Shown one piece after another: positions 1 through 64,000 of a stretch of DNA of 64,000 nucleotides. Both the position numbers and the translations under genes were made by a program. Location: the NCBI GenBank assembly GCA_003133565.1, contig PKYB01000009.1, forward strand, positions 30,204 through 94,203, in the 5' to 3' direction. Under the pieces are notes generated by a model that did not search any database, was not told where the DNA came from, and was given only the letters and a program-made list of their open reading frames with translations. The stretch is from Solirubrobacterales bacterium. GTDB taxonomy: Bacteria > Actinomycetota > Thermoleophilia > Solirubrobacterales > Solirubrobacteraceae. Positions within the stretch are counted from its first letter, which is position 1. Each line of letters opens with the position of its first letter.

Positions 1-1
1 C

Positions 2-352
2 CTCTACAGCGCGCAGGACGTGCGGATCGAGCCCGGGGAGCGGGCGAGCGTCGGCACCGGTATCGCGGTCGCAATACCGACCGGCCACGCCGGGCTCGTG
101 CTGCCACGTTCGGGGCTTGCGGCGCGCCATGGCATCGCGCTGGTCAATGCTCCCGGGCTGATCGACGCGGGCTACCGCGGTGAGCTGCGCGTGTTGCTCT
201 TGAACACCGACCGCGCCGAGGCGTTCGAGATCCGTCCCGGCGACCGCATCGCGCAGCTCGTGATCGTCAGCCTGCCCGAGGTCGAGCTCGAGGAAGCAGA
301 GGAGCTCGAGGCTGCCGAGCGCGGAACCCGCGGATTCGGCTCGAGCGGCTGA
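2..352 (+). CDS. dut: dUTP diphosphatase, 5' end truncated by window edge
   Basis: Motifs [46 protein letters not shown] and C-terminal [10 protein letters not shown] are typical of trimeric dUTPase; frame is open to the left edge. Confidence 0.93.
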
Positions 353-378
353 GCCACGACACCTGACCGTCGGCGCGA

Positions 379-1098
379 TCAGCGCCCGGCGGCATGCAGG
401 GCGCTAGCGTGCGCGGCGTCCTCGAGCGCATCGTCGAGCACAGCGAGCGTCTCCGGCTCGACTGCCAGCGCGCGCGCGATCAGCCAGTCGCACAGCCAGG
501 CGTTTTTCGGCAGCAGCGGGCCGTGGATGTAGGTGCCAAGGACGTTGTCGCGCCGCGCGCCCTCAAAGCCGCTGTGCCCGTCGTTGCCGTGACCGCTCAG
601 CACGCGCCCAAGCGGCGGCTGGTCTGGCCCGAGGCGCGTGCGCCCGGCGTGATTCTCGAAGCCGACAAGCACGCCCTCCTCGAGCGTGATCGCGATGTTG
701 CCGATCAAGCGCGGTCCATCCTCGCGCACGGTCCGTACGTCAAGCAGTCCAACTCCCTCGACGTGCTCCTCGCCGATCTCATAGGAGTGGCCGAGCAGCT
801 GGTAGCCACCGCAGACGCCGAGCACGATCGCGCCGCGCGCCGCCGCCGCACGCAGGGCGGGCGCCTTGCGGGCCACGAGATCGGCGGCACAAAGGCGCTG
901 GTCGGAGTCCTGTCCGCCGCCGATGTAGTAGATGTCGTGCTCGTCACGGAGCGGCGCCTCGAGCGTGCTGGGGCTCAGGCGAAAGTCGATCCCACGCCAC
1001 CTACAGCGCTGTTCGAGCATCAGCAGGTTGCCGCGGTCGGCGTAGATGTTCATCAGTTCCGGGTAGAGCGCACAGACCCGGACCACCTGCGCGCTCAT
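379..1098 (-). CDS. gatD: Lipid II isoglutaminyl synthase glutaminase subunit GatD (class I glutamine amidotransferase)
   Basis: GVCGGYQLLG nucleophile elbow, YIGGGQDSDQ, GFENHAGRT; murT homolog two genes upstream on the same strand. Confidence 0.88.
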   Translation of the reverse strand: MSAQVVRVCALYPELMNIYADRGNLLMLEQRCRWRGIDFRLSPSTLEAPLRDEHDIYYIGGGQDSDQRLCAADLVARKAPALRAAAARGAIVLGVCGGYQLLGHSYEIGEEHVEGVGLLDVRTVREDGPRLIGNIAITLEEGVLVGFENHAGRTRLGPDQPPLGRVLSGHGNDGHSGFEGARRDNVLGTYIHGPLLPKNAWLCDWLIARALAVEPETLAVLDDALEDAAHASALHAAGR

Positions 1099-1805
1099 GG
1101 CGCCACCGCGCTCAGCAGGAGCACCGCGCTACCGACATGCTCGGTGGTGGGGGGGATGGAGCTCACGCCGTGGAGTGCGAATCCGCTGGGGACCGTTTCG
1201 GCGAGCACCGTGGCGGCGTCCAGCTGCTGGAGCGTGACGACGTCAAGCGAGGCGTATTCAACAGCCTCGCCTTCCGCGCGACGGCGCCGTTCGATCACGA
1301 CGGTGGCGGTCGTTTGCCGAAGCGCCGTCGGCGTGCTCGTGTAGCGCACGCCGCCGCGTTCGAGCACATCGGCCTCGAGCTCGACCGAGAACGGCTGGAC
1401 GCCCTCGCCGAGCAGCGCGAGCGCAAGTACGCCGCCAGGGACCAGGGCTGCCCGCGCACACCGGAAAAACGCTCCGCGATCGTCCAGCAGCTGCACGGTC
1501 TGCATCGGCACGATACAAAGCGAAACCCGCTGCTCCAGCGCGAAATCGCAAGCGTCGGCACAGAGCACGTCGATCGGCAGATCCCGCGCGCGCCGTTTGA
1601 GCTCATGGGCGAGCGCCTCGTCGCGTTCGAGCGCGATGACCCGCTGTCCCCGGGTCGCCAGGTCGAGCGCGACGCGGCCTGTCCCGGCGCCCACCTCGAG
1701 GATCGGCCCCGCCGCATGCGCGAACGCGAGCTCACGCCAGAGCGGCAGGTCGGCGGCGTAGGTGCCGCACTCGAGGTCGTGCCAGATCACGGCGTCTTCG
1801 CTCAC
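1095..1805 (-). CDS. Class I SAM-dependent methyltransferase
   Basis: ILEVGAGTGRVALDLATRGQRVIALERD motif I; 4-nt overlaps with both neighbours. Confidence 0.82.
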   Translation of the reverse strand: MSEDAVIWHDLECGTYAADLPLWRELAFAHAAGPILEVGAGTGRVALDLATRGQRVIALERDEALAHELKRRARDLPIDVLCADACDFALEQRVSLCIVPMQTVQLLDDRGAFFRCARAALVPGGVLALALLGEGVQPFSVELEADVLERGGVRYTSTPTALRQTTATVVIERRRRAEGEAVEYASLDVVTLQQLDAATVLAETVPSGFALHGVSSIPPTTEHVGSAVLLLSAVAP

Positions 1806-3181
1806 GTCCGGTCCCAGAAGTTCGTAGCCTGCCCGCGGCGCCCGAGCACCTCGCGGAGCTCGAGCATCGCCGTATATGTGGGCAGCGCGTAGAGTTTGCC
1901 GTCTTCCGGCGCCGCCGCCACGGCGGCATCGAGTGCCCGCGCGAGGTTTGGTTCGAGCGCGATCCGCGTCGTCGGGACGCCGGCGTATTTCAGCCGCAGC
2001 GCCAGCTCCGGTGCGCGCGTGCCAGCGCAGGTGACGTGGCGCACGCGCGGGGCGAACTCTTCGAAGTCGGCGTCCCAGATCCAGGAGACGTCGCGGCCGT
2101 CGGCGATCTGGTCGTTGAGCACGCCGAGCAGGTCGTGCTCGCCCGGTTCGAGCGCGAGCGTGCGCAGAACCTCATTCGCGCCCGCCGGGTTCTTGATCAG
2201 GAGGATCTGCAGCTCGCGCTTGCCGATTTGCACAAGCTCGGCCCGTCCGAACATCGCCGGAGCCGCACCCAGACCGTCGACGATGGTCGCGAGCGGGATC
2301 TCGAGCGCCGTCGCCAGCGCCGCCGCCGCGAGCGCGTTGTAGACGTTGTAAAGGCCCGGGAGCGCCAGCGTGACCGTGCCGCTACCCGCCGGTGTACGGA
2401 GCTCGAAGCGCGCCGAGCGCGCGCCCTCGAGCACCACGTTGTGCGCGCTCACGCCGGGCTGCGGGCGCCGCAGGCCGCAGTTCGAGCACTCATACACGCC
2501 GAGGTGCCCGACGTAGACGTGCGCGTAGCGGTAGGCGCCGCCACAGCGCCGGCATTGCGTCGAGTCCGCGGCGTGGGCGAGTCCAGTCGAGCGCGCGACG
2601 TTCGGATCTTCGATGCCGAAGTAGAGCGGCTCCTGCGCACCCACGCCGAGATAGGCGACGAGCGGATCGTCTGCGCCGAGGACAAGGCGGGCCGAGGATC
2701 CGGCGACGACGCCCGCCCAGCGCTCGCCGATCGTCTCGAGCTCGCCGTAGCGGTCAAGTTGGTCGCGAAACAGATTGCTCAGCACGATCACGCGAGGGTC
2801 AAGCTCGGCCGCGACCGGCGCAAGCCAGAACTCGTCGACCTCGAACACCCCGAGCTCGCCCGACAGCGCCCCAGCGCGGCCGCGCGCAGCCAAAAGCGCA
2901 GATGCGATGCCGCCGGCCATGTTCGCGCCGGCGAAGTTGTCGACCGTCGTGATCCCCGCACGCGCAAGGATCGACCCCGCGAGCGCGGCGGTCGTCGTCT
3001 TGCCGTTGGTCGCGGAGATCACGACGCTGCCGCGACGAAGGCCGGCGGCCAGCCGCGCGATCGCGTGCTGGTCGAGTTGGAGCAGCACGGATCCGGGCAC
3101 GCTGGTCGCGCCCCGTCCGGCGAGCCTCGACGCGACAGCCGCGGAGCGTGCGACGGCCGCCTTCGCGCTGAATACGCTCAC
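1802..3181 (-). CDS. murT: Lipid II isoglutaminyl synthase ligase subunit MurT
   Basis: Mur ligase P-loop SATNGKTTTAALAG; four-Cys insertion CRRCGGAYRYAHVYVGHLGVYECSNCG typical of MurT. Confidence 0.9.
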   Translation of the reverse strand: MSVFSAKAAVARSAAVASRLAGRGATSVPGSVLLQLDQHAIARLAAGLRRGSVVISATNGKTTTAALAGSILARAGITTVDNFAGANMAGGIASALLAARGRAGALSGELGVFEVDEFWLAPVAAELDPRVIVLSNLFRDQLDRYGELETIGERWAGVVAGSSARLVLGADDPLVAYLGVGAQEPLYFGIEDPNVARSTGLAHAADSTQCRRCGGAYRYAHVYVGHLGVYECSNCGLRRPQPGVSAHNVVLEGARSARFELRTPAGSGTVTLALPGLYNVYNALAAAALATALEIPLATIVDGLGAAPAMFGRAELVQIGKRELQILLIKNPAGANEVLRTLALEPGEHDLLGVLNDQIADGRDVSWIWDADFEEFAPRVRHVTCAGTRAPELALRLKYAGVPTTRIALEPNLARALDAAVAAAPEDGKLYALPTYTAMLELREVLGRRGQATNFWDRT

Positions 3182-3200
3182 GGACGAAGCGTATTGGCCG

Positions 3201-3485
3201 TCAGCCGCTCCAGCCCTGTTCGGCGATGAATGCGGTCACCTCGTCCGGGCGGTCGGTGATCACGTAGGCGTCGATCATCGCGCCGTCGCTGTTGATCGTG
3301 ATCGACAGACCCGAGGCGACGGGCCGTACCTTGGAGATCAGCGCCACGGGGCGCCCCGCACCCATCCGCGGCGTCACGCGTCCGGTCGCGACGCGGTGAA
3401 CGTCGGGGTGGGCCGCCAGGCGGTCGAGCAGGCGCCGGTAGGACTTGGTCGAGGAGTGTTTGTGGTGCGTGCGTTTCGGGCTCAT
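3201..3485 (-). CDS. Small conserved protein, possibly DUF2103-like
   Basis: 95-aa ORF beginning MSPKRTHHKHSSTKSYRRLLDRLAAHPDV; family assignment tentative. Confidence 0.55.
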   Translation of the reverse strand: MSPKRTHHKHSSTKSYRRLLDRLAAHPDVHRVATGRVTPRMGAGRPVALISKVRPVASGLSITINSDGAMIDAYVITDRPDEVTAFIAEQGWSG

Positions 3486-3534
3486 GAGCTCGACGGCGCG
3501 CTGGCGCCGTCACACTCATTATGCGCCGAGCCCT

Positions 3535-4149
3535 TCAGCGCGCCGGAGCGCCGCGCTTGGCCAGCGCCGCGTTGCGCCGGCGGCGCCCGAACGCCGCGAG
3601 GATTGCGAGCACCACGCCGTCAAGGATTACCCCGAGCAGGACGCCTGGGGGGATGCCGATGCCGCCGAACGGCAGCGCGATCAGCTCGACGACCCCGAAG
3701 CCTGCCGCGATCAGCGCGATCACCAGACCGATCCCGATCAGCACACCGCGAGCGCGGCGGACGAGGCCCGAGCCGCGTGGGGGCGCGATCAAGCCGATCA
3801 TCCGCAGGCCGAACAGCTGCCGTCCGCTCGGCGGCTCCTGCCCAAGCTTCTCGACCGCGTCACGAAGGTCCCCGGCCCGCCGCTCGGCGAGCGCGAGCGA
3901 AGCGTCAGCCATGCGCCGGATCTGCATCCGCTCCTGTGGTCGCGCCGCGGCGATCGCGCGCTCGAAATAGCTGCGGGCAGCCGGGGCGTCGTAGCGCTCG
4001 GCGGCACGGCCGCCGAGAATCGCCATCGCGATCGAGCGGTACTTCGTCTCGGCTTCCAGCTGCTCGTCGCTGCGCGTCTGCAGCTCCTCCATCACCTCGG
4101 GGCCGCCGACGCGCTGCTCCATGCGGAATTGACGTTGCTTGGGAGGCAC
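3535..4149 (-). CDS. Hypothetical protein with C-terminal transmembrane segments
   Basis: GTG start at 4149 (VPPKQRQFRMEQRV); two hydrophobic segments near the C terminus. The longer 3535..5190 ORF in the track overlaps typA and is not credible. Confidence 0.6.
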   Translation of the reverse strand: MPPKQRQFRMEQRVGGPEVMEELQTRSDEQLEAETKYRSIAMAILGGRAAERYDAPAARSYFERAIAAARPQERMQIRRMADASLALAERRAGDLRDAVEKLGQEPPSGRQLFGLRMIGLIAPPRGSGLVRRARGVLIGIGLVIALIAAGFGVVELIALPFGGIGIPPGVLLGVILDGVVLAILAAFGRRRRNAALAKRGAPAR

Positions 4150-4194
4150 GGGGCGAAGTTTAGAGCCCGGGCCGGTGGGGGTTATATTGCGACG

Positions 4195-4662
4195 ATGGCG
4201 CGAGCGCCCCGATTTGGCCGCAAAGGCAGGCGCGCGCGCGTCGCCACCCTGCTCCTCGGCGCGCTCTTCCTGGCCCTGGTGATCGTGCCGGCGGCGAGCG
4301 CAAGCAATACCGCAACCAGCACCGCACCGCTGACGACGCTGCCGACGACGCCGATACCGAGCACAACAACTACAACGCCGACAACCACCCAGACTGGCCC
4401 GGTCACCGTTCCCACGCCGGCCCCCGCGACGAGCAGCGGTGGGCTTTCGAGCGCCGAGGAGATCGCGATTTTCGTCGCCGCGGCCCTTGTGATCGCTGGC
4501 ATCGCGCGGATCATCGTCAAGGATGCGCGCAGTCACACGCCCTCCGGAGAGGCACCGAGCATCGATCGCCCGAAGGGGACGATCGCGCCGATTGAGCACC
4601 GTCTGAGGCGCTCGCGCGCGAGGGCCAAACGCGCGCGCAAAGCCCGCCGCGCCGGGCGCTGA
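4195..4662 (+). CDS. Hypothetical secreted/membrane protein: signal segment, Thr/Pro-rich linker, one TM, basic tail
   Basis: VATLLLGALFLALVIVPAASA signal; TTTTTPTTTQTGPVTVPTP linker; EEIAIFVAAALVIAGIARIIV TM. Confidence 0.6.
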   Translation: MARAPRFGRKGRRARVATLLLGALFLALVIVPAASASNTATSTAPLTTLPTTPIPSTTTTTPTTTQTGPVTVPTPAPATSSGGLSSAEEIAIFVAAALVIAGIARIIVKDARSHTPSGEAPSIDRPKGTIAPIEHRLRRSRARAKRARKARRAGR

Positions 4663-4667
4663 GCTGT

Positions 4668-4692
4668 GCGCGCGCGCTAGCTGCGCGCGCGC
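4668..4692. terminator. Perfect GC hairpin between convergent genes; typA stop codon in the loop
   Basis: GCGCGCGCGC-TAGCT-GCGCGCGCGC; no clear U-tract. Confidence 0.5.
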
Positions 4693-6503
4693 CGTGTCGC
4701 CTTGGTGCGGTCGACCTTCGACAGCACAACCTTGCGCAGCCGCACCGCGGCCGGCGTGACCTCGGCGCACTCGTCGGGGCGCAGCAGCTCGAGCGCCTGG
4801 TCGAGTGAGAGCTCGCGATGGGGAACCAGACGCACCAGCACCTCCGCGGTCGAGGAGCGAATGTTGTTGAGGTGCTTCTCCTTGCAGGCGTTGACGTCGA
4901 GGTCGTCGGTGCGCGCGTTCTCGCCGACGATCATGCCCTCGTACACCTCGTCCCCGGGACCGATGAAGAGCGTGCCGCGCTCCTGCAGGTTCATCAGCGC
5001 GAACTGCGCCGCAGTCCCGGTGCGGTCTGCGACGAGCGCCCCGGTCGGGCGGACCCGCAACTCGCCCGCCCAAGGCTCCCAACGGTCGAACACGTGGTGG
5101 GCGAGCCCCGTGCCGCGAGTCTCGGTGAGGAATTCTGTTCGCAGGCCGATCAGGCCGCGGGCCGGCACGAGGTACTCCATACGCACCCACCCGGTGCCGT
5201 GGTTGACCATCTGCTCGAGCCGCCCCTTGCGTAGCGCGATCAGCTGCGTGACGACACCGATGTAATCCTCCGGGACGTCGATCGCGAGGCGCTCGACCGG
5301 CTCGTGGCGGCGTCCGTCGATCTCGCGCGTCAGCACCTGCGGCTGGCCGACGGTGAGCTCGAAGCCCTCGCGGCGCATCAGCTCGACCAGCACGGCGAGC
5401 GCCAGCTCACCGCGGCCCTGGACCTCCCAGGTGTCCGGGCGCTCGGTGTCGAGCACGCGGATCGACACGTTGCCAATGGTCTCTGCTGCCAGGCGCGCCT
5501 TCAGTGCCCGCGCGGTCAGCTTCGTCCCGCTGCGACCGGCGAGGGGGGAGGTGTTGAGGCCGACCGTGATCGATAGCGACGGCTCGTCCACTGTGATGAT
5601 CGGCAGCGGGCGCGGGTCGTCGGGATCGGCGAGCGTCTCACCGATCGTCACCTCGGCGATGCCGGCGATCGCGACGATCTCGCCCGGTCCCGCCTCATCG
5701 GTCTCCACCCGGTCGAGCGCGTCGGTGACGTAGAGCTCGCCGATCTGCGCGCGCTCGACTGAACCGTCGGCGCGACACCAGGCGATCGGCGCGCCGCGGC
5801 GGGCAACCCCGTTGTAGATCCGGCAGAGCGCCAGGCGGCCGACGTAGGGCGAGGCGTCGAGGTTCGTGACGAGCGCCTGGAAGGGGTGCTCGGGGTCGTG
5901 CAGTGGCGGTGGGATCCGCTCCAGCAGGAGGTCCATCAGCGGCGCGAGGCTGGTGCCGACGCCGCCGGCCTCGAGTGACGCCCAGCCGGCCTTCGCGTTG
6001 GTGTAGACGATCGGGAACTCGATCTGGTCCTCGGTCGCATCGAGATCGAGGAAGAGCTCATAGACCTCATCGACGACCTCGCTGATCCGTGCGTCCGGTC
6101 GGTCGACCTTGTTGACGACGAGGATCACCGGCAGCCTCGCCTCGAGGGCCTTGCGCAGGACAAAGCGCGTTTGCGGCAGCGGCCCCTCGCTGGCGTCGAC
6201 CAGCAGCAGCACGCCGTCGACCATCGTGATCCCGCGCTCGACCTCGCCACCGAAATCGGAATGCCCGGGCGTGTCGACGATGTTGAGCTTGACGTCGCGG
6301 TAGCGAACCGAGGTGTTCTTGGCGAGGATCGTGATGCCCTTCTCGCGCTCCAGGTCCATCGAGTCCATCACGCGCTTGACGACGTCCTGCCCAGCGCGGA
6401 AGGCGCCCGATTGCCAGAGCATGGCGTCGACCAGCGTGGTCTTGCCATGGTCGACGTGCGCGATGATCGCCACGTTTCGAATGTCATCGCGCGCTACAAG
6501 CAA
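4677..6503 (-). CDS. typA: Translational GTPase TypA/BipA
   Basis: [45 protein letters not shown]-terminal [22 protein letters not shown]. Confidence 0.96.
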
Positions 6504-6667
6504 GATGACTCAGGCTAGTGCCCGGCCCAGATCGGTGCGCCGACCTCCTCTAAGCGGACGCTCACCGGGCACTTAGAGTTCACACATCTGTCCGCGGGAC
6601 GATCCAAGTGCGCGTGTCCGCACCCACCCCGACCGAGGGATCAGCAGTTGACCAAAGGAAAGCTCTA

Positions 6668-7840
6668 GTGGAGGACCAAGGCGTGCTCATCGTTGGCGGC
6701 GGGTTGGCAGCTCAACGCTGCGCCGAGACGCTGCGCCGTGGCGGCTTCGAGGGCCGCTTGCGGATCGTCTGCGGCGAGCAGTACCGGCCCTACGACCGCC
6801 CGCCGCTCTCCAAGGAGCTCCTCGCGCCCGGGGCGGACGAGGCCTTCCCACTGTTTCGCCCCGCCGCGTGGTACGGCGAGCACGCGGTCGAGCTGATCGC
6901 CGGCGTCCGCGCCAGCGAGCTCGACCACGAGGCCCGTCGCGTCGAGCTCGCTGACGGATCTGCGCTTCACTTCGATCACTTGGTTGCGGCCACTGGGGCG
7001 CGCCCGCGGACTCTTCCCGACTTTGCGCCGTATGCGAACGTCAGCACGCTGCGCACGCTCGATGACTCGCGCCGCCTGCGCGAGCTGCTAGGCGAAGGCC
7101 GCCGGCTCGTGATCATCGGCGCCGGTTTCATCGGGCTCGAGGTCGCCGCGGCGGCCCGCGCGGTCGATGCGCCGGTCGCCGTGGTCGAGCTCGCGCGGCA
7201 GCCGCTGAACGGCGTCCTCGGCGCCGAGGTCAGTGATTTGCTCGTCAGGCTTCACCGCGGCGCGGGAGTGGAGCTCTTCTTCGAGACCGAAGTCAGCGAG
7301 ATCGACGGCGGCGAGCGCGTCGAGGCGCTGACGCTGACCAACGGGGTGCGCCTAGACGTCGATCATCTCCTGGTCGCGATCGGCATCGTTCCGGACCTCG
7401 CCTGGCTCTCCTCGAGCGGCCTCCCGACCTCGGGTGTCCCGACCGACCTCGGCGGACGCAGCGCACTGCCGGACGTCTACGCGGCCGGCGACGCGGCGGC
7501 GTTCTACGACCCGTTTCTCGAACGCCACGCGCTGATCGGCCACTGGGAGGCCGCGTCCCGTCAGGGCGCCGCGGTCGCAAGGACGATCCTCGGCGAGGAC
7601 CCCGCGCCGGCACCGCTCTCGAGCTTCTGGAGCGACCAGTACGGCATGCGCATCCAATACCTCGGCCACGCGGCGCTCGCCGACGAGGTGACGATCGAAG
7701 GCGAACTCGACGCGCGCGACTTTGTCGCGCACTACACCCGCGCCGGCCAGCTCGTCGCCGCCGTTATCGTCGGCCGACCCCGGGCGGTCCCCGAGCTGCG
7801 CGATCGCCTCAGCTACCTGACCGAAGGGATGTCGGTATGA
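6668..7840 (+). CDS. FAD-dependent ferredoxin reductase (Rhodocoxin/putidaredoxin reductase type)
   Basis: VLIVGGGLAAQRCAETLR, RPPLSKELL, VIIGAGFIGLEVAAAA, VYAAGDAA; GTG start with AAAGGAAAG upstream. Confidence 0.88.
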   Translation: MEDQGVLIVGGGLAAQRCAETLRRGGFEGRLRIVCGEQYRPYDRPPLSKELLAPGADEAFPLFRPAAWYGEHAVELIAGVRASELDHEARRVELADGSALHFDHLVAATGARPRTLPDFAPYANVSTLRTLDDSRRLRELLGEGRRLVIIGAGFIGLEVAAAARAVDAPVAVVELARQPLNGVLGAEVSDLLVRLHRGAGVELFFETEVSEIDGGERVEALTLTNGVRLDVDHLLVAIGIVPDLAWLSSSGLPTSGVPTDLGGRSALPDVYAAGDAAAFYDPFLERHALIGHWEAASRQGAAVARTILGEDPAPAPLSSFWSDQYGMRIQYLGHAALADEVTIEGELDARDFVAHYTRAGQLVAAVIVGRPRAVPELRDRLSYLTEGMSV

Positions 7841-8043
7841 CGCTGATCCCGCTGATCGACGCCGCGGCATGCTCGGCGCACGGCGACTGTGAGGACCTCG
7901 CCCCGGAGATCTTCCGCCTCGAGGACGTTGCGGTAGTGATCGGCGACGGCCCCGACGAGCTCATGCTGGCCGCCGCAGAGGCCTGCCCGTCGATCGCGAT
8001 CCGCATCATCGAGCGCGAAAGCGGCCTTCAGGTCTACCCCTAG
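7837..8043 (+). CDS. Small ferredoxin (single 3Fe-4S/4Fe-4S type)
   Basis: DAAACSAHGDCEDLAPEIF...AAEACPSIAIRI; 4-nt overlap with the reductase. Confidence 0.85.
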   Translation: MTLIPLIDAAACSAHGDCEDLAPEIFRLEDVAVVIGDGPDELMLAAAEACPSIAIRIIERESGLQVYP

Positions 8044-8115
8044 CCGCGCGGGCGCCGGCCGCCACGGGCCAACACAACGGCGAGCGCCCGGCGGACGGAG
8101 GACAATGTGTGAACT

Positions 8116-9576
8116 ATGCCTCCGCGCGCACTTTCGCCGCTGTTGCCAGGCAACGCCCGGCCGCCGCTGCTGATCGGCATCCTCGTCGCGGCCGGCGGAA
8201 CGGCGCTCGAGACGCTCGCGATCTATCCGCTCAAGCACGTCGCGCCGGTCGACTCGCTGATCGTCGTCTACCTGCTTACGGTCGTCGTCGTCGCGACCTA
8301 CTGGGGGATGCTCCTCGGCCTGTCCACGACGCTTGTGAGCGCGCTCGCGTTCAACTTCTTTCAGCTGCCGCCCGTAGGCAGCCTCCGCCTCGCGGACTCG
8401 CGCGACTGGGTGGCGCTCGCGGCGTTCGTCGTCGTCGCCGTGGTCGTCGGCCTGGTCGGCGAGCTCGCCCGCAACCGGGCCGCGGAGGCTGAACAGCGCC
8501 GTCGCGAGGCTGATCTCGCGACGGAGATGGCGCGGGTATTGCTCGGTGGCACCCGCCTCGACGTCGCGGTCGCCGCCGCCTCCCAGCGCCTGGCGAGCGC
8601 GATCGGCGTCAGCTCGGCGGCGATCGAGCTCCACGCCGTGGCGGCGAGCGAGCGCCGGCGGACATTTCCGCTCCGCGACGGCGAAACGGTCATCGGCACC
8701 CTCGTTCTACCGGCGACCTTGAGCGCCACAGAACAGCAGCGTGTCGCCGAGCGCATCGTCCCGGCGCTGCAGTCGGTGCTGGCCGCCGCGCTGCACCGCG
8801 CGGACTTGCAGGCGGAGGTCGTCGAGACGGCACTGCTGCGCCGCAACGACGAGATGAAGACCGCCGTGCTGCGCTCCGTCTCGCACGACCTGCGCACGCC
8901 GCTTACGGCGATTCTGAGCGCCGCCGGAGCCCTCGATCCGCACACGTCGGGACCAAGCGAGGCCGCCGAAGCGCGCGCCGTCGTGCTCGAGGCGGCAACA
9001 CGCCTGCACCGCCTGGTTGAGAAGCTGCTCGACCTCTCCCTGCTCCAGGCAGGCGCGCCGGAGCACCGCAGCGACCTCTACTCGCTCGAGGATGTCCTGC
9101 ACGAAGCGGTCGCCGACATCGACGCGGACGGCAGCACGCCGCTCTTTCGCCTGTCGCTCGACGAGGACCTGCCGCTACTCGAAGGCGACGCCGGCCAGCT
9201 CGAGCGGGCATTCGCGAATCTGTTCGAGAACGCCGCGCGCTATTCCGCCGGCAAGCCGGTCTCGGTGCGAGCGCACGTCGTCGGCGAGCGTCTTCGTGTG
9301 CGCATCGTCGATCAGGGCCCAGGGATTCGCGCCAGCGAGCTCGACCGCATCTTTCTTCCGTTCTATCGCTCACCGACGGAGCGCCCCGGCCACCTCGGGG
9401 CGGGACTCGGCCTCGCGATCGCGCGCGGGTTCGTCGAGGTCAACGGCGGCCGAATCACGGTCGAGTCGCTGCCCGGTCAGGGGACGACGTTCGTCGTCGA
9501 GTTCCAACTCACGCACGGAGCCGACGCTGGCGATCAGGGCGCACCCGCGCCAGTGCGCACGCGCGCCAAGGCTTGA
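8116..9576 (+). CDS. KdpD-like sensor histidine kinase, C-terminal half only (DUF4118, GAF-like, HisKA, HATPase)
   Basis: Four TM segments, SVSHDLRTPLTAIL H-box, NLFENAARYS N-box, GAGLGLAIARGFVEVNGG G2 box; no N-terminal KdpD domain. Confidence 0.88.
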   Translation: MPPRALSPLLPGNARPPLLIGILVAAGGTALETLAIYPLKHVAPVDSLIVVYLLTVVVVATYWGMLLGLSTTLVSALAFNFFQLPPVGSLRLADSRDWVALAAFVVVAVVVGLVGELARNRAAEAEQRRREADLATEMARVLLGGTRLDVAVAAASQRLASAIGVSSAAIELHAVAASERRRTFPLRDGETVIGTLVLPATLSATEQQRVAERIVPALQSVLAAALHRADLQAEVVETALLRRNDEMKTAVLRSVSHDLRTPLTAILSAAGALDPHTSGPSEAAEARAVVLEAATRLHRLVEKLLDLSLLQAGAPEHRSDLYSLEDVLHEAVADIDADGSTPLFRLSLDEDLPLLEGDAGQLERAFANLFENAARYSAGKPVSVRAHVVGERLRVRIVDQGPGIRASELDRIFLPFYRSPTERPGHLGAGLGLAIARGFVEVNGGRITVESLPGQGTTFVVEFQLTHGADAGDQGAPAPVRTRAKA

Positions 9577-10256
9577 TGGCGGGCGAGCGGATCCTCGTCT
9601 GCGATGACGACCCGCAGATCCTGCGGGCCCTGCGCCTGATGCTGCGCGGCGCGGGCTATGAGGTGCTCGCGACCGCCACCGCGGAGGACGCACTCGATCG
9701 CGCGGCGATCGCCGGACCGCACGCGGCGATCATCGACCTGATGCTGCCCGACCGCCCAGGGCTCGAGGTCTGTTGCGAGCTGCGCGAATGGAGCGAGCTC
9801 CCGATCATCGTGCTCTCTGCGCTGGACGAGGAGGAAACCAAAATCGCCGCTTTGCACAGCGGCGCCGACGATTACGTGACAAAGCCGTTCGCACCAGGGG
9901 AGCTCGTTGCGCGCCTCCAGGCGGTGCTCCGGCGCGCCGGACGCGCTGAGGTCGAGCCGCGGATCGAGCTGGACGGCCTCGTCGTCGATCTCGCGGCCCA
10001 CAGCGTGAGCCTCGATGGCGAGGAGATCCGCTTGACGCCGCTCGAGTTCGCGCTGCTAAAGGCGCTCGCGACCAACCGTGGCCTCCTGATGACCCATCGC
10101 AAGCTGCTGAGCGAGGTCTGGGGCCCCGAGTACGCGGACGCGACGCCGCTCTTGCGTACCCACATCGCCAACCTGCGGCGCAAGCTGGCGGTCGGCGACG
10201 AGCGGCGGCACTTCATCCGCACCGAGTCAGGAGTCGGCTACCGCTTCGGCGTGTGA
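9573..10256 (+). CDS. kdpE: Response regulator KdpE
   Basis: Receiver domain (DLMLPDRPGLEV) plus winged-helix output (LTPLEFALLKALATNRGLLMTHRKLLSEVWGPEY); 4-nt overlap with the kinase. Confidence 0.9.
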   Translation: MMAGERILVCDDDPQILRALRLMLRGAGYEVLATATAEDALDRAAIAGPHAAIIDLMLPDRPGLEVCCELREWSELPIIVLSALDEEETKIAALHSGADDYVTKPFAPGELVARLQAVLRRAGRAEVEPRIELDGLVVDLAAHSVSLDGEEIRLTPLEFALLKALATNRGLLMTHRKLLSEVWGPEYADATPLLRTHIANLRRKLAVGDERRHFIRTESGVGYRFGV

Positions 10257-10819
10257 ATGTGCCTGCGAGCCCAACGCACGTGACCGGGGAGCGGGGCAAA
10301 GCCAAGACGTCCACCGGAGCGGATCACGATGATCTCGCCTTCCACGTTCTCGAGGATCCAGCCGATGTCGTTCGGGTGAAATCCCGCGTCGGTCGCATCG
10401 ACGGCAGCCACGACGAGCGCATCGAACTGCTCGTGGCGCGTGAGCTCGGCAAGCGCGTGGCGAAGCGTGCGTCCACGCTCGATGCGGGCGTCGACCGCAA
10501 CTCCGGCGCGCGTCGCGCGCTGCTCGATGACTTCGAGCAGCGGCATCGCGCTCGCGCTCTGACGCGGCAGCGCGGCGTCGATCGGAAGGCGCATCGGCAC
10601 GCGCGCGAGCAACGCCGGTACGAGCGTCCCGCCCTCGTTGCGGGCGATTCGGAGGGCCGCGTCTAGCCCACGCTCGGAGAGACCTGAGGCAATGAAAGGG
10701 AAGAGGATGCGCGACGAAGACCCGGCGACCGGCTTTTTGCGTCTGCTCGATTCGCGTATGCCGAGCGCCACCAGCACCGCCACGAGCGCGACCGCAAGAA
10801 TCACCGTGGCAACGTTCAT
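10238..10819 (-). CDS. Membrane-anchored universal-stress-protein-like protein
   Basis: One N-terminal TM followed by a USP-like fold; 4-nt overlap with the KdpD N-terminal gene; 3' end overlaps kdpE. Confidence 0.6.
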   Translation of the reverse strand: MNVATVILAVALVAVLVALGIRESSRRKKPVAGSSSRILFPFIASGLSERGLDAALRIARNEGGTLVPALLARVPMRLPIDAALPRQSASAMPLLEVIEQRATRAGVAVDARIERGRTLRHALAELTRHEQFDALVVAAVDATDAGFHPNDIGWILENVEGEIIVIRSGGRLGFAPLPGHVRWARRHIHTPKR

Positions 10820-11946
10820 AGGCCGTCCGGCCCTCGCTGCGTGCGGTCGGCGACGATCCGCAGGTCAACCTCGGGTAGGACGCGAAGCAGCTCGAACGGC
10901 AGCGAGGCCGACGACAGGCGCGCCAGCGCGTTGCGAGGCTTTGGTCTCCCCATCAGGATGTAGGTCGTACCACGTTCGCGCGCGACGCGCGCGGCCACCT
11001 CAGCCACGTTGTCGCCCTCCTCGACCAGAAGGTGGGCGCCGAGGACCGATGCAAGGCGGCGAATCGCCGCAAGCTCGCGATCGCGATCGGGACTGAGGTT
11101 GCTGCCGGGCTTGGCGACGTGAAGCAGGTCGAGCTCGCCCCCAAGACGCTGGGCCGACCGCCACGCACGCCGGATCACCCGTTGCGATGCCGGGGTGAGC
11201 TTGATCAGCGCGAGCAGCCGTTCGGAGAATGCCTGCGGTGCCGCCGTCTCGGCAAGTCGCTCCTCGCGCGCCGGGCCGACGGGCGCCAGTCGCTTGGCCC
11301 CGACCTCCTGCGCGACCTGGCGCAACGCCACCTCGCGCAGCGCCGCGAGGTTCTCGACGCGGAAGAAGTTGTTGAGCGCGGCCTCCACACGATCCTGCTT
11401 GTAGACCTTGCCCGAGCGCAGCCGCTCGATCAGCGCCTGCGGCGTGAGGTCGATCATCACGATCTCATCCGCGGTCGCGAGCACCGCATCGGGGATCGTC
11501 TCGCGCACGCGTGTTCCGGTCAGCTCGGCGACCTGGTCGTTGAGACTCTCGAGGTGCTGAACGTTGACGGTCGAAAAGACGTCGATGCCCGCGGCCAGCA
11601 CATCGGCGACGTCCTCCCAACGTTTCGCATGCTCAACCCCGACGGCGTTGGTATGCGCGAGCTCGTCGATCAGGCAGAGCTCCGGCGCGCGCTCGAGGAT
11701 CGCCGGGAGATCCATCTCCTCGAGCGTCGTGTCGCGATAGGGGACACGACGCCGCGCCAGGATCTCCAGTCCGCGCGCCTGATATTCGGTTTCGGCCCGG
11801 CCGTGGGTCTCGAGGAAGCCAATCACCACGTCGCGTCCGCTCTCGGCCTCAGCCTGACCCTCCAACAGCATCCGGTAGGTCTTGCCGACACCGGCGGCCA
11901 TACCCAGGAAAACGCGATGCGATCCCCGTCGCGGCGACTCGCTCAC
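10816..11946 (-). CDS. KdpD N-terminal sensory domain plus USP domain (no kinase)
   Basis: HRVFLGMAAGVGKTYRMLLEGQAEAESGRDVVIGFLETHGR is the KdpD Walker A region; LIDELAHTNAVGVEHAKRWEDV; ends after the USP domain. Confidence 0.9.
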   Translation of the reverse strand: MSESPRRGSHRVFLGMAAGVGKTYRMLLEGQAEAESGRDVVIGFLETHGRAETEYQARGLEILARRRVPYRDTTLEEMDLPAILERAPELCLIDELAHTNAVGVEHAKRWEDVADVLAAGIDVFSTVNVQHLESLNDQVAELTGTRVRETIPDAVLATADEIVMIDLTPQALIERLRSGKVYKQDRVEAALNNFFRVENLAALREVALRQVAQEVGAKRLAPVGPAREERLAETAAPQAFSERLLALIKLTPASQRVIRRAWRSAQRLGGELDLLHVAKPGSNLSPDRDRELAAIRRLASVLGAHLLVEEGDNVAEVAARVARERGTTYILMGRPKPRNALARLSSASLPFELLRVLPEVDLRIVADRTQRGPDGL

Positions 11947-11982
11947 TGCTGCTCCGAGGCTCAGCAGCCCCGAGGGCGGGGG

Positions 11983-14061
<2,079 letters not shown>

Positions 14062-14775
14062 CTAGCGACCCCCGTTGCCGATGGCGTCAAGCGCGAGGTT
14101 GAGCTCGAGCACGTCGACACCTGGCTCGCCGAGGAAGCCGAGGCTGCGAGCGGTCGTGTACTTCGCGACGAACCGATCGACGGTTGCGAGCGAGAGGTGG
14201 CGCACCGCGGCCACGCGGTAGGCCTGAATCTTGGCGTTCGCGACCGAAATGTCAGGGTCGATACCCGAGGCTGAGGTGTCGACGCCATCGACCGGGATCT
14301 GTGAAGCCTTGGTGATGTGGGGGTCGTAGAGCGTGTCTGACGCGCTGAAGCCCTTGCTGTCGCAGGTCGTGTAGGGGACGCTCGAGTTCATACACAGGTA
14401 GGTCGTGATGTTGCCCTGGAGCGCCGCGAGCGTGACCGTGCTGTTCGGGCCGTAGTCAGCGAACTCGGTGTACTCGGCGTTGTCAGCCGGGTCGGTCCCT
14501 GACGGGCGCGTCTGGAAGTACTTGGGGTCGGGCTGTGTCACCGGCGAGCCCTTGCTCATCTCGACCTTGCCGTTCGCTCCGATGACGTTCTCGTAGAACT
14601 GCTGGCCGATCAACGCGGAGCCGACGACCTTGCCGTCGCGCTTGATCAGCGAGCCGTCGGCCTTCCCCGGGAAAATCACCTGGCTGACGCCGGTGACAAC
14701 CATCGGGTAGCCGAAGCCGAACAGGACCGTGAGGACGACCATCGCGACAAATGCTCTGAGGGCCTCGCGCGCCAT
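14062..14775 (-). CDS. kdpC: K+-transporting ATPase subunit KdpC
   Basis: Single N-terminal TM, GSALIGQQF, position after kdpB/kdpA. Confidence 0.93.
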   Translation of the reverse strand: MAREALRAFVAMVVLTVLFGFGYPMVVTGVSQVIFPGKADGSLIKRDGKVVGSALIGQQFYENVIGANGKVEMSKGSPVTQPDPKYFQTRPSGTDPADNAEYTEFADYGPNSTVTLAALQGNITTYLCMNSSVPYTTCDSKGFSASDTLYDPHITKASQIPVDGVDTSASGIDPDISVANAKIQAYRVAAVRHLSLATVDRFVAKYTTARSLGFLGEPGVDVLELNLALDAIGNGGR

Positions 14776-16550
14776 CAGCTGTAGAGGTGTCCGGTCAGGG
14801 CTTGGACGATCGGACCGAGCAGGAGAGCGGGGAAGAAGGTGAGCGCTCCGACGAGGACGATCACGCCGATCAGCAGTACGACAAACGTCCCGTTGTCGGT
14901 GCGCATCGTGCCGAGGCCAACCGGGCTCACGCGCTTACCGGCAAGGACGCCACCAATCGCGAGCGCGAAGAGGATCGGCGCGTAGCGCGCGAGCAGCATC
15001 ACACCGCCACCCAGCAGATCGGCAAACGTGACGCCCGCGGAGTGGAGGTTGCCGACGTTCGGGTTGTTGTAGCCGTCGTAGCCGGCGAAGGCTGAGCCGT
15101 TGTTGTTGGACTGCGAGAGATAGGCGTAGAAGCTCTCGGAGAAGGCCTGCGGTCCGCCCGCGGCCAGCGAGGGAATGGACGCTCGTCCGGCAGAGCTCGC
15201 CACCGCCAGCGCGGTCGCGAAAAGCGCAGTCAGCGGCGTGATCAACAGGCCGATCGCGACAAGCTTGATCTCCTTCGCCTCGATCTTCTTGCCGAGGTAT
15301 TCCGGCGTTCGCCCGACCATCAGGCCGCCGATGAAGACGGCGAGAATCACGTACATGAGGATCGAGTACATGCCCGTGCCGACGCCGCCCCAGATCACCT
15401 CGCTCGCCGAGAGGTTGGCGAACGGGACGGCTCCGCCGAGACCTGTGTAGGACTCGAGCGCGCTGTTGACCGAGCCGTTGGAGGTCGCGGTCGTGGAGAC
15501 GTCGAAGAGCACTGAGTCGGCGATGCCGAAGCGCTGTTCCTTGCCCTCGAGGTTGCCGCCGGTCGAGTCGGCGATCACCTGCGTGTGTAGCCCAGCGGCG
15601 TGCTGGGCGGGTGATCCATGCGCCTCGGCCGCGTAGGCGACGGTGACGCCGCCGAACCACATCACGAACATGGTCGTGAAGATCGCCAGGGCCTGGCGGC
15701 GCGAGCCAACCATCCGGCCATACATCCAGACCAGCGAGGCCGGGAGGATCAGGACCATGAAGACAATGAAGAAGTTCGTGAAGCCGTTCGGATTCTCGAA
15801 CGGGTGCGAGGCGTTGACGTCAAAGAAGCCGCCGCCGTTGCTCCCGAGGTCCTTGATCGCCTCCATCGACGCGACGGGACCCTGAGCGATCGTCTGCGCA
15901 ATGCCGCTGATTCCGTCCACCGAGGTGTAGTGCGAGAGGTTCTGCAGCACGCCCTGCGAAACGAGGACCAGCGCGGCGATGAACGACATCGGCAGCAGCA
16001 CGTAGAGGATCGTGCGGGTAACGTCGGCGTAGAAGTTGCCGAGGTTCTTGCCGCTGCGACCGGCGATGCCGCGGATCATCGCGACGGCGACGGCGATACC
16101 TACGGCGGAGGAGCAGAACTGCTGCACCGTCAGCCCGAGCATCTGGCTGACGTAGGTCATCGTGTCCTCGCCGCTGTAGTACTGCCAGTTCGTGTTGGTG
16201 AGGAACGAGGAGACGGTGTTGAACGTGACGTTCCATGGGGCCGAGTAGAACTTCACCCCGCCGTAGTTGTTCCAGGGATCGAGCGTCTGGGTGCGCAGGA
16301 TCAGGTAGAGGATCAGCCAGCCCGCAAGCGAGAAGAGGAGGAGGCTCTTCGCATAGGACTTCCAGTCCTGTTCGCGCTTAGCATCGACGCCGAAGGCGCG
16401 ATAGAGCCCCCGCTCGAACCAGCCGAAAACCGGCGTGAGGAAGACGCGCTCGCCCATGTAGACCTTGGCGAGGTAGCCACCAACGATCGGCGACAAACCG
16501 ATCAGCAGAGCGCAGAAGATGACGATCTGCAGCCAGCCGTTGACGGTCAT
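14775..16550 (-). CDS. kdpA: K+-transporting ATPase subunit KdpA
   Basis: Selectivity-filter-like segments (SSVGIA, GSNGGGFF), polytopic membrane protein. Confidence 0.96.
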   Translation of the reverse strand: MTVNGWLQIVIFCALLIGLSPIVGGYLAKVYMGERVFLTPVFGWFERGLYRAFGVDAKREQDWKSYAKSLLLFSLAGWLILYLILRTQTLDPWNNYGGVKFYSAPWNVTFNTVSSFLTNTNWQYYSGEDTMTYVSQMLGLTVQQFCSSAVGIAVAVAMIRGIAGRSGKNLGNFYADVTRTILYVLLPMSFIAALVLVSQGVLQNLSHYTSVDGISGIAQTIAQGPVASMEAIKDLGSNGGGFFDVNASHPFENPNGFTNFFIVFMVLILPASLVWMYGRMVGSRRQALAIFTTMFVMWFGGVTVAYAAEAHGSPAQHAAGLHTQVIADSTGGNLEGKEQRFGIADSVLFDVSTTATSNGSVNSALESYTGLGGAVPFANLSASEVIWGGVGTGMYSILMYVILAVFIGGLMVGRTPEYLGKKIEAKEIKLVAIGLLITPLTALFATALAVASSAGRASIPSLAAGGPQAFSESFYAYLSQSNNNGSAFAGYDGYNNPNVGNLHSAGVTFADLLGGGVMLLARYAPILFALAIGGVLAGKRVSPVGLGTMRTDNGTFVVLLIGVIVLVGALTFFPALLLGPIVQALTGHLYS

Positions 16551-16559
16551 TTCGCCTTC

Positions 16560-16670
16560 CTAGAACTTCTCGCCGCGAAGCAGGGCGTAGAGGAGGTAGG
16601 CGGAGATCAGTACCGAGACGATGAGCCCAAAGAGGTCCGCGGCGCCCATGAAGGCAAGCGGCGGAGTCAT
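16560..16670 (-). CDS. kdpF: KdpF-like small membrane peptide (36 aa)
   Basis: Hand translation MTPPLAFMGAADLFGLIVSVLISAYLLYALLRGEKF; immediately upstream of kdpA; absent from the ORF track. Confidence 0.75.
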   Translation of the reverse strand: MTPPLAFMGAADLFGLIVSVLISAYLLYALLRGEKF

Positions 16671-16750
16671 ACGCGGTCGATGCCCTCGATCAGCAGGTAG
16701 AGGATCGCGAAAGCGACGATGGCAAGGACTACGGCGAGGAGATCATTCAT
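16667..16750 (-). CDS. Second small transmembrane peptide (27 aa) upstream of kdpF
   Basis: Hand translation MNDLLAVVLAIVAFAILYLLIEGIDRV; ATGA overlap with the kdpF-like ORF; absent from the ORF track. Confidence 0.6.
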   Translation of the reverse strand: MNDLLAVVLAIVAFAILYLLIEGIDRV

Positions 16751-16772
16751 CCCAGCGAGCGTAGGACCAGCA

Positions 16773-16791
16773 GCATCAAGGCCGCATCAAG
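16773..16791 (-). promoter_or_regulatory. Candidate OmpR-family (KdpE) tandem half-sites upstream of kdp
   Basis: Direct repeat CTTGATG-CGGC-CTTGATG (minus strand), 11-bp periodicity, about 25 bp upstream of the first kdp-side ORF. Confidence 0.45.
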
Positions 16792-16903
16792 ATCCGTGCA
16801 CCCGGCATGGAGATTTCATAAAGGTCCGCTAAGCGCTTCAGCGGCGTCAATCGGCCGCGCGCGCGTCCCGCCGGCAGCGCACGCTCGCTAGCCTGGGCGC
16901 AGC

Positions 16904-17143
16904 GTGCGTCGAGCATTTGCCATCGCGGTCCCAGTCGTCTGCGGGCTCGCCGGCTTCCTCATCCTGGAGGAAAACACAAGCAATGCGCTCGCCGCGGTAG
17001 GCGGCGTTCTGCTCGGCGGTGCGCTGATCGTGGCGCTCGGCGTGATGATGATCCGCCTCGTGCCGCGCAGCGAATCGGACCGCGAGCGCGAGGCGAAGGC
17101 GCGCGAGGAGTTCGATCGCACCGGGCGCTGGCCGGGGGAGTGA
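16904..17143 (+). CDS. Small hypothetical membrane protein
   Basis: Two hydrophobic segments and charged C terminus; divergent from kdp. Confidence 0.5.
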   Translation: MRRAFAIAVPVVCGLAGFLILEENTSNALAAVGGVLLGGALIVALGVMMIRLVPRSESDREREAKAREEFDRTGRWPGE

Positions 17144-17151
17144 GGCGCGCC

Positions 17152-17580
17152 CTAGCGACCCTCAGTCCAGGGTCCGACCCCGCCGATGTACTCGACGGTG
17201 ATCCGCGAGACGACTCCTTGTGGCGGATCGGGCATCGGGGGAAAGATCACCTCCGGCCCGAGGTAGGTGTGGGCGAGGCGCTGCAGGAGCTCTGGCGCGC
17301 CACCCTCCTGCAGTCGCGCCGTGCCACGGATCACGAGGTACTCGTTCAGCCCGATCTCGTTGGTCGTCGGGGATTGCAACGAGAGCGCGACACGGGGATC
17401 GCGCGCGATCCGTCGCAGCTTTGGCTGGTCTTTGTCGAGGTGGCCGGCAACGATCTCATCGCCTTCGAGTCCGACCCAGATCAATGTGATGCGCGGACTG
17501 CCATCGGCGGCCAGCGTGACGAGGTGAGCCAGCGTCTCGGTTTCGATGAGCGCGCGGGCGCTCGGTGGTAGTTGAGTCAT
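17152..17580 (-). CDS. PPOX-class/F420-dependent oxidoreductase family protein
   Basis: LVTLAADGSPRITLIWVGLEGDEIVAGH...KLRRIARDPRVALSLQ split-barrel pattern. Confidence 0.8.
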   Translation of the reverse strand: MTQLPPSARALIETETLAHLVTLAADGSPRITLIWVGLEGDEIVAGHLDKDQPKLRRIARDPRVALSLQSPTTNEIGLNEYLVIRGTARLQEGGAPELLQRLAHTYLGPEVIFPPMPDPPQGVVSRITVEYIGGVGPWTEGR

Positions 17581-18552
17581 TCACTTCTCCTTGATGGCGC
17601 GCGCCGCGGACGCGAGCGCAGCGGACGCTGGCTGGGAGGTGTAGTTGAGCTCGCGTCGAGCGAGGCTGTCATCAAAGCGCATCGGCCAGCGGCCGACGCG
17701 CACCTCGTCGAGTATCAGCAGTGAGGGCTCACGCCGTGCGACTCGCAGGGCGAGATCGCTGACGCGCGCGCTGGCGTAGACGATCGTCCAGGGAATCGGC
17801 AGCGCCGGCGCCGGGCGGCCGACGGCGGTGGCAATCGCCGCAAACACCTCGCGCATCGCGAGGTTCTCACCGCCGAGCAGGTAGCGCTGTCCCGCGCGGC
17901 CGCGTTCGAAAGCCAGCAGCTGACCACGGGCGACGTCCTCGACGGCGACGATGTTGAGCGCGCTGCGAGCGAGGTACGCGCGTGCGCGACCGTTTGCGAC
18001 GTCGGCGACCATCTTTCCGGTCGGCGTCGGCCGGCGATCACCGGGCCCGATCGGCGTGGTCGGGTTCACGACGACGACGTCGCCGCCGGCTGCCGCGGCG
18101 CGCAGCGCGATCTCCTCCCCGGCGAGCTTGGTTTGCTTGTAGGGCACGCGGCGCTCCCATGCGGCGGGGTGGTCGGCTTCGGTCGCCGCCCGACCGGCGA
18201 CCGGACCACACGTTGCGCATGAGCTCGTGTGCACGACTCGCCGCCTGCGCGGACCACTCAGCGCGGCCTCGAGAACGGTCCGCGTGCCCTCGACGTTGAT
18301 CGCATGCATAGCGCCGGCGTCGGCGCGGGAGTAGCTGTAGAGCGCTGCGAGGTGGAAAACCGCGTCGCAATCCCCAAGCGCACGTGCGACGGCGTCGCGG
18401 TCGCAGATGTCGCCGAGGACGAAATCATCGCTCGGGTCGGTCGCGTGGGGGAGGTGGCGGTCAAATCCGCGCACCTCTGCGCCGCCGGCGAGAAGGGCCT
18501 TCACGACATGCGCGCCGATGAAGCCTGCAGCGCCCGTGACGAGCGCCTTCAT
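17581..18552 (-). CDS. NAD-dependent epimerase/dehydratase, HpnA-like
   Basis: MKALVTGAAGFIGAHVVKALL Rossmann motif; YKQTKLAGE (YxxxK); ATGA overlap with the upstream aminotransferase. Confidence 0.8.
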   Translation of the reverse strand: MKALVTGAAGFIGAHVVKALLAGGAEVRGFDRHLPHATDPSDDFVLGDICDRDAVARALGDCDAVFHLAALYSYSRADAGAMHAINVEGTRTVLEAALSGPRRRRVVHTSSCATCGPVAGRAATEADHPAAWERRVPYKQTKLAGEEIALRAAAAGGDVVVVNPTTPIGPGDRRPTPTGKMVADVANGRARAYLARSALNIVAVEDVARGQLLAFERGRAGQRYLLGGENLAMREVFAAIATAVGRPAPALPIPWTIVYASARVSDLALRVARREPSLLILDEVRVGRWPMRFDDSLARRELNYTSQPASAALASAARAIKEK

Positions 18553-19946
18553 CGCGAACGGGCGCGAGCACTCCCGCGAGCCATCTGCCAAGCAAGCCCG
18601 GCGAACGCGCGTGGCAGGCGCTCGGTACGGGCGAGGACGTCATCGAGTGCCGCCGCGAAGCGGTGGATGTCCTCCTCCTCGATGATCAGTGGCGGCAGCG
18701 CCTTGACGACGTTCATCCGGTGCCCGGCCACCTGGCAGAAGATGCGGTGGCGGCGGAACAGCGGCACGGTCAGCAGCTGAGCAGCGAGACCTGGCTGTCG
18801 CCGCTCGACCCCTTCCCAAACCCGCCGGTTCGCACCGCGTGGTGGTGCCCCAAGCTCAATCGCCCACATCAGCCCGAGGCCTCGCACCTCGCGCACGATC
18901 GCGTAACGCTCGACGAGCGGCTGGGTCAGCTCGAGCAGCAACGCTCCCATGCGCTCCGCGCGCTCGACCAGTCCCTCATTGTCGATGACTCGTAGCGTCG
19001 CGAGGCCGGCCGCAGCTGCGAGGTCGTTGCCGCCAAACGTCGAGCCGTGCCGTACGCCGCGCTCCATCGCGTCAAAGACGCGATCGCGCACCTGACTCGA
19101 GATGAGCAGGGCGCCAACCGGCACGAAGCCTCCCGAGAGGACCTTCGCCAGGCAGATCATGTCGGGATCGAGTCCCCAGTGCTCGAGCGCGAGGAAGCGG
19201 CCTGTGCGGCCGAGGCCGCTCTGCACCTCGTCACAGACGAAGAGCGCGCCGCTCGCGCGGCAAGCCGCCTGCGCCGCGCCGAGGTACTGGGGCGGCGGCA
19301 GGTTCACGCCCTTGCCCTGGATGGGCTCAACGATGAAAGCGGCGACGTCGCCGCTCGCGAGCTCGCGTTCGAGGCTCGGAAGATCCCCAAACGGAACCGC
19401 GCTGCAATCGGCCAACAGCGGCCCAAAGCCGTCGCGGAACTCAGCGTTGCCGTTGAGCGAGAGCGAGCCGAGGGTCAGCCCGTGAAACGCGTGCTCGGCG
19501 TAGATGATGCGCGGGCGTCCTGTCGCGGCGCGCGCGAGCTTGATCGCCGCCTCAACCGCCTCGGTGCCGCTGTTCGCGGTGACCATCGCCGTGATCCGAC
19601 TCGGTGCGCGCGTGACGAGCTGCTCGGCCAAGACGCCGGTGAGCACGCTCACGCCGAGTTGGGGCAGGTTGGCGCTCTGGGCATCGAGCGCCTCTTTCAT
19701 GCCTGCGCGAACGTCAGGGTGGTTGCGCCCGAGGGCGAAGACGCCGTAGCCGGAGAGCAGATCGAGGTAGCGCTCGCCGTGCTCGTCGATCAGGTAGGAG
19801 CCCTCGCCGCGCTGCCAGTTGCGGTCGACGCCGAGGGTGCGAACGATCCGACCCAGCTGGGGGTTGAGATAGCGGTCGTTGAGCGAGAGCGCATCGTTCG
19901 CCCGGGTCTCGAGGATCTCCGCTATCGGCGGTGGAACGTCGGTCAT
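18549..19946 (-). CDS. Class III aminotransferase, HpnO-like
   Basis: RYLDLLSGYGVFALGRNHPDVR, FVCDEVQSGLGRTG, AKVLSGGFVPVGA (PLP Lys). Confidence 0.82.
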   Translation of the reverse strand: MTDVPPPIAEILETRANDALSLNDRYLNPQLGRIVRTLGVDRNWQRGEGSYLIDEHGERYLDLLSGYGVFALGRNHPDVRAGMKEALDAQSANLPQLGVSVLTGVLAEQLVTRAPSRITAMVTANSGTEAVEAAIKLARAATGRPRIIYAEHAFHGLTLGSLSLNGNAEFRDGFGPLLADCSAVPFGDLPSLERELASGDVAAFIVEPIQGKGVNLPPPQYLGAAQAACRASGALFVCDEVQSGLGRTGRFLALEHWGLDPDMICLAKVLSGGFVPVGALLISSQVRDRVFDAMERGVRHGSTFGGNDLAAAAGLATLRVIDNEGLVERAERMGALLLELTQPLVERYAIVREVRGLGLMWAIELGAPPRGANRRVWEGVERRQPGLAAQLLTVPLFRRHRIFCQVAGHRMNVVKALPPLIIEEEDIHRFAAALDDVLARTERLPRAFAGLAWQMARGSARARSR

Positions 19947-19966
19947 CGTTGAAGCCTACGTGGCGC

Positions 19967-19996
19967 TTGCCGCGTCGCTAGTTGTGGTGCTACACT
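19967..19996 (+). promoter_or_regulatory. Candidate sigma-70-like promoter for lon
   Basis: TTGCCG, 18-bp spacer, TACACT; upstream of the lon start. Confidence 0.4.
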
Positions 19997-20033
19997 TACT
20001 TCTCCTTCGTAAGCAAGTATGGAGTTGATACGC

Positions 20034-22328
20034 ATGACGTCGCTAAGGCTAGTCCCACTGGATGAGATGGTGATTTTCCCCGGCATGAGTGTCACGCTGG
20101 CGGTTTCCGTCGCTGACGACGAGCGCGTAGTGCTCGTGCCGCGCCGCGAACAGGAATTCGCCGAGGTCGGCGTCATCGCCGCGGTTACAGATCGCGTCAA
20201 GCTGCCCGGCGGAGGACAGGCTGTAGCTGTCAACGCCGAGCATCGCGCACTGATCGGGGCGGCCCACACGGGCCCCGACGGCGACCTCTATGTCGAGGTC
20301 GACGAGCGGCCCGACACAGTGCCAGTCGATGGTCGCACACGTGAGCTCCAGCGCGAGTACCGCGCCGTTGTCGAGGAGATCCTCGAGCTGCGCGGCGCCG
20401 ATCGGCGCATTTCGGAATGGCTGCGCGCGATCAGCGAACCGGGGGCGCTGGCCGATTCCTGCGGCTACAGCCCGGACCTTGACTACGACCAGCGGATCAG
20501 CTTGCTGCGCACGATCGATGTGACTGAGCGCCTCGAGCTGGCCCTGTCGCTCCAGCGCGAACGCCTCGCAGAGTTCCAGATCCGTAAGCGGATAAGCGAG
20601 GACGTCCAGGAGGGTGCCGAGAAGCAGCAGCGCGAGTACTTCCTGCGCAAGCAGATGGACTCGATTCGCAAAGAGCTCGGCGAGGACGACGCATCAGTCG
20701 TTGAGGAGTACCGCACCAAGATCGAGGACGCAGGGATGCCCGAGGAGGCACACAAGCAGGCGCTCAAGGAGCTCTCGCGTCTCGAGCGCATGGGTGAGCA
20801 GTCGGGCGAGGCGAGCATGATCCGCGGCTATCTCGACTGGCTGATCGCGGTGCCTTGGAGCAAGCGTTCTGAGGAGCATCTCGACCCCGTCTCGGCGCGC
20901 GAGGTGCTCGATGCTGACCACGCCGGCCTCGAGGACGTCAAGGACCGTGTGACCGAGTATCTGGCGGTGCGCAAGCTGCGCCAGGATCGCGGTATCGAAG
21001 CCGACCCACGCTCCGGTGCGATCCTCACGTTGATCGGACCGCCGGGCACGGGCAAGACCTCGATCGGCGAATCGATCGCGCGCGCCACAGGCCGTGAGTT
21101 CGTCCGCATGTCGTTGGGCGGCGTCCGTGACGAGGCTGAGATCCGCGGTCACCGGCGTACCTACATCGGGGCTTTGCCTGGCCGCTTGGTGCGGGCGCTT
21201 CGCGACGCCGGAACGATGAACCCGGTGATCCTGCTCGATGAGGTCGACAAGGTCGGCGCGGATTGGCGCGGCGACCCGAGTTCGGCGCTGCTCGAGGTGC
21301 TGGATCCGGCGCAGAATCACAGCTTCCGCGATCACTACCTCGACGTCCAGCTCGACCTGAGCCAGGTGCTTTTCATCGCGACGGGCAACCAGTCGGACAC
21401 GATTCCCGGCCCGTTGCTTGACCGCATGGAGGTCATCCGCTTCGACGGCTACACCAGCGAGGAGAAGCTAGCCATCGCCAAGGGCTACCTGCTGCCGCGT
21501 CAGCGCGACCGCAACGGCCTGTTGCCCGACGAGGTGACGATCTCCGACGCGGTACTGGCGACGATCATCGCCGAGTACACACGAGAGGCAGGCGTGCGCA
21601 ACCTCGAGCGCGAGCTCGGCAAGGTGCTGCGCAAGACAGCCACCCAGATCGCGTCGAGCGAGCCCAAGGGACCCGTGGAGATCGACATCGACATGGTGCG
21701 CGACGCGCTGGGACGCCAGAAGTTCTTTCAGGAATCGGCGGTGCGAACCGCTGTGCCCGGCGTGGCGACCGGCCTCGCGGTGACCGGAGCGGGCGGCGAC
21801 GTCCTCTTCGTCGAGGCGACGACGATGAAGTCGCAGTCCTCGACGGGGAGCGCACTCGAGCTCACCGGTCAACTGGGTGATGTGATGAAGGAGTCGGCGC
21901 GCATCGCGCTCTCCTACGCCCGCGGCCATGCGGCGGAGCTCGGGATCTCCGAGGATGCATTCGAGAACCATGAGGTTCACATCCACGTCCCGGCTGGTGC
22001 GATCCCCAAGGACGGTCCGAGCGCCGGCGTAACGATGCTGACGGCGCTGGTGTCGTTGCTCACCGGACGCCCGGTCAAGCACACCGTCGGCATGACTGGC
22101 GAGATCACTCTGCAAGGACGGGTACTGCCAATCGGCGGCCTAAAGCAGAAGGCGTTGGCTGCCTACGCGGCTGGCCTCACCGACGTCGTGATGCCCGAGC
22201 GCAACCGCGGCGACCTCGACAAGATCCCTAGCGAGGTGCGTGAGCACATCACGTTCCATCCGGTGATGACCATCGCCGAGGTACTCGACCTCGCGCTGGA
22301 GCCGGTGCGTGATGTCGCGCTGTCATAG
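20034..22328 (+). CDS. lon: ATP-dependent protease Lon
   Basis: GPPGTGKTSIGESIARA Walker A; PKDGPSAGVTM catalytic Ser; start chosen because GGAG lies 9 nt upstream of the ATG at 20034 (track uses 20019). Confidence 0.95.
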   Translation: MTSLRLVPLDEMVIFPGMSVTLAVSVADDERVVLVPRREQEFAEVGVIAAVTDRVKLPGGGQAVAVNAEHRALIGAAHTGPDGDLYVEVDERPDTVPVDGRTRELQREYRAVVEEILELRGADRRISEWLRAISEPGALADSCGYSPDLDYDQRISLLRTIDVTERLELALSLQRERLAEFQIRKRISEDVQEGAEKQQREYFLRKQMDSIRKELGEDDASVVEEYRTKIEDAGMPEEAHKQALKELSRLERMGEQSGEASMIRGYLDWLIAVPWSKRSEEHLDPVSAREVLDADHAGLEDVKDRVTEYLAVRKLRQDRGIEADPRSGAILTLIGPPGTGKTSIGESIARATGREFVRMSLGGVRDEAEIRGHRRTYIGALPGRLVRALRDAGTMNPVILLDEVDKVGADWRGDPSSALLEVLDPAQNHSFRDHYLDVQLDLSQVLFIATGNQSDTIPGPLLDRMEVIRFDGYTSEEKLAIAKGYLLPRQRDRNGLLPDEVTISDAVLATIIAEYTREAGVRNLERELGKVLRKTATQIASSEPKGPVEIDIDMVRDALGRQKFFQESAVRTAVPGVATGLAVTGAGGDVLFVEATTMKSQSSTGSALELTGQLGDVMKESARIALSYARGHAAELGISEDAFENHEVHIHVPAGAIPKDGPSAGVTMLTALVSLLTGRPVKHTVGMTGEITLQGRVLPIGGLKQKALAAYAAGLTDVVMPERNRGDLDKIPSEVREHITFHPVMTIAEVLDLALEPVRDVALS

Positions 22329-22338
22329 AGGTGACCCG

Positions 22339-22674
22339 GTGCCTGAGGATGTCCGCCGCGCGGCGGACCTCCTCGAGCGCCGCTGGCTCATTTCGATCGT
22401 CTTTGCGGCGTGCGCCGGCGAGGTCCGGTTCAACGCCTTCATCGACGCCGTAGAAGGCATCTCCCCGCGGATGCTGGCCGAGCGCCTGCGCGACCTCGAG
22501 CGAGCCGGGCTGATCGAGCGACGCGTGCTACCGCACAGTCCGCCGTCGGTCGAGTATCACCTCACCCCGCGCGGACGCGCGCTCGAGCCGGTGATCGAGG
22601 CTCTACGCGGCTACGCCGCGGGCGAAGCGACGATCGCTAGTCGCTCTCACGCAGCAGCGTCGGCTCCTCGATGA
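22339..22674 (+). CDS. HxlR-family winged-helix transcriptional regulator
   Basis: LLERRWLISIVFAAC, ISPRMLAERLRDLERAGLIERRVLPHSPPSVEYHLTPRG; GTG start. Confidence 0.85.
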   Translation: MPEDVRRAADLLERRWLISIVFAACAGEVRFNAFIDAVEGISPRMLAERLRDLERAGLIERRVLPHSPPSVEYHLTPRGRALEPVIEALRGYAAGEATIASRSHAAASAPR

Positions 22675-22969
22675 ACTCGAGGACGCCGAGCAGCTCACCG
22701 ACGCGGCAGACGAGCAGGCGCTCCTCTTCAACCTCGACCCAAGCGCCGGCAGAGAACGGAAACACGACGTGGTCGCCGGGACGCACCGGCATTTCCACGC
22801 CGGCCTGACTCCACCAGTCAAGACCGGCACCGACAGCGAGCACAATCCCGTGCTGGGGTGGCGGCTCGTGTGTACCGGGCGGCACGACAATCCCCGACTG
22901 GCGTATGCGATCGGGTTCGAGCTCTTTGATCACGACACGGTCAAAAAGTGGGCGTAGCGCTTGACGCAT
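22637..22969 (-). CDS. groES: Co-chaperonin GroES (divergent)
   Basis: LRPLFDRVVIKELEPD, SGIVVPPG, GDHVVFPFSAGAWVEVEEERLLVCR. Confidence 0.85.
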   Translation of the reverse strand: MRQALRPLFDRVVIKELEPDRIRQSGIVVPPGTHEPPPQHGIVLAVGAGLDWWSQAGVEMPVRPGDHVVFPFSAGAWVEVEEERLLVCRVGELLGVLEFIEEPTLLRESD

Positions 22970-23044
22970 TGCCTAGAAGGTTAGTCGGCTCAGCCGACAA
23001 AGCAGCCGGTGGCGCGCGATCGGAGCGCACACCGGACCTGCATT

Positions 23045-23264
23045 CCGCCGGCGAGCAGCCTTCCGGTCGCGGAGATCGCCCGTCGCCTGCTTTGGGCGGT
23101 CCGCATGCTAGCGTCCGACCTGACGGTGGTTGGCATGGATCTCGTCGACGTCATTCCGACGGCGATCCGGGTCAGCTGACATCACGGCCCCTGTTGGCGA
23201 GCGCGTCGTGCACGAGGCGCTCACGGGAATTGCGCTGCGCCGTGAGCGCGGGACGGAGACATAG
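23045..23264 (+). pseudogene. Decayed 3' remnant of a ureohydrolase (agmatinase/arginase family) gene
   Basis: Frame 2: AEIARRLLWAVRMLASDLTVVGMDLVDVIP then stop at 23177; frame-shifted continuation ADITAPVGERVVHEALTGIALRRERG up to the stop at 23262. Together these resemble the family C terminus (VVGxDVVEVxPxxDxADITAxxxxxVxxEALxGIAxRR). Confidence 0.5.
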
Positions 23265-24671
23265 ATGCCGCAGTCGCCGAGCCATCAGCCAGCCGATGTA
23301 TTCGTGATCTTCGGCATCACCGGTGACCTCGCGCGCAAGATGACGTTGCGCTCGCTCTACCGACTCGAACGACGTGGCTTGCTCAACTGCCCGATCGTCG
23401 GCGTTGCCGTCGACCATTGGACGGTAAATGAGCTGCGCGACCACGCCCGCCAAGCGATTGTCGCCGGCGGCGAGACGATCGACACAAAGGTCTTCGCACG
23501 GTTCGCCAAGCGACTTAGCTATATCGGCGGTGACTTCGCGAAACCGAGCACGTTTGCCGCCGTCGCCAAGGCAATCGGCAGTGCTAGCACGCCGGTCTTC
23601 TACCTCGAGATCCCGCCCGCACTCTTTGCACCGGTCGTCGACAGCCTCGCCAGCGCCAAGATCCTGCCGCCAACCGCGCGCGTGGTAATCGAAAAGCCGT
23701 TTGGCCACGACCTCGCATCGGCCCGTGCGCTCGCCGCCGAGCTGCACACCCATCTACGGGAAGACCAGATCTATCGCATCGACCACTTCCTCGGCAAGAT
23801 GGGACTGGAGGAGTTTCTCTATCTGCGCTTCGCCAACACGATGCTCGAGCCGCTGTGGAATCGCTACTACGTTGGCAGCGTCCAGATCACAATGGCTGAG
23901 CAGTTCGGCGTTGAGGACCGCGGAGCCTTCTATGACCCGGTCGGGGCGCTTCGCGACGTCGTCGTCAACCACTTGATGCAGCTGCTGGCGGCCGTCGCTC
24001 AGGATCCGCCGGCCGCGGGCGACGCCAGCGCGCTGGCCGACGCCAAGTACGCGGTCTTGCGCTCGGTCACCGATGCCGACCCGGCCCACTACGTGCGCGG
24101 GCAGTACGACGGCTACCGCTCGATTGAGGGCGTGGCAAAAGACTCGACTACCGAGACCTACGCGGCGCTGCGGCTCGAAATCGACAACTGGCGCTGGGCG
24201 GGTGTGCCCTTCCTCATTCGCACCGGTAAGCGGCTGCCGCTGACCCAGACCGAGGTCCGCCTTGTCTTCCGCCATGCGCCACGGCTGCCCTTCGCCAAGA
24301 TCAACCACCGCCGGCCGGAGCCGAACCAGATCGTCGTGCGCGTCGATCCCGGTACCGGCGTGAAAATCAACCTCGACGCGATGCGCGCCGACCACAGCGG
24401 GCCCGCGGAGATCGAGCTGCCGATGCGCTTCCAGGACGAGGGGGGAGAGGCGCCGACGCCGTATGAGGTGCTGCTCGAGGCGGCGCTGAAAGGCGACGCC
24501 ACGCGCTTCGCGCGTCAGGACGCGATCGAGGAGAGTTGGCGCGTGTGCGCGCCGCTGCTCGACGAGCCTCCCAAGGTCGAGTCCTACGCCGACGGCTCCT
24601 GGGGGCCGGCGGCAGCCCAGCGACTCGTCAAAGGGCTCGGCCGCTGGCACGAACCCTGGGTTGACGCCTGA
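23265..24671 (+). CDS. zwf: Glucose-6-phosphate 1-dehydrogenase
   Basis: FGITGDLARKM, VIEKPFGHDLASA, RIDHFLGKMGLEE. Confidence 0.96.
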   Translation: MPQSPSHQPADVFVIFGITGDLARKMTLRSLYRLERRGLLNCPIVGVAVDHWTVNELRDHARQAIVAGGETIDTKVFARFAKRLSYIGGDFAKPSTFAAVAKAIGSASTPVFYLEIPPALFAPVVDSLASAKILPPTARVVIEKPFGHDLASARALAAELHTHLREDQIYRIDHFLGKMGLEEFLYLRFANTMLEPLWNRYYVGSVQITMAEQFGVEDRGAFYDPVGALRDVVVNHLMQLLAAVAQDPPAAGDASALADAKYAVLRSVTDADPAHYVRGQYDGYRSIEGVAKDSTTETYAALRLEIDNWRWAGVPFLIRTGKRLPLTQTEVRLVFRHAPRLPFAKINHRRPEPNQIVVRVDPGTGVKINLDAMRADHSGPAEIELPMRFQDEGGEAPTPYEVLLEAALKGDATRFARQDAIEESWRVCAPLLDEPPKVESYADGSWGPAAAQRLVKGLGRWHEPWVDA

Positions 24672-24692
24672 TGGCGCTCGCGCCATCAGGCG
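24665..24692. promoter_or_regulatory. 13-bp perfect inverted repeat over the zwf stop and next start
   Basis: CGCCTGATGGCGC-TC-GCGCCATCAGGCG. Confidence 0.6.
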
Positions 24693-25585
24693 AGCAGATC
24701 GAACTCAGCAGCGGCGATCAGCGCGCCGTTGTCGTGGAGGTTGGCGGCGGACTGCGCTCATTCAACGTCGGCGAACGGGCGGTTCTCGACGGCTACGCGG
24801 TCGATGAGCTCTGTAGCGGCGGGCGCGGCCAGCCGCTGATTCCCTGGCCCAACCGCGTGCGCGACGGGCGCTACGAATGGGAGGGCGAGGAGCTGCAGCT
24901 CGATATCAGCGAGCCGGCGCTCGACAACGCCATCCACGGCCTTTTGCGCTGGTGCAACTGGCGCGTGCGCGAGCGCAAAAGCTCGCGCGTCGTGCTCGGA
25001 GAGCTCCTGCACCCAACGCCGGGCTACCCATTCACGCTCGATGTGGAGCTCACCTATCAGCTGCTCGACGACGGTCTGACCGTCACCGCGCACGCCACCA
25101 ACGTCGGCGGCCGCGCCTGCCCCTACGGCGTCGGCTTTCATCCCTACATGAGGCTGGCTGACGCGCCACGGATCGACGACGGCCTGCTCACCCTGCCGGC
25201 CGCCGTCCGTCTGCTCGCCGACGAGCGGTTGATCCCGCACTCGCGCGAAGCGGTTGACGGCGACTACGACTTTCGCGCGCCGCGCCGCGTTGGCGCCACC
25301 GTCCTCGACAGTTGCTTCACCGAACTCGAACGCGACGCCGACGGCCTCGCCCGCGTCGTGTTCGAACACAGCGACGGCTCCGCGCGCTGGGTGCTCTGGG
25401 TGGACTCCGCCTACCCGTTCTTGATGGTCTTTACCGGTGACACGCTGGCGCCCGGCGAGCAGCGGCGCGGCCTGGCGGTCGAACCGATGTCGTGTGCGCC
25501 GAACGCGCTGCAGAGCGGGGAGGGGCTAGTGCGACTCGAACCCGGCGAGTCTCATACGGCGCGCTGGGGTCTCACCGTCGTGTAG
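24671..25585 (+). CDS. Aldose 1-epimerase family protein
   Basis: PLIPWPNRVRDGRYEWEG, NAIHGLLR, YGVGFHPYM; TGATG coupling with zwf. Confidence 0.88.
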   Translation: MALAPSGEQIELSSGDQRAVVVEVGGGLRSFNVGERAVLDGYAVDELCSGGRGQPLIPWPNRVRDGRYEWEGEELQLDISEPALDNAIHGLLRWCNWRVRERKSSRVVLGELLHPTPGYPFTLDVELTYQLLDDGLTVTAHATNVGGRACPYGVGFHPYMRLADAPRIDDGLLTLPAAVRLLADERLIPHSREAVDGDYDFRAPRRVGATVLDSCFTELERDADGLARVVFEHSDGSARWVLWVDSAYPFLMVFTGDTLAPGEQRRGLAVEPMSCAPNALQSGEGLVRLEPGESHTARWGLTVV

Positions 25586-25603
25586 ACGCGGCGTACGCCC
25601 GGA

Positions 25604-26377
25604 TCAGCGCCGGGCGCCGCCGAATATCCGCAGCAGCGAGATGAACAGGTTGATGAAGTCGAGGTAGAGCATCAGCGCGCCGTAGATCGCGAACTTCTCG
25701 CCACCCGCGGCAACCGTCAACGGCTGGCCGCCACCGCGTCCGCGGAATCCGCCGCCAAAGCCGAAGCGGCCGCGACCGATGCGCATCTGCTTCAGGTTCT
25801 GGATGTCGTAGGCGGTCAGGCCGGAGAAGATGATCACGCCGGCGAAGCCGATCAACAGATTCAGTACGCCGCCGCCGGTGAAGATGAAGACAACGCTCGC
25901 CACGATGATCCCGATCAGCGCGCCGAACAGGATCGGGCCAAAGCGCGTGAGGTCAGACTTCGTCGTGTAGCCCCACAGCGCCATGCCAGCGAACACACCG
26001 CAGGCGCCGCCGAACGCGCCGACGACGGACTTCGTCGTGTACACGTCGAGCAGGATCGAGAAGACGACGCCGGTCAGCGCGGCGTAGAGGAAGAAGACCA
26101 GCGCGGCGACCTGCACGGAAACGCGCTGCGAGGCGACGATCGGGCGCAAGGCGATGACGAAGCCGAGCTGGGCGAAGAGCGCGACGTAGAACAGCGTCTG
26201 ATGCGTGGAGAAGTAGTTCAGCGCGGCGTTGCTCTCGTGAAACCAGATCGCGACACCGGTGGTAAGTGCGAGCGCCAGGAACATCCAGGCGAACACCTGG
26301 CGAAGGAAGTCACGCTCGGCGAGCGCGTCGGTTCCAAATGCGGCGGTTGCGTCATACGTGGGCACGGCTGTGGTCAC
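25604..26377 (-). CDS. Bax inhibitor-1/YbhL family membrane protein
   Basis: Seven hydrophobic segments; FSGLTAYDIQNLKQM; FINLFISLLRIFGG C terminus. Confidence 0.9.
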   Translation of the reverse strand: MTTAVPTYDATAAFGTDALAERDFLRQVFAWMFLALALTTGVAIWFHESNAALNYFSTHQTLFYVALFAQLGFVIALRPIVASQRVSVQVAALVFFLYAALTGVVFSILLDVYTTKSVVGAFGGACGVFAGMALWGYTTKSDLTRFGPILFGALIGIIVASVVFIFTGGGVLNLLIGFAGVIIFSGLTAYDIQNLKQMRIGRGRFGFGGGFRGRGGGQPLTVAAGGEKFAIYGALMLYLDFINLFISLLRIFGGARR

Positions 26378-26628
26378 TTTCCTCGGGGATTCCGGTCCTT
26401 ATTAATCTAGCGTGTGACGGCGCCACGTCGCCACAACAAAGCCGATACGCGCTAGCCTGAAGGTCCGGCGGATTGCCTACTCGGCCATGGCACCTAGCGT
26501 GCTGAGCCGGGCAACGCACCGACTTCGGTGGGTGGCCTGTCCCGGTGGCCGGGAGTGTCACGCCAACCCAGGCAAGACACAAAGTCCTGGGACGTTGTAG
26601 TAGAGCGGCGATCTATGACCGGGCGGAA

Positions 26629-26653
26629 CCGGGCGAGCCCTAGGCTCGCCCGG
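26629..26653. terminator. 11-bp-stem hairpin with the MFS stop codon in its loop
   Basis: CCGGGCGAGCC-CTA-GGCTCGCCCGG, followed on + strand by CCGCATTTT. Confidence 0.55.
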
Positions 26654-27905
26654 CCGCATTTTGGGGCGAGTTGGGCATGCTGACGACCGGGTGCTGGCGT
26701 CGTGGGCGCACGCTCAAGAAGACGACCAGTGCCGCGCTCGCCAACACAGCGCCGAAGAGGGGAGTGCTCGCGAGTCCGACCGTCGATAACGCTAGGCCGC
26801 CAAAGAGCGGCCCGCTCGCGATCCCCACATTGAACGAGGCCGAGTACCAGGCTGACGCGATATCGGTGCTGCGCGGCGCGGCCACGAGGACCCCGGTTTG
26901 CATCGCGATCACGAGGCCGCCAAAGCCGACGCTGTCCAGCGCCACGAAAATCACGGCCGCAGGGCCGTTTCCGCCGAACGCGTAGAGGCTCACGAGAGAG
27001 ATTGCGAGGAGCGCGATCGGGGCGATCGTTGCCGCGCGTGGCCGCCGGCTGTAGAGAGCACCAACCGCCGTGATGCCGAGGGTGCCGGTGATTCCAGTGA
27101 ACAGCAGGACCGGTGCGATGTCGTGCTGTGGCAGTCCGCTCACGCGGTGCAGGAAGGGGCTGATGAAGGTAAACGCGGTGAAGAACCCCGCGACGGCGAG
27201 GACCGCCGTAACCACGATCACGCGATAGCGCCGGGCGTCTGGATCGCTCCCGGCCGCGGCATGGCTATCGGAGGGTTTAGTGGTCGGGATGAGGAGCGCA
27301 ACCGCGCCGAGACTCACGAGTCCAATCCCGGCGAGCACGACGAAAGAAATGCGCCAACCCGCTTGCTGGCCGATCCAGGTCCCTGCGGGGACGCCCAAAA
27401 CGACTCCGACCGAGCTGCCGGCGAAGACGCCGGCGACCGCGCGAGCTCGCTCAGTCGGTTTGAATAGTCCCGCCGCCGTTACCGCTGCCACCGACCAGTA
27501 CACGGCTTGTGACAGCGCCGTAATGGCTCGCGCCGCCACCAGCCAGCCGTAGCTCGGCGCCACTGCCGCCCCGAGCGTGCCGAGGACGAAGATGCCGAGC
27601 AAGCCGGAAAGCAGTAGCCGTCGCGGAATCCGATGTGTGAGATGCGTCAACGGCGCCGAGGCCAGTACGACGACACCGGCATAGACGGTGACCAGCAAGC
27701 CGGTGGCCGATAGCGACGAGTGGAGCCCCGCCGATATCTGAGGCAGGAGGCCAACAGGAAGGTTTTCGCCCGTGACAAAGCAAAACGCCGCCGTCCCTAC
27801 AGCAGCCACCGCCAGGACCGCGGCGAACGGGCGCTGCGTGGACAGCAAATCGACGTCCGCGGAGCCCGCGGGCCGGTCGGGCTCACGGGGGCCAACCCCC
27901 TCCAC
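26640..27905 (-). CDS. MFS transporter (DHA1, AraJ-like)
   Basis: About 12 hydrophobic segments; VYAGVVVLASAPLTHLTHRIPRR; exact start uncertain. Confidence 0.87.
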   Translation of the reverse strand: MEGVGPREPDRPAGSADVDLLSTQRPFAAVLAVAAVGTAAFCFVTGENLPVGLLPQISAGLHSSLSATGLLVTVYAGVVVLASAPLTHLTHRIPRRLLLSGLLGIFVLGTLGAAVAPSYGWLVAARAITALSQAVYWSVAAVTAAGLFKPTERARAVAGVFAGSSVGVVLGVPAGTWIGQQAGWRISFVVLAGIGLVSLGAVALLIPTTKPSDSHAAAGSDPDARRYRVIVVTAVLAVAGFFTAFTFISPFLHRVSGLPQHDIAPVLLFTGITGTLGITAVGALYSRRPRAATIAPIALLAISLVSLYAFGGNGPAAVIFVALDSVGFGGLVIAMQTGVLVAAPRSTDIASAWYSASFNVGIASGPLFGGLALSTVGLASTPLFGAVLASAALVVFLSVRPRRQHPVVSMPNSPQNAAGRA

Positions 27906-27942
27906 GCATACCTCCCGCTAGCTGACCTCGCAATCTAGTCGC

Positions 27943-28761
27943 TTGACCCGCGAAAACAGGGTAGGCCCGACGGTGCGGATCGTTAATGTGCGTTGGGTGA
28001 GCGACTACCCGCAGCGCATTGTCCCTGTCAACCACATCGAGCCGGTGCCGCGGCGGGTGCGCGCCTTTTTGGGTGGGGCGGCTGTGCTCGACACAACCCA
28101 CGCTCTGTATGTCTGGGAGTCGCCGCATTTTCCTCAGTACTACATTCCGCTCGGCGACGTGAACTCGGCGGTACTTGTCGACGAGGGGCACGTCGAGCAT
28201 CTACTCCGTGGCACAGCACAACGACACGGTTTGCGCGTCGGCGAAGCAACTAGGCCAGGCGCTGCCCACGTCTACGGCACCGACGCATTGGCCGGGCTGG
28301 CCGGCACCGTGCGCTTTGAATGGCACGCCCTCGAAGCCTGGTTCGAGGAAGACGAGGAGATCTTTGTACATCCGCGCGACCCCTACGTTCGGGTGGACGC
28401 GCTGCGGTCCAATCGCACCATTCGCGTCGAATTGGAGGGCGTTCTCCTCGCGGAATCCTCCTCTCCGGTCATGGTCTTTGAGACCGGGTTACCGACCCGC
28501 TACTACCTCGACCGCACCACTGTCGACTTTGACCATTTGGTCCATACCGAGACGGTCACTTCGTGCCCATACAAAGGTACGACCAACGAGTACTGGTCGG
28601 CCCACATCGGCGATGAAATACACCAGGACATCGCCTGGTCCTATCGCTTTCCGACCGGCGCCCTGCTGCCGATCGCGGGTCTGATCGCGTTCTACAACGA
28701 GAAGGTCGACCTGACGTTGGACGGCGTGGCGCTCGAGCGGCCCCCGATCAAGTCAAAGTAA
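27943..28761 (+). CDS. DUF427 domain protein (two DUF427 copies)
   Basis: Repeated pattern VRAFLGGAAVLDTTHALYVWESPHFPQYYIPLGDV and IRVELEGVLLAESSSPVMVFETGLPTRYYLDRTTVD; CPYKGTTNEYWS. Confidence 0.88.
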   Translation: MTRENRVGPTVRIVNVRWVSDYPQRIVPVNHIEPVPRRVRAFLGGAAVLDTTHALYVWESPHFPQYYIPLGDVNSAVLVDEGHVEHLLRGTAQRHGLRVGEATRPGAAHVYGTDALAGLAGTVRFEWHALEAWFEEDEEIFVHPRDPYVRVDALRSNRTIRVELEGVLLAESSSPVMVFETGLPTRYYLDRTTVDFDHLVHTETVTSCPYKGTTNEYWSAHIGDEIHQDIAWSYRFPTGALLPIAGLIAFYNEKVDLTLDGVALERPPIKSK

Positions 28762-28849
28762 GCCCGGTTTCGGTTACATAATCCGCGACCGGGGGGTGGG
28801 CCTGGAAATCGCGGAGCCAATCTCTTTCTCGCTGCATGCGTGGCGCTGC

Positions 28850-29500
28850 TCACAGTCCGCCTGGCAACGCGCCGTGCAGCTTGGTGCACGTCCGATTCGC
28901 GCGCAGGAAGATCGGCGAGTTGGGGTCGAGGTCGCTGCCAGGGCGCCAGTTGAGCTCCAAACCGGCGCTCGTCGGGTCGGGGAAGTCGAGCACGCCATGG
29001 CTGCGCATGCACTGCGCGTAGACGACCGCCTGTTTGAGGAACAGCTGCTGCTGGGCGAGGCTGGCCGTGGCGTTGGTCAGGTCCTTATTGCACCTCTCCT
29101 GCGCGGCCATGATCTCGGACGAGCCCGGGACGATCCCGACGAATGCTCCCTGCGAGTTCGGATCGGGGAAGTTGGGGTCGCCGTTCACGCGCGCGCACTG
29201 CGCGAACTTGAGCAGCTGTGCGTTGCTGTAGGAGCGTCCTGTTGCGCTTATCTCCTTAACCGAAGCGCCGGCCACCAGCGAAGTCGAGCTCGGCGCGCCG
29301 CCGCCGGCAGGGGACGACCGCACGCCACTGTTCGAGCCGGAGCTGTTGACGGCCGAGCCGGAGTGCGACTTGCCGAGGCTGGCGACACCGGGCGAACTAC
29401 CGCCGCAGGCACCAAGCAACAGACCGACCGCGATCGCCGAGATCGCCGCCACGAGCCCACGCGCCCGCACGCGATGTATCACGGTCCTAATGGCTGACAA
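28850..29500 (-). CDS. Lipoprotein with two FPDP-type repeats
   Basis: Lipobox LLLGACGGSS; repeats FAQCARVNGDPNFPDPNSQG and YAQCMRSHGVLDFPDPTSAG. Confidence 0.75.
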   Translation of the reverse strand: MSAIRTVIHRVRARGLVAAISAIAVGLLLGACGGSSPGVASLGKSHSGSAVNSSGSNSGVRSSPAGGGAPSSTSLVAGASVKEISATGRSYSNAQLLKFAQCARVNGDPNFPDPNSQGAFVGIVPGSSEIMAAQERCNKDLTNATASLAQQQLFLKQAVVYAQCMRSHGVLDFPDPTSAGLELNWRPGSDLDPNSPIFLRANRTCTKLHGALPGGL

Positions 29501-29890
29501 CTGAGCCGGTTCCCTCTCTGACGGATCATAGAACGCCTCACAACGAGTCGTGGGTCGGCCTCACGCCGAGATCTCCGGCACGGTGACGCCAGGACGCCAT
29601 GTCAGGGGGGACCCGAGCGTAAACGCTCACGAAGACAGCGGAGCGACGCCGAGCGGACCGCTCTGCAGCAGCACCTACCACTGGACCGCGCGCGCGTAAC
29701 CTCCGCGGCGCCTGCGTGCGAGCGCGCCACCACAGTCGACCGAGCGGCCACCCGCGGCTGACCGGCCAGTTCAGTGTCCCCAACGCCTTCCTTCGGGCGC
29801 AAACGCCACAAACAAGCCCCTGATGCCGCGGCTACCGCTCCCTCGCGGCTGGCAACACTACATAAGATAGATTATCGAGCGTAATTGATC

Positions 29891-30174
29891 GTGAACGGGA
29901 CGCCGAAGGAGCACTCCAAGGCGTACAGCCGGTTTCGGCGGGTTGTTGTCGGTACCCCGCCGGCACGAGGAGCATCCCGGCTCGACCAGCTGCGCTGGAT
30001 GCGCGGCGTCTACGTACGAGTGCTGCCGTGGAGCGTGCCGTGTTACTGGTCATAGCCCTCTGGTATCCCTGCTGGCTGCCAGCAGCGTTCGGCGTTTTGT
30101 GGATCGCCGGCGTGACTAACATCAGCCTCCGGATTCGCCGCGAGCAGGGACACCACGCGAGACCCGGCTCGTAG
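29891..30174 (+). pseudogene. Frameshifted (or two-ORF) small membrane protein
   Basis: ORF1 29891..30055 VNGTPKEHSKAYSRFRRVVVGTPPARGASRLDQLRWMRGVYVRVLPWSVPCYWS*; ORF2 30028..30174 VERAVLLVIALWYPCWLPAAFGVLWIAGVTNISLRIRREQGHHARPGS*. Confidence 0.4.
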
Positions 30175-30355
30175 CCTGCGCTCCAGGCCCATCAAGAGGC
30201 GCCCTTCGGGCGCTGCGCGTCGCTGACGCGACGGCTCTTGACTAGCCCTCCGCTAAGGCGCAGTGCAGTTTCACCCGGTGATAGATAAACGAGCGTAACG
30301 GGAGCGACGTCAGGCGCACCTCAACGCACGCGATCTTCCCGGGTGGAAGGGAACG

Positions 30356-33300
30356 CTACGGCTGCGACCGCGTGTCGAGATTGTTCAGTTCGTCCGCTAG
30401 AGCGGTGGCCAGGTCATCGACGTCTGGTGCGGTAAACACCGACGCGTGGTTGCCCGGGATTGATCGTGTGCCGATCGGTCCAGCGACGTGTCGATTCCAT
30501 CCGAGCTGCGGTCCGCCCATCAGGATCTCGCTGCGCGACGTGTGCAGGACGGTCACGGGCGCGGCCAGGCGCGATGGGCGGTAGCGACGCATGAGCTGCA
30601 GTGCTCCGGCCTGGTCCCACGGATCGTCGAAGCCGCGCGGCCAGGTCTGGAGAGGTCGCTGACCGCGCGTCAGCGCGAGCCCGAGTCGCAGCGCGTTGCG
30701 AACTAGATCGGCCTGTTCCCGCGCACGACGAGCCAACGACTCGCCTCTCACGGTGCGGTCGCGCGCCGCAATGCGCCCACGCCAGCGGAACCCTTCAGGC
30801 GCGACTGTATCGATCAGGATCACCAGCTCGACGCGCGCGCCTGCCGCAATCAGACTGAGCGCCATCTCGAACGCGACGAGGCCGCCGAGCGAGTGCCCGC
30901 CAAGTCGGTACGGGCCCTCCGGATCGCGTGCCCGGACAGCGACTAGGCATGCGGTCGCAATCTCCTGCACGCTGGAGTTGCGCCACGAGGGAACCGCGGG
31001 GTCGACTGCCTGCATGGCATAAACAGGCTGATCGGTGAGCACCGCCGGAAGCACGTTTCGCAGACCGATCACACCGCGCTGGTCCGTCAACACACAGATC
31101 CATGGTGGCCTTGTACCGGTCGGCCGGAGCGGAATGAGCATGTTTGATGTCGGTACCAACTGCGCCGACTCGATCGCGGTGGCCTGATCCGCCAGGGTGG
31201 TCGACGTAAGCAGTGCACCGACCGACAGTTTCCGGCCGAAGCGATCCTCGACGGCGGCGAGCAGGTGCAGCGCGCTGAGCGAGTCTCCGCCGAGCGCAAA
31301 GAAATCGTCGTCGCCGGCAATTGGCGTCGCGATATCGAGTACCTCGCTCCAGAGCTCAGCGAGACTGCGCTGAGCAGCGTCGGTCACCACTCCCCCATTC
31401 GCCTTCGCGGCGCCCGCACTGGGGTCCGGTAGAGCACGACGGTCGAGCTTCCCGTTCGGTGTGAGCGGGAGCGCGTCGAGGACGACGATCGCGCTTGGCA
31501 ACAGGGCAGCTGGCAGCCGGCTTGCGAGCGTCTCATGGACCCGCGTCAGGTCAGGCGGCGTGCTTGAGGCGGAGACCACGTAGGCCACCAGCTTGCGCTC
31601 GCCGCCTTCGCCACGCACAACGACGGTCGCATCGGCAATCGAGTCCTGATCGGCCAGTGCCTGCGCCAGCTCGCCGGGCTCGATGCGCACGCCGCGGATC
31701 TTCACTTGATCATCGAGTCTCCCGCGATATTCGAGCAAACCGTCCCGCGTCCAGCACGCCAGATCCCCGGTGCGATATACCCGCACAGGATCAGCCCCCG
31801 TAAATGTGAGCTCGGGGAAGCGCTCAGCCGTCAGCTCTACTCGCCCGAGATAGCCGCGCGCGAGACCGAAGCCAGCGAGCAGCAGCTCACCAGCGACGCC
31901 CTCTGGAACAGGCCGAAGATGGCGGTCGACGATGTAGGCCTGTGTCCCAGGTAGTGGTCGTCCGATGTACGGGCGGCCCCCGGGCTCGCAGCGATGGGCT
32001 GTCGAGTACGTTGAGTCCTCGCTAGGACCGTAGAGGTTCCAGACGGCACGGATGCCCTGCTGGGCATAGAGCCGATCGATGAGCGCCGCTGGCAGTGCTT
32101 CGCCGCCCAGGCCGACGGTGTGCACAGACCGCGGCAGGTCGCGAACTCGCAGCAGCTCGCTCAGGGCGGACGGGATGGTGTTGACGAACGCGATCTCGTG
32201 ACGGAAGTCAGGGTCGCTAAGCGCCAGGATGTCGTCAACGAGCACGATGCGTCCCCCGAGCGCCAGCGTCACGAGGATCTCGAACACGGAGAGGTCGAAG
32301 CTCAGCGAGGTGGACGCGAGCATCCCGTCCCGCTCATCGTCGGCAAACGTTGTCGCGGCCCACGCGACGAGCTGCGCTACCGAGCGATGCTCGACCATCA
32401 CCGCCTTTGGCGTTCCTGTCGAGCCCGATGTATAGATGAGGTGCGAGAGATCGTCAGGCGCCACGGACCGCGCTGGCGACGCCCCGGCGTTATTCGCGGG
32501 CCGGCCGTCGGCGATTAGAACGGCGCAGTGTTCGAGCGTCGGTAGCAGGCTCCGCGACCGCGCATCGGTGACCACGAGCTCGGCCCCGCTGTCGTCGAGC
32601 ATGAAGGCCAGTCGTTCGGCTGGGTACCGCGGATCAAGCGGCAGATAAGCCGCGCCGGTACGTTGCACCGCTAGCAGCGCAACGACCATATCGGCCGTGC
32701 GCGCCATAGCGATGCCGACGATCGTGCCGCGGCCCGCACCGAGCTCCGTGAGGTCTGCTGCGAGCTGCTCCGCTCGCGCGCCGATTTCGCCATAGCTCAG
32801 GCGCTCGTCGCCGTGCTCGACTGCGATGCGCTCGGGATGGTCGAGGATCCGCTCGCGAACGAGGACGGGCACGAGCTCTCCGGCGGTGGGCGGGTGAGCG
32901 TCGCTTGTCTCGCCCGAGAGCGCTCGCCGCCGCTGCGGGCTGAGCTCGCAGACGGCCCCCACTGCCGCCTCCGGATCGGACACGCAAACGCGCACCATCG
33001 CTTCGTAGCGGTCGATGATGCGGATGACCTCATCGACTGGAACGAGCGTCTCGTCGTAGAGCACGTTGACGCGGATCTCGGCATCGCCAAAGGCTTCGAG
33101 CGTCAGCGGAAAATCGAGCTGCTCGATCAGCCGAACGTCACGGCGCTCCCATGCTGGATCGAGGCCACGTAGCACGGCATTCATCGAGGCCGTCTCGTAG
33201 GAGAACAGCGTCTCGGCGATCGGCCGCGAGCGCGCGAGCGCGCTCCAGCGTCGCATCTCCGACAGCGGCGCATGTTCGAACTCGCGCACCGCAAGGTTGA

Positions 33301-34267
33301 ATTCGCGAACCCGCGTCATCCACTGCCTCACTGTTTCGTCCGGCTGCAGACGCAGCCGGACCGGCGAGGTCACCATCAGTAGCCCGATGATGCCTTCGGT
33401 ATCGAACGGTGGCGATCGACGTCCGGCACGCGTCGTCGCAAACAGCAGGTCGTCGCTGTCAGCCTCCTGCGCAAGGAGCAGTCCGTAGGCGCCTTGGAGG
33501 ATGGTTGCTGGGGTGAGCTCGTACGCCGACGCCATGCTGCGCAGCGCGTTCGAGAGTTCCGCGTCGAGCAGTCGCGACATCATGCCGCCGCCGTGCTCGC
33601 TGGAATTCTTCGATCCGTCGGTCGGACGAGCGCCCGGCGCAGGCGTCGGCTCGTCGATCCCATCGAGGACCTCGCGCCAGAACGCCTCGGTCGCGGCATC
33701 ACTGCCGCGGCTCGCCGCCCACTCCGCAAACTGCTCGAACGATGTCGCCGCTTCTTCCTGTCCCGCGCGGCCGGATGGGTTCTCGCGGTAGATCTCGAAG
33801 ACTTCGCCTAGCAGCGCCACGCGCGAGCGTCCGTCAAGGATCGCGTGGTGGTAGGTCCACAGGATCCGGGTTTCGCTGTCGGCGAGAAGGCAGATAGCGA
33901 CGCGCATCAGCGGCGGTTGCGCCAGCTCGAAGCCGACCTGCCGGTCGGTTACCAGTAGTTCCTGCCAGCGGCTCTCACGCTCGCCTTCAGAGAACCCGCG
34001 CCAGTCTGCGATCGCGACGCCGAGTTCGACCTTGTCATGGACGCACTGGCGCGGCGTCGCCGACTCGCCGATCAAGAAGCTGGTGCGCAATGCCCCATGT
34101 CGCTGCACGAGTACCAGCCACGCCCGGCGGAGCAGGTCGGCATCGAGCGACTCGCGACAGGTGACAGCGACCTGCTGCGTGTAGATGCCGCGGCGCCCGC
34201 TGAGCGTCTCGTAGAGCAGGCCCGCCTGCATCGGCGCGCAGGCGAAGGTCGCCTGTGCGGAGCTCAT
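30356..34267 (-). CDS. Single-module nonribosomal peptide synthetase C-A-T-TE
   Basis: C: HHAILDG; A: LIYTSGSTGTPKAV, NLYGPSEDSTYST, GELLLAGFGLARGYLGR; T: DDFFALGGDSLSALHLL; TE: GGHSLGG. Confidence 0.96.
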   Translation of the reverse strand: MSSAQATFACAPMQAGLLYETLSGRRGIYTQQVAVTCRESLDADLLRRAWLVLVQRHGALRTSFLIGESATPRQCVHDKVELGVAIADWRGFSEGERESRWQELLVTDRQVGFELAQPPLMRVAICLLADSETRILWTYHHAILDGRSRVALLGEVFEIYRENPSGRAGQEEAATSFEQFAEWAASRGSDAATEAFWREVLDGIDEPTPAPGARPTDGSKNSSEHGGGMMSRLLDAELSNALRSMASAYELTPATILQGAYGLLLAQEADSDDLLFATTRAGRRSPPFDTEGIIGLLMVTSPVRLRLQPDETVRQWMTRVREFNLAVREFEHAPLSEMRRWSALARSRPIAETLFSYETASMNAVLRGLDPAWERRDVRLIEQLDFPLTLEAFGDAEIRVNVLYDETLVPVDEVIRIIDRYEAMVRVCVSDPEAAVGAVCELSPQRRRALSGETSDAHPPTAGELVPVLVRERILDHPERIAVEHGDERLSYGEIGARAEQLAADLTELGAGRGTIVGIAMARTADMVVALLAVQRTGAAYLPLDPRYPAERLAFMLDDSGAELVVTDARSRSLLPTLEHCAVLIADGRPANNAGASPARSVAPDDLSHLIYTSGSTGTPKAVMVEHRSVAQLVAWAATTFADDERDGMLASTSLSFDLSVFEILVTLALGGRIVLVDDILALSDPDFRHEIAFVNTIPSALSELLRVRDLPRSVHTVGLGGEALPAALIDRLYAQQGIRAVWNLYGPSEDSTYSTAHRCEPGGRPYIGRPLPGTQAYIVDRHLRPVPEGVAGELLLAGFGLARGYLGRVELTAERFPELTFTGADPVRVYRTGDLACWTRDGLLEYRGRLDDQVKIRGVRIEPGELAQALADQDSIADATVVVRGEGGERKLVAYVVSASSTPPDLTRVHETLASRLPAALLPSAIVVLDALPLTPNGKLDRRALPDPSAGAAKANGGVVTDAAQRSLAELWSEVLDIATPIAGDDDFFALGGDSLSALHLLAAVEDRFGRKLSVGALLTSTTLADQATAIESAQLVPTSNMLIPLRPTGTRPPWICVLTDQRGVIGLRNVLPAVLTDQPVYAMQAVDPAVPSWRNSSVQEIATACLVAVRARDPEGPYRLGGHSLGGLVAFEMALSLIAAGARVELVILIDTVAPEGFRWRGRIAARDRTVRGESLARRAREQADLVRNALRLGLALTRGQRPLQTWPRGFDDPWDQAGALQLMRRYRPSRLAAPVTVLHTSRSEILMGGPQLGWNRHVAGPIGTRSIPGNHASVFTAPDVDDLATALADELNNLDTRSQP

Positions 34268-35193
34268 CCGGCGGTAGACGACGCCGGCAGTCCGAGCGTT
34301 GCCCGCGTCTCCGCGACGCCGCTGAGCGGTCTTCCTGCCATACCCGCCAGCGTTGCCACGCGACTCACGAGCTCTGCGTTGGTCGCCGGCGTCCGCGTGA
34401 GGTGATCGAGGTGCGGATTGTCCTCAAGCCCGGTGCGTACATGCCCGCCAGCGAAGACGGCGATCGCATTGATCGGCAGCTGGAAGGCGCCAATTCCGGC
34501 TGCTGCCCAGACGGCGTCGGCGGGTAGCGCGTCGACGAGCTGCGCTAGGGCACCGATCTGGGCGGGCGCGGTGTTTGCGGAGCCGAGGAGGACGTTCACG
34601 TACATCGGCGGCGGCAACAGCCCCTCTGCCTGCAGTGTGTGAGCGAGATATGCCATACCGCTATCGAAAACCTCTAGCTCGGGACGGATTCCCGCCGCGG
34701 CCATCCGCTCGGCCAGAGCGCGGATCATGTCCGGCGAGTTCATGCTGGCGACATCGCGGAAGTTCAGTGAACCGAGCGTCAGGCTAGCCATGTCGGGTTT
34801 GGCCGCTCCCTCGAGCGCCAGCACGTCAGCGCGCTTCTCGAGTTCGCTGAACGTACGCCCGCTGGTGCTGACGCAGACGACGATGCCGGGACATTGCTCG
34901 CGGATTTCGGGGATGAACGCCGCGTAGCCTTCGCGGCGCCATTCGGGTGACTCGTCGGCTGCGCGCGCGTGCAGGTGGACAATCGTCGCACCTGCCTCGT
35001 AGCACGCCTGCGCGTCGGCAACGATCTGCGCTGCGGTCACAGGGACGTGGGGCACCCGTTCACGACGTGGCACCATGCCGGTCAGTGCCGCGTTGATGAT
35101 CAGCGGCGGATACGGACGCAGCGGGTACGGAATATACGCTGGGTAGGAAGCGCTGCGTGCCGTCCCGCCAGCGAGCGTGACATTGCTCGGCAA
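34264..35193 (-). CDS. DUF849 / beta-keto acid cleavage enzyme (BKACE) family
   Basis: PPLIINAALTGM, YEAGATIVHLHARAADESPEW; TTG start proposed; ATGA overlap with the NRPS; the track's N-terminal extension lacks family similarity. Confidence 0.85.
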   Translation of the reverse strand: MPSNVTLAGGTARSASYPAYIPYPLRPYPPLIINAALTGMVPRRERVPHVPVTAAQIVADAQACYEAGATIVHLHARAADESPEWRREGYAAFIPEIREQCPGIVVCVSTSGRTFSELEKRADVLALEGAAKPDMASLTLGSLNFRDVASMNSPDMIRALAERMAAAGIRPELEVFDSGMAYLAHTLQAEGLLPPPMYVNVLLGSANTAPAQIGALAQLVDALPADAVWAAAGIGAFQLPINAIAVFAGGHVRTGLEDNPHLDHLTRTPATNAELVSRVATLAGMAGRPLSGVAETRATLGLPASSTAG

Positions 35194-35484
35194 GCAAACA
35201 CCGTAACGGTGCGGGTCGTGGGAGTCAACGATTGCACCTGACGCGCGTTGCCACCCGACGGCCCAAGCCGCTTGCTGCGCGCGCGCGAAGTACCTCGCCA
35301 ACGCGCGTTGATTCAGGAGGCGCTTTCTGCCTACGCGGACGATCTGCGCGAACGCGGCGGACGTTGCCTTCGCCACGCCACACCGTCGGCAGGCGGCTGC
35401 ACCCGTTCCACCGGTCTCGGTAAGGTCGGGGATGCCGCTTGCAGATCGCAACCGGTGGTGTCGGTCCAGAGAAGAGGGAATCGG

Positions 35485-36015
35485 ATGACAGCGGAGGACG
35501 TGACAGCGGAGATCCATGGGTTCAGCGAGCCGGACGCGACACCGACGCCGTGGGCGGCGGGACTTGAGCAGCTACGTGCCGCGGACACCTTCTGGCTGTC
35601 CACAGTTCGTCCCGACGGCCGGCCGCACGTCACGCCCTTGATCGCTGTCTGGCATGCCAGGGCGCTCTGGTTCGCGACCGGGCCTGAGGAGCGCAAGGCG
35701 CGGAATCTGGCCGAGAACCCGTCGTGCGTGCTGACGACCGGGCGCAGCGACCTCGTGGAGGGAGCGCTTGACGTCGTGCTCGAGGGCCGTGCGGAGCAGG
35801 TGACCGACGACGCCGAGCTCGAGCCGGTCGCGACCGCCTTCGCGGTCAAGTACCCGACCGGTCCTTGGGACTTCGCGGTGCGCGGCGGGGCGTTCAGCGG
35901 CCGGGATGTCGGTGGGCGCGTGATCGTGTTCCGGGTGCGCCCGGTGCGAGGGCTTGGGTTCCGCAAGGGCGATCGCTTCAGCCAGACGACCTGGCGGTGG
36001 CCCTCATCACGATGA
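35485..36015 (+). CDS. PPOX-class pyridoxamine 5'-phosphate oxidase/F420-type protein
   Basis: FWLSTVRPDGRPHVTPLIAVWHARALWFATGPEERKARNLAENPSCVLTTG. Confidence 0.85.
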   Translation: MTAEDVTAEIHGFSEPDATPTPWAAGLEQLRAADTFWLSTVRPDGRPHVTPLIAVWHARALWFATGPEERKARNLAENPSCVLTTGRSDLVEGALDVVLEGRAEQVTDDAELEPVATAFAVKYPTGPWDFAVRGGAFSGRDVGGRVIVFRVRPVRGLGFRKGDRFSQTTWRWPSSR

Positions 36016-36048
36016 TCGTCTGTCGCTCCAGTCCGGCGGTCTGAAGGC

Positions 36049-36609
36049 ATGCTGATCTACTCGACCAGCGTCTCGGTGGACGGCTTTATTGCCGACCGTG
36101 AGGGCGCGTTCTCCTGGTCGGTTCCCAACGAGGACCTGTTTCGTTTCCACGTCACGCAGACACGCGAGCTTGGTGGCTTTCTGTTGGGCCGCAGGCTCTA
36201 CGAGACGATGCTGGTGTGGGAAACGGATCCGTCGATGCGCGGCAACGAGCTCCACGTCGCGTTCGCCGACGCCTGGTGCGCGATCCCGAAGATCGTGTTC
36301 AGCCGCACGCTCGACAGCGTCCAAGGCAACGCGCGGCTCGCCGAGGCGTCGCTGGCCGAGGAGGCCGCTGCGGCGCTCGACGCGACCGACAAGGGTGTCG
36401 CGGTCGGCGGCGCCGGCCTGGCTGCGGTGGCTGTCGAGCTCGGTCTCGTCGACGAGCTGCGCATGTTCCGGAAACCGGTGATCGTCGGTGGCGGCACGCC
36501 GTTCCTGCCGCCGGTGACCGAAGACGTCTTGCTCGACCTGATCGAGACCAGGACGTTCGGCTCCGCGATCTACGAGCGCTACCGGCGCGTCCGCGAAGAC
36601 TCCAATTGA
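36049..36609 (+). CDS. Dihydrofolate reductase-like / RibD C-terminal domain protein
   Basis: YSTSVSVDGFIADREGAFSW; FRKPVIVGGGTPFLPP. Confidence 0.88.
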   Translation: MLIYSTSVSVDGFIADREGAFSWSVPNEDLFRFHVTQTRELGGFLLGRRLYETMLVWETDPSMRGNELHVAFADAWCAIPKIVFSRTLDSVQGNARLAEASLAEEAAAALDATDKGVAVGGAGLAAVAVELGLVDELRMFRKPVIVGGGTPFLPPVTEDVLLDLIETRTFGSAIYERYRRVREDSN

Positions 36610-36714
36610 CAGCCCCAACGGCGCACAGCCATCGCCCAGGTCAAACTAACCGACTGCCACACCGTGTCATCCACACGGGAACTTGATCGGAGGCCCCGTA
36701 GGCCCGTGAAAGCG

Positions 36715-37056
36715 TCAGTGCGCGCCGAACTTATCGCGCGCGGTGATCACCTTTGCGCCCTCGATGCACCTGACCGCGTAGACGTTTTTGGTGCTCGTCT
36801 TCTGGTCGGTGCAGGCGAAGCCCGTATCCGTTGCGACCGCGTATTTCGCCCAGCTCCCGAGGACCTTATGAGCCACCTTGCACGAGACGCCGACTAGCTT
36901 GATGTCGGTGAACTTGTTTGTCTCGTGCGATGCGGCAACTTTGTAGCTTCCGCAAGCTGTCTTCTTTGCTGCTTTTTTAGCGGCTGCCGGCGGGGCGAGC
37001 AGACCGCTCGCCAGAAGCGCTCCCACGCACAGCAGGCCGCCAGCAAAACGACGCAT
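36715..37056 (-). CDS. Small secreted hypothetical protein
   Basis: Signal peptide MRRFAGGLLCVGALLASGLLAPPAAA; GGAGGTG Shine-Dalgarno just upstream of the 37056 ATG; three Cys in the mature part. Confidence 0.65.
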   Translation of the reverse strand: MRRFAGGLLCVGALLASGLLAPPAAAKKAAKKTACGSYKVAASHETNKFTDIKLVGVSCKVAHKVLGSWAKYAVATDTGFACTDQKTSTKNVYAVRCIEGAKVITARDKFGAH

Positions 37057-37173
37057 GGCAGTCACCTCCGTGTTGATTGCGAGTCTAGCTCGATTCAAAG
37101 TCACCCACTACCCGTCGTTGGCGTCGATTGGCGGACCCCAATCGGTTTTGCGGGCTTGGCACACTTCAGGCTC

Positions 37174-37608
37174 GTGACCTACCCTCCTACCGTCCGCCAT
37201 TTGCTCCGCGCCAAAGACCTCGCCGACGCGCGTTACTTCGATCCGCTGGGCGTCGCTGATCTCGCCCGTACTGCCGGGCTCTCGCGTGCTCACTTCAGTC
37301 GCGAGTTCCGCCGAGCCTTTGGCGAGTCGCCGCACGCCTATCTCCTCACGCGTCGGCTCGAGCGCGCCGCGGCGCTACTGCGGATGACAGATCGTTCTGT
37401 CGCAGACATCTGTTTCTCGATCGGACTGCAGAGCGTCGGCTCGTTCACCACAAGCTTCACAGGCGCCTTCGGCGCGTCACCCACCGCCTACCGTGCGCGC
37501 TACCCCCCGGCGTCGCAGCTTGCAGTTGTCCCCTCGTGCATCCAACGCGCCTACGGACGTCCGCAACGCAGCACGTTTCGAGAAGACAGCGTTCCGAGGT
37601 CGCCCTAG
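37174..37608 (+). CDS. AraC-type helix-turn-helix regulator (DNA-binding domain only)
   Basis: GVADLARTAGLSRAHFSREFRRAFGESPHAYLLTRRLERAAALLR; GFITTSF-like second HTH; GTG start. Confidence 0.85.
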   Translation: MTYPPTVRHLLRAKDLADARYFDPLGVADLARTAGLSRAHFSREFRRAFGESPHAYLLTRRLERAAALLRMTDRSVADICFSIGLQSVGSFTTSFTGAFGASPTAYRARYPPASQLAVVPSCIQRAYGRPQRSTFREDSVPRSP

Positions 37609-37647
37609 CATCGGCGCACACCCTTCCCCCAAGCCAGGAGACGACCA

Positions 37648-38076
37648 ATGATCAAGATAACCACCGCCCAGCTGTGGGTGCACGATCAGGACGAGGCACT
37701 CGCGTTCTACACCGAAAAGCTAGGCATGGAAGTGCGCATGGACGTGACATTCCCTGAGATGGGCAACTTCCGCTGGCTGACGGTTGCGCCGGTCGGTCAG
37801 GACGAGGTAGCGATCGTTTTGATGGCGATTCCGGGTCCACCGGTGATGGACGACGAGACGGCAGACCAGATCCGCAAACTGCTCGCCAAGGGCTTCGCGA
37901 GCACCGTCTTCCTGACGACTGACGACTGCCAGGCCACATACGAGGAGCTGCGGGCGCGCGGCGTCGAGTTCTCGAGCGAGCCGGAGGAGCGTCCCTACGG
38001 AATCGACACAGGGTTCAGTGACCCCTCGGGGAACAACATCCGCCTCACCGAGGTGCGCGCGTTCGCGTCTGTCTGA
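37648..38076 (+). CDS. VOC (glyoxalase/dioxygenase) superfamily protein
   Basis: QLWVHDQDEALAFYTEKLGMEVRMD...FSDPSGNNIRLTE. Confidence 0.88.
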   Translation: MIKITTAQLWVHDQDEALAFYTEKLGMEVRMDVTFPEMGNFRWLTVAPVGQDEVAIVLMAIPGPPVMDDETADQIRKLLAKGFASTVFLTTDDCQATYEELRARGVEFSSEPEERPYGIDTGFSDPSGNNIRLTEVRAFASV

Positions 38077-38145
38077 GACCCGTTTCGGGTGGGCCGGCGC
38101 TCTAGGCTCCGGCCCACCAGAAGTCTGCAGCGATCGGGAGCGTGG

Positions 38146-38769
38146 ATGGACGAGCAACTGGCGGTATACCTAAACGATCTGTACGAGCACGGGCGCGCGC
38201 ATGACGCCGGCAAGGCCGACCGGCTTGATCGCCTGCGCAACGTCGAACCCGACACGGCGCGGCTGCTTGGAGTGCTGGTGCGGGCCACCGGCGCAAAGCG
38301 CATTCTCGAGATCGGCACCTCAAACGGCTTCTCCACGCTCTGGTTGGCGGACGCCGCAAGGAGCGTCGAGGGACGCGTGGTGAGCGTTGAGGTCGACCCG
38401 GCCCGTAGCGCGGAGGCCTTTACGCACCTCGGCGAGACAGGGCTCGACGACTTTGTCGAGCTGCGCACCGCGGACGCCGCAGAGACGCTCGAAGGCTCTG
38501 GCGACGAATCGTGGGATCTGATCTTCCTCGATGCCGAGCGGCCGGCCTACGAGGGTTATTGGCCCGATTTGATCCGCGTGTTACGGGTCGGCGGGCTGCT
38601 GGTGGTTGACAACGTCGTCTCACACGCTGACGAGCTGCGCGAATTCCGCGAACGCGTTGAGGCGGATCCGCGCGCGAGCGAAGCGCTCGTACCGACCGGT
38701 GCCGGCGCCCTGCTCATCGTTAGGGGAACTAGCGTCGACACCGCCGCGGAGGCACGCATCCAGCGGTAG
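38146..38769 (+). CDS. Class I SAM-dependent O-methyltransferase
   Basis: ILEIGTSNGFSTLWLADAA; WDLIFLDAERPAYEGYWPDLIRVLRVGGLLVVDNVV. Confidence 0.88.
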   Translation: MDEQLAVYLNDLYEHGRAHDAGKADRLDRLRNVEPDTARLLGVLVRATGAKRILEIGTSNGFSTLWLADAARSVEGRVVSVEVDPARSAEAFTHLGETGLDDFVELRTADAAETLEGSGDESWDLIFLDAERPAYEGYWPDLIRVLRVGGLLVVDNVVSHADELREFRERVEADPRASEALVPTGAGALLIVRGTSVDTAAEARIQR

Positions 38770-38940
38770 GCGGCGGCCTGGATCGCAAACAACTCGGCGT
38801 AGAGCCCGCCGCTGGTGGCGAGGGTTGGCGTCAGGTTCACCGCTCGACGCACGAGGCCCGAAGTCGAGTGGTCGGGCTGATTGGACAGCGTCGTACTCAC
38901 CGCGTGCGGCTACCACGAGTTGATCGGCTCGCCGGCGCCA
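38763..38940 (-). pseudogene. Possible decayed 3' end of an ABC transporter ATPase gene
   Basis: Minus strand: TLATSGGLYAELFAIQAAAYR resembles ABC exporter C termini; adjacent frame has RRRADQLVVAARGEYDAV resembling the region after the H-loop. Confidence 0.35.
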
Positions 38941-39303
38941 AAGATGCGCGGGCCGCACAGCGACTCGCCCGGCGCGCGGACCGCGACTTCACGCCGCGCC
39001 CCGGCGCGAATCGGGCCAGGCGCAGGCTCCGTTGTAAGCCGGGAGCCGCGCCGACGGGCAACGTCTTGGGTGCCGCTGGCCCAGTGCGTGCAAGTCGCGT
39101 CGCGAGCGCCCGCAATTTCAGCCAGCGCGATGTCAAAACGATCACTGGCGGGGTGTCGTAGACGGGTCGTGTCGTTGGCGGTCGGGAGAGCACTAGCAGC
39201 ATCGTGGTGGGCGTGGAGAACATGCGACGGTTCCTTTCCGAGCAATTTTTATGGAGGTAGTGGGACCGGTCTTGGCATTGATCTGGGGTGCGCGCTCGAT
39301 CAC

Positions 39304-39317
39304 TGCAACCGGTTGCG
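39304..39317. promoter_or_regulatory. LacI-family operator-like palindrome (copy 1)
   Basis: TGCAACCGGTTGCG, one mismatch from the copy at 40353. Confidence 0.65.
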
Positions 39318-39341
39318 TTGCTGGGCAAAAAAAGAGTCCGC

Positions 39342-40352
39342 TCATGCCGACTCGCGAACGACGAGCTCGGCCGGTATTGAGACGTTCGTCACGGCGCCAG
39401 TGCGTAGATGTTGGATCAGGTTCTCGGCGAGCAGCCGGCCTGCCAACGGTCCGTTCTGCCGGACCGTGGTCAGCGGCGGAGCGCTGTGGCGGGCGAGCGC
39501 CACGTCGTCGTAGCCGACCACCGCTACATCGTCGGGCACACGCAGGCCACGGGCGCGGAGCTCTTCCATCGCGGCGATCGCCACCGCGTCGCTGGTCACA
39601 AATAAGCCGTCGAGGTCACTGGCTTGCTCGAGCAGCGCTACCACCGCCTTGGTCCCCCACGCAAGCGAAAACGGACCGTAGGTGACGAGCGCCGGATCGA
39701 CGCTCTTGCCGGCGTCACGCAATGCCACCTCATAGCCTCGGTAGCGCTCGCGGACCTCAGGCTCGCGAGCCGGGCCTCCCATGAAGCCGATTCGACTCCT
39801 GCCGCGGCGCAGCAGATGCTCGGTCGCAACCTTGCCGCCGGCGAAATTGTCACCGCTCACCGAACAGTAGTTGTGGCTTCCAGACGCACCACCCCAGATG
39901 ACGAACGACGCATTCGCCTCGGTGAGCGTCTGGATGTGACTCGCTGTGCAGCTCGCGGCCAACAGGATGAAGCCGTCGACGCGGCCGGATTGGAGGTAAC
40001 GGCGCACCCAATCGGTGTCCGTCGGCGAGACCTGGATCACGAGGAGGTCGTAGCCCTCGGCATGGAGCCCGCTGGCGATCCCGCTCATCGTTTCGAGCAT
40101 GAAGGCGTCCGGCACGGTGTCATCGGCTTTGTACGCATAGGTCACGAGCGCCACGACGTGGCTCTGCCCAAGGCTCAGCCGTCGAGCTGGATCGCTCATC
40201 TGAAAGCGCTGCTGGCGGGCGATCTCGCGAATGCGCTGCTTCGTCTCAGCACCGACCAACGGGCTGTCGTTCAAGGCCCGTGAAACGGTCGACTTCGAAA
40301 CGCCCGCCAGGTGAGCAATGTCGACAATGGTGTTGGCGCGAGCGTCATTCAT
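39342..40352 (-). CDS. LacI-family transcriptional regulator
   Basis: TIVDIAHLAGVSKSTVSRALNDSPLVGAETKQRIREIA; periplasmic-binding-like effector domain. Confidence 0.93.
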   Translation of the reverse strand: MNDARANTIVDIAHLAGVSKSTVSRALNDSPLVGAETKQRIREIARQQRFQMSDPARRLSLGQSHVVALVTYAYKADDTVPDAFMLETMSGIASGLHAEGYDLLVIQVSPTDTDWVRRYLQSGRVDGFILLAASCTASHIQTLTEANASFVIWGGASGSHNYCSVSGDNFAGGKVATEHLLRRGRSRIGFMGGPAREPEVRERYRGYEVALRDAGKSVDPALVTYGPFSLAWGTKAVVALLEQASDLDGLFVTSDAVAIAAMEELRARGLRVPDDVAVVGYDDVALARHSAPPLTTVRQNGPLAGRLLAENLIQHLRTGAVTNVSIPAELVVRESA

Positions 40353-40366
40353 TGCAACCGGTTGCA
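40353..40366. promoter_or_regulatory. LacI-family operator palindrome (copy 2) at the lacI-like start
   Basis: Perfect palindrome TGCAACCGGTTGCA. Confidence 0.75.
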
Positions 40367-40439
40367 TCATAGCAGGACGAAAACCAGACTGCAGCCCACC
40401 TGCCGCCCCGACCGCCTGCTCAGCTTCGGCAGGCGGCGC

Positions 40440-40778
40440 TCAGAGTGCCGCCTGCTCCTCCACTGTCAGCTCCGCCCACGGCTCGACCTCGAGGCGGCCG
40501 TCGGGGATCGGATCGCCGCTGCGGATCGAGCGTCCATAGGTCCCCTCCTCCAAGCGCTGCTCGGCTCGCTCGATCGCCTCGAGGCGTTGCGTCAGCAACT
40601 CGTCCACAGCATCGTCGGTCCCGCGCTCGACGAGGCCATCGGCGTCACTGGAGGGGTCAGTCTGGTCCTCGGGCGTGGTGGCTGAACCGCGGCGCAGTCG
40701 CTCGAGTTCACCTTCAGTCTCCCGGCGTGCCTCCGCCAGCAGCACCACTGCACGGTCGTCGTCCACGCGGACAACCAT
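40440..40778 (-). CDS. DksA/TraR-like protein lacking zinc-finger cysteines
   Basis: EAIERAEQRLEEGTYGRSIRSGDPIPDGRLEVEPWAELTVEEQ aligns with the DksA C-terminal region with Cys positions replaced. Confidence 0.75.
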   Translation of the reverse strand: MVVRVDDDRAVVLLAEARRETEGELERLRRGSATTPEDQTDPSSDADGLVERGTDDAVDELLTQRLEAIERAEQRLEEGTYGRSIRSGDPIPDGRLEVEPWAELTVEEQAAL

Positions 40779-40829
40779 AGCCTGTCTGAGACAACGGCCC
40801 ACGTGCGCCGGGCGGACGGCGGCGGCGGA

Positions 40830-41435
40830 CTACTGAGGATCGCCGACGAACGCGCGCAGCGCGGCGTTGCCACCGCTCACGACCGGGTCGCCGTGGGCCA
40901 GCAGCAGGAGATCGAAGTCGAGCTCGAGCAGTCGCCCATAGGCCTCGCGAAGTCCGGCCTTTGTCTCCTCGGGATTGTCCATCAGCTCGTCGGGAACGAA
41001 GCCAAGCGACGCGCCATCGCGCCAGCGCACGACACCGTCGGCGCACGCCAGCGCGCGGTGCGCGGGGATATGCAGCGCGGTCTCATCGGGGCAGATCGCG
41101 TCAACTTCGTGAACGACGACACCGCCGGGCAGCTCATCGCCAAAGTCAAACGCCGTGACCGGCCCGCGGCCGGCGAGCTCGTGAAGGCCGTTGCGGATGC
41201 AGTGGATCGTGCTATCGAAGGCCTCGTGCAGTCGCCAGGCGTCACGGTCGTGGTGGCGATTGGTAAGCAGCACGTGCTCGGGCGTGGTGTGTGATTCAAA
41301 CCACGCGATGCCGTCGGGGGCCAGCAGCGGATCGATCGCGACGCGCTCGCTGGCGAGGTAGTACGAGCTGACGTTCATGTGGATCTGCGGGTGCCGGACG
41401 CTCGAATGCCAAAGGCCGGGCGCGATTTCCTCCAT
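40830..41435 (-). CDS. Metallo-beta-lactamase-fold-like hypothetical protein
   Basis: IAPGLWHSSV, LLTNRHHDRDA in place of HxHxDH, LLLAHGDPVVSGG. Confidence 0.6.
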   Translation of the reverse strand: MEEIAPGLWHSSVRHPQIHMNVSSYYLASERVAIDPLLAPDGIAWFESHTTPEHVLLTNRHHDRDAWRLHEAFDSTIHCIRNGLHELAGRGPVTAFDFGDELPGGVVVHEVDAICPDETALHIPAHRALACADGVVRWRDGASLGFVPDELMDNPEETKAGLREAYGRLLELDFDLLLLAHGDPVVSGGNAALRAFVGDPQ

Positions 41436-41500
41436 GCCGGCAGGTTAGCGGGCGACTTCCGGCCATAACGCGGCGCAGCCGGGCCGCCTCAGCGCCAGGC

Positions 41501-42781
41501 TCACCTCGGGTTGGTCGGGGTCGGCAGCGTCGTCCAGGCCGACCCCACGAGCTGGTCCGCCGAGGCGGAAATATGCCCGCTCCCCGTGGCTACGTAGTAG
41601 CCGACTGCATGACACGAGCTCGACGTGGCGCACGACACGCCGCCGCCGAGCGTATCCGAGCTACCTTCGCTCGCCGGAATCAGGAACTGCCAAAGCCCGC
41701 CGCTCAGGCTCTCGGCGAAGGGGGCCAGAGCCGTCGCGCCCGCGGCGCCGGTGCTTCCGCCTGAGGCGCCAGTACTACCAGTCGAGGCACCGGTACTACC
41801 AGCCGAGACGCCAGTACTGCCGGTCGAGACGCCAGTGCTGCCAGTACCGCCTTCCGACGGCTGTTCCGAAGCTTCAACGTCGCCGACGGCGACACAACTG
41901 TCGACTTGAGGGCAGCTGATGCCCGAGAAGCCCGCCGTCGGCGCCGCGGCGACGGTCAGCTCCGAGACCTCTCCGCCGCCGATCTCGAGCGCTAGCGGCG
42001 TCGTGGTGTTCGCGCCCGCGGCCTGAACCGTGCCGGCCGCGATACACCAGCCGGCCGCAGGGCACGACACCGAGGTGAGCGTCGGCGTTTCACCTGTGAC
42101 GTGTGTGGAGACGGCGTGCCAGCCGCCGTCGTCGTAGCGCTCCACGCGCGCAGACTGACCGTCGCCGGAGAATGCAGTGCCGACAGCGACACAGTTGTAG
42201 CGCGATGCACACGACACACCGTGCAGCGGCGCGCCGTTGCCGCCACTCGAGCCGGGGCTCGTCATCCGTGACCACTTCCGGCCGTTCCACAGCTCGATGA
42301 GCGGCTGGCCCTGTGCCGTGGCGCCGACCGCCACGCAGAAGCGCGTAGCGACGCAGGAGATGCTCTCGAGCGTTGACGCACGCGGCGAGGATCGGACGGC
42401 CTCGCGGCTCCAGCGTCGTCCGCGCCAGATCTCGCTGAGCGCTCCGCCGTTCTGCTCGTCGCCCACCGCGATGCAAAACACGGCTGAGACACACGAAACT
42501 CCGAGTAGCTGTGACGAGCGGCCGACTGCAGCGACGGGGAGCGCGACCCAGGCGCCATCGCGCAGGGCCTCGGCGAGCGGCAGCTCGTTGGCGCCAGACG
42601 CGATCTGGCCGACCGCCATGCAGTCAGCGTCCGGGGCGCAGGAAATCGCCGCGAGCGAGTTCTGCGAAGCAAACTGAGTCGCGGACGCGTCGACGGCGCC
42701 ACCGCTGCAGGCCACCGCGAGGGCAAGCGCGGCACCCAGCGCGCAGCCGCCAGCGAACAGCCGGGTCCCAGACCTATACAC
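41501..42781 (-). CDS. Secreted repeat protein with SCxxxxxCxAVG motifs and GSTG linker
   Basis: Signal/lipobox-like N terminus; seven SC-x5-C-x-AxG repeats; five 7-aa GSTG repeats. Confidence 0.75.
   Translation of the reverse strand: MYRSGTRLFAGGCALGAALALAVACSGGAVDASATQFASQNSLAAISCAPDADCMAVGQIASGANELPLAEALRDGAWVALPVAAVGRSSQLLGVSCVSAVFCIAVGDEQNGGALSEIWRGRRWSREAVRSSPRASTLESISCVATRFCVAVGATAQGQPLIELWNGRKWSRMTSPGSSGGNGAPLHGVSCASRYNCVAVGTAFSGDGQSARVERYDDGGWHAVSTHVTGETPTLTSVSCPAAGWCIAAGTVQAAGANTTTPLALEIGGGEVSELTVAAAPTAGFSGISCPQVDSCVAVGDVEASEQPSEGGTGSTGVSTGSTGVSAGSTGASTGSTGASGGSTGAAGATALAPFAESLSGGLWQFLIPASEGSSDTLGGGVSCATSSSCHAVGYYVATGSGHISASADQLVGSAWTTLPTPTNPR
41740..41850. repeat. Approximately five 21-nt coding tandem repeats (GSTGxSx)
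   Basis: Units such as gaggcgccagtactaccagtc / gaggcaccggtactaccagcc / gagacgccagtactgccggtc. Confidence 0.75.
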
Positions 42782-43023
42782 GCGCTCAGGCTCGCTTGCG
42801 CCGGCGTGCTGCGTCCGCTTGCGTCAATCCGCACTGTCGGCGGTGGCGACCTCGCTCCCCCGCGTTGACTCGGCCGGCTCTCATGGCGGCAAAAGCTACA
42901 CGCTCGCGCGTAGCCCGCGGGCATGCGGTCGAGCCGCTTGGTTCGCTGGCGGCGCCCACGCGCCGAGTACCGTAAAGCCCTAACCTCACTGGTAATGCGT
43001 ATCCGCTCCCGCCGCCCCTGGTC

Positions 43024-43428
43024 TTGAGCGACGAGCCGACTACCGACCCTGGCCTCGAGCTCGACCTTGCCGCCGCCGATGTCCGCGCCGACAGCGCGGA
43101 CATCGACGCTCTGGTCGCCGCGCTCGCGGCGCGTCTCGAGGAGGCACTGCCTCGCGTCGTGTCCGTCAGACGACGCAAGGTCGGCGGCTGGCGCTCCAAG
43201 GAGACCGAGGTGCAAGCGATCTCGCTGAGCGTCGGCGACTCACGTTTCGAGCTCGTACGCACGCCCGCCGGCTTCGAGTGCACACGGCACGAAGTCGTCC
43301 GCGGCATCACGCTGAGACGCGAACGCCAGATGATCGCGGACTGGATCAAAGACGTTGTCGCCGCTGTCACGCGCACCGCAGAGCTCGGCCAGCAGGCGCG
43401 CAGCGCACTGCAAAGGCTCGTTACGTGA
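43024..43428 (+). CDS. Small hypothetical protein, first gene of the YbjQ cassette
   Basis: TTG start; GTGA overlap with the next gene. Confidence 0.55.
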   Translation: MSDEPTTDPGLELDLAAADVRADSADIDALVAALAARLEEALPRVVSVRRRKVGGWRSKETEVQAISLSVGDSRFELVRTPAGFECTRHEVVRGITLRRERQMIADWIKDVVAAVTRTAELGQQARSALQRLVT

Positions 43429-44354
43429 GCCCGCTGTTCGGGCGCCGGGCACCTGGCCCGGACCCGGCAGAGGACGAACGGGCTGCGCGCTCTCGCGAGC
43501 GCCTCGAAGCAGGCGGGATACCGGTCGCGGCGGCCGAGCGCCTCGCCGCGCTCGCACAGCCGGGCGGGGCGGCGGGTCCATTTGGCAGCGACCTCGGCGT
43601 TGGCGAGTTCGCCCTGCTGGCATCGCTTGGTGTGAAGCCCGTAACGCTCGTGATGGGATCCTCGATCTACCACACCGGTTGGCAGACCGGCTATTACTTC
43701 CAGCCGGGCGAGGTCCCCGCGCTCTCAACCGCCTTCAACGAGAGCCGTCGCCTAGCACTCGGCCGCCTGCTGGAGGAAGCCCAAACCGCCAAGGCCGACG
43801 CCGTCGTCGGCGTGCGAATCACGCAGGGCGCACACGACTGGGCTCCGGGCGCCGTCGAGTTCATCGCCGTGGGCACCGCCGTTCACCTTCCTGACCGCCT
43901 GCGCACGCCTGGGCAGACCGTGCTCACCGACCTTTCGGGGCAGGAGTTCTGGGAGCTGTGCGCCGCCGGTGTACGCCCAGTCGGAATCGCCGCATACACG
44001 AGCGTCCACTACGTCCCGGCAACATGGCAGACGCGCATGGCGCAGGGCGGCAGCATGTTTGGCGGCTCTGCCTCGTGGACCAATCAGGAGCTGCCGGACT
44101 TCACCCAGGGCGTCTACGACGCGCGCGAGACCGCGATGCGCCGACTCACCGGGCAGGGTGCCGAGCTCGGCGGCGACGGGATCGTCGGCGTCACGATCGA
44201 ACAGCACTCACGAACCTACCGCGTCCGCCGCGGCGGCTTCGAAACCGACGATCTGATCGTCACGTTCCATGTCATGGGCACAATCATCGCCGAGGACCCA
44301 GCGCTCCGCAGCGACACGCCGCCCCCTGCGCTCAGCGTCCTCTCGTTGAGCTGA
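43425..44354 (+). CDS. Double YbjQ/DUF74 (heavy-metal-binding domain) protein
   Basis: Two copies of VMGSSIYH...AxxEARxxALxRLxxEAxxxxADAVVGVRI...EFIAVGTAV; GTG start. Confidence 0.78.
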   Translation: MSPLFGRRAPGPDPAEDERAARSRERLEAGGIPVAAAERLAALAQPGGAAGPFGSDLGVGEFALLASLGVKPVTLVMGSSIYHTGWQTGYYFQPGEVPALSTAFNESRRLALGRLLEEAQTAKADAVVGVRITQGAHDWAPGAVEFIAVGTAVHLPDRLRTPGQTVLTDLSGQEFWELCAAGVRPVGIAAYTSVHYVPATWQTRMAQGGSMFGGSASWTNQELPDFTQGVYDARETAMRRLTGQGAELGGDGIVGVTIEQHSRTYRVRRGGFETDDLIVTFHVMGTIIAEDPALRSDTPPPALSVLSLS

Positions 44355-44396
44355 GCCACCCGCCTCCATCCGACGATCGCGAAAGGAACACCGCCC

Positions 44397-45206
44397 ATGG
44401 CCTACGACCCCCAGAGCACAGAAGGCCTCCCCGAGGCGGGAAGGGCCCGGCTGCAGCAGAACCGCGCCGGTCTCTTTACCAGCGACCTGTCGGTCAATGA
44501 GTTCCTGCTCGTGCGTCAAGCCGGTTTCCAGCCGCTGGGGCTCGTGATCGGCTCGAGCATCTACCACATCGGGATTCAGCTCGCGAGCTATCGCCAGAAC
44601 CAGGAGCTGACCGTGCTCTCGCAGGCGATGTACGAGGCGCGCGAGCTGGCGATGACGCGGATGGAGGAGGAAGCCGAGCAGCTCGGCGCTGACGGCGTGG
44701 TCGGCGTGCGACTCGACATCGGCCGCTACGAGTGGGGCGAGAACATGGCGGAGTTCATCGCGGTCGGCACCGCGGTGAAGCATCGCGAGGGTGAGCTGCA
44801 CCGCGCGCCCTCAGGACGCCCATTCACGAGCGATCTCACGGGCCAGGAGTTCTGGACGTTGCTGCAGACCGGTCATCGCCCGGTCGGAATGGTGATGGGC
44901 TCCTGCGTCTACCACGTCGCGCACCAGACGATGCGCCAGTCGCTGAAGAACACGGGCCAGAACATCGAGCTGCCCAACTTCACACAGGCCCTCTACGACG
45001 CGCGCGAGCTCGCGATGGAGCGGATGCAGGCCGAGGCTCTGGAGGCCAAGGCCGAGGGCATCGTCGGCGTTGACATCCACGAGCGCTCCCACGGCTGGGG
45101 CAGCCACGTGATCGAGTTCTTCGCCATTGGCACCGCGATCATCCCGAGCGAGGGCATTGAGGATCACGTGATCCCGACGCCGCAGGTCGTGCTCGACCTC
45201 TCCTGA
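44397..45206 (+). CDS. Double YbjQ/DUF74 protein, paralog of the preceding gene
   Basis: LVIGSSIYHIG...MYEARELAMTRMEEEAEQLGADGVVGVRLD...EFIAVGTAV, then a second similar copy. Confidence 0.82.
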   Translation: MAYDPQSTEGLPEAGRARLQQNRAGLFTSDLSVNEFLLVRQAGFQPLGLVIGSSIYHIGIQLASYRQNQELTVLSQAMYEARELAMTRMEEEAEQLGADGVVGVRLDIGRYEWGENMAEFIAVGTAVKHREGELHRAPSGRPFTSDLTGQEFWTLLQTGHRPVGMVMGSCVYHVAHQTMRQSLKNTGQNIELPNFTQALYDARELAMERMQAEALEAKAEGIVGVDIHERSHGWGSHVIEFFAIGTAIIPSEGIEDHVIPTPQVVLDLS

Positions 45207-45343
45207 GCGCCGCCAGCGATACCAGCGCAGCAAGCAGCCCAGACGCACAGCGGAACCGACTTGAGGAGCGGTACGGCAGCCGGCGCAACCCTGCTGATAG
45301 GTGGCGCCCTCAGAACCGCGCGTCGCTAACGTTCTCCGGCCGA

Positions 45344-46240
45344 ATGCAACGTGATCGACGATCGCGCGGCCGCCGGCCATCAATCCGTGTGAGCCTGCCC
45401 CTGATCGCGCTCAGCGCGATTGCGGTCATTGCGGCGATTGGCGTCGAGCACCTCGCTACCGCCGTCAGCGCTCCGGCTTCCGTCGACCCGTTCGCGACGG
45501 CGGCGATGCGCACCGTCCTCAGACAGCGCCGCGGCAACATCACCGCCGCGCTCTACAACGTGAACACCGGTGACACATTCCTCTACCACCCCGGCGATCG
45601 CGAGCAGACGGCGAGCATCATGAAGGTCGACCTCCTCGCGACGCTATTGCACGATGCGGAAGAGCACCACGAGTCGTTGAGCGGTGAGGATCAATACCTC
45701 GCCGCCGGCATGATCGAGGAAAGCGACAACGAGGACGCCACGGACCTCTGGTTTGATGCCGGCGGCGACAGGGCCATTACCGCCTTTGATCGCAGCGTCG
45801 GCATGACCCAGACGACGCCGAACGCCAACGGCTACTGGGGCGAAACGCTGACGACGGCGCGCGACCAAATCCGTCTGCTGCGCGTGATCGCTCTCCCCAA
45901 CGACCATTTGCACTACAACTGGCGCGACTCCGAGCTCTACCTGATGACCCACGTCGCCCCGTTCGAGCGCTGGGGTGTCTCCTCGGGTCCGCCGCCAGAC
46001 GTCAGCGTCGCGCTCAAGAACGGCTGGGTGCCGATCATCGGCGACGACTGGCAGGTCAACAGCATCGGCGCCATTGACGGTGACGGACGCGATTACCTGC
46101 TCGCCGTGCTTACGAGCGGCAATGTCGGCGAGAATTACGGGATCGACACGATCGAGGGCATATCGCGGATCGTCTGGTCGAGCCTCAGGCCTCGCGGCTC
46201 AACCGGAACCACCGGCGCTAGCGCCACCACGCACTCGTGA
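45344..46240 (+). CDS. Class A beta-lactamase-fold serine hydrolase, membrane anchored
   Basis: N-terminal TM; TASIMK (SxxK); ESDNED (SDN); VALKNGW. Confidence 0.82.
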
Positions 46241-47277
46241 GGCGTCCAGGTGCGCTCGTCCTGGGGGGCGCGCTGGCGCTGGCCGTGCTGGTGGCCGCCG
46301 TCGCCCTCGCCGGCGGTCTCAAGTCGCACCACTCCCGGCCGCTCCCTCGGGACGCCGCCGCTGCCTTCGGCGCGACCGCTGCCAGCGGCCCGAGCGGGAC
46401 CACCGGCACCACCGGCACTACCGGCACTACGGGTCCCACCGGCCCCACCGGCCCCACCGGCCCCACCGGCCCGACAGGCTCGAGCACTACCACCGGCCCG
46501 AGCGGCGCCACCACCCCCCTCGCCCCGCAAGACCCCTTCACAACGCACGCGATGCGACGTTTTCTTGCGCAGCGCGCCGGCAACATCACTGCAGCCGTGT
46601 ACGACGTCTCGACCAACACGACGTTCCTCTTTCACCCCGGTGATCGCGAGCAGACGGCAAGCATCGTCAAGGCCGACATCCTCGCGACGTTGCTCGCGCA
46701 GGCCCAAGCGCAAGGCACGACGCTCGACGCCGACGAGCGCGCGGTCGCCACCGGGATGATCGAGGAGAGCGACAACGACGACGCGACGACGCTATGGGAC
46801 GACGAAGGTGGCCCGGGAGCTGTTGCCGCGTTCGACGCCAGGATCGGCATGACGCAGACGACGCCAAACCTTGCCTGGGGCCTCACCGAGACGACGCCGC
46901 GCGACCAGCTTCGCCTGCTCCGCCACATCGCGCTCACCAACGACGTCCTGCACTACCAGTCGCGGGCCTATGAGCTCTACCTGATGGAGCACGTCATCTC
47001 CTTCGACTACTGGGGCGTCTCCGCTGGCCCGTCACGGGGCACCACGGTGGCGCTGAAGAACGGCTGGCTGCCAGTGGGCAATGGCTGGCAGATCAACAGC
47101 ATCGGCGCGATCCAGGGCGCCGGCCGCCACTACCTGATCGCTGTGATGACCAACGCCAACCCCGACGAGGCCTACGGGATCGACACGATCGAGGGCATCT
47201 CGCGGATCGTCTGGTCAACGCTGGCGCTCAACCCGGTCTCACACACCGCCTTGCCGGCGACCTCCCCGACGGCCTGA
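46237..47277 (+). CDS. Class A beta-lactamase-fold serine hydrolase, tandem paralog with Gly-Thr-Pro linker
   Basis: TASIVK, ESDNDD, VALKNGW; GTG start overlapping the upstream stop. Confidence 0.82.
46396..46478. repeat. 9-nt collagen-like coding tandem repeat (G-T-T / G-P-T)
   Basis: accaccggcaccaccggcactaccggc...cccaccggccccaccggc. Confidence 0.8.
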
Positions 47278-47343
47278 GCGCGCCCGGCAGGCCACGCAGC
47301 GCGGCGCGTCGTGAACGCAGTGCGCCTCCCAGCCTGAACCGGC

Positions 47344-48561
47344 CTAGAGTTGGAAGCGCCCGTCGGCGTAGATGACGAGCGTGCTGCCGTCGCTGAGCGT
47401 CGCCGTGACGGTGCGATCCGTCGTCGAGACGATGTCGGTGTGCACGCTCGAGTCGTTGAATCCGAGGCGCTCCCACTCCGCGGCGCTCACGCCGTCGGGA
47501 TCGCCGGCGTAGCAGTCGTGGTAGGAGTCGCCGAGCGCGATGTGGGTGTTGCCGTACGGTCCGCCGACGTTCTCGTCAAACAGCGTCTCGGCCATGAACT
47601 TCGTGATTCGTGACAAGCGCCCGTCGGTGAGCGAGAACTCCCCCACCTTGTCGGCGTTTGCTGTCGCGACCATCTCCTTGATCACGTCCTCGTTCTGCTC
47701 GGCCGTGGCTTTGACGACCACGCCTTGCTCGAACTCCAGGCGCACGCCGGTAACGAGGTTGCCGTAGCGGTACAGCGGCTGGTTGAAGTAGATCCAGCCC
47801 TCCGTGCCGCGCCAGTCCGGGCTGGTGAAGATCTCAAAGCTCGGAATGTTGCGCCCGCTCCCCCCCACCCAGCGGCGGTCCGCGCCGATCTTGAGGTGCA
47901 GGTCGACGTCCTCGCCAACGATGTGCAGGTGCTCGATCGCGAGCGCGTTGAGGCGCTCCACGTAATCGTTGATCTGCTCACTCACCTGGCGCCAGCGAGC
48001 GGCCGGGTCCTCCTCGTCGAGAAAACACGCATCGATGATCTGCTGCCAGTAATCGACTTCACTGAGGCCGGCCTCCTCGGCCATCGCCGGCGTCCCGTAG
48101 AGCCCGAGCGTCCAGGTGAACTTGCCCGCGTTCTCCTTCGCGGTGCGCCATTCCATCCACGGCTTCATCGTCGCGCCGCGGCGCATGATCTTCGCCGGCG
48201 GAACGCCCTCGAGCGCCTGCATGTCGGCGTCGCTGAGCACGGCCACCATGTGATCGATCTCGTCGACGAGGCCGCGACGGTAACGCGCCGGGAAGAAGTC
48301 GATCTGCCCATCGCTCGCGAGCTCGAAGAAATCGCGCGTGACGTTGTAGTCGCCGTCGTCGTCCGGCGAGTAATGCCCGATCGGGTGGCAACCCGCGCGC
48401 ACCACCGCGCGCATCAGCTCAACGTAGAGCGGTTTGGCCGACTCGCTTGCAACCACGAGCACGACGTCACCCGCACGCACGCCATCGCCGCCGCCGAGCG
48501 CAAAGTTCACGAGGACGTCGGCGTAGCGCTCGAGGACCTGCTGATCTGGCTTGTAGCTCAT
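47344..48561 (-). CDS. M29-family (thermophilic) aminopeptidase
   Basis: MSYKPDQQVLERYADVLVNFALGGGDGVRAGDVVLV; GRNIPSFEIFTSPDWRGTEGWIYFNQPLYRYG; GNTHIALGDSY. Confidence 0.92.
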   Translation of the reverse strand: MSYKPDQQVLERYADVLVNFALGGGDGVRAGDVVLVVASESAKPLYVELMRAVVRAGCHPIGHYSPDDDGDYNVTRDFFELASDGQIDFFPARYRRGLVDEIDHMVAVLSDADMQALEGVPPAKIMRRGATMKPWMEWRTAKENAGKFTWTLGLYGTPAMAEEAGLSEVDYWQQIIDACFLDEEDPAARWRQVSEQINDYVERLNALAIEHLHIVGEDVDLHLKIGADRRWVGGSGRNIPSFEIFTSPDWRGTEGWIYFNQPLYRYGNLVTGVRLEFEQGVVVKATAEQNEDVIKEMVATANADKVGEFSLTDGRLSRITKFMAETLFDENVGGPYGNTHIALGDSYHDCYAGDPDGVSAAEWERLGFNDSSVHTDIVSTTDRTVTATLSDGSTLVIYADGRFQL

Positions 48562-48956
48562 GCTCACGACCCTATCCGATGGGTAGGCCAGGGTGGATTT
48601 CGACGGAGAATGCGAGATCGAGCCGGTCCGGCACTTGCATCGGCCGGAGGGGCAACGTATGTTGGCTCCAGGACGCGGAACGAGCCGCAAAGAGCGAGGC
48701 CACCGAGGTGTGAGGCCGCGCCACCACGAGACCGGAGCCGCCCTTTCGGGAGCGGAACCGGAGGAGGGTCCTCAGACGGCTCGCTTCCGCGTCTTACTCG
48801 TTCCCGACCGCGTCGTTCTTCGGGCGTCGGGAGCCGCCGGGCGTCCGCGCCATGGCGAGATTGGCCGAACGTGGCCCGAGTGGGCAGGTGCAAACGAGAG
48901 CCACGTGCACCCGCAGGCTCGATGAGCGCGAAGCGCTAGGCTCTACGGCGGCGCCC

Positions 48957-49664
48957 ATGGCGACTGAGACTGAGCAGACCGGCCCAGCGAGTAGTTCCAC
49001 GCCGCCGCGATCGGGCAGCTATGAGTTCAGGCGGCGCGATCTGCTGTTGTTGTTCGTACTGCTGGCGGTGGTCGGCGCTCTCGCTGCGGTCCTGATTCAC
49101 GGACCGGCAAAGCCGACAGCGCTTGGGGAGGTCGTCAGTCCGGCGCATCGCGGCGCCTACGACGGCCTGACGATCAGCGCGAAGGCCGAACCCCCGCTGG
49201 TCCTGCGCAACTATCTCGGCAACACGGTGAACATCCGGAGCTTCCGTGGCAAGGCGGTGCTCGTCACCTTCCTTTACACGCATTGCCCGGACATCTGTCC
49301 CCTGATCGCCTCGCATCTGCACACGGCGCTCAGCGAAATGAACCCTGCTGAGCGCAGGCGTGTTCAGATAGTCGCGGTCTCGGTCGATCCTCGCGGCGAC
49401 ACTCCGACGACCGTGGCCGACTTCGTCCACGAACACGGTATGACCGGAAAGATGGACTACCTGATCGGCAACGCCGCCCAGCTGGGGAGCGTATGGGCCG
49501 CGTGGAGCGTTGGCGCCGAGCGCGACGCCGGTGACCCTGCTCTGATCACGCACAGCGCGCTGATGTACGGGATCACCGCCCGGGGCAAGATTGTCGTCGT
49601 CTACCCGCAGGACTTCGCGCCGTCGGAGATCGTGCACGACGTGCCGCGGCTCGCCGCCGCGTGA
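48957..49664 (+). CDS. Sco1/SenC family copper chaperone / redoxin
   Basis: VTFLYTHCPDICPLIASHL (CxxxC) and downstream His. Confidence 0.9.
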   Translation: MATETEQTGPASSSTPPRSGSYEFRRRDLLLLFVLLAVVGALAAVLIHGPAKPTALGEVVSPAHRGAYDGLTISAKAEPPLVLRNYLGNTVNIRSFRGKAVLVTFLYTHCPDICPLIASHLHTALSEMNPAERRRVQIVAVSVDPRGDTPTTVADFVHEHGMTGKMDYLIGNAAQLGSVWAAWSVGAERDAGDPALITHSALMYGITARGKIVVVYPQDFAPSEIVHDVPRLAAA

Positions 49665-50158
49665 GGCTGCTGACACATCGCCTCGCGTTGCGCCTCGCCG
49701 CGGTAGCACTCGCGCTTGCGTTGCTCGCGTACGGGATCCTCGCGCACGGCAGAACGGTCGTGACCGCACCGCCACTCCCCCACGCAGCGCTCCAGGGCGG
49801 CCCTCTGACGACCGCGGCGCTGCGCGGGCACGCGGAGGCGATCGTCTTCTTCGCGAGCTGGTGTCCTGGATGCCATACCGAGGCTCCGGCAGTCGAGCGC
49901 TTCGCGGCCTCGCCCGCCGGCAGCGGCAAGGTTCTCTCGATCGACTACAGCGACTACGGCAACGCACGCGGCTTCATCAGCCGCTACCGCTGGACCTTTC
50001 CGGTGTTGAGCGATCCGGACGGCGTCACGGGCGACGCGTACGGCGTCGCCCATCTGCCAACGACGGTGATCCTCAACCCGCAAGGCGACATCGTCGCCCG
50101 CGAGGTGGGACCACAGACAGTCGCGAGCCTGAGTCGAGCCCTCAGCGCCGCCAGCTGA
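49661..50158 (+). CDS. TlpA-like thiol-disulfide oxidoreductase
   Basis: FFASWCPGCHTEAPAVERFA; signal anchor; GTGA coupling with the Sco1 gene. Confidence 0.88.
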   Translation: MRLLTHRLALRLAAVALALALLAYGILAHGRTVVTAPPLPHAALQGGPLTTAALRGHAEAIVFFASWCPGCHTEAPAVERFAASPAGSGKVLSIDYSDYGNARGFISRYRWTFPVLSDPDGVTGDAYGVAHLPTTVILNPQGDIVAREVGPQTVASLSRALSAAS

Positions 50159-50256
50159 GCGCCTTGGCTGCGATTCGCCGGCGTTCCCTCGCCCCTCAGC
50201 CGACGATGATCTGACCGCGGCCTCAAGTGAGGCCGCGGCGTGCGGCCGCGGACGGC

Positions 50257-50742
50257 TCAGTCTTGCGCTTGGCGAATGCGCTCGCGTTCGGCGAGCCTGT
50301 TCGCGCGGCGAATCTGTGCCTCAGCCTCGCGTCGGTGCGCCTCCTCATCAAGCGCCTCAAGTGGCGGAACCTGCACCGGGCGGCCGCCGTCATCGACGGC
50401 CACGAGCGTCAGGTACGCGCTATTCGTGTGGCGCCGATCGCCGGTCAGCGGGTTCTCGGCCTCGACCCGGACACCAACCTCCATCGAGGTCCGCCAGACC
50501 GCGTTCACGCTGGCTGAGAACGTCACGAGCTCACCGACGTGGATCGGCACGAGAAACGTCATGCGATCGACCGCGGCCGTCACGACGCGTTGATGGGAGT
50601 AGCGGACGGCGGCGAGACCCGCCGCCTCGTCGCACAGCTTCATCACGGAGCCGCCGTGCACGTAGCCGGCGATGTTCTCCTCCTGGGGGCCCATCCAAAT
50701 CGACAGAGTCGAGTCGCGTAAACGGGGCTCCCGGTCATTCAT
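50257..50742 (-). CDS. Acyl-CoA thioesterase (hotdog fold, YciA/BACH type)
   Basis: NIAGYVHGGSVMKLCDEAAGLAAVRYS. Confidence 0.88.
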   Translation of the reverse strand: MNDREPRLRDSTLSIWMGPQEENIAGYVHGGSVMKLCDEAAGLAAVRYSHQRVVTAAVDRMTFLVPIHVGELVTFSASVNAVWRTSMEVGVRVEAENPLTGDRRHTNSAYLTLVAVDDGGRPVQVPPLEALDEEAHRREAEAQIRRANRLAERERIRQAQD

Positions 50743-50794
50743 TCATCCATCCTAAGGCGCTTCAAGCCGCGACACCGGATAGCCGATTACGTTC

Positions 50795-52567
50795 GTGAAC
50801 ATGCCTCGAGCCACCTCGCGCGCCCGAACCGGACGTACCCCCATTCCCTCTTTGCCGCTCAGGTTGATCAGTGAGGATCCGGCCGCCCCGCCCCGGGCGG
50901 AAACCGAGCCCGACGGCGCCGCATTCGAGGCGCTGTTCGAGCATGCCGGCGCGATGCTCGCAATCCTCGACACGGAAGGTCGATTCCTCACAGTCAACCC
51001 GGCGTGCACGCGTGTTCTGGGTGTAGAGCCGAGCACCCTGGTCGGCCGGTCGCTGCTGGACCTCGCTCGGTCCGAGGCTCCGCCGCAAGCGCTGAGCCTC
51101 GACGGCGAACCTGGCGAGAACGGCATTCCCCGGGAGCAACTGTTCGATCTGCTCGCCCGTCACCGCCACGCCGACGGGACCTGGCGTTGGTTGCTATGGA
51201 GCGGAGCCGTCCACGGCGATCGCTGGTACGCATCGGCGAAGGACATCACCGACTGGGTCAAGCTCGAGGACCGGGTCGGCCGCGACCCGCTCACGCGGCT
51301 GCCGAACAAAGAGGTCTTCCTCGACGAGGTGACACAGGCGCTAGCACGCAACGAGCGGACAGCGCGGTCACTGGGCATCCTGTTCGTCGACATCGATCAG
51401 CTCAAGCAGATCAACGACAGCATCGGCCACCAGGCCGGCGATCGCCTGATCGCGCAGGTGGCAGAGCGGCTGCGCATGGCCGTTCGTGCCAACGACGTCG
51501 TCGCCCGCCTGGGCGGAGACGAGTTCGGGATTCTCGTCGAATCGCTCGGCGAGGAGCTGGAGGCGGTGACGGTAGCCGGCCGCGCACTCGCAGCGCTTGA
51601 CGACCCGATCGACCTCGGCACCGGCCTGATCTCGGTATCGGCGAGCATCGGACTCAGTACCGCGCACAGCCCGACCGACACGGCAGCCAGCCTGATCCAC
51701 CAGGCCGACATCGCGATGTATGAAGCCAAGACGTCGGGACGCAACCGCTTCGCGATCTTTGACGCTGCGCTGCGCGCCGAGTTGGATCGCCGGCTCGAGC
51801 TTGAGCGCGACCTGCGCTCTGCGCTCGAGCGCGAGGAGCTCGAGCTGCGCTACCAGCCGATCGTCGCGATCGGCAACGGCGCCGTGGTCGGGTTTGAGGC
51901 CCACCTGCACTGGGATCACGCCGAGCGCGGCGTCGTGCCGCTCACGGAGCTTCTACCGCTGGCCGAGCAGTCGGGCCTGATAGTCCCGCTCGGGCTGTGG
52001 GTAACGCGCACAGCGACCGAGCAGGTCGCGGCTTGGCGTGCGGACGGCACGGACCTGTTCCTCGCCCTGAATGTCTCGCCGCGCCAGCTCGCCGACGAAG
52101 GTTTCGTCGCGGGCCTCAAAGCGACACTCGAGGCCGCGAAGCTTCCGCATCGCGCGCTCGCGATCGAGCTGGCGGAGGCGGCCGTGCTCGCAGACCCGGC
52201 GAAGGCCGCGACTCGTCTCGCCGAGCTGCACGAACTCGGCGTCGGGCTGGCCCTCGACGACTTTGGCGCCGGCTATGCGCCGCTCCGCCACCTCATCGAG
52301 CTGCCGTTCGACGCGATCAAGCTCAACCCGTCATTCATCGGCGAGCTCGCCGCGACCGGCACGCGCGCGAGCCGCGCAGCCGTGGTCGCGGTCGTCGCCG
52401 CCGCGCGCGAGTTGGAGATCAGCGTGTTCGCCGAAGGCATCGAGTCGATGTCGCAGCTCGAGGAGCTGCGGGCAGTCGGGTGTAGCGCAGCCCAGGGCCC
52501 ACTCTTCGCCCCGGCGCGTCCGGCGAGCGAAGTCACATTCGAGCGGTTCGCCACGAGCGACATTTGA
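50795..52567 (+). CDS. PAS-GGDEF-EAL cyclic-di-GMP signalling protein
   Basis: ARLGGDEFGIL; EAL-domain residues LNVSPRQL, DDFGAGYAPL, AEGIES; EAL signature is EAH. Confidence 0.93.
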   Translation: MNMPRATSRARTGRTPIPSLPLRLISEDPAAPPRAETEPDGAAFEALFEHAGAMLAILDTEGRFLTVNPACTRVLGVEPSTLVGRSLLDLARSEAPPQALSLDGEPGENGIPREQLFDLLARHRHADGTWRWLLWSGAVHGDRWYASAKDITDWVKLEDRVGRDPLTRLPNKEVFLDEVTQALARNERTARSLGILFVDIDQLKQINDSIGHQAGDRLIAQVAERLRMAVRANDVVARLGGDEFGILVESLGEELEAVTVAGRALAALDDPIDLGTGLISVSASIGLSTAHSPTDTAASLIHQADIAMYEAKTSGRNRFAIFDAALRAELDRRLELERDLRSALEREELELRYQPIVAIGNGAVVGFEAHLHWDHAERGVVPLTELLPLAEQSGLIVPLGLWVTRTATEQVAAWRADGTDLFLALNVSPRQLADEGFVAGLKATLEAAKLPHRALAIELAEAAVLADPAKAATRLAELHELGVGLALDDFGAGYAPLRHLIELPFDAIKLNPSFIGELAATGTRASRAAVVAVVAAARELEISVFAEGIESMSQLEELRAVGCSAAQGPLFAPARPASEVTFERFATSDI

Positions 52568-52581
52568 CGCCGCAAGCGACA

Positions 52582-52605
52582 TTTGACGCCGCTTCGCGGC
52601 GCAAA
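52582..52605. terminator. Terminator-like hairpin after the GGDEF-EAL gene
   Basis: TTTGaCGCCGC-TTC-GCGGCGCAAA followed by TTT. Confidence 0.55.
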
Positions 52606-52749
52606 TTTCGCTAGCCAGCGGATCCGTGCGCCGCTCGAGCCTCGCAACCGGCGCCGAGAGGGCGTCCTTCGCAGCCGTTTTTGGGGCGCATCGCTTGAAC
52701 AGCAATCGCCTAGATGGTGACCGCCTGCGCTGCGTAACCGCGTGACGGA

Positions 52750-52785
52750 GTGATTTTGTTGCCGCGAAGCGGCAAGCAAAATCAC
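52750..52785. terminator. Long terminator-like hairpin next to the ccdA stop
   Basis: GTGATTTTG-tTGCCGC-GAA-GCGGCAa-GCAAAATCAC, AT-rich outer stem. Confidence 0.65.
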
Positions 52786-53529
52786 CTACATGTTCAGGAA
52801 CCCGATCCCCAGGTGCGACAGGCCGGACTGCGCCTCGGAGTTCAGCACCACCAGCTGGTTGGTCCAGATCAGCACGCCCATCGCGATCAGCACCGCTCCG
52901 CCGGTGAAGACGACGAGGCCGTAGTGGCGCTTGACCGCCGCGAAGACCGTGGTCATGCGATTGAACGCCAGTGAGGTGGCCAGGAACGGGATTGCTAGCC
53001 CGGCTGAGTAGAAGGCCAGCAACAGCGCGCCGCGACCCTCCGAGCCGCTGATCCCCGCCGCCGTCAGAATCGCCCCGAGCGTCGGCCCGACGCAGGGCGT
53101 CCAGGCGATCGCGAACGCGGCTCCCGCCACCACCGGGCCTCCCTTGCCGGCCCGCGCGAGGAGACGCTCCGGGTGCCACTCGCGTCCGAGGCGCGGCACC
53201 AGGGACGCCGCAAGGTAGAGCGTGCCGAGAGCCACGATGATCCCGGCAGCCACGCGTTCGAGGACGACCTTGTTTTGCACCAGCAGCGAGCCGATCGCCG
53301 TGGCGCTGAGACCGAACAAGATGAAAATTGTCGAGAAGCTTGCGATGAACAGCAGGCTGGGCCCGATGACGCGACGCACGCCGGCCCGGTCGAGCTCCGC
53401 GGGCGCGACGCCGACAACCGTTGAGATGTAGCCGGGGACGAGCGGCAGCACGCACGGCGAGAGGAACGACACGGTGCCGGCTGCCAGGGCAGCGAGGACA
53501 CCGACGCCTGAAGCTGGATCAGCCACCAC
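52786..53529 (-). CDS. ccdA: CcdA/DsbD-type cytochrome c biogenesis membrane protein
   Basis: GTVSFLSPCVLPLVPGYISTVVG; six hydrophobic segments; second Cys in AWTPCVGPTLGAIL. Confidence 0.92.
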   Translation of the reverse strand: MVADPASGVGVLAALAAGTVSFLSPCVLPLVPGYISTVVGVAPAELDRAGVRRVIGPSLLFIASFSTIFILFGLSATAIGSLLVQNKVVLERVAAGIIVALGTLYLAASLVPRLGREWHPERLLARAGKGGPVVAGAAFAIAWTPCVGPTLGAILTAAGISGSEGRGALLLAFYSAGLAIPFLATSLAFNRMTTVFAAVKRHYGLVVFTGGAVLIAMGVLIWTNQLVVLNSEAQSGLSHLGIGFLNM

Positions 53530-53550
53530 TAGATGGTAATAGCAGGTGAG

Positions 53551-54363
53551 CTAATGCGCGAGGCCTCCGGCCAACTGTTCCACGGCGCGCGAGAGCTGGC
53601 CGCCCTGCCAAGCGATCGGCGAGCCGCCCTCGTCCTCAACGACCATCGAGGAGCCAGCGACTGAGCCGGCGTAGCGCTCGGCGAGCGCGAGCGGGTGCTC
53701 GGGGTCGGCCTCGTCACGACTGGCGACGACCAGCGTCGGGGCTTGGATCGCGGCGAGCTGCGCGAGTGAGTCGAACGGGCGCGAACGTGGCACGGCGGCG
53801 AGTGCGTCCGCGACAGCCAGCGGATGCGCGTGCAACAAGAGCCGCTGCCTGATCACGGTGCCAACCGTCGCGCGCCAAGCGCTCGGAACGCGTTCGAAGT
53901 CATAGGCTTCGAGGAAGCCGTCCACTCCCCGCTCGCGCAGCGCAGTCGAGAGAGCATCCCAATGCCCCAGCGCAGCCTCGAAGCGATCGGGATCGTAGCC
54001 GGGCGTGACGAGCGCAAGCGCGGCGACGCGCGCGGGATTGTCGAGCGCGAAGCGCAGTGCCGTATGTGCTCCCATCGACGCCCCGACCAGTACGGCACGC
54101 TCGAGCTCGAGCGCATCGAATAGCGCCAGCAGGTCGCCGGCAAGCGCCCGGTAGGAGTAATCGCCGCTCGGCGGCGGGTCGGAGCTTCCGTGCCCGCGCG
54201 CGTCGTAGAGGATCACGCGATAGCCGGAACGCTCGAGCGCGCGGGAGCCCATCAGGACGTAGCGCCGGGTGGCGCTGAGGCCGTGCAGGCCGACGATCGC
54301 GGCACCAGTGCCGGCATCGTCGAGTCGGATGATGCCCGCGGCGCCTTGGATCTCACGTTCCAC
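53551..54363 (-). CDS. Alpha/beta hydrolase
   Basis: GLHGLSATRRYVLMG; VLVGASMGAHTALRFA nucleophile elbow. Confidence 0.87.
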   Translation of the reverse strand: MEREIQGAAGIIRLDDAGTGAAIVGLHGLSATRRYVLMGSRALERSGYRVILYDARGHGSSDPPPSGDYSYRALAGDLLALFDALELERAVLVGASMGAHTALRFALDNPARVAALALVTPGYDPDRFEAALGHWDALSTALRERGVDGFLEAYDFERVPSAWRATVGTVIRQRLLLHAHPLAVADALAAVPRSRPFDSLAQLAAIQAPTLVVASRDEADPEHPLALAERYAGSVAGSSMVVEDEGGSPIAWQGGQLSRAVEQLAGGLAH

Positions 54364-54387
54364 TCCGGCGGATCGTAGGCTGTGGGG

Positions 54388-55125
54388 ATGACCGTCATCG
54401 ACGTCAGCGAGGCAGATTTCGAGCGCGAGGTGCTCGAGCGCTCGCGCACGACGCCGGTCGTTGTCGACTTCTGGGCGGCGTGGTGCGGCCCGTGCCGCCA
54501 GCTCGGTCCGCTGCTCGAGGACGCCGCCGCAGCGCGGGAAGGCGATGTCGTGCTCGCCAAGCTTGATACCGACGCGAATCCGCGGCTCGCCAGCGCGTTT
54601 GGCATCCAGGGGATTCCGGCTGTCAAGGCGTTTCGCGACGGCGCCGTCGTGGCCGAGTTCGTCGGCGCGCAGCCGCGCCCCGGCGTGGAGGCGTTTTTCG
54701 ATGCGATCGTGCCCTCAGAGGTCGATCGGCTCGTCGCCGCAGGGGATCAGGCCTCGCTGAGAGCTGCCGTCGAGCTCGCACCGGGCAGCGCGGACGCCGC
54801 CGTTCCGCTTGCGCGGCTACTCCTCGCGCGTGGCGAGCTGGATGGGGCGCTCGCGTTGCTCGAGGAGGTGCCGGCGGGCTTCGAGGCGGACGGACTGCGC
54901 GCCCGAATCGAGTTGCAACGCGCGGGTGAGCTCGATGACGCCCTGACCGCGATCGACTTGGGCGATCGCCAGCGGGCGTTCGAGCTGCTGCTGGCGGCGC
55001 TCGACGAGACCGCCGAACACCGCGAGGATGTGCGCCGCGTGATCGTCGGCGAGCTCGCGCGCCTGGAGGCTGCCGACCCGCTGGCGCGCGATACGCGCCG
55101 TCGACTCGCGGCAGCGCTGTTCTGA
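54388..55125 (+). CDS. Thioredoxin-domain protein with C-terminal TPR-like region (CnoX/YbbN type)
   Basis: [21 protein letters not shown]; helical C-terminal extension. Confidence 0.9.
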
Positions 55126-55169
55126 GGCGCAGCGCCTAACGCGTCTGCGCCGGCGAGCACAATCGTGCG

Positions 55170-56249
55170 ATGAACGCATTACGCCGGGTGATCGCCCACC
55201 TCGACATCGACGCGTTCTACGCCTCAGTCGAGTTACAGCGCCACCCGGAGGCCCGAGGCCGCCCGCTCGTCGTGGCTGGCACGGGACCGCGTTCAGTCGT
55301 CACCACCGCCAGCTACGAGGCACGGCGCTACGGCATCGACTCGGCGATGCCCGCGGCTCGGGCGCGGGCGCTGTGTCCCGATGCGATCTTCATCGCGCCG
55401 GATTTCGCCGCCTACCGGGCGAAGAGCCGCGAGGTGTGGGACATCGTGCGGGCGAGCTTCGAAACGGTCGGGCAGGCCGGGATCGACGAGGCCTATCTCG
55501 ACGTCAGCTCGCTCGATCGGCCGCTACCGGCATTGCGCGAGCTCGTCGTGGCGGTGCGAGAGCGCACCGCCCTCCAGATTTCGGTCGGCGTCGGACCCTC
55601 ACGCCTGGTGGCCAAGACCGCCAGCTCGGCCTTCAAACCCGCGGCGTTCGTCGCCATGGGTCGTGAGCAGGCAGCTGCGCACTTCGCCGGCCACGCCGTC
55701 CGGTTGCTACAGGGCGTCGGCCCGAAGACCGCTGAGCGCCTGGCAGCCGTCGGTGTGGAAACCGTCGGCGACCTGCAGAGTGCGAACCCCACGCTGCTCG
55801 CCCGGCGCTTCGGCGAGCGCCAGGCGCTCGCGCTGCACACCCGGGCCCATTTTCACGACGACAGCCCGGTCGAGACGTCGCGCGTCGCGAAGTCGCGCTC
55901 CAGCGAGCTGACCTTCCCGGCCGATGTGAGCGATCAGGCCAGGCTCGAGCAAACGCTGGTGGAGCTAGCGCTCGAGCTCGGCGACGGCCTGCGGACGCGC
56001 CAGCGACGGGCCCGGACGATCGCCGTCAAGGTTCGTCTCGACGACTGGACCACCGTGACGCGCGCGCGCACGCTGCCGTATTTCACCGACGAGAGCGCGA
56101 CGATCGCGGCAACAGCGCTCGAATTGCTCCGCGCCTACGCACCGCCGCGACCCGTCCGTCTCCTCGGCGTTCGGGTCGCGTCGTTCGACGACGAGTCGAA
56201 GGGAGCGCCAGCCGGCAGCGAAGGCAGCCAGCTGGCGCTCCACCTCTAG
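55170..56249 (+). CDS. dinB: DNA polymerase IV (Y-family)
   Basis: IAHLDIDAFYASVELQRHPEARGRPLVV; GQAGIDEAYLDVS. Confidence 0.95.
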   Translation: MNALRRVIAHLDIDAFYASVELQRHPEARGRPLVVAGTGPRSVVTTASYEARRYGIDSAMPAARARALCPDAIFIAPDFAAYRAKSREVWDIVRASFETVGQAGIDEAYLDVSSLDRPLPALRELVVAVRERTALQISVGVGPSRLVAKTASSAFKPAAFVAMGREQAAAHFAGHAVRLLQGVGPKTAERLAAVGVETVGDLQSANPTLLARRFGERQALALHTRAHFHDDSPVETSRVAKSRSSELTFPADVSDQARLEQTLVELALELGDGLRTRQRRARTIAVKVRLDDWTTVTRARTLPYFTDESATIAATALELLRAYAPPRPVRLLGVRVASFDDESKGAPAGSEGSQLALHL

Positions 56250-56260
56250 ACGCCCCAGAT

Positions 56261-57001
56261 CTAGTGGTTCGCCCAGACCTCGGTCAGGTCGCCGGCGCCG
56301 AGCGCCTCCTTGGTTGCGAACGTGAGGTCGTAGTCGCGCCCGGTGACGTAGGGCCCGCGGTCGATCACGCGCACGCGCAGCGTGCGGCGGCGGTAGTGCA
56401 GCGTGACCGGCGTTCCGCACGGCAGCGTCCGGTTGGCGACGCCCAGCGTGTGGGGGGTGAGCTCCTCGCCGCAGGCGGTCAGCCCGCCGAGTCCGTACCA
56501 CGAAGCGAGCACCGTGTGAAAGACGTCCAGGCGCGCGGTGGGCACGTACGCGACTCCGTCCGACCCAGCGACGCGCAGGCGCATCGGGTGCACGCCGAGG
56601 CCGCGCGGGCGGAACGACAGCGCGAAGGTGCCGGCGACGTTGCGCGCCCGTGCTGCAAAGCGCCAGCGGTGCGCGACGCGCTCCTGGAGGACCACCGTCT
56701 CGAGCCCGGTCGGGGTCTCGAGCCCGGTCGGGGTGTCAAGTCCGGTCGTGGTCTCGAGCGTGGTCGTGGTCTCAAGCACGCCCGTGACGGTGACGCGGTG
56801 GTCCGCCAACACGTTGCGTGCCGTGATGCTCGAGACGACTGCCTCCCCCGTGTTCCCGCTAACGCCGCTCGCGCCAATGACTGGCGCCGGTGGCGCGGTG
56901 CTGCTGCTCGCGACTGCCGCCGTACCGGTGAAAGCGACGACCAACGTCACTGCGATCGCGCCCGCGACGGGCGCGATCAGCCTTTCAGCGATCAATTGCA
57001 C
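56261..57001 (-). CDS. RlpA-like double-psi beta-barrel protein
   Basis: ASWYGLGGLTACGEELTPHTLGVANRTLPCGTPVTLHYRRRTLRVRVIDRGPYVTGRDYDLT; signal peptide. Confidence 0.88.
   Translation of the reverse strand: MQLIAERLIAPVAGAIAVTLVVAFTGTAAVASSSTAPPAPVIGASGVSGNTGEAVVSSITARNVLADHRVTVTGVLETTTTLETTTGLDTPTGLETPTGLETVVLQERVAHRWRFAARARNVAGTFALSFRPRGLGVHPMRLRVAGSDGVAYVPTARLDVFHTVLASWYGLGGLTACGEELTPHTLGVANRTLPCGTPVTLHYRRRTLRVRVIDRGPYVTGRDYDLTFATKEALGAGDLTEVWANH
56692..56780. repeat. 18-nt coding tandem repeat in the RlpA-like gene
   Basis: gtctcgagcccggtcggg units encoding TTTLETTTGLDTPTGLETPTGLET. Confidence 0.7.
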
Positions 57002-57010
57002 TCCTTACAT

Positions 57011-57195
57011 CGCCGCCTACGGGGTTAGCTGTCGGGCTCGCGGCCGCGGTCACAGCTCACTCCCGAGCTGTGATCCACCGTCGCTACGACCGCGGACGCG
57101 CGGTCGATTCGCCCCATCCGGCCTTCGCGCTGACGCGCAGAGGCCGGCAGTGGGTCCCCCGCTCGCCCTCGCTGGATGCAGGACGACTCGGCGGT
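57011..57195 (-). ncRNA. ydaO-yuaA (cyclic di-AMP) riboswitch upstream of the RlpA-like gene
   Basis: Minus strand contains GGGGGACCC, GGGGCGAATCGACC, GCGACGGTGGATC and the signature CGAGCCCGACAGCTAACCCCGTAGGCGG; 5' CCGCC can close with 3' GGCGG. Confidence 0.88.
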
Positions 57196-57287
57196 CTTAT
57201 GAACCGCGGTGAATCGTAGCGGAGCCTGCGGACCCTCCACCCGGGACACGCCGGAGGGCGCCGCGTGCTCCGGGATAATTCCCAGCG

Positions 57288-58994
57288 ATGGGAGATACTC
57301 CACGGCTCCGGCTCGCTCTCTGCCAGGTCAATCCGACGGTCGGCGCGATCGCCGCCAATCAGGCGCTCGTCGCGCGCGGCATCGCTGCTGCGCGTGAGGC
57401 CGGAGCAGAGCTGGTCCTCTTCGGCGAGCTGGCACTAAGCGGCTACCCGCCCGAGGATCTGCTCTACAAGGAGCATTTCCTGCGGGACTGTCGCGCTGCC
57501 CTCGAGCGGCTTGCCTCAGACACCGACGGGATAGTCGCGATCGTCGGCTTCCCCGAGCGCGCCGACCGTGTCTACAACGCCGCCGCCGTGCTTTCGGGTG
57601 GCTGCATCGCCGGGATCTATCGCAAGATCCACCTGCCCAACTACGGCGTCTTCGACGAGCGGCGATACTTTGCCCCGGGCGTCAGCGCAGGCGTGATCGA
57701 GCTCGACGGGCGGCGCATCGGTCTGACGGTCTGCGAGGACATCTGGCTCCCCGGCTCTCCCTGCTCGGACCTCGCGCGCGCCGGCGCTGGCTTAATCGTG
57801 AACATCTCAGCCTCGCCCTACCACGCCGGGAAGGGGCTCCAGCGGGAGGTAGACGTGGTTGGCGCGCGCGTTTCCGAGACAGCTATTCCGTATGCGTTCT
57901 GCGCGCTCGTCGGCGGACAGGACGAACTCGTCTTCGACGGCCACTCCTTCGTACTCGACCGCGACGGGACGCTCCTCGCGCGGGCCGCTCAGTTCTCGGA
58001 GGAGATGTTGATCTGCGACGTCGAGCTCGCAGCTCTCCAGCAAGAGGAAGCGGGCGAGGGTGCCGCCGTGGAGCTTCTCGCGCGCGTCGAGCTGCCGGCA
58101 CCATCCGCGCCACCCGCTCGGGGCACACCTCGCATCGCTCCCCTCCTCGAACCGCGCGAGGCCGAGATCTATGCGGCGCTCGAGTGCGGTCTGGGCGACT
58201 ACGTGCGCAAGAACGGCTTCCGCCACGTCGTGCTCGGCCTCTCCGGCGGGATCGACTCGGCGCTCGTCGCAGCGATCGCCACCGATGCGCTTGGCGCTGA
58301 TCAGGTGACGGCTGCCGTGATGCCCTCGGCGTTTTCATCGCCGGAGACCCAGAACGACGCTCGCTCACTCGCCGCCAGCCTCGGCGCCGACGTGCTCGAG
58401 CTGGAGATCGACCCGCTGATGGCCGACTACGCCGCGCTCCTGGCGGCGGCCTTCGCCGGGCGCGAGCCGGACATCACGGAGGAGAATCTGCAGGCCCGGA
58501 TCCGCGGCAACCTGCTGATGGCCCTGTCGAACAAGTTCGGCTGGCTGGTCCTGACGACTGGAAACAAGTCGGAGATGTCGGTCGGCTACTCGACGCTCTA
58601 CGGCGACTCCGCCGGTGGCTTCGCGGTAATCAAGGACGTGGAGAAGACGCTTGTCTACGCGCTCGCTCGCTGGCGCAACCGCTCTGAGGTGCTGATCCCA
58701 CTCTCGATCCTCGAGCGCCCGCCGAGCGCCGAGCTGCGCCACGGCCAGCGCGACCAGGACTCGCTGCCGCCGTACGAGGTGCTCGACACGATCCTGCGCG
58801 GCTACGTCGAGCAAAACGCCGGTCGTGACGCGCTGACAGCGGTCGGACTGCCGGAGGATGCTGTCGACCTCGTGATCGGCCTCGTCGACCGAGCGGAGTA
58901 CAAGCGCCGCCAGGCGCCTCCCGGCATCAAGCTCACCGAGCTCGCGTTCGGCCGCGACCGGCGCATGCCGATCACCAACGGCTACCGGGGCTAA
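57288..58994 (+). CDS. nadE: Glutamine-dependent NAD+ synthetase
   Basis: N-terminal nitrilase domain (LFGELALSGYPPEDLL); LGLSGGIDSALVAAIA; LVLTTGNKSEMSVGY. Confidence 0.96.
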   Translation: MGDTPRLRLALCQVNPTVGAIAANQALVARGIAAAREAGAELVLFGELALSGYPPEDLLYKEHFLRDCRAALERLASDTDGIVAIVGFPERADRVYNAAAVLSGGCIAGIYRKIHLPNYGVFDERRYFAPGVSAGVIELDGRRIGLTVCEDIWLPGSPCSDLARAGAGLIVNISASPYHAGKGLQREVDVVGARVSETAIPYAFCALVGGQDELVFDGHSFVLDRDGTLLARAAQFSEEMLICDVELAALQQEEAGEGAAVELLARVELPAPSAPPARGTPRIAPLLEPREAEIYAALECGLGDYVRKNGFRHVVLGLSGGIDSALVAAIATDALGADQVTAAVMPSAFSSPETQNDARSLAASLGADVLELEIDPLMADYAALLAAAFAGREPDITEENLQARIRGNLLMALSNKFGWLVLTTGNKSEMSVGYSTLYGDSAGGFAVIKDVEKTLVYALARWRNRSEVLIPLSILERPPSAELRHGQRDQDSLPPYEVLDTILRGYVEQNAGRDALTAVGLPEDAVDLVIGLVDRAEYKRRQAPPGIKLTELAFGRDRRMPITNGYRG

Positions 58995-59404
58995 TCCGGG
59001 CTTCGTACCGCGATCGTGACGCGCGACACGGCGCAGAGCCGCCCCTCGGCGTCGCTCGCCTGGACGTCCCACACCCAGGTTGTCCGGCCGCGGTGCAGCG
59101 GGCGGGCGACGAACTCGATCACGCCTTGGCTGATCGGACGCAGGAAGCTCGTGTCGTTGGCTAGTCCGAGCGCCATCGCACCGTTGCGCACCACCGCGGC
59201 GAGGGTCCCGCGCGAGGCTAGCGACTCGGCAATCGCTGCATAGACGCCGCCGTGGACAACTCCGAACGGCTGGCGGATCTCGTCATGGACCGCGATCCGG
59301 CCGCGGGCGACCTCAGCGGAGACCTCGGTGAGCTCCAGGCCGATCAAGGCATCGAACGCCTGGCTTTCGCTCAGCACGCGATCGATCGGGTCCTCCTGCT
59401 CCAC
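58991..59404 (-). CDS. PaaI-type hotdog thioesterase
   Basis: PFGVVHGGVYAAIAESLAS. Confidence 0.88.
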   Translation of the reverse strand: MEQEDPIDRVLSESQAFDALIGLELTEVSAEVARGRIAVHDEIRQPFGVVHGGVYAAIAESLASRGTLAAVVRNGAMALGLANDTSFLRPISQGVIEFVARPLHRGRTTWVWDVQASDAEGRLCAVSRVTIAVRSPD

Positions 59405-60147
59405 TAATTTGCGATTCGGCGCAGGTCCCGTACCAGCAGCAGGTGCTTGAGGTGCGTCGACACGGTCGCAAGGTTCTCCAGCGCCTCGAGCGCCTCCTTG
59501 CGACGCTCGGGGTTGCGCGAGCGCAGGGCCGGGGCGAGGATCTGCTGCAGGAGGTTCGACTCGCGATCGACCGATGAGCGGAACACGCGCAGGTTGCGCC
59601 CGCCGACGCCGTAGCGAGCCAGCTCGCGAACCGCACGGACGATCTCCCGCTCGGTCTCGTCGTAATAGCGCGTGCCGTCACGCGCCTCGCCCTTGATGAC
59701 GCCGTACTCCTCGAGCTCGCGGACCAGGCTTACGTCGGCCTGGGTGTCCTCCAGAACGTCGGCAAGGCTGAAGTAGGCCGGCGCGTCACTGACCCCGACC
59801 TGCGGGCGCCAGCGTCGCCGACCGGCGTCGTCGGTGGCGACTGGCATCTCCGCGGCTCCGGCACGGCCGTTGGCAAGCTCCTGGCGGATCACGCGCAGCG
59901 GCAGGAACTCGTCGCGCTGCAAGCGCAATATCGTCCGCAGGCGCAAAACGTCCTCTGCGCTGTACTTGCGATAGCCCCCGGCGCTGCGCTGCGGAGCGAG
60001 GAGTCGCTGGTCCTCGAGGTAGCGGATCTTCGAGATCGAGATGTCGGGAAATTCCGGCGAGAGCGCCTTGCAGACGGCGCCAATCGTCATCGACCGCGTC
60101 GTCGCGCGTCGCGCCTCGGCGGCCGTGGTGTCGGGCATCGCGCTCAT
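59404..60147 (-). CDS. MerR-family regulator, FtsR-like
   Basis: MTIGAVCKALSPEFPDISISKIRYLEDQRLLAPQRSAGGYRKYSAEDVLRL; adjacent to a GarA-like FHA gene. Confidence 0.85.
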   Translation of the reverse strand: MSAMPDTTAAEARRATTRSMTIGAVCKALSPEFPDISISKIRYLEDQRLLAPQRSAGGYRKYSAEDVLRLRTILRLQRDEFLPLRVIRQELANGRAGAAEMPVATDDAGRRRWRPQVGVSDAPAYFSLADVLEDTQADVSLVRELEEYGVIKGEARDGTRYYDETEREIVRAVRELARYGVGGRNLRVFRSSVDRESNLLQQILAPALRSRNPERRKEALEALENLATVSTHLKHLLLVRDLRRIAN

Positions 60148-60620
60148 GTGATGCGGAAGGTCAGCTTGTACTTGCCGATCTGCAGCTCGTCGCCGTCGTC
60201 AAGCCGCTGCGAGTCGATTCGCTGGCGGTTGACGTAGGTGCCGTTGAGTGAGCCGCAGTCGTCGAGGAACCACTCGCTGCCGCGCTTCACGAGCAGCGCG
60301 TGGTCGCGTGAGACGGTGATGTCGTCAAGAAACACCGCAGAGTCCGGTCGCCGTCCGATCGTCATCTGCTCGCCCCGCACCGCGAAGCTCTCGCCGGCGC
60401 GACCACCCCCGGCGCGGATGACGAGTGCTGCGCCGTCATCGGCCATCTCGTCGAGGTCGACCGGAATGAAGTCACCGGTCTCGCCGACGCGGTAGGTCGC
60501 CGTCGTCGCATCGCCGCCACCCTCGGCCCCGATCAGCGCGCCGCATTTCTGGCAGTAGTTCCCGCCCTCCGGGTTGACGAAGCCGCACTCGGCGCAGTGC
60601 AGGGCCACCGCGACTACCAA
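60144..60620 (-). CDS. FHA-domain protein, GarA-like, with N-terminal zinc ribbon
   Basis: CAECGFVNPEGGNYCQKCG; TIGRRPDSAVFLDDITVSRDHALLVKRGSEWFLDDCGSLNGTYVNRQRI. Confidence 0.9.
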   Translation of the reverse strand: MVVAVALHCAECGFVNPEGGNYCQKCGALIGAEGGGDATTATYRVGETGDFIPVDLDEMADDGAALVIRAGGGRAGESFAVRGEQMTIGRRPDSAVFLDDITVSRDHALLVKRGSEWFLDDCGSLNGTYVNRQRIDSQRLDDGDELQIGKYKLTFRIT

Positions 60621-60621
60621 C

Positions 60622-60888
60622 TCACTGGTTTTCGGGCGCCGGTTCGGCGCTCGCTCGCCCCGCGAGGATCTCGGTCAAGCGCTGCACGTCGGCGCCGCTG
60701 ATGATCTCCTCACCGCCGTCGTGCTTGCGTCGCAGACGATTGACAAGCTCGGCGCGCAGAATGTCGATCTTGCCGTGCAGCAGGCGACGCTGGTAGGAGA
60801 TCTCTGTCTCCTCGCCGCTGAGCTGCGCGATCAGCTCCTTGAGCTCCTTGTCTGTGAGGGAGCCGAGATCGGGGAATGTTTCGTCCAT
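60622..60888 (-). CDS. RsiG-like short coiled-coil protein
   Basis: EETEISYQRRLLHGKIDILRAELVNRLRRKH contains E-x3-S-x2-R-x3-H-x3-D; ATG at 60888 has GGAAGG upstream (alternative ATG at 60948). Confidence 0.7.
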   Translation of the reverse strand: MDETFPDLGSLTDKELKELIAQLSGEETEISYQRRLLHGKIDILRAELVNRLRRKHDGGEEIISGADVQRLTEILAGRASAEPAPENQ

Positions 60889-60944
60889 CTTGTCCTTCCG
60901 GGCCGGGGGCGCAACAGCGAGTATAGAGCGGTCATCGCCAAGGA

Positions 60945-61568
60945 TCAAGCTGAACTTGAGCCTGATGTTTGCGCGAGCCCATCGTGGACGTAGGCAATCG
61001 CCGCGATCCAGGCGAGCACGAGGCCGGTGAAAAAGAAGCCTTCACCGACGGCGTGGGCCCCGAGCACCTCGAGCCAGATCCCGAACATCGTCGGCGCGAC
61101 GGCAATTCTGCCAGGCCAGTTGATGCGCAGCGCGTGCCCGCGCCGCAACCACGCCTGTCCCGCCACGAGCATCAAGAGTTCGCGCGCCAGGAGCACGGCG
61201 ACGGCCCAGCGCGGGAGCAGCTCGTAGGACCAGCACGCGGCGGCTCCCGCAACTACGAGCAGACGATCGATCAGCGGGTCGAGAGCGGCGCCCAGTCTGC
61301 TGTACTGCCCCGTGATTCGCGCCGTGATCCCGTCGAGGTAGTCGCCGCCGCCTGCGATGAAGAAGCAGATGCCCGCGGATGTGCTGACACCGTGACGCGA
61401 GGAGTACTCGAGCGCGAGAAACGCGGGGATCAGCGCGGCGCGAACATAGCCGATCGCGTTCGGGATCGTCCACGGCCGCCACGGCTCGCGGGCGTCAGTC
61501 TGCGGTGGCGGCGGGCCGGAGCGATCGAGTCCGAACAGGCGAAGCTTGCCTAGGCGAGCTCGCTGCAC
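60945..61568 (-). CDS. CDP-alcohol phosphatidyltransferase (PgsA-like)
   Basis: DGITARITGQYSRLGAALDPLID matches DGxxARxxxxxxxxGxxxDxxxD. Confidence 0.88.
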   Translation of the reverse strand: MQRARLGKLRLFGLDRSGPPPPQTDAREPWRPWTIPNAIGYVRAALIPAFLALEYSSRHGVSTSAGICFFIAGGGDYLDGITARITGQYSRLGAALDPLIDRLLVVAGAAACWSYELLPRWAVAVLLARELLMLVAGQAWLRRGHALRINWPGRIAVAPTMFGIWLEVLGAHAVGEGFFFTGLVLAWIAAIAYVHDGLAQTSGSSSA

Positions 61569-63241
61569 AGCTTCTCCACGTCGGCAAGGGTGCTGGCCAG
61601 CGAAATGCTGGGGCGCGCCTCGCTCCCCCGACGCAGCTGGACCTCGACCTCGCCGCTTTCGGCCGCGCGTCGCCCAAGGGTGAGGCGCACCGGGGCGCCG
61701 AGGAGCTCGGCGTCAGCGAACTTCTGCCCGGCGCCGAGATCGCGATCGTCATATACGACGTCGATGCCGCCGTCGATCAGCGTCTCGTACAGCGAATCGG
61801 CGAGTTCGCGCTCGACGCTCCCCGGCTTGCCGAGGACCACGAGGTGCACCATGAACGGCGCAATCGCGGCAGGCCATGAGATCCCCGCGTGATCGGCGTA
61901 CTGCTCGACGGCTGCAGCGGCGATACGCGCCGGGCCGATGCCGTAGGAGCCCATCCAGATCGGCTGCTCCTTCCCCTGCTCGTCGAGGTAGTTGGCACCG
62001 AGCACCGTGGAGTAGCGCGTCCCTAGCTGAAAGATGTTGCCGACCTCGATCGCCGGCTCGATCTCGATCGGGTGTCCATCGACGAGATCGCCGACTTCGA
62101 CGTTGCGGACGTCGCCCTGCTCGAAAACGAAATCGCGGCCAGGCTCGACGCCGCGAAGGTGGGTGTCAGAGCGGTTTGCCCCAGTCACGTAGGCGCCGGG
62201 AGCGGCCCCGTCGTCGAGCAGGATCGGCAGGCGCCCATCAAGCCCGACCGGCCCGATGTAACCGGCAGGACCGATCTGCTCGGCGATCTCGGCCTCGCTC
62301 GCAGCGCGCCATGCGCCGCCGAGCGCCGCGCCGAGCTTGATCTCGTTGAGGCGATGATCGCCGCGCAGCAGCACGAGAATCATGCCGCGCTCCTCGGTGA
62401 GGACGGGAAACGCCTTGAGCAGCGCGCCGGTCGGGAGCCCGAGCAGCCCGGCAACCTCAGCGACGGTCTTTGCGTTCGGCGTCGCGACCTCCTGCGGCGC
62501 GTCACGCCGCTCGTCGAGTTCGACCGGCTGCGCGGTTGCACTTGCCACCTCGACGTTCGCCGCATAGCCGGACGCGAGGGCGACCTCGTTCTCGCCGGCC
62601 GCGCACGGCGCCATGTACTCGTGGGCGCCGCTGCCGCCCATCTGCCCAACGTCGCCGGCGACGCGATACCAGCGCAGGCCCGTTCGATCAAAGATCCGGT
62701 CGTAGGCCTCGATGTGTCGCGCGTAGCTCGCCTCGAGCCCGTCCTGGTCGCGATCGAAGCTGTAGGAATCCTTCATCACGAACTCGCGCGTTCGCAGCAC
62801 GCCCGCGCGTGGGCGCGCCTCGTCGCGGCCCTTGACCTGCAGGTGGTAGAGGATCAGCGGCAGATCGCGGTAGGAGCGCACGACCTGCGCGACGTGCGAG
62901 GTCACTGCCTCCTCGTGTGTCAGCGCCAGCACCAGTTCCGCGCCGCGGCGGTCTTGGAGCTTGAACAGCTCCTCGATCGCGTAGCGCCCAGTCCGCTTCC
63001 ACAGCTCGGCCGGCTGGATCAGCGGCATCAGCATCTCGTGAGCGCCGATGCGGTTCATCTCCTCACGCAGAATCGCCTCGATGCGACGCTGCACGCGCCA
63101 GCCGGCAGGCAGCCACGTCCACAGCCCGGCGCCCATCTGGCGCACGAGCCCGGCGCGCACCAGCAGCTTGTGCGACAGCGCCTCGGCGTCGGCAGGCGCC
63201 TCCTTCTCGGTCGGCAGGAGGTAGCTCGAGAGACGGGTCAT
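61550..63241 (-). CDS. proS: Proline--tRNA ligase
   Basis: Class II motifs (GAGLWTWLPAGWRVQRRIEAILREEM; MKDSYSFDRDQDGL; MGSYGIGPARI). Confidence 0.96.
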   Translation of the reverse strand: MTRLSSYLLPTEKEAPADAEALSHKLLVRAGLVRQMGAGLWTWLPAGWRVQRRIEAILREEMNRIGAHEMLMPLIQPAELWKRTGRYAIEELFKLQDRRGAELVLALTHEEAVTSHVAQVVRSYRDLPLILYHLQVKGRDEARPRAGVLRTREFVMKDSYSFDRDQDGLEASYARHIEAYDRIFDRTGLRWYRVAGDVGQMGGSGAHEYMAPCAAGENEVALASGYAANVEVASATAQPVELDERRDAPQEVATPNAKTVAEVAGLLGLPTGALLKAFPVLTEERGMILVLLRGDHRLNEIKLGAALGGAWRAASEAEIAEQIGPAGYIGPVGLDGRLPILLDDGAAPGAYVTGANRSDTHLRGVEPGRDFVFEQGDVRNVEVGDLVDGHPIEIEPAIEVGNIFQLGTRYSTVLGANYLDEQGKEQPIWMGSYGIGPARIAAAAVEQYADHAGISWPAAIAPFMVHLVVLGKPGSVERELADSLYETLIDGGIDVVYDDRDLGAGQKFADAELLGAPVRLTLGRRAAESGEVEVQLRRGSEARPSISLASTLADVEKLCSELA

Positions 63242-63329
63242 CGTGCCCTAGCCTACGACGTTGCGGCGCGACGAAGACCGCAAGGCTCAGGGGCTATTGT
63301 GCGTGGAAAGCGATCTTCAAGGAGAACAG

Positions 63330-63935
63330 ATGGCGTACACGCTCCCCGACCTGCCCTACCCCTTTGATGCGCTCGAGCCGCACATCGATGCGCGCACGAT
63401 GGAGATCCACCACGACAAGCACCACCAGGCGTATGTGACCAATCTGAACGCGGCGCTCGAGGGCAGCGACCTCGCCGAGCTACCGATCGAGGAGCTGCTG
63501 ACGAGGCTCGACGACGTCGCCCCGGATAAGCGCAACGCGGTGCGCAACAACGGTGGCGGTCACTACAACCATTCGCTGTTCTGGGAGAGCCTCAGCGGCA
63601 GCGGTGGCGGTGAGCCCAACGGCGAGCTCGCCAGCGCGATCGACAGCACATTCGGTTCCTTCACCGACTTCCAGGCCAAGATCAAGAGCACCGGCATTGG
63701 CCAGTTCGGCTCCGGCTGGGCCTGGCTCGTGCACGACGGCTCGGGCCTCGCGGTGCTCGGCACGCCCAACCAGGACAACCCGATCTCCTCGGGCAAGACG
63801 CCGCTGCTCGGCGTCGACGTCTGGGAGCACGCCTACTACCTGCGCTACCAGAACCGCCGGCCCGACTACATCGACGCGTGGTGGAACGTGGTCGACTGGG
63901 ACGCCGTCGCCACGCGCTTTGACGCGGTCGCCTGA
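63330..63935 (+). CDS. sodA: Fe/Mn superoxide dismutase
   Basis: [60 protein letters not shown]. Confidence 0.97.
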
Positions 63936-63953
63936 GCCAGGAGTTCGGGGTGT

Positions 63954-63977
63954 GGGGTCGGCGCATGCGCCGACCCC
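63954..63977. terminator. Perfect 24-nt palindrome downstream of sodA
   Basis: GGGGTCGGCGCATGCGCCGACCCC. Confidence 0.6.
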
Positions 63978-63978
63978 C

Positions 63979-64000
63979 CGGACGGTGCATGCACCGTCCG
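63979..64000. repeat. Second perfect palindrome at the window edge
   Basis: CGGACGGTGCATGCACCGTCCG; may extend beyond the window. Confidence 0.65.

Follow-up and report, generated by a model that had tools for sequence, protein, structure and literature searches.

The window, the whole 64,000-nucleotide stretch of DNA analyzed here, is part of contig C47 in an assembly of 2.68 Mb that comprises 103 contigs and is 86% complete. It encodes a beta-keto acid cleavage enzyme (BKACE) and a stand-alone NRPS module, whose genes share the four bases ATGA (Table 1). The preliminary description of this DNA had reported a BKACE gene overlapping a complete C-A-T-TE NRPS gene in this way, and Pfam searches, core motifs, and the sequence itself bear this out. 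A PPOX-family gene (Pfam) and a lipoprotein-like gene (by eye) neighbor the pair; no donor carrier protein was found close to it, and the ORFs of 29.5-30.35 kb, inspected by eye, include nothing recognizable as an MbtH-like or other small gene.

Table 1. Coordinates of the gene pair and its features in the window
Feature	Position	Strand	Remarks
NRPS, stand-alone C-A-T-TE module	30356..34267	-	1303 aa; Pfam and motifs
Thioesterase (TE) domain	30368..31132	-	residues 1046-1300; Ser/Asp/His triad motifs intact
Carrier (T) domain	31157..31378	-	residues 964-1037; LGGDSL
Adenylation (A) domain	31412..32872	-	residues 466-952; code DLFNGGLTYK (small amino acid, Ala-like)
Condensation (C) domain	32948..34258	-	residues 4-440; HHAILDG; DCL-like
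ATGA overlap, BKACE stop with NRPS start	34264..34267	-	TTGA at the equivalent place in G793
BKACE (DUF849, PF05853)	34264..35193	-	start codon uncertain
Promoter-like TTGACT-17-TACGGT	35200..35228	-	immediately upstream of TTG 35193; by eye; weak

The two genes have a GC3 of 0.76 to 0.78, compared with 0.858 (sd 0.034) for 40 other called genes, although several neighbors at 26-41 kb are also low and the gene caller favors high GC3. The region at 26640-41000 (GC3 0.76-0.87, below most of the window) is probably accessory, because its GC3 is low and pieces of it are scattered across the genus's other genomes. Beyond it, 41501-42781 (minus strand) encodes a predicted secreted protein with C-x-A-V-G-type repeats and a TGST/GAS low-complexity stretch and with no Pfam match.

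BKACEs usually convert a beta-keto acid and acetyl-CoA to an acyl-CoA and acetoacetate, and they have mostly been studied as catabolic enzymes that degrade beta-keto acids. The window BKACE matches the full PF05853 model (positions 1-274) at 280.5 bits against a cut-off of 24.8, and its AlphaFold model (pLDDT 88.6; residues 1-20 of low confidence) superimposes on solved BKACEs with a TM-score of 0.95. Its best NCBIfam match, 3-oxoadipate:acetyl-CoA acetyltransferase (NF053568), scores 236.5 bits, under the equivalog cut-off of 350. A sister copy on another contig of the assembly, C80, begins with an ATG preceded by GGAGG. The window reads GCT at that position (about 35151), so translation must begin at the nearest usable start, TTG at 35193, or at some other codon upstream, and the choice between them is uncertain. 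Such an altered start could lower BKACE expression, but the reading frame is open and conserved.

The zinc site and the catalytic Arg and Asp are intact (H73, H75, E257, R253, and D258). In Kce numbering, His46, His48, and Glu230 (metal), Ser82, Glu143, Arg226, and Asp231 are kept, and the only changes at metal or catalytic positions are E14V, T106S, and Y145F. In Kce, the substrate's amino group is bound by Glu14; Val in its place suggests that the substrate of the window enzyme lacks a positively charged end. The position of the catalytic Tyr145 is occupied by F176. According to a preprint on BsfD, this Tyr is present in all BKACEs and its loss is tied to a different chemistry (PMC12871164). 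Among 14 ordinary BKACEs that we extracted by tblastn from the same order, the residue is Tyr in 6 and Phe in 8, and it is also Phe in the 3NO5/3CHV sequences. Because Phe is so common among ordinary relatives, we dropped it as a mark of BsfD chemistry; it gives no basis for assigning a reaction, and the Tyr itself is doubtful as a criterion.

Domains and specificity of the NRPS

The Pfam domains Condensation, AMP-binding, PP-binding, and Thioesterase follow one another in this order, all above cut-off, and the core motifs are complete (HHAILDG, YTSGSTGTPK, LGGDSL, GGHSLGG, and the thioesterase Asp and His); they are also intact in a second copy of the pair, in genome G793. If position 517 is set to the invariant Lys, the adenylation codes read DLFNGGLTYK in the window, DLFNAALTYK in G793, and DLFNNALTYK in McyA (8JBR), so that by alignment the window code agrees with McyA at 8 of 10 positions and the G793 code at 9 of 10. 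McyA module 2 activates alanine; the code makes a small amino acid, alanine, the most likely predicted substrate of the window module.

In the PDB, the C domain is most similar to McyB and to the C domain of PvdL located after an E domain. A tree of 41 C and E domains, typed by their position in the assembly line and including few starter references, places it with the DCL domains (97/91), on a long branch that is sister to them, and not with the starter (acyl-accepting) domains. DCL domains normally accept their donor from a carrier protein, and a carrier-borne donor would be at least as natural here. The preliminary description, which had the C domain attach an acyl-CoA made by the BKACE, named C-domain phylogeny as a check; the outcome is not a starter domain, and the step in which acyl-CoA is taken directly is weakened by the grouping with DCL domains. 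A TE replaces the KS with which a tetramic acid synthetase of the TAS1 type (C-A-T plus a cyclizing KS) ends, and this TE could itself cyclize the product.

Recurrence of the gene pair

Neither the BKACE nor the NRPS gene occurs in any of the three further genomes of the genus. Relatives of the NRPS in 232 genomes of the order are generic NRPSs only, 32-43% identical, with no good relative among them, and one further relative (36% identical) came from a sample of the phylum. A search with the BKACE through 399 genomes of the class led to G793, a genome from a different family of the same class, by way of a BKACE that is 77% identical; the pair was reached only through the BKACE and not through the NRPS search. 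A 7-kb contig of this genome (L108) carries a BKACE and an NRPS gene that again overlap by 4 bp (TTGA). The BKACEs are 75-78% identical and the NRPSs 63% over the whole length, or 60% in the C, 68% in the A, 65% in the T, and 63% in the TE domain. The flanking genes differ between the two genomes: G793 has unrelated housekeeping genes around the pair, with ispD/ispF upstream and a MutY-like gene (by eye from its translation) downstream. DNA similarity is confined to a stretch that runs from inside the 5' end of the BKACE gene to near the 3' end of the NRPS gene. Window and G793 are the only two complete copies known.

Both genes are kept under purifying selection, as dN/dS between the two copies is 0.28 for the NRPS and 0.13 for the BKACE; for the C80 BKACE it is 0.06-0.11. 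Together, the recurrence in G793, the differing flanks, the limits of similarity, the dN/dS values, and the GC3 make the pair look like a horizontally acquired, mobile two-gene cassette. The question raised in the preliminary description, whether the pair is conserved, is thus answered by the same overlap in a second family and at an unrelated site, and its view that the genes form one functionally linked operon gains support from the shared ATGA and from this conservation. Because a different family carries the same unit in an unrelated location, the pair is probably more than an accident of neighborhood, and the BKACE and the NRPS probably cooperate on a small acylated amino acid.

Relatives of the BKACE and the rest of the genome

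We read the gene surroundings of BKACE relatives above about 45% identity. The BKACEs of the NRPS line (window, C80, and G793) form one clade with support of 100/98. Its sister is the BKACE of genome G031, where about 20 bp separate the BKACE gene from a divergent gene for a NeuD-like acyltransferase; a GT2 gene comes after the latter. The remaining clade members neighbor hexapeptide acyltransferases of the NeuD/PglB/VioB type, DegT aminotransferases, and glycosyltransferases. A hexapeptide acyltransferase is encoded within 1.5 kb at 9 of 16 clade loci and at none of 14 ordinary BKACE loci (Fisher P = 0.0009, a descriptive value, since the loci are related and the acyltransferase profile was built from them). 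Two clade members, L004 and G651, are BKACE-GNAT fusions, and a GNAT gene adjoins the BKACE in G112. Because a BKACE is fused to an acyltransferase, its acyl-CoA product would be passed on, and the window BKACE is probably a biosynthetic acyl-donor enzyme and not a catabolic one.

Several of these loci are of interest in their own right. The BKACE-GNAT fusions at L004 6917-8314 and L109 2471-3805 lie in surface-glycan-like regions (genes there encode PaaK-like ligases, ATP-grasp proteins, and asparagine synthase). At L039, L041-L043, L056, L058, L059, and L110 the BKACE adjoins NeuD/PglB/VioB-type acyltransferases, and a DegT aminotransferase or a GT2 gene is often present as well; such loci are a possible route to unusual N-acylated sugars.

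No C or E domain other than that of the window NRPS was found in the 86%-complete genome. The remaining carrier proteins are encoded with FabF/FabH/PlsX-like genes (fatty-acid ACPs, by eye) or at an amino acid:carrier ligase locus. The latter (L048, contig C44, 2213-5557) comprises an amino acid:[carrier protein] ligase (NF005479 above cut-off), DUF1839, an acyl-CoA-dehydrogenase-like gene, and a carrier protein, and an ACPS-family gene adjoins the cluster; it is a possible source of an aminoacyl-carrier donor.

Contig C80, which is 4 kb long with gaps, matches the window in G+C but could derive from another strain. Its BKACE is 86% identical to the window copy over the part present, the contig ending inside the gene. 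Divergent from it are genes for an Sfp/HetI-type PPTase and for an acetoacetate-CoA ligase that continues into a carrier domain and the beginning of a TE (A-T-TE; L038, 457-2781 and about 2-439, minus strand; TIGR01217 above cut-off). That the ligase carries a TE was judged from five full-length relatives of about 1000 aa (L092 9306-12359, L093 9053-12013, L094 733-3795, L095 9787-12720, and L096 9810-12836). From its sequence, the A-T-TE is predicted to activate acetoacetate; we know of no description of such a ligase-carrier-thioesterase fusion. Because it exists in five other genomes without this BKACE clade, with a PPTase adjoining in four, the C80 BKACE may have landed beside it.

Proposed pathway, alternatives, and known systems

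The chemistry and the product that we propose are inferred at every step. The BKACE would convert a beta-keto acid and acetyl-CoA to a two-carbon-shorter acyl-CoA and acetoacetate. The A domain would load a small amino acid, most likely alanine, onto the T domain, which a PPTase encoded elsewhere would activate (a candidate is the Sfp/HetI-type enzyme on C80). The C domain would then join the BKACE-derived acyl group to the amino group, with either acyl-CoA or a carrier protein in trans as the donor, and the TE would free the N-acyl amino acid or a cyclized form of it. Of the earlier proposal, the idea of the BKACE as a maker of acyl donors is upheld indirectly, by close relatives that stand beside or are fused to acyltransferases; direct transfer from acyl-CoA fits less well with a DCL-like C domain that is no starter, although it has a precedent in TAS1, whose C domain is able to use acyl-CoA directly (PMC4640141). 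For the chain as a whole, a BKACE acyl group joined to an NRPS-loaded amino acid and released by the TE, we estimate a probability of about 0.45. More tentatively, the entire BKACE branch might consist of non-catabolic, dedicated makers of acyl donors, each having an acyl-transfer enzyme of its own as partner or fusion domain. These enzymes would be NeuD-type sugar acyltransferases, GNATs, and, in the lineage of the window, a mobile one-module NRPS making a new class of N-acyl-alanine or cyclized metabolite.

The main rival to this model takes acetoacetate, the constant co-product of BKACEs, as the building block: the C domain would receive an acetoacetyl group from the A-T-TE or from acetoacetyl-CoA and form N-acetoacetyl-alanine, and the TE may then cyclize this to a tetramic acid. 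The gene neighbors of the sister BKACE on C80 point this way, as does TAS1, which condenses acetoacetyl-CoA with an amino acid before its KS closes tenuazonic acid (PMC4640141). However, the A-T-TE has an independent existence in five genomes without this BKACE clade, and C80, gapped and only 4 kb long, may belong to another strain; we consider this route unlikely. Slightly less credence goes to a termination module like SrfA-C, in which an aminoacyl or acyl donor would arrive from a carrier elsewhere in the genome and the BKACE would modify or supply a side component. The DCL-type C domain, its McyB and PvdL matches, and the possible aminoacyl donor on C44 are consistent with such a role, whereas two points argue against it: the 86%-complete genome yielded no further C domain and no E domain, and the cassette appears to move as two genes only.

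Two further readings concern the BKACE itself. Its Phe at the Kce Tyr145 position, which BsfD of the flavophos pathway shares, could reflect a BsfD-like reaction (C-acetylation of a beta-keto acid, then decarboxylation) yielding a diketone used by, or made from, the NRPS product; this is improbable, as the same Phe in 8 of 14 ordinary BKACEs of the order and in 3NO5/3CHV is not diagnostic. A catabolic BKACE might also precede the NRPS by chance, and the absence of both genes from the genus's other three genomes and the low-GC3, accessory-looking region would suit unrelated neighbors. The same pair with the same overlap, in another family and between other flanks, makes this the least probable reading. 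We favor BKACE-fed acylation.

The preliminary description knew of no characterized pathway with this pairing, and we likewise found none in the open literature (subscription papers and MIBiG/antiSMASH lie outside that search). The cassette is a new combination of known enzyme kinds and not a new kind of system, with its chemistry inferred. Along with the BKACE-GNAT fusions and the BKACE-NeuD pairs, it suggests that the same Claisen-type reaction also serves biosynthesis, by generating acyl donors locally from beta-keto acids. With two genes and about 4.8 kb, the cassette lends itself to expression in a laboratory host, where mass spectrometry could identify what it makes; such a product would be the first from a one-module NRPS fed by a BKACE.

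Among known systems, Kce (PDB 2Y7D-G; PF05853) shares with the window BKACE the fold (TM 0.95), the zinc ligands H46/H48/E230, and S82, E143, R226, and D231, and is set apart by the E14V, T106S, and Y145F substitutions and by the biosynthetic neighborhood of the window enzyme. BsfD, from the flavophos phosphonate cluster (PMC12871164), is likewise a DUF849 enzyme recruited to a natural-product cluster, with Phe at the Tyr position; unlike there, the window locus has no phosphonate genes and the partner is an NRPS. The McyA alanine module (PDB 8JBR) resembles the window module in its adenylation code (8/10) but is part of a multimodular line with an E domain. The termination modules of SrfA-C and EntF agree in domain order (C-A-T-TE) and size, and the C domain of SrfA-C is presumably DCL-like as well, yet no upstream NRPS or aryl carrier protein lies near the window pair. 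TAS1, the tenuazonic acid synthetase (PMC4640141), consists of one C-A-T module, which transfers the acyl group of an acyl-CoA to one amino acid, as proposed for the window NRPS; it is fungal and ends in a KS, whereas the window NRPS ends in a TE and has a BKACE as its partner.
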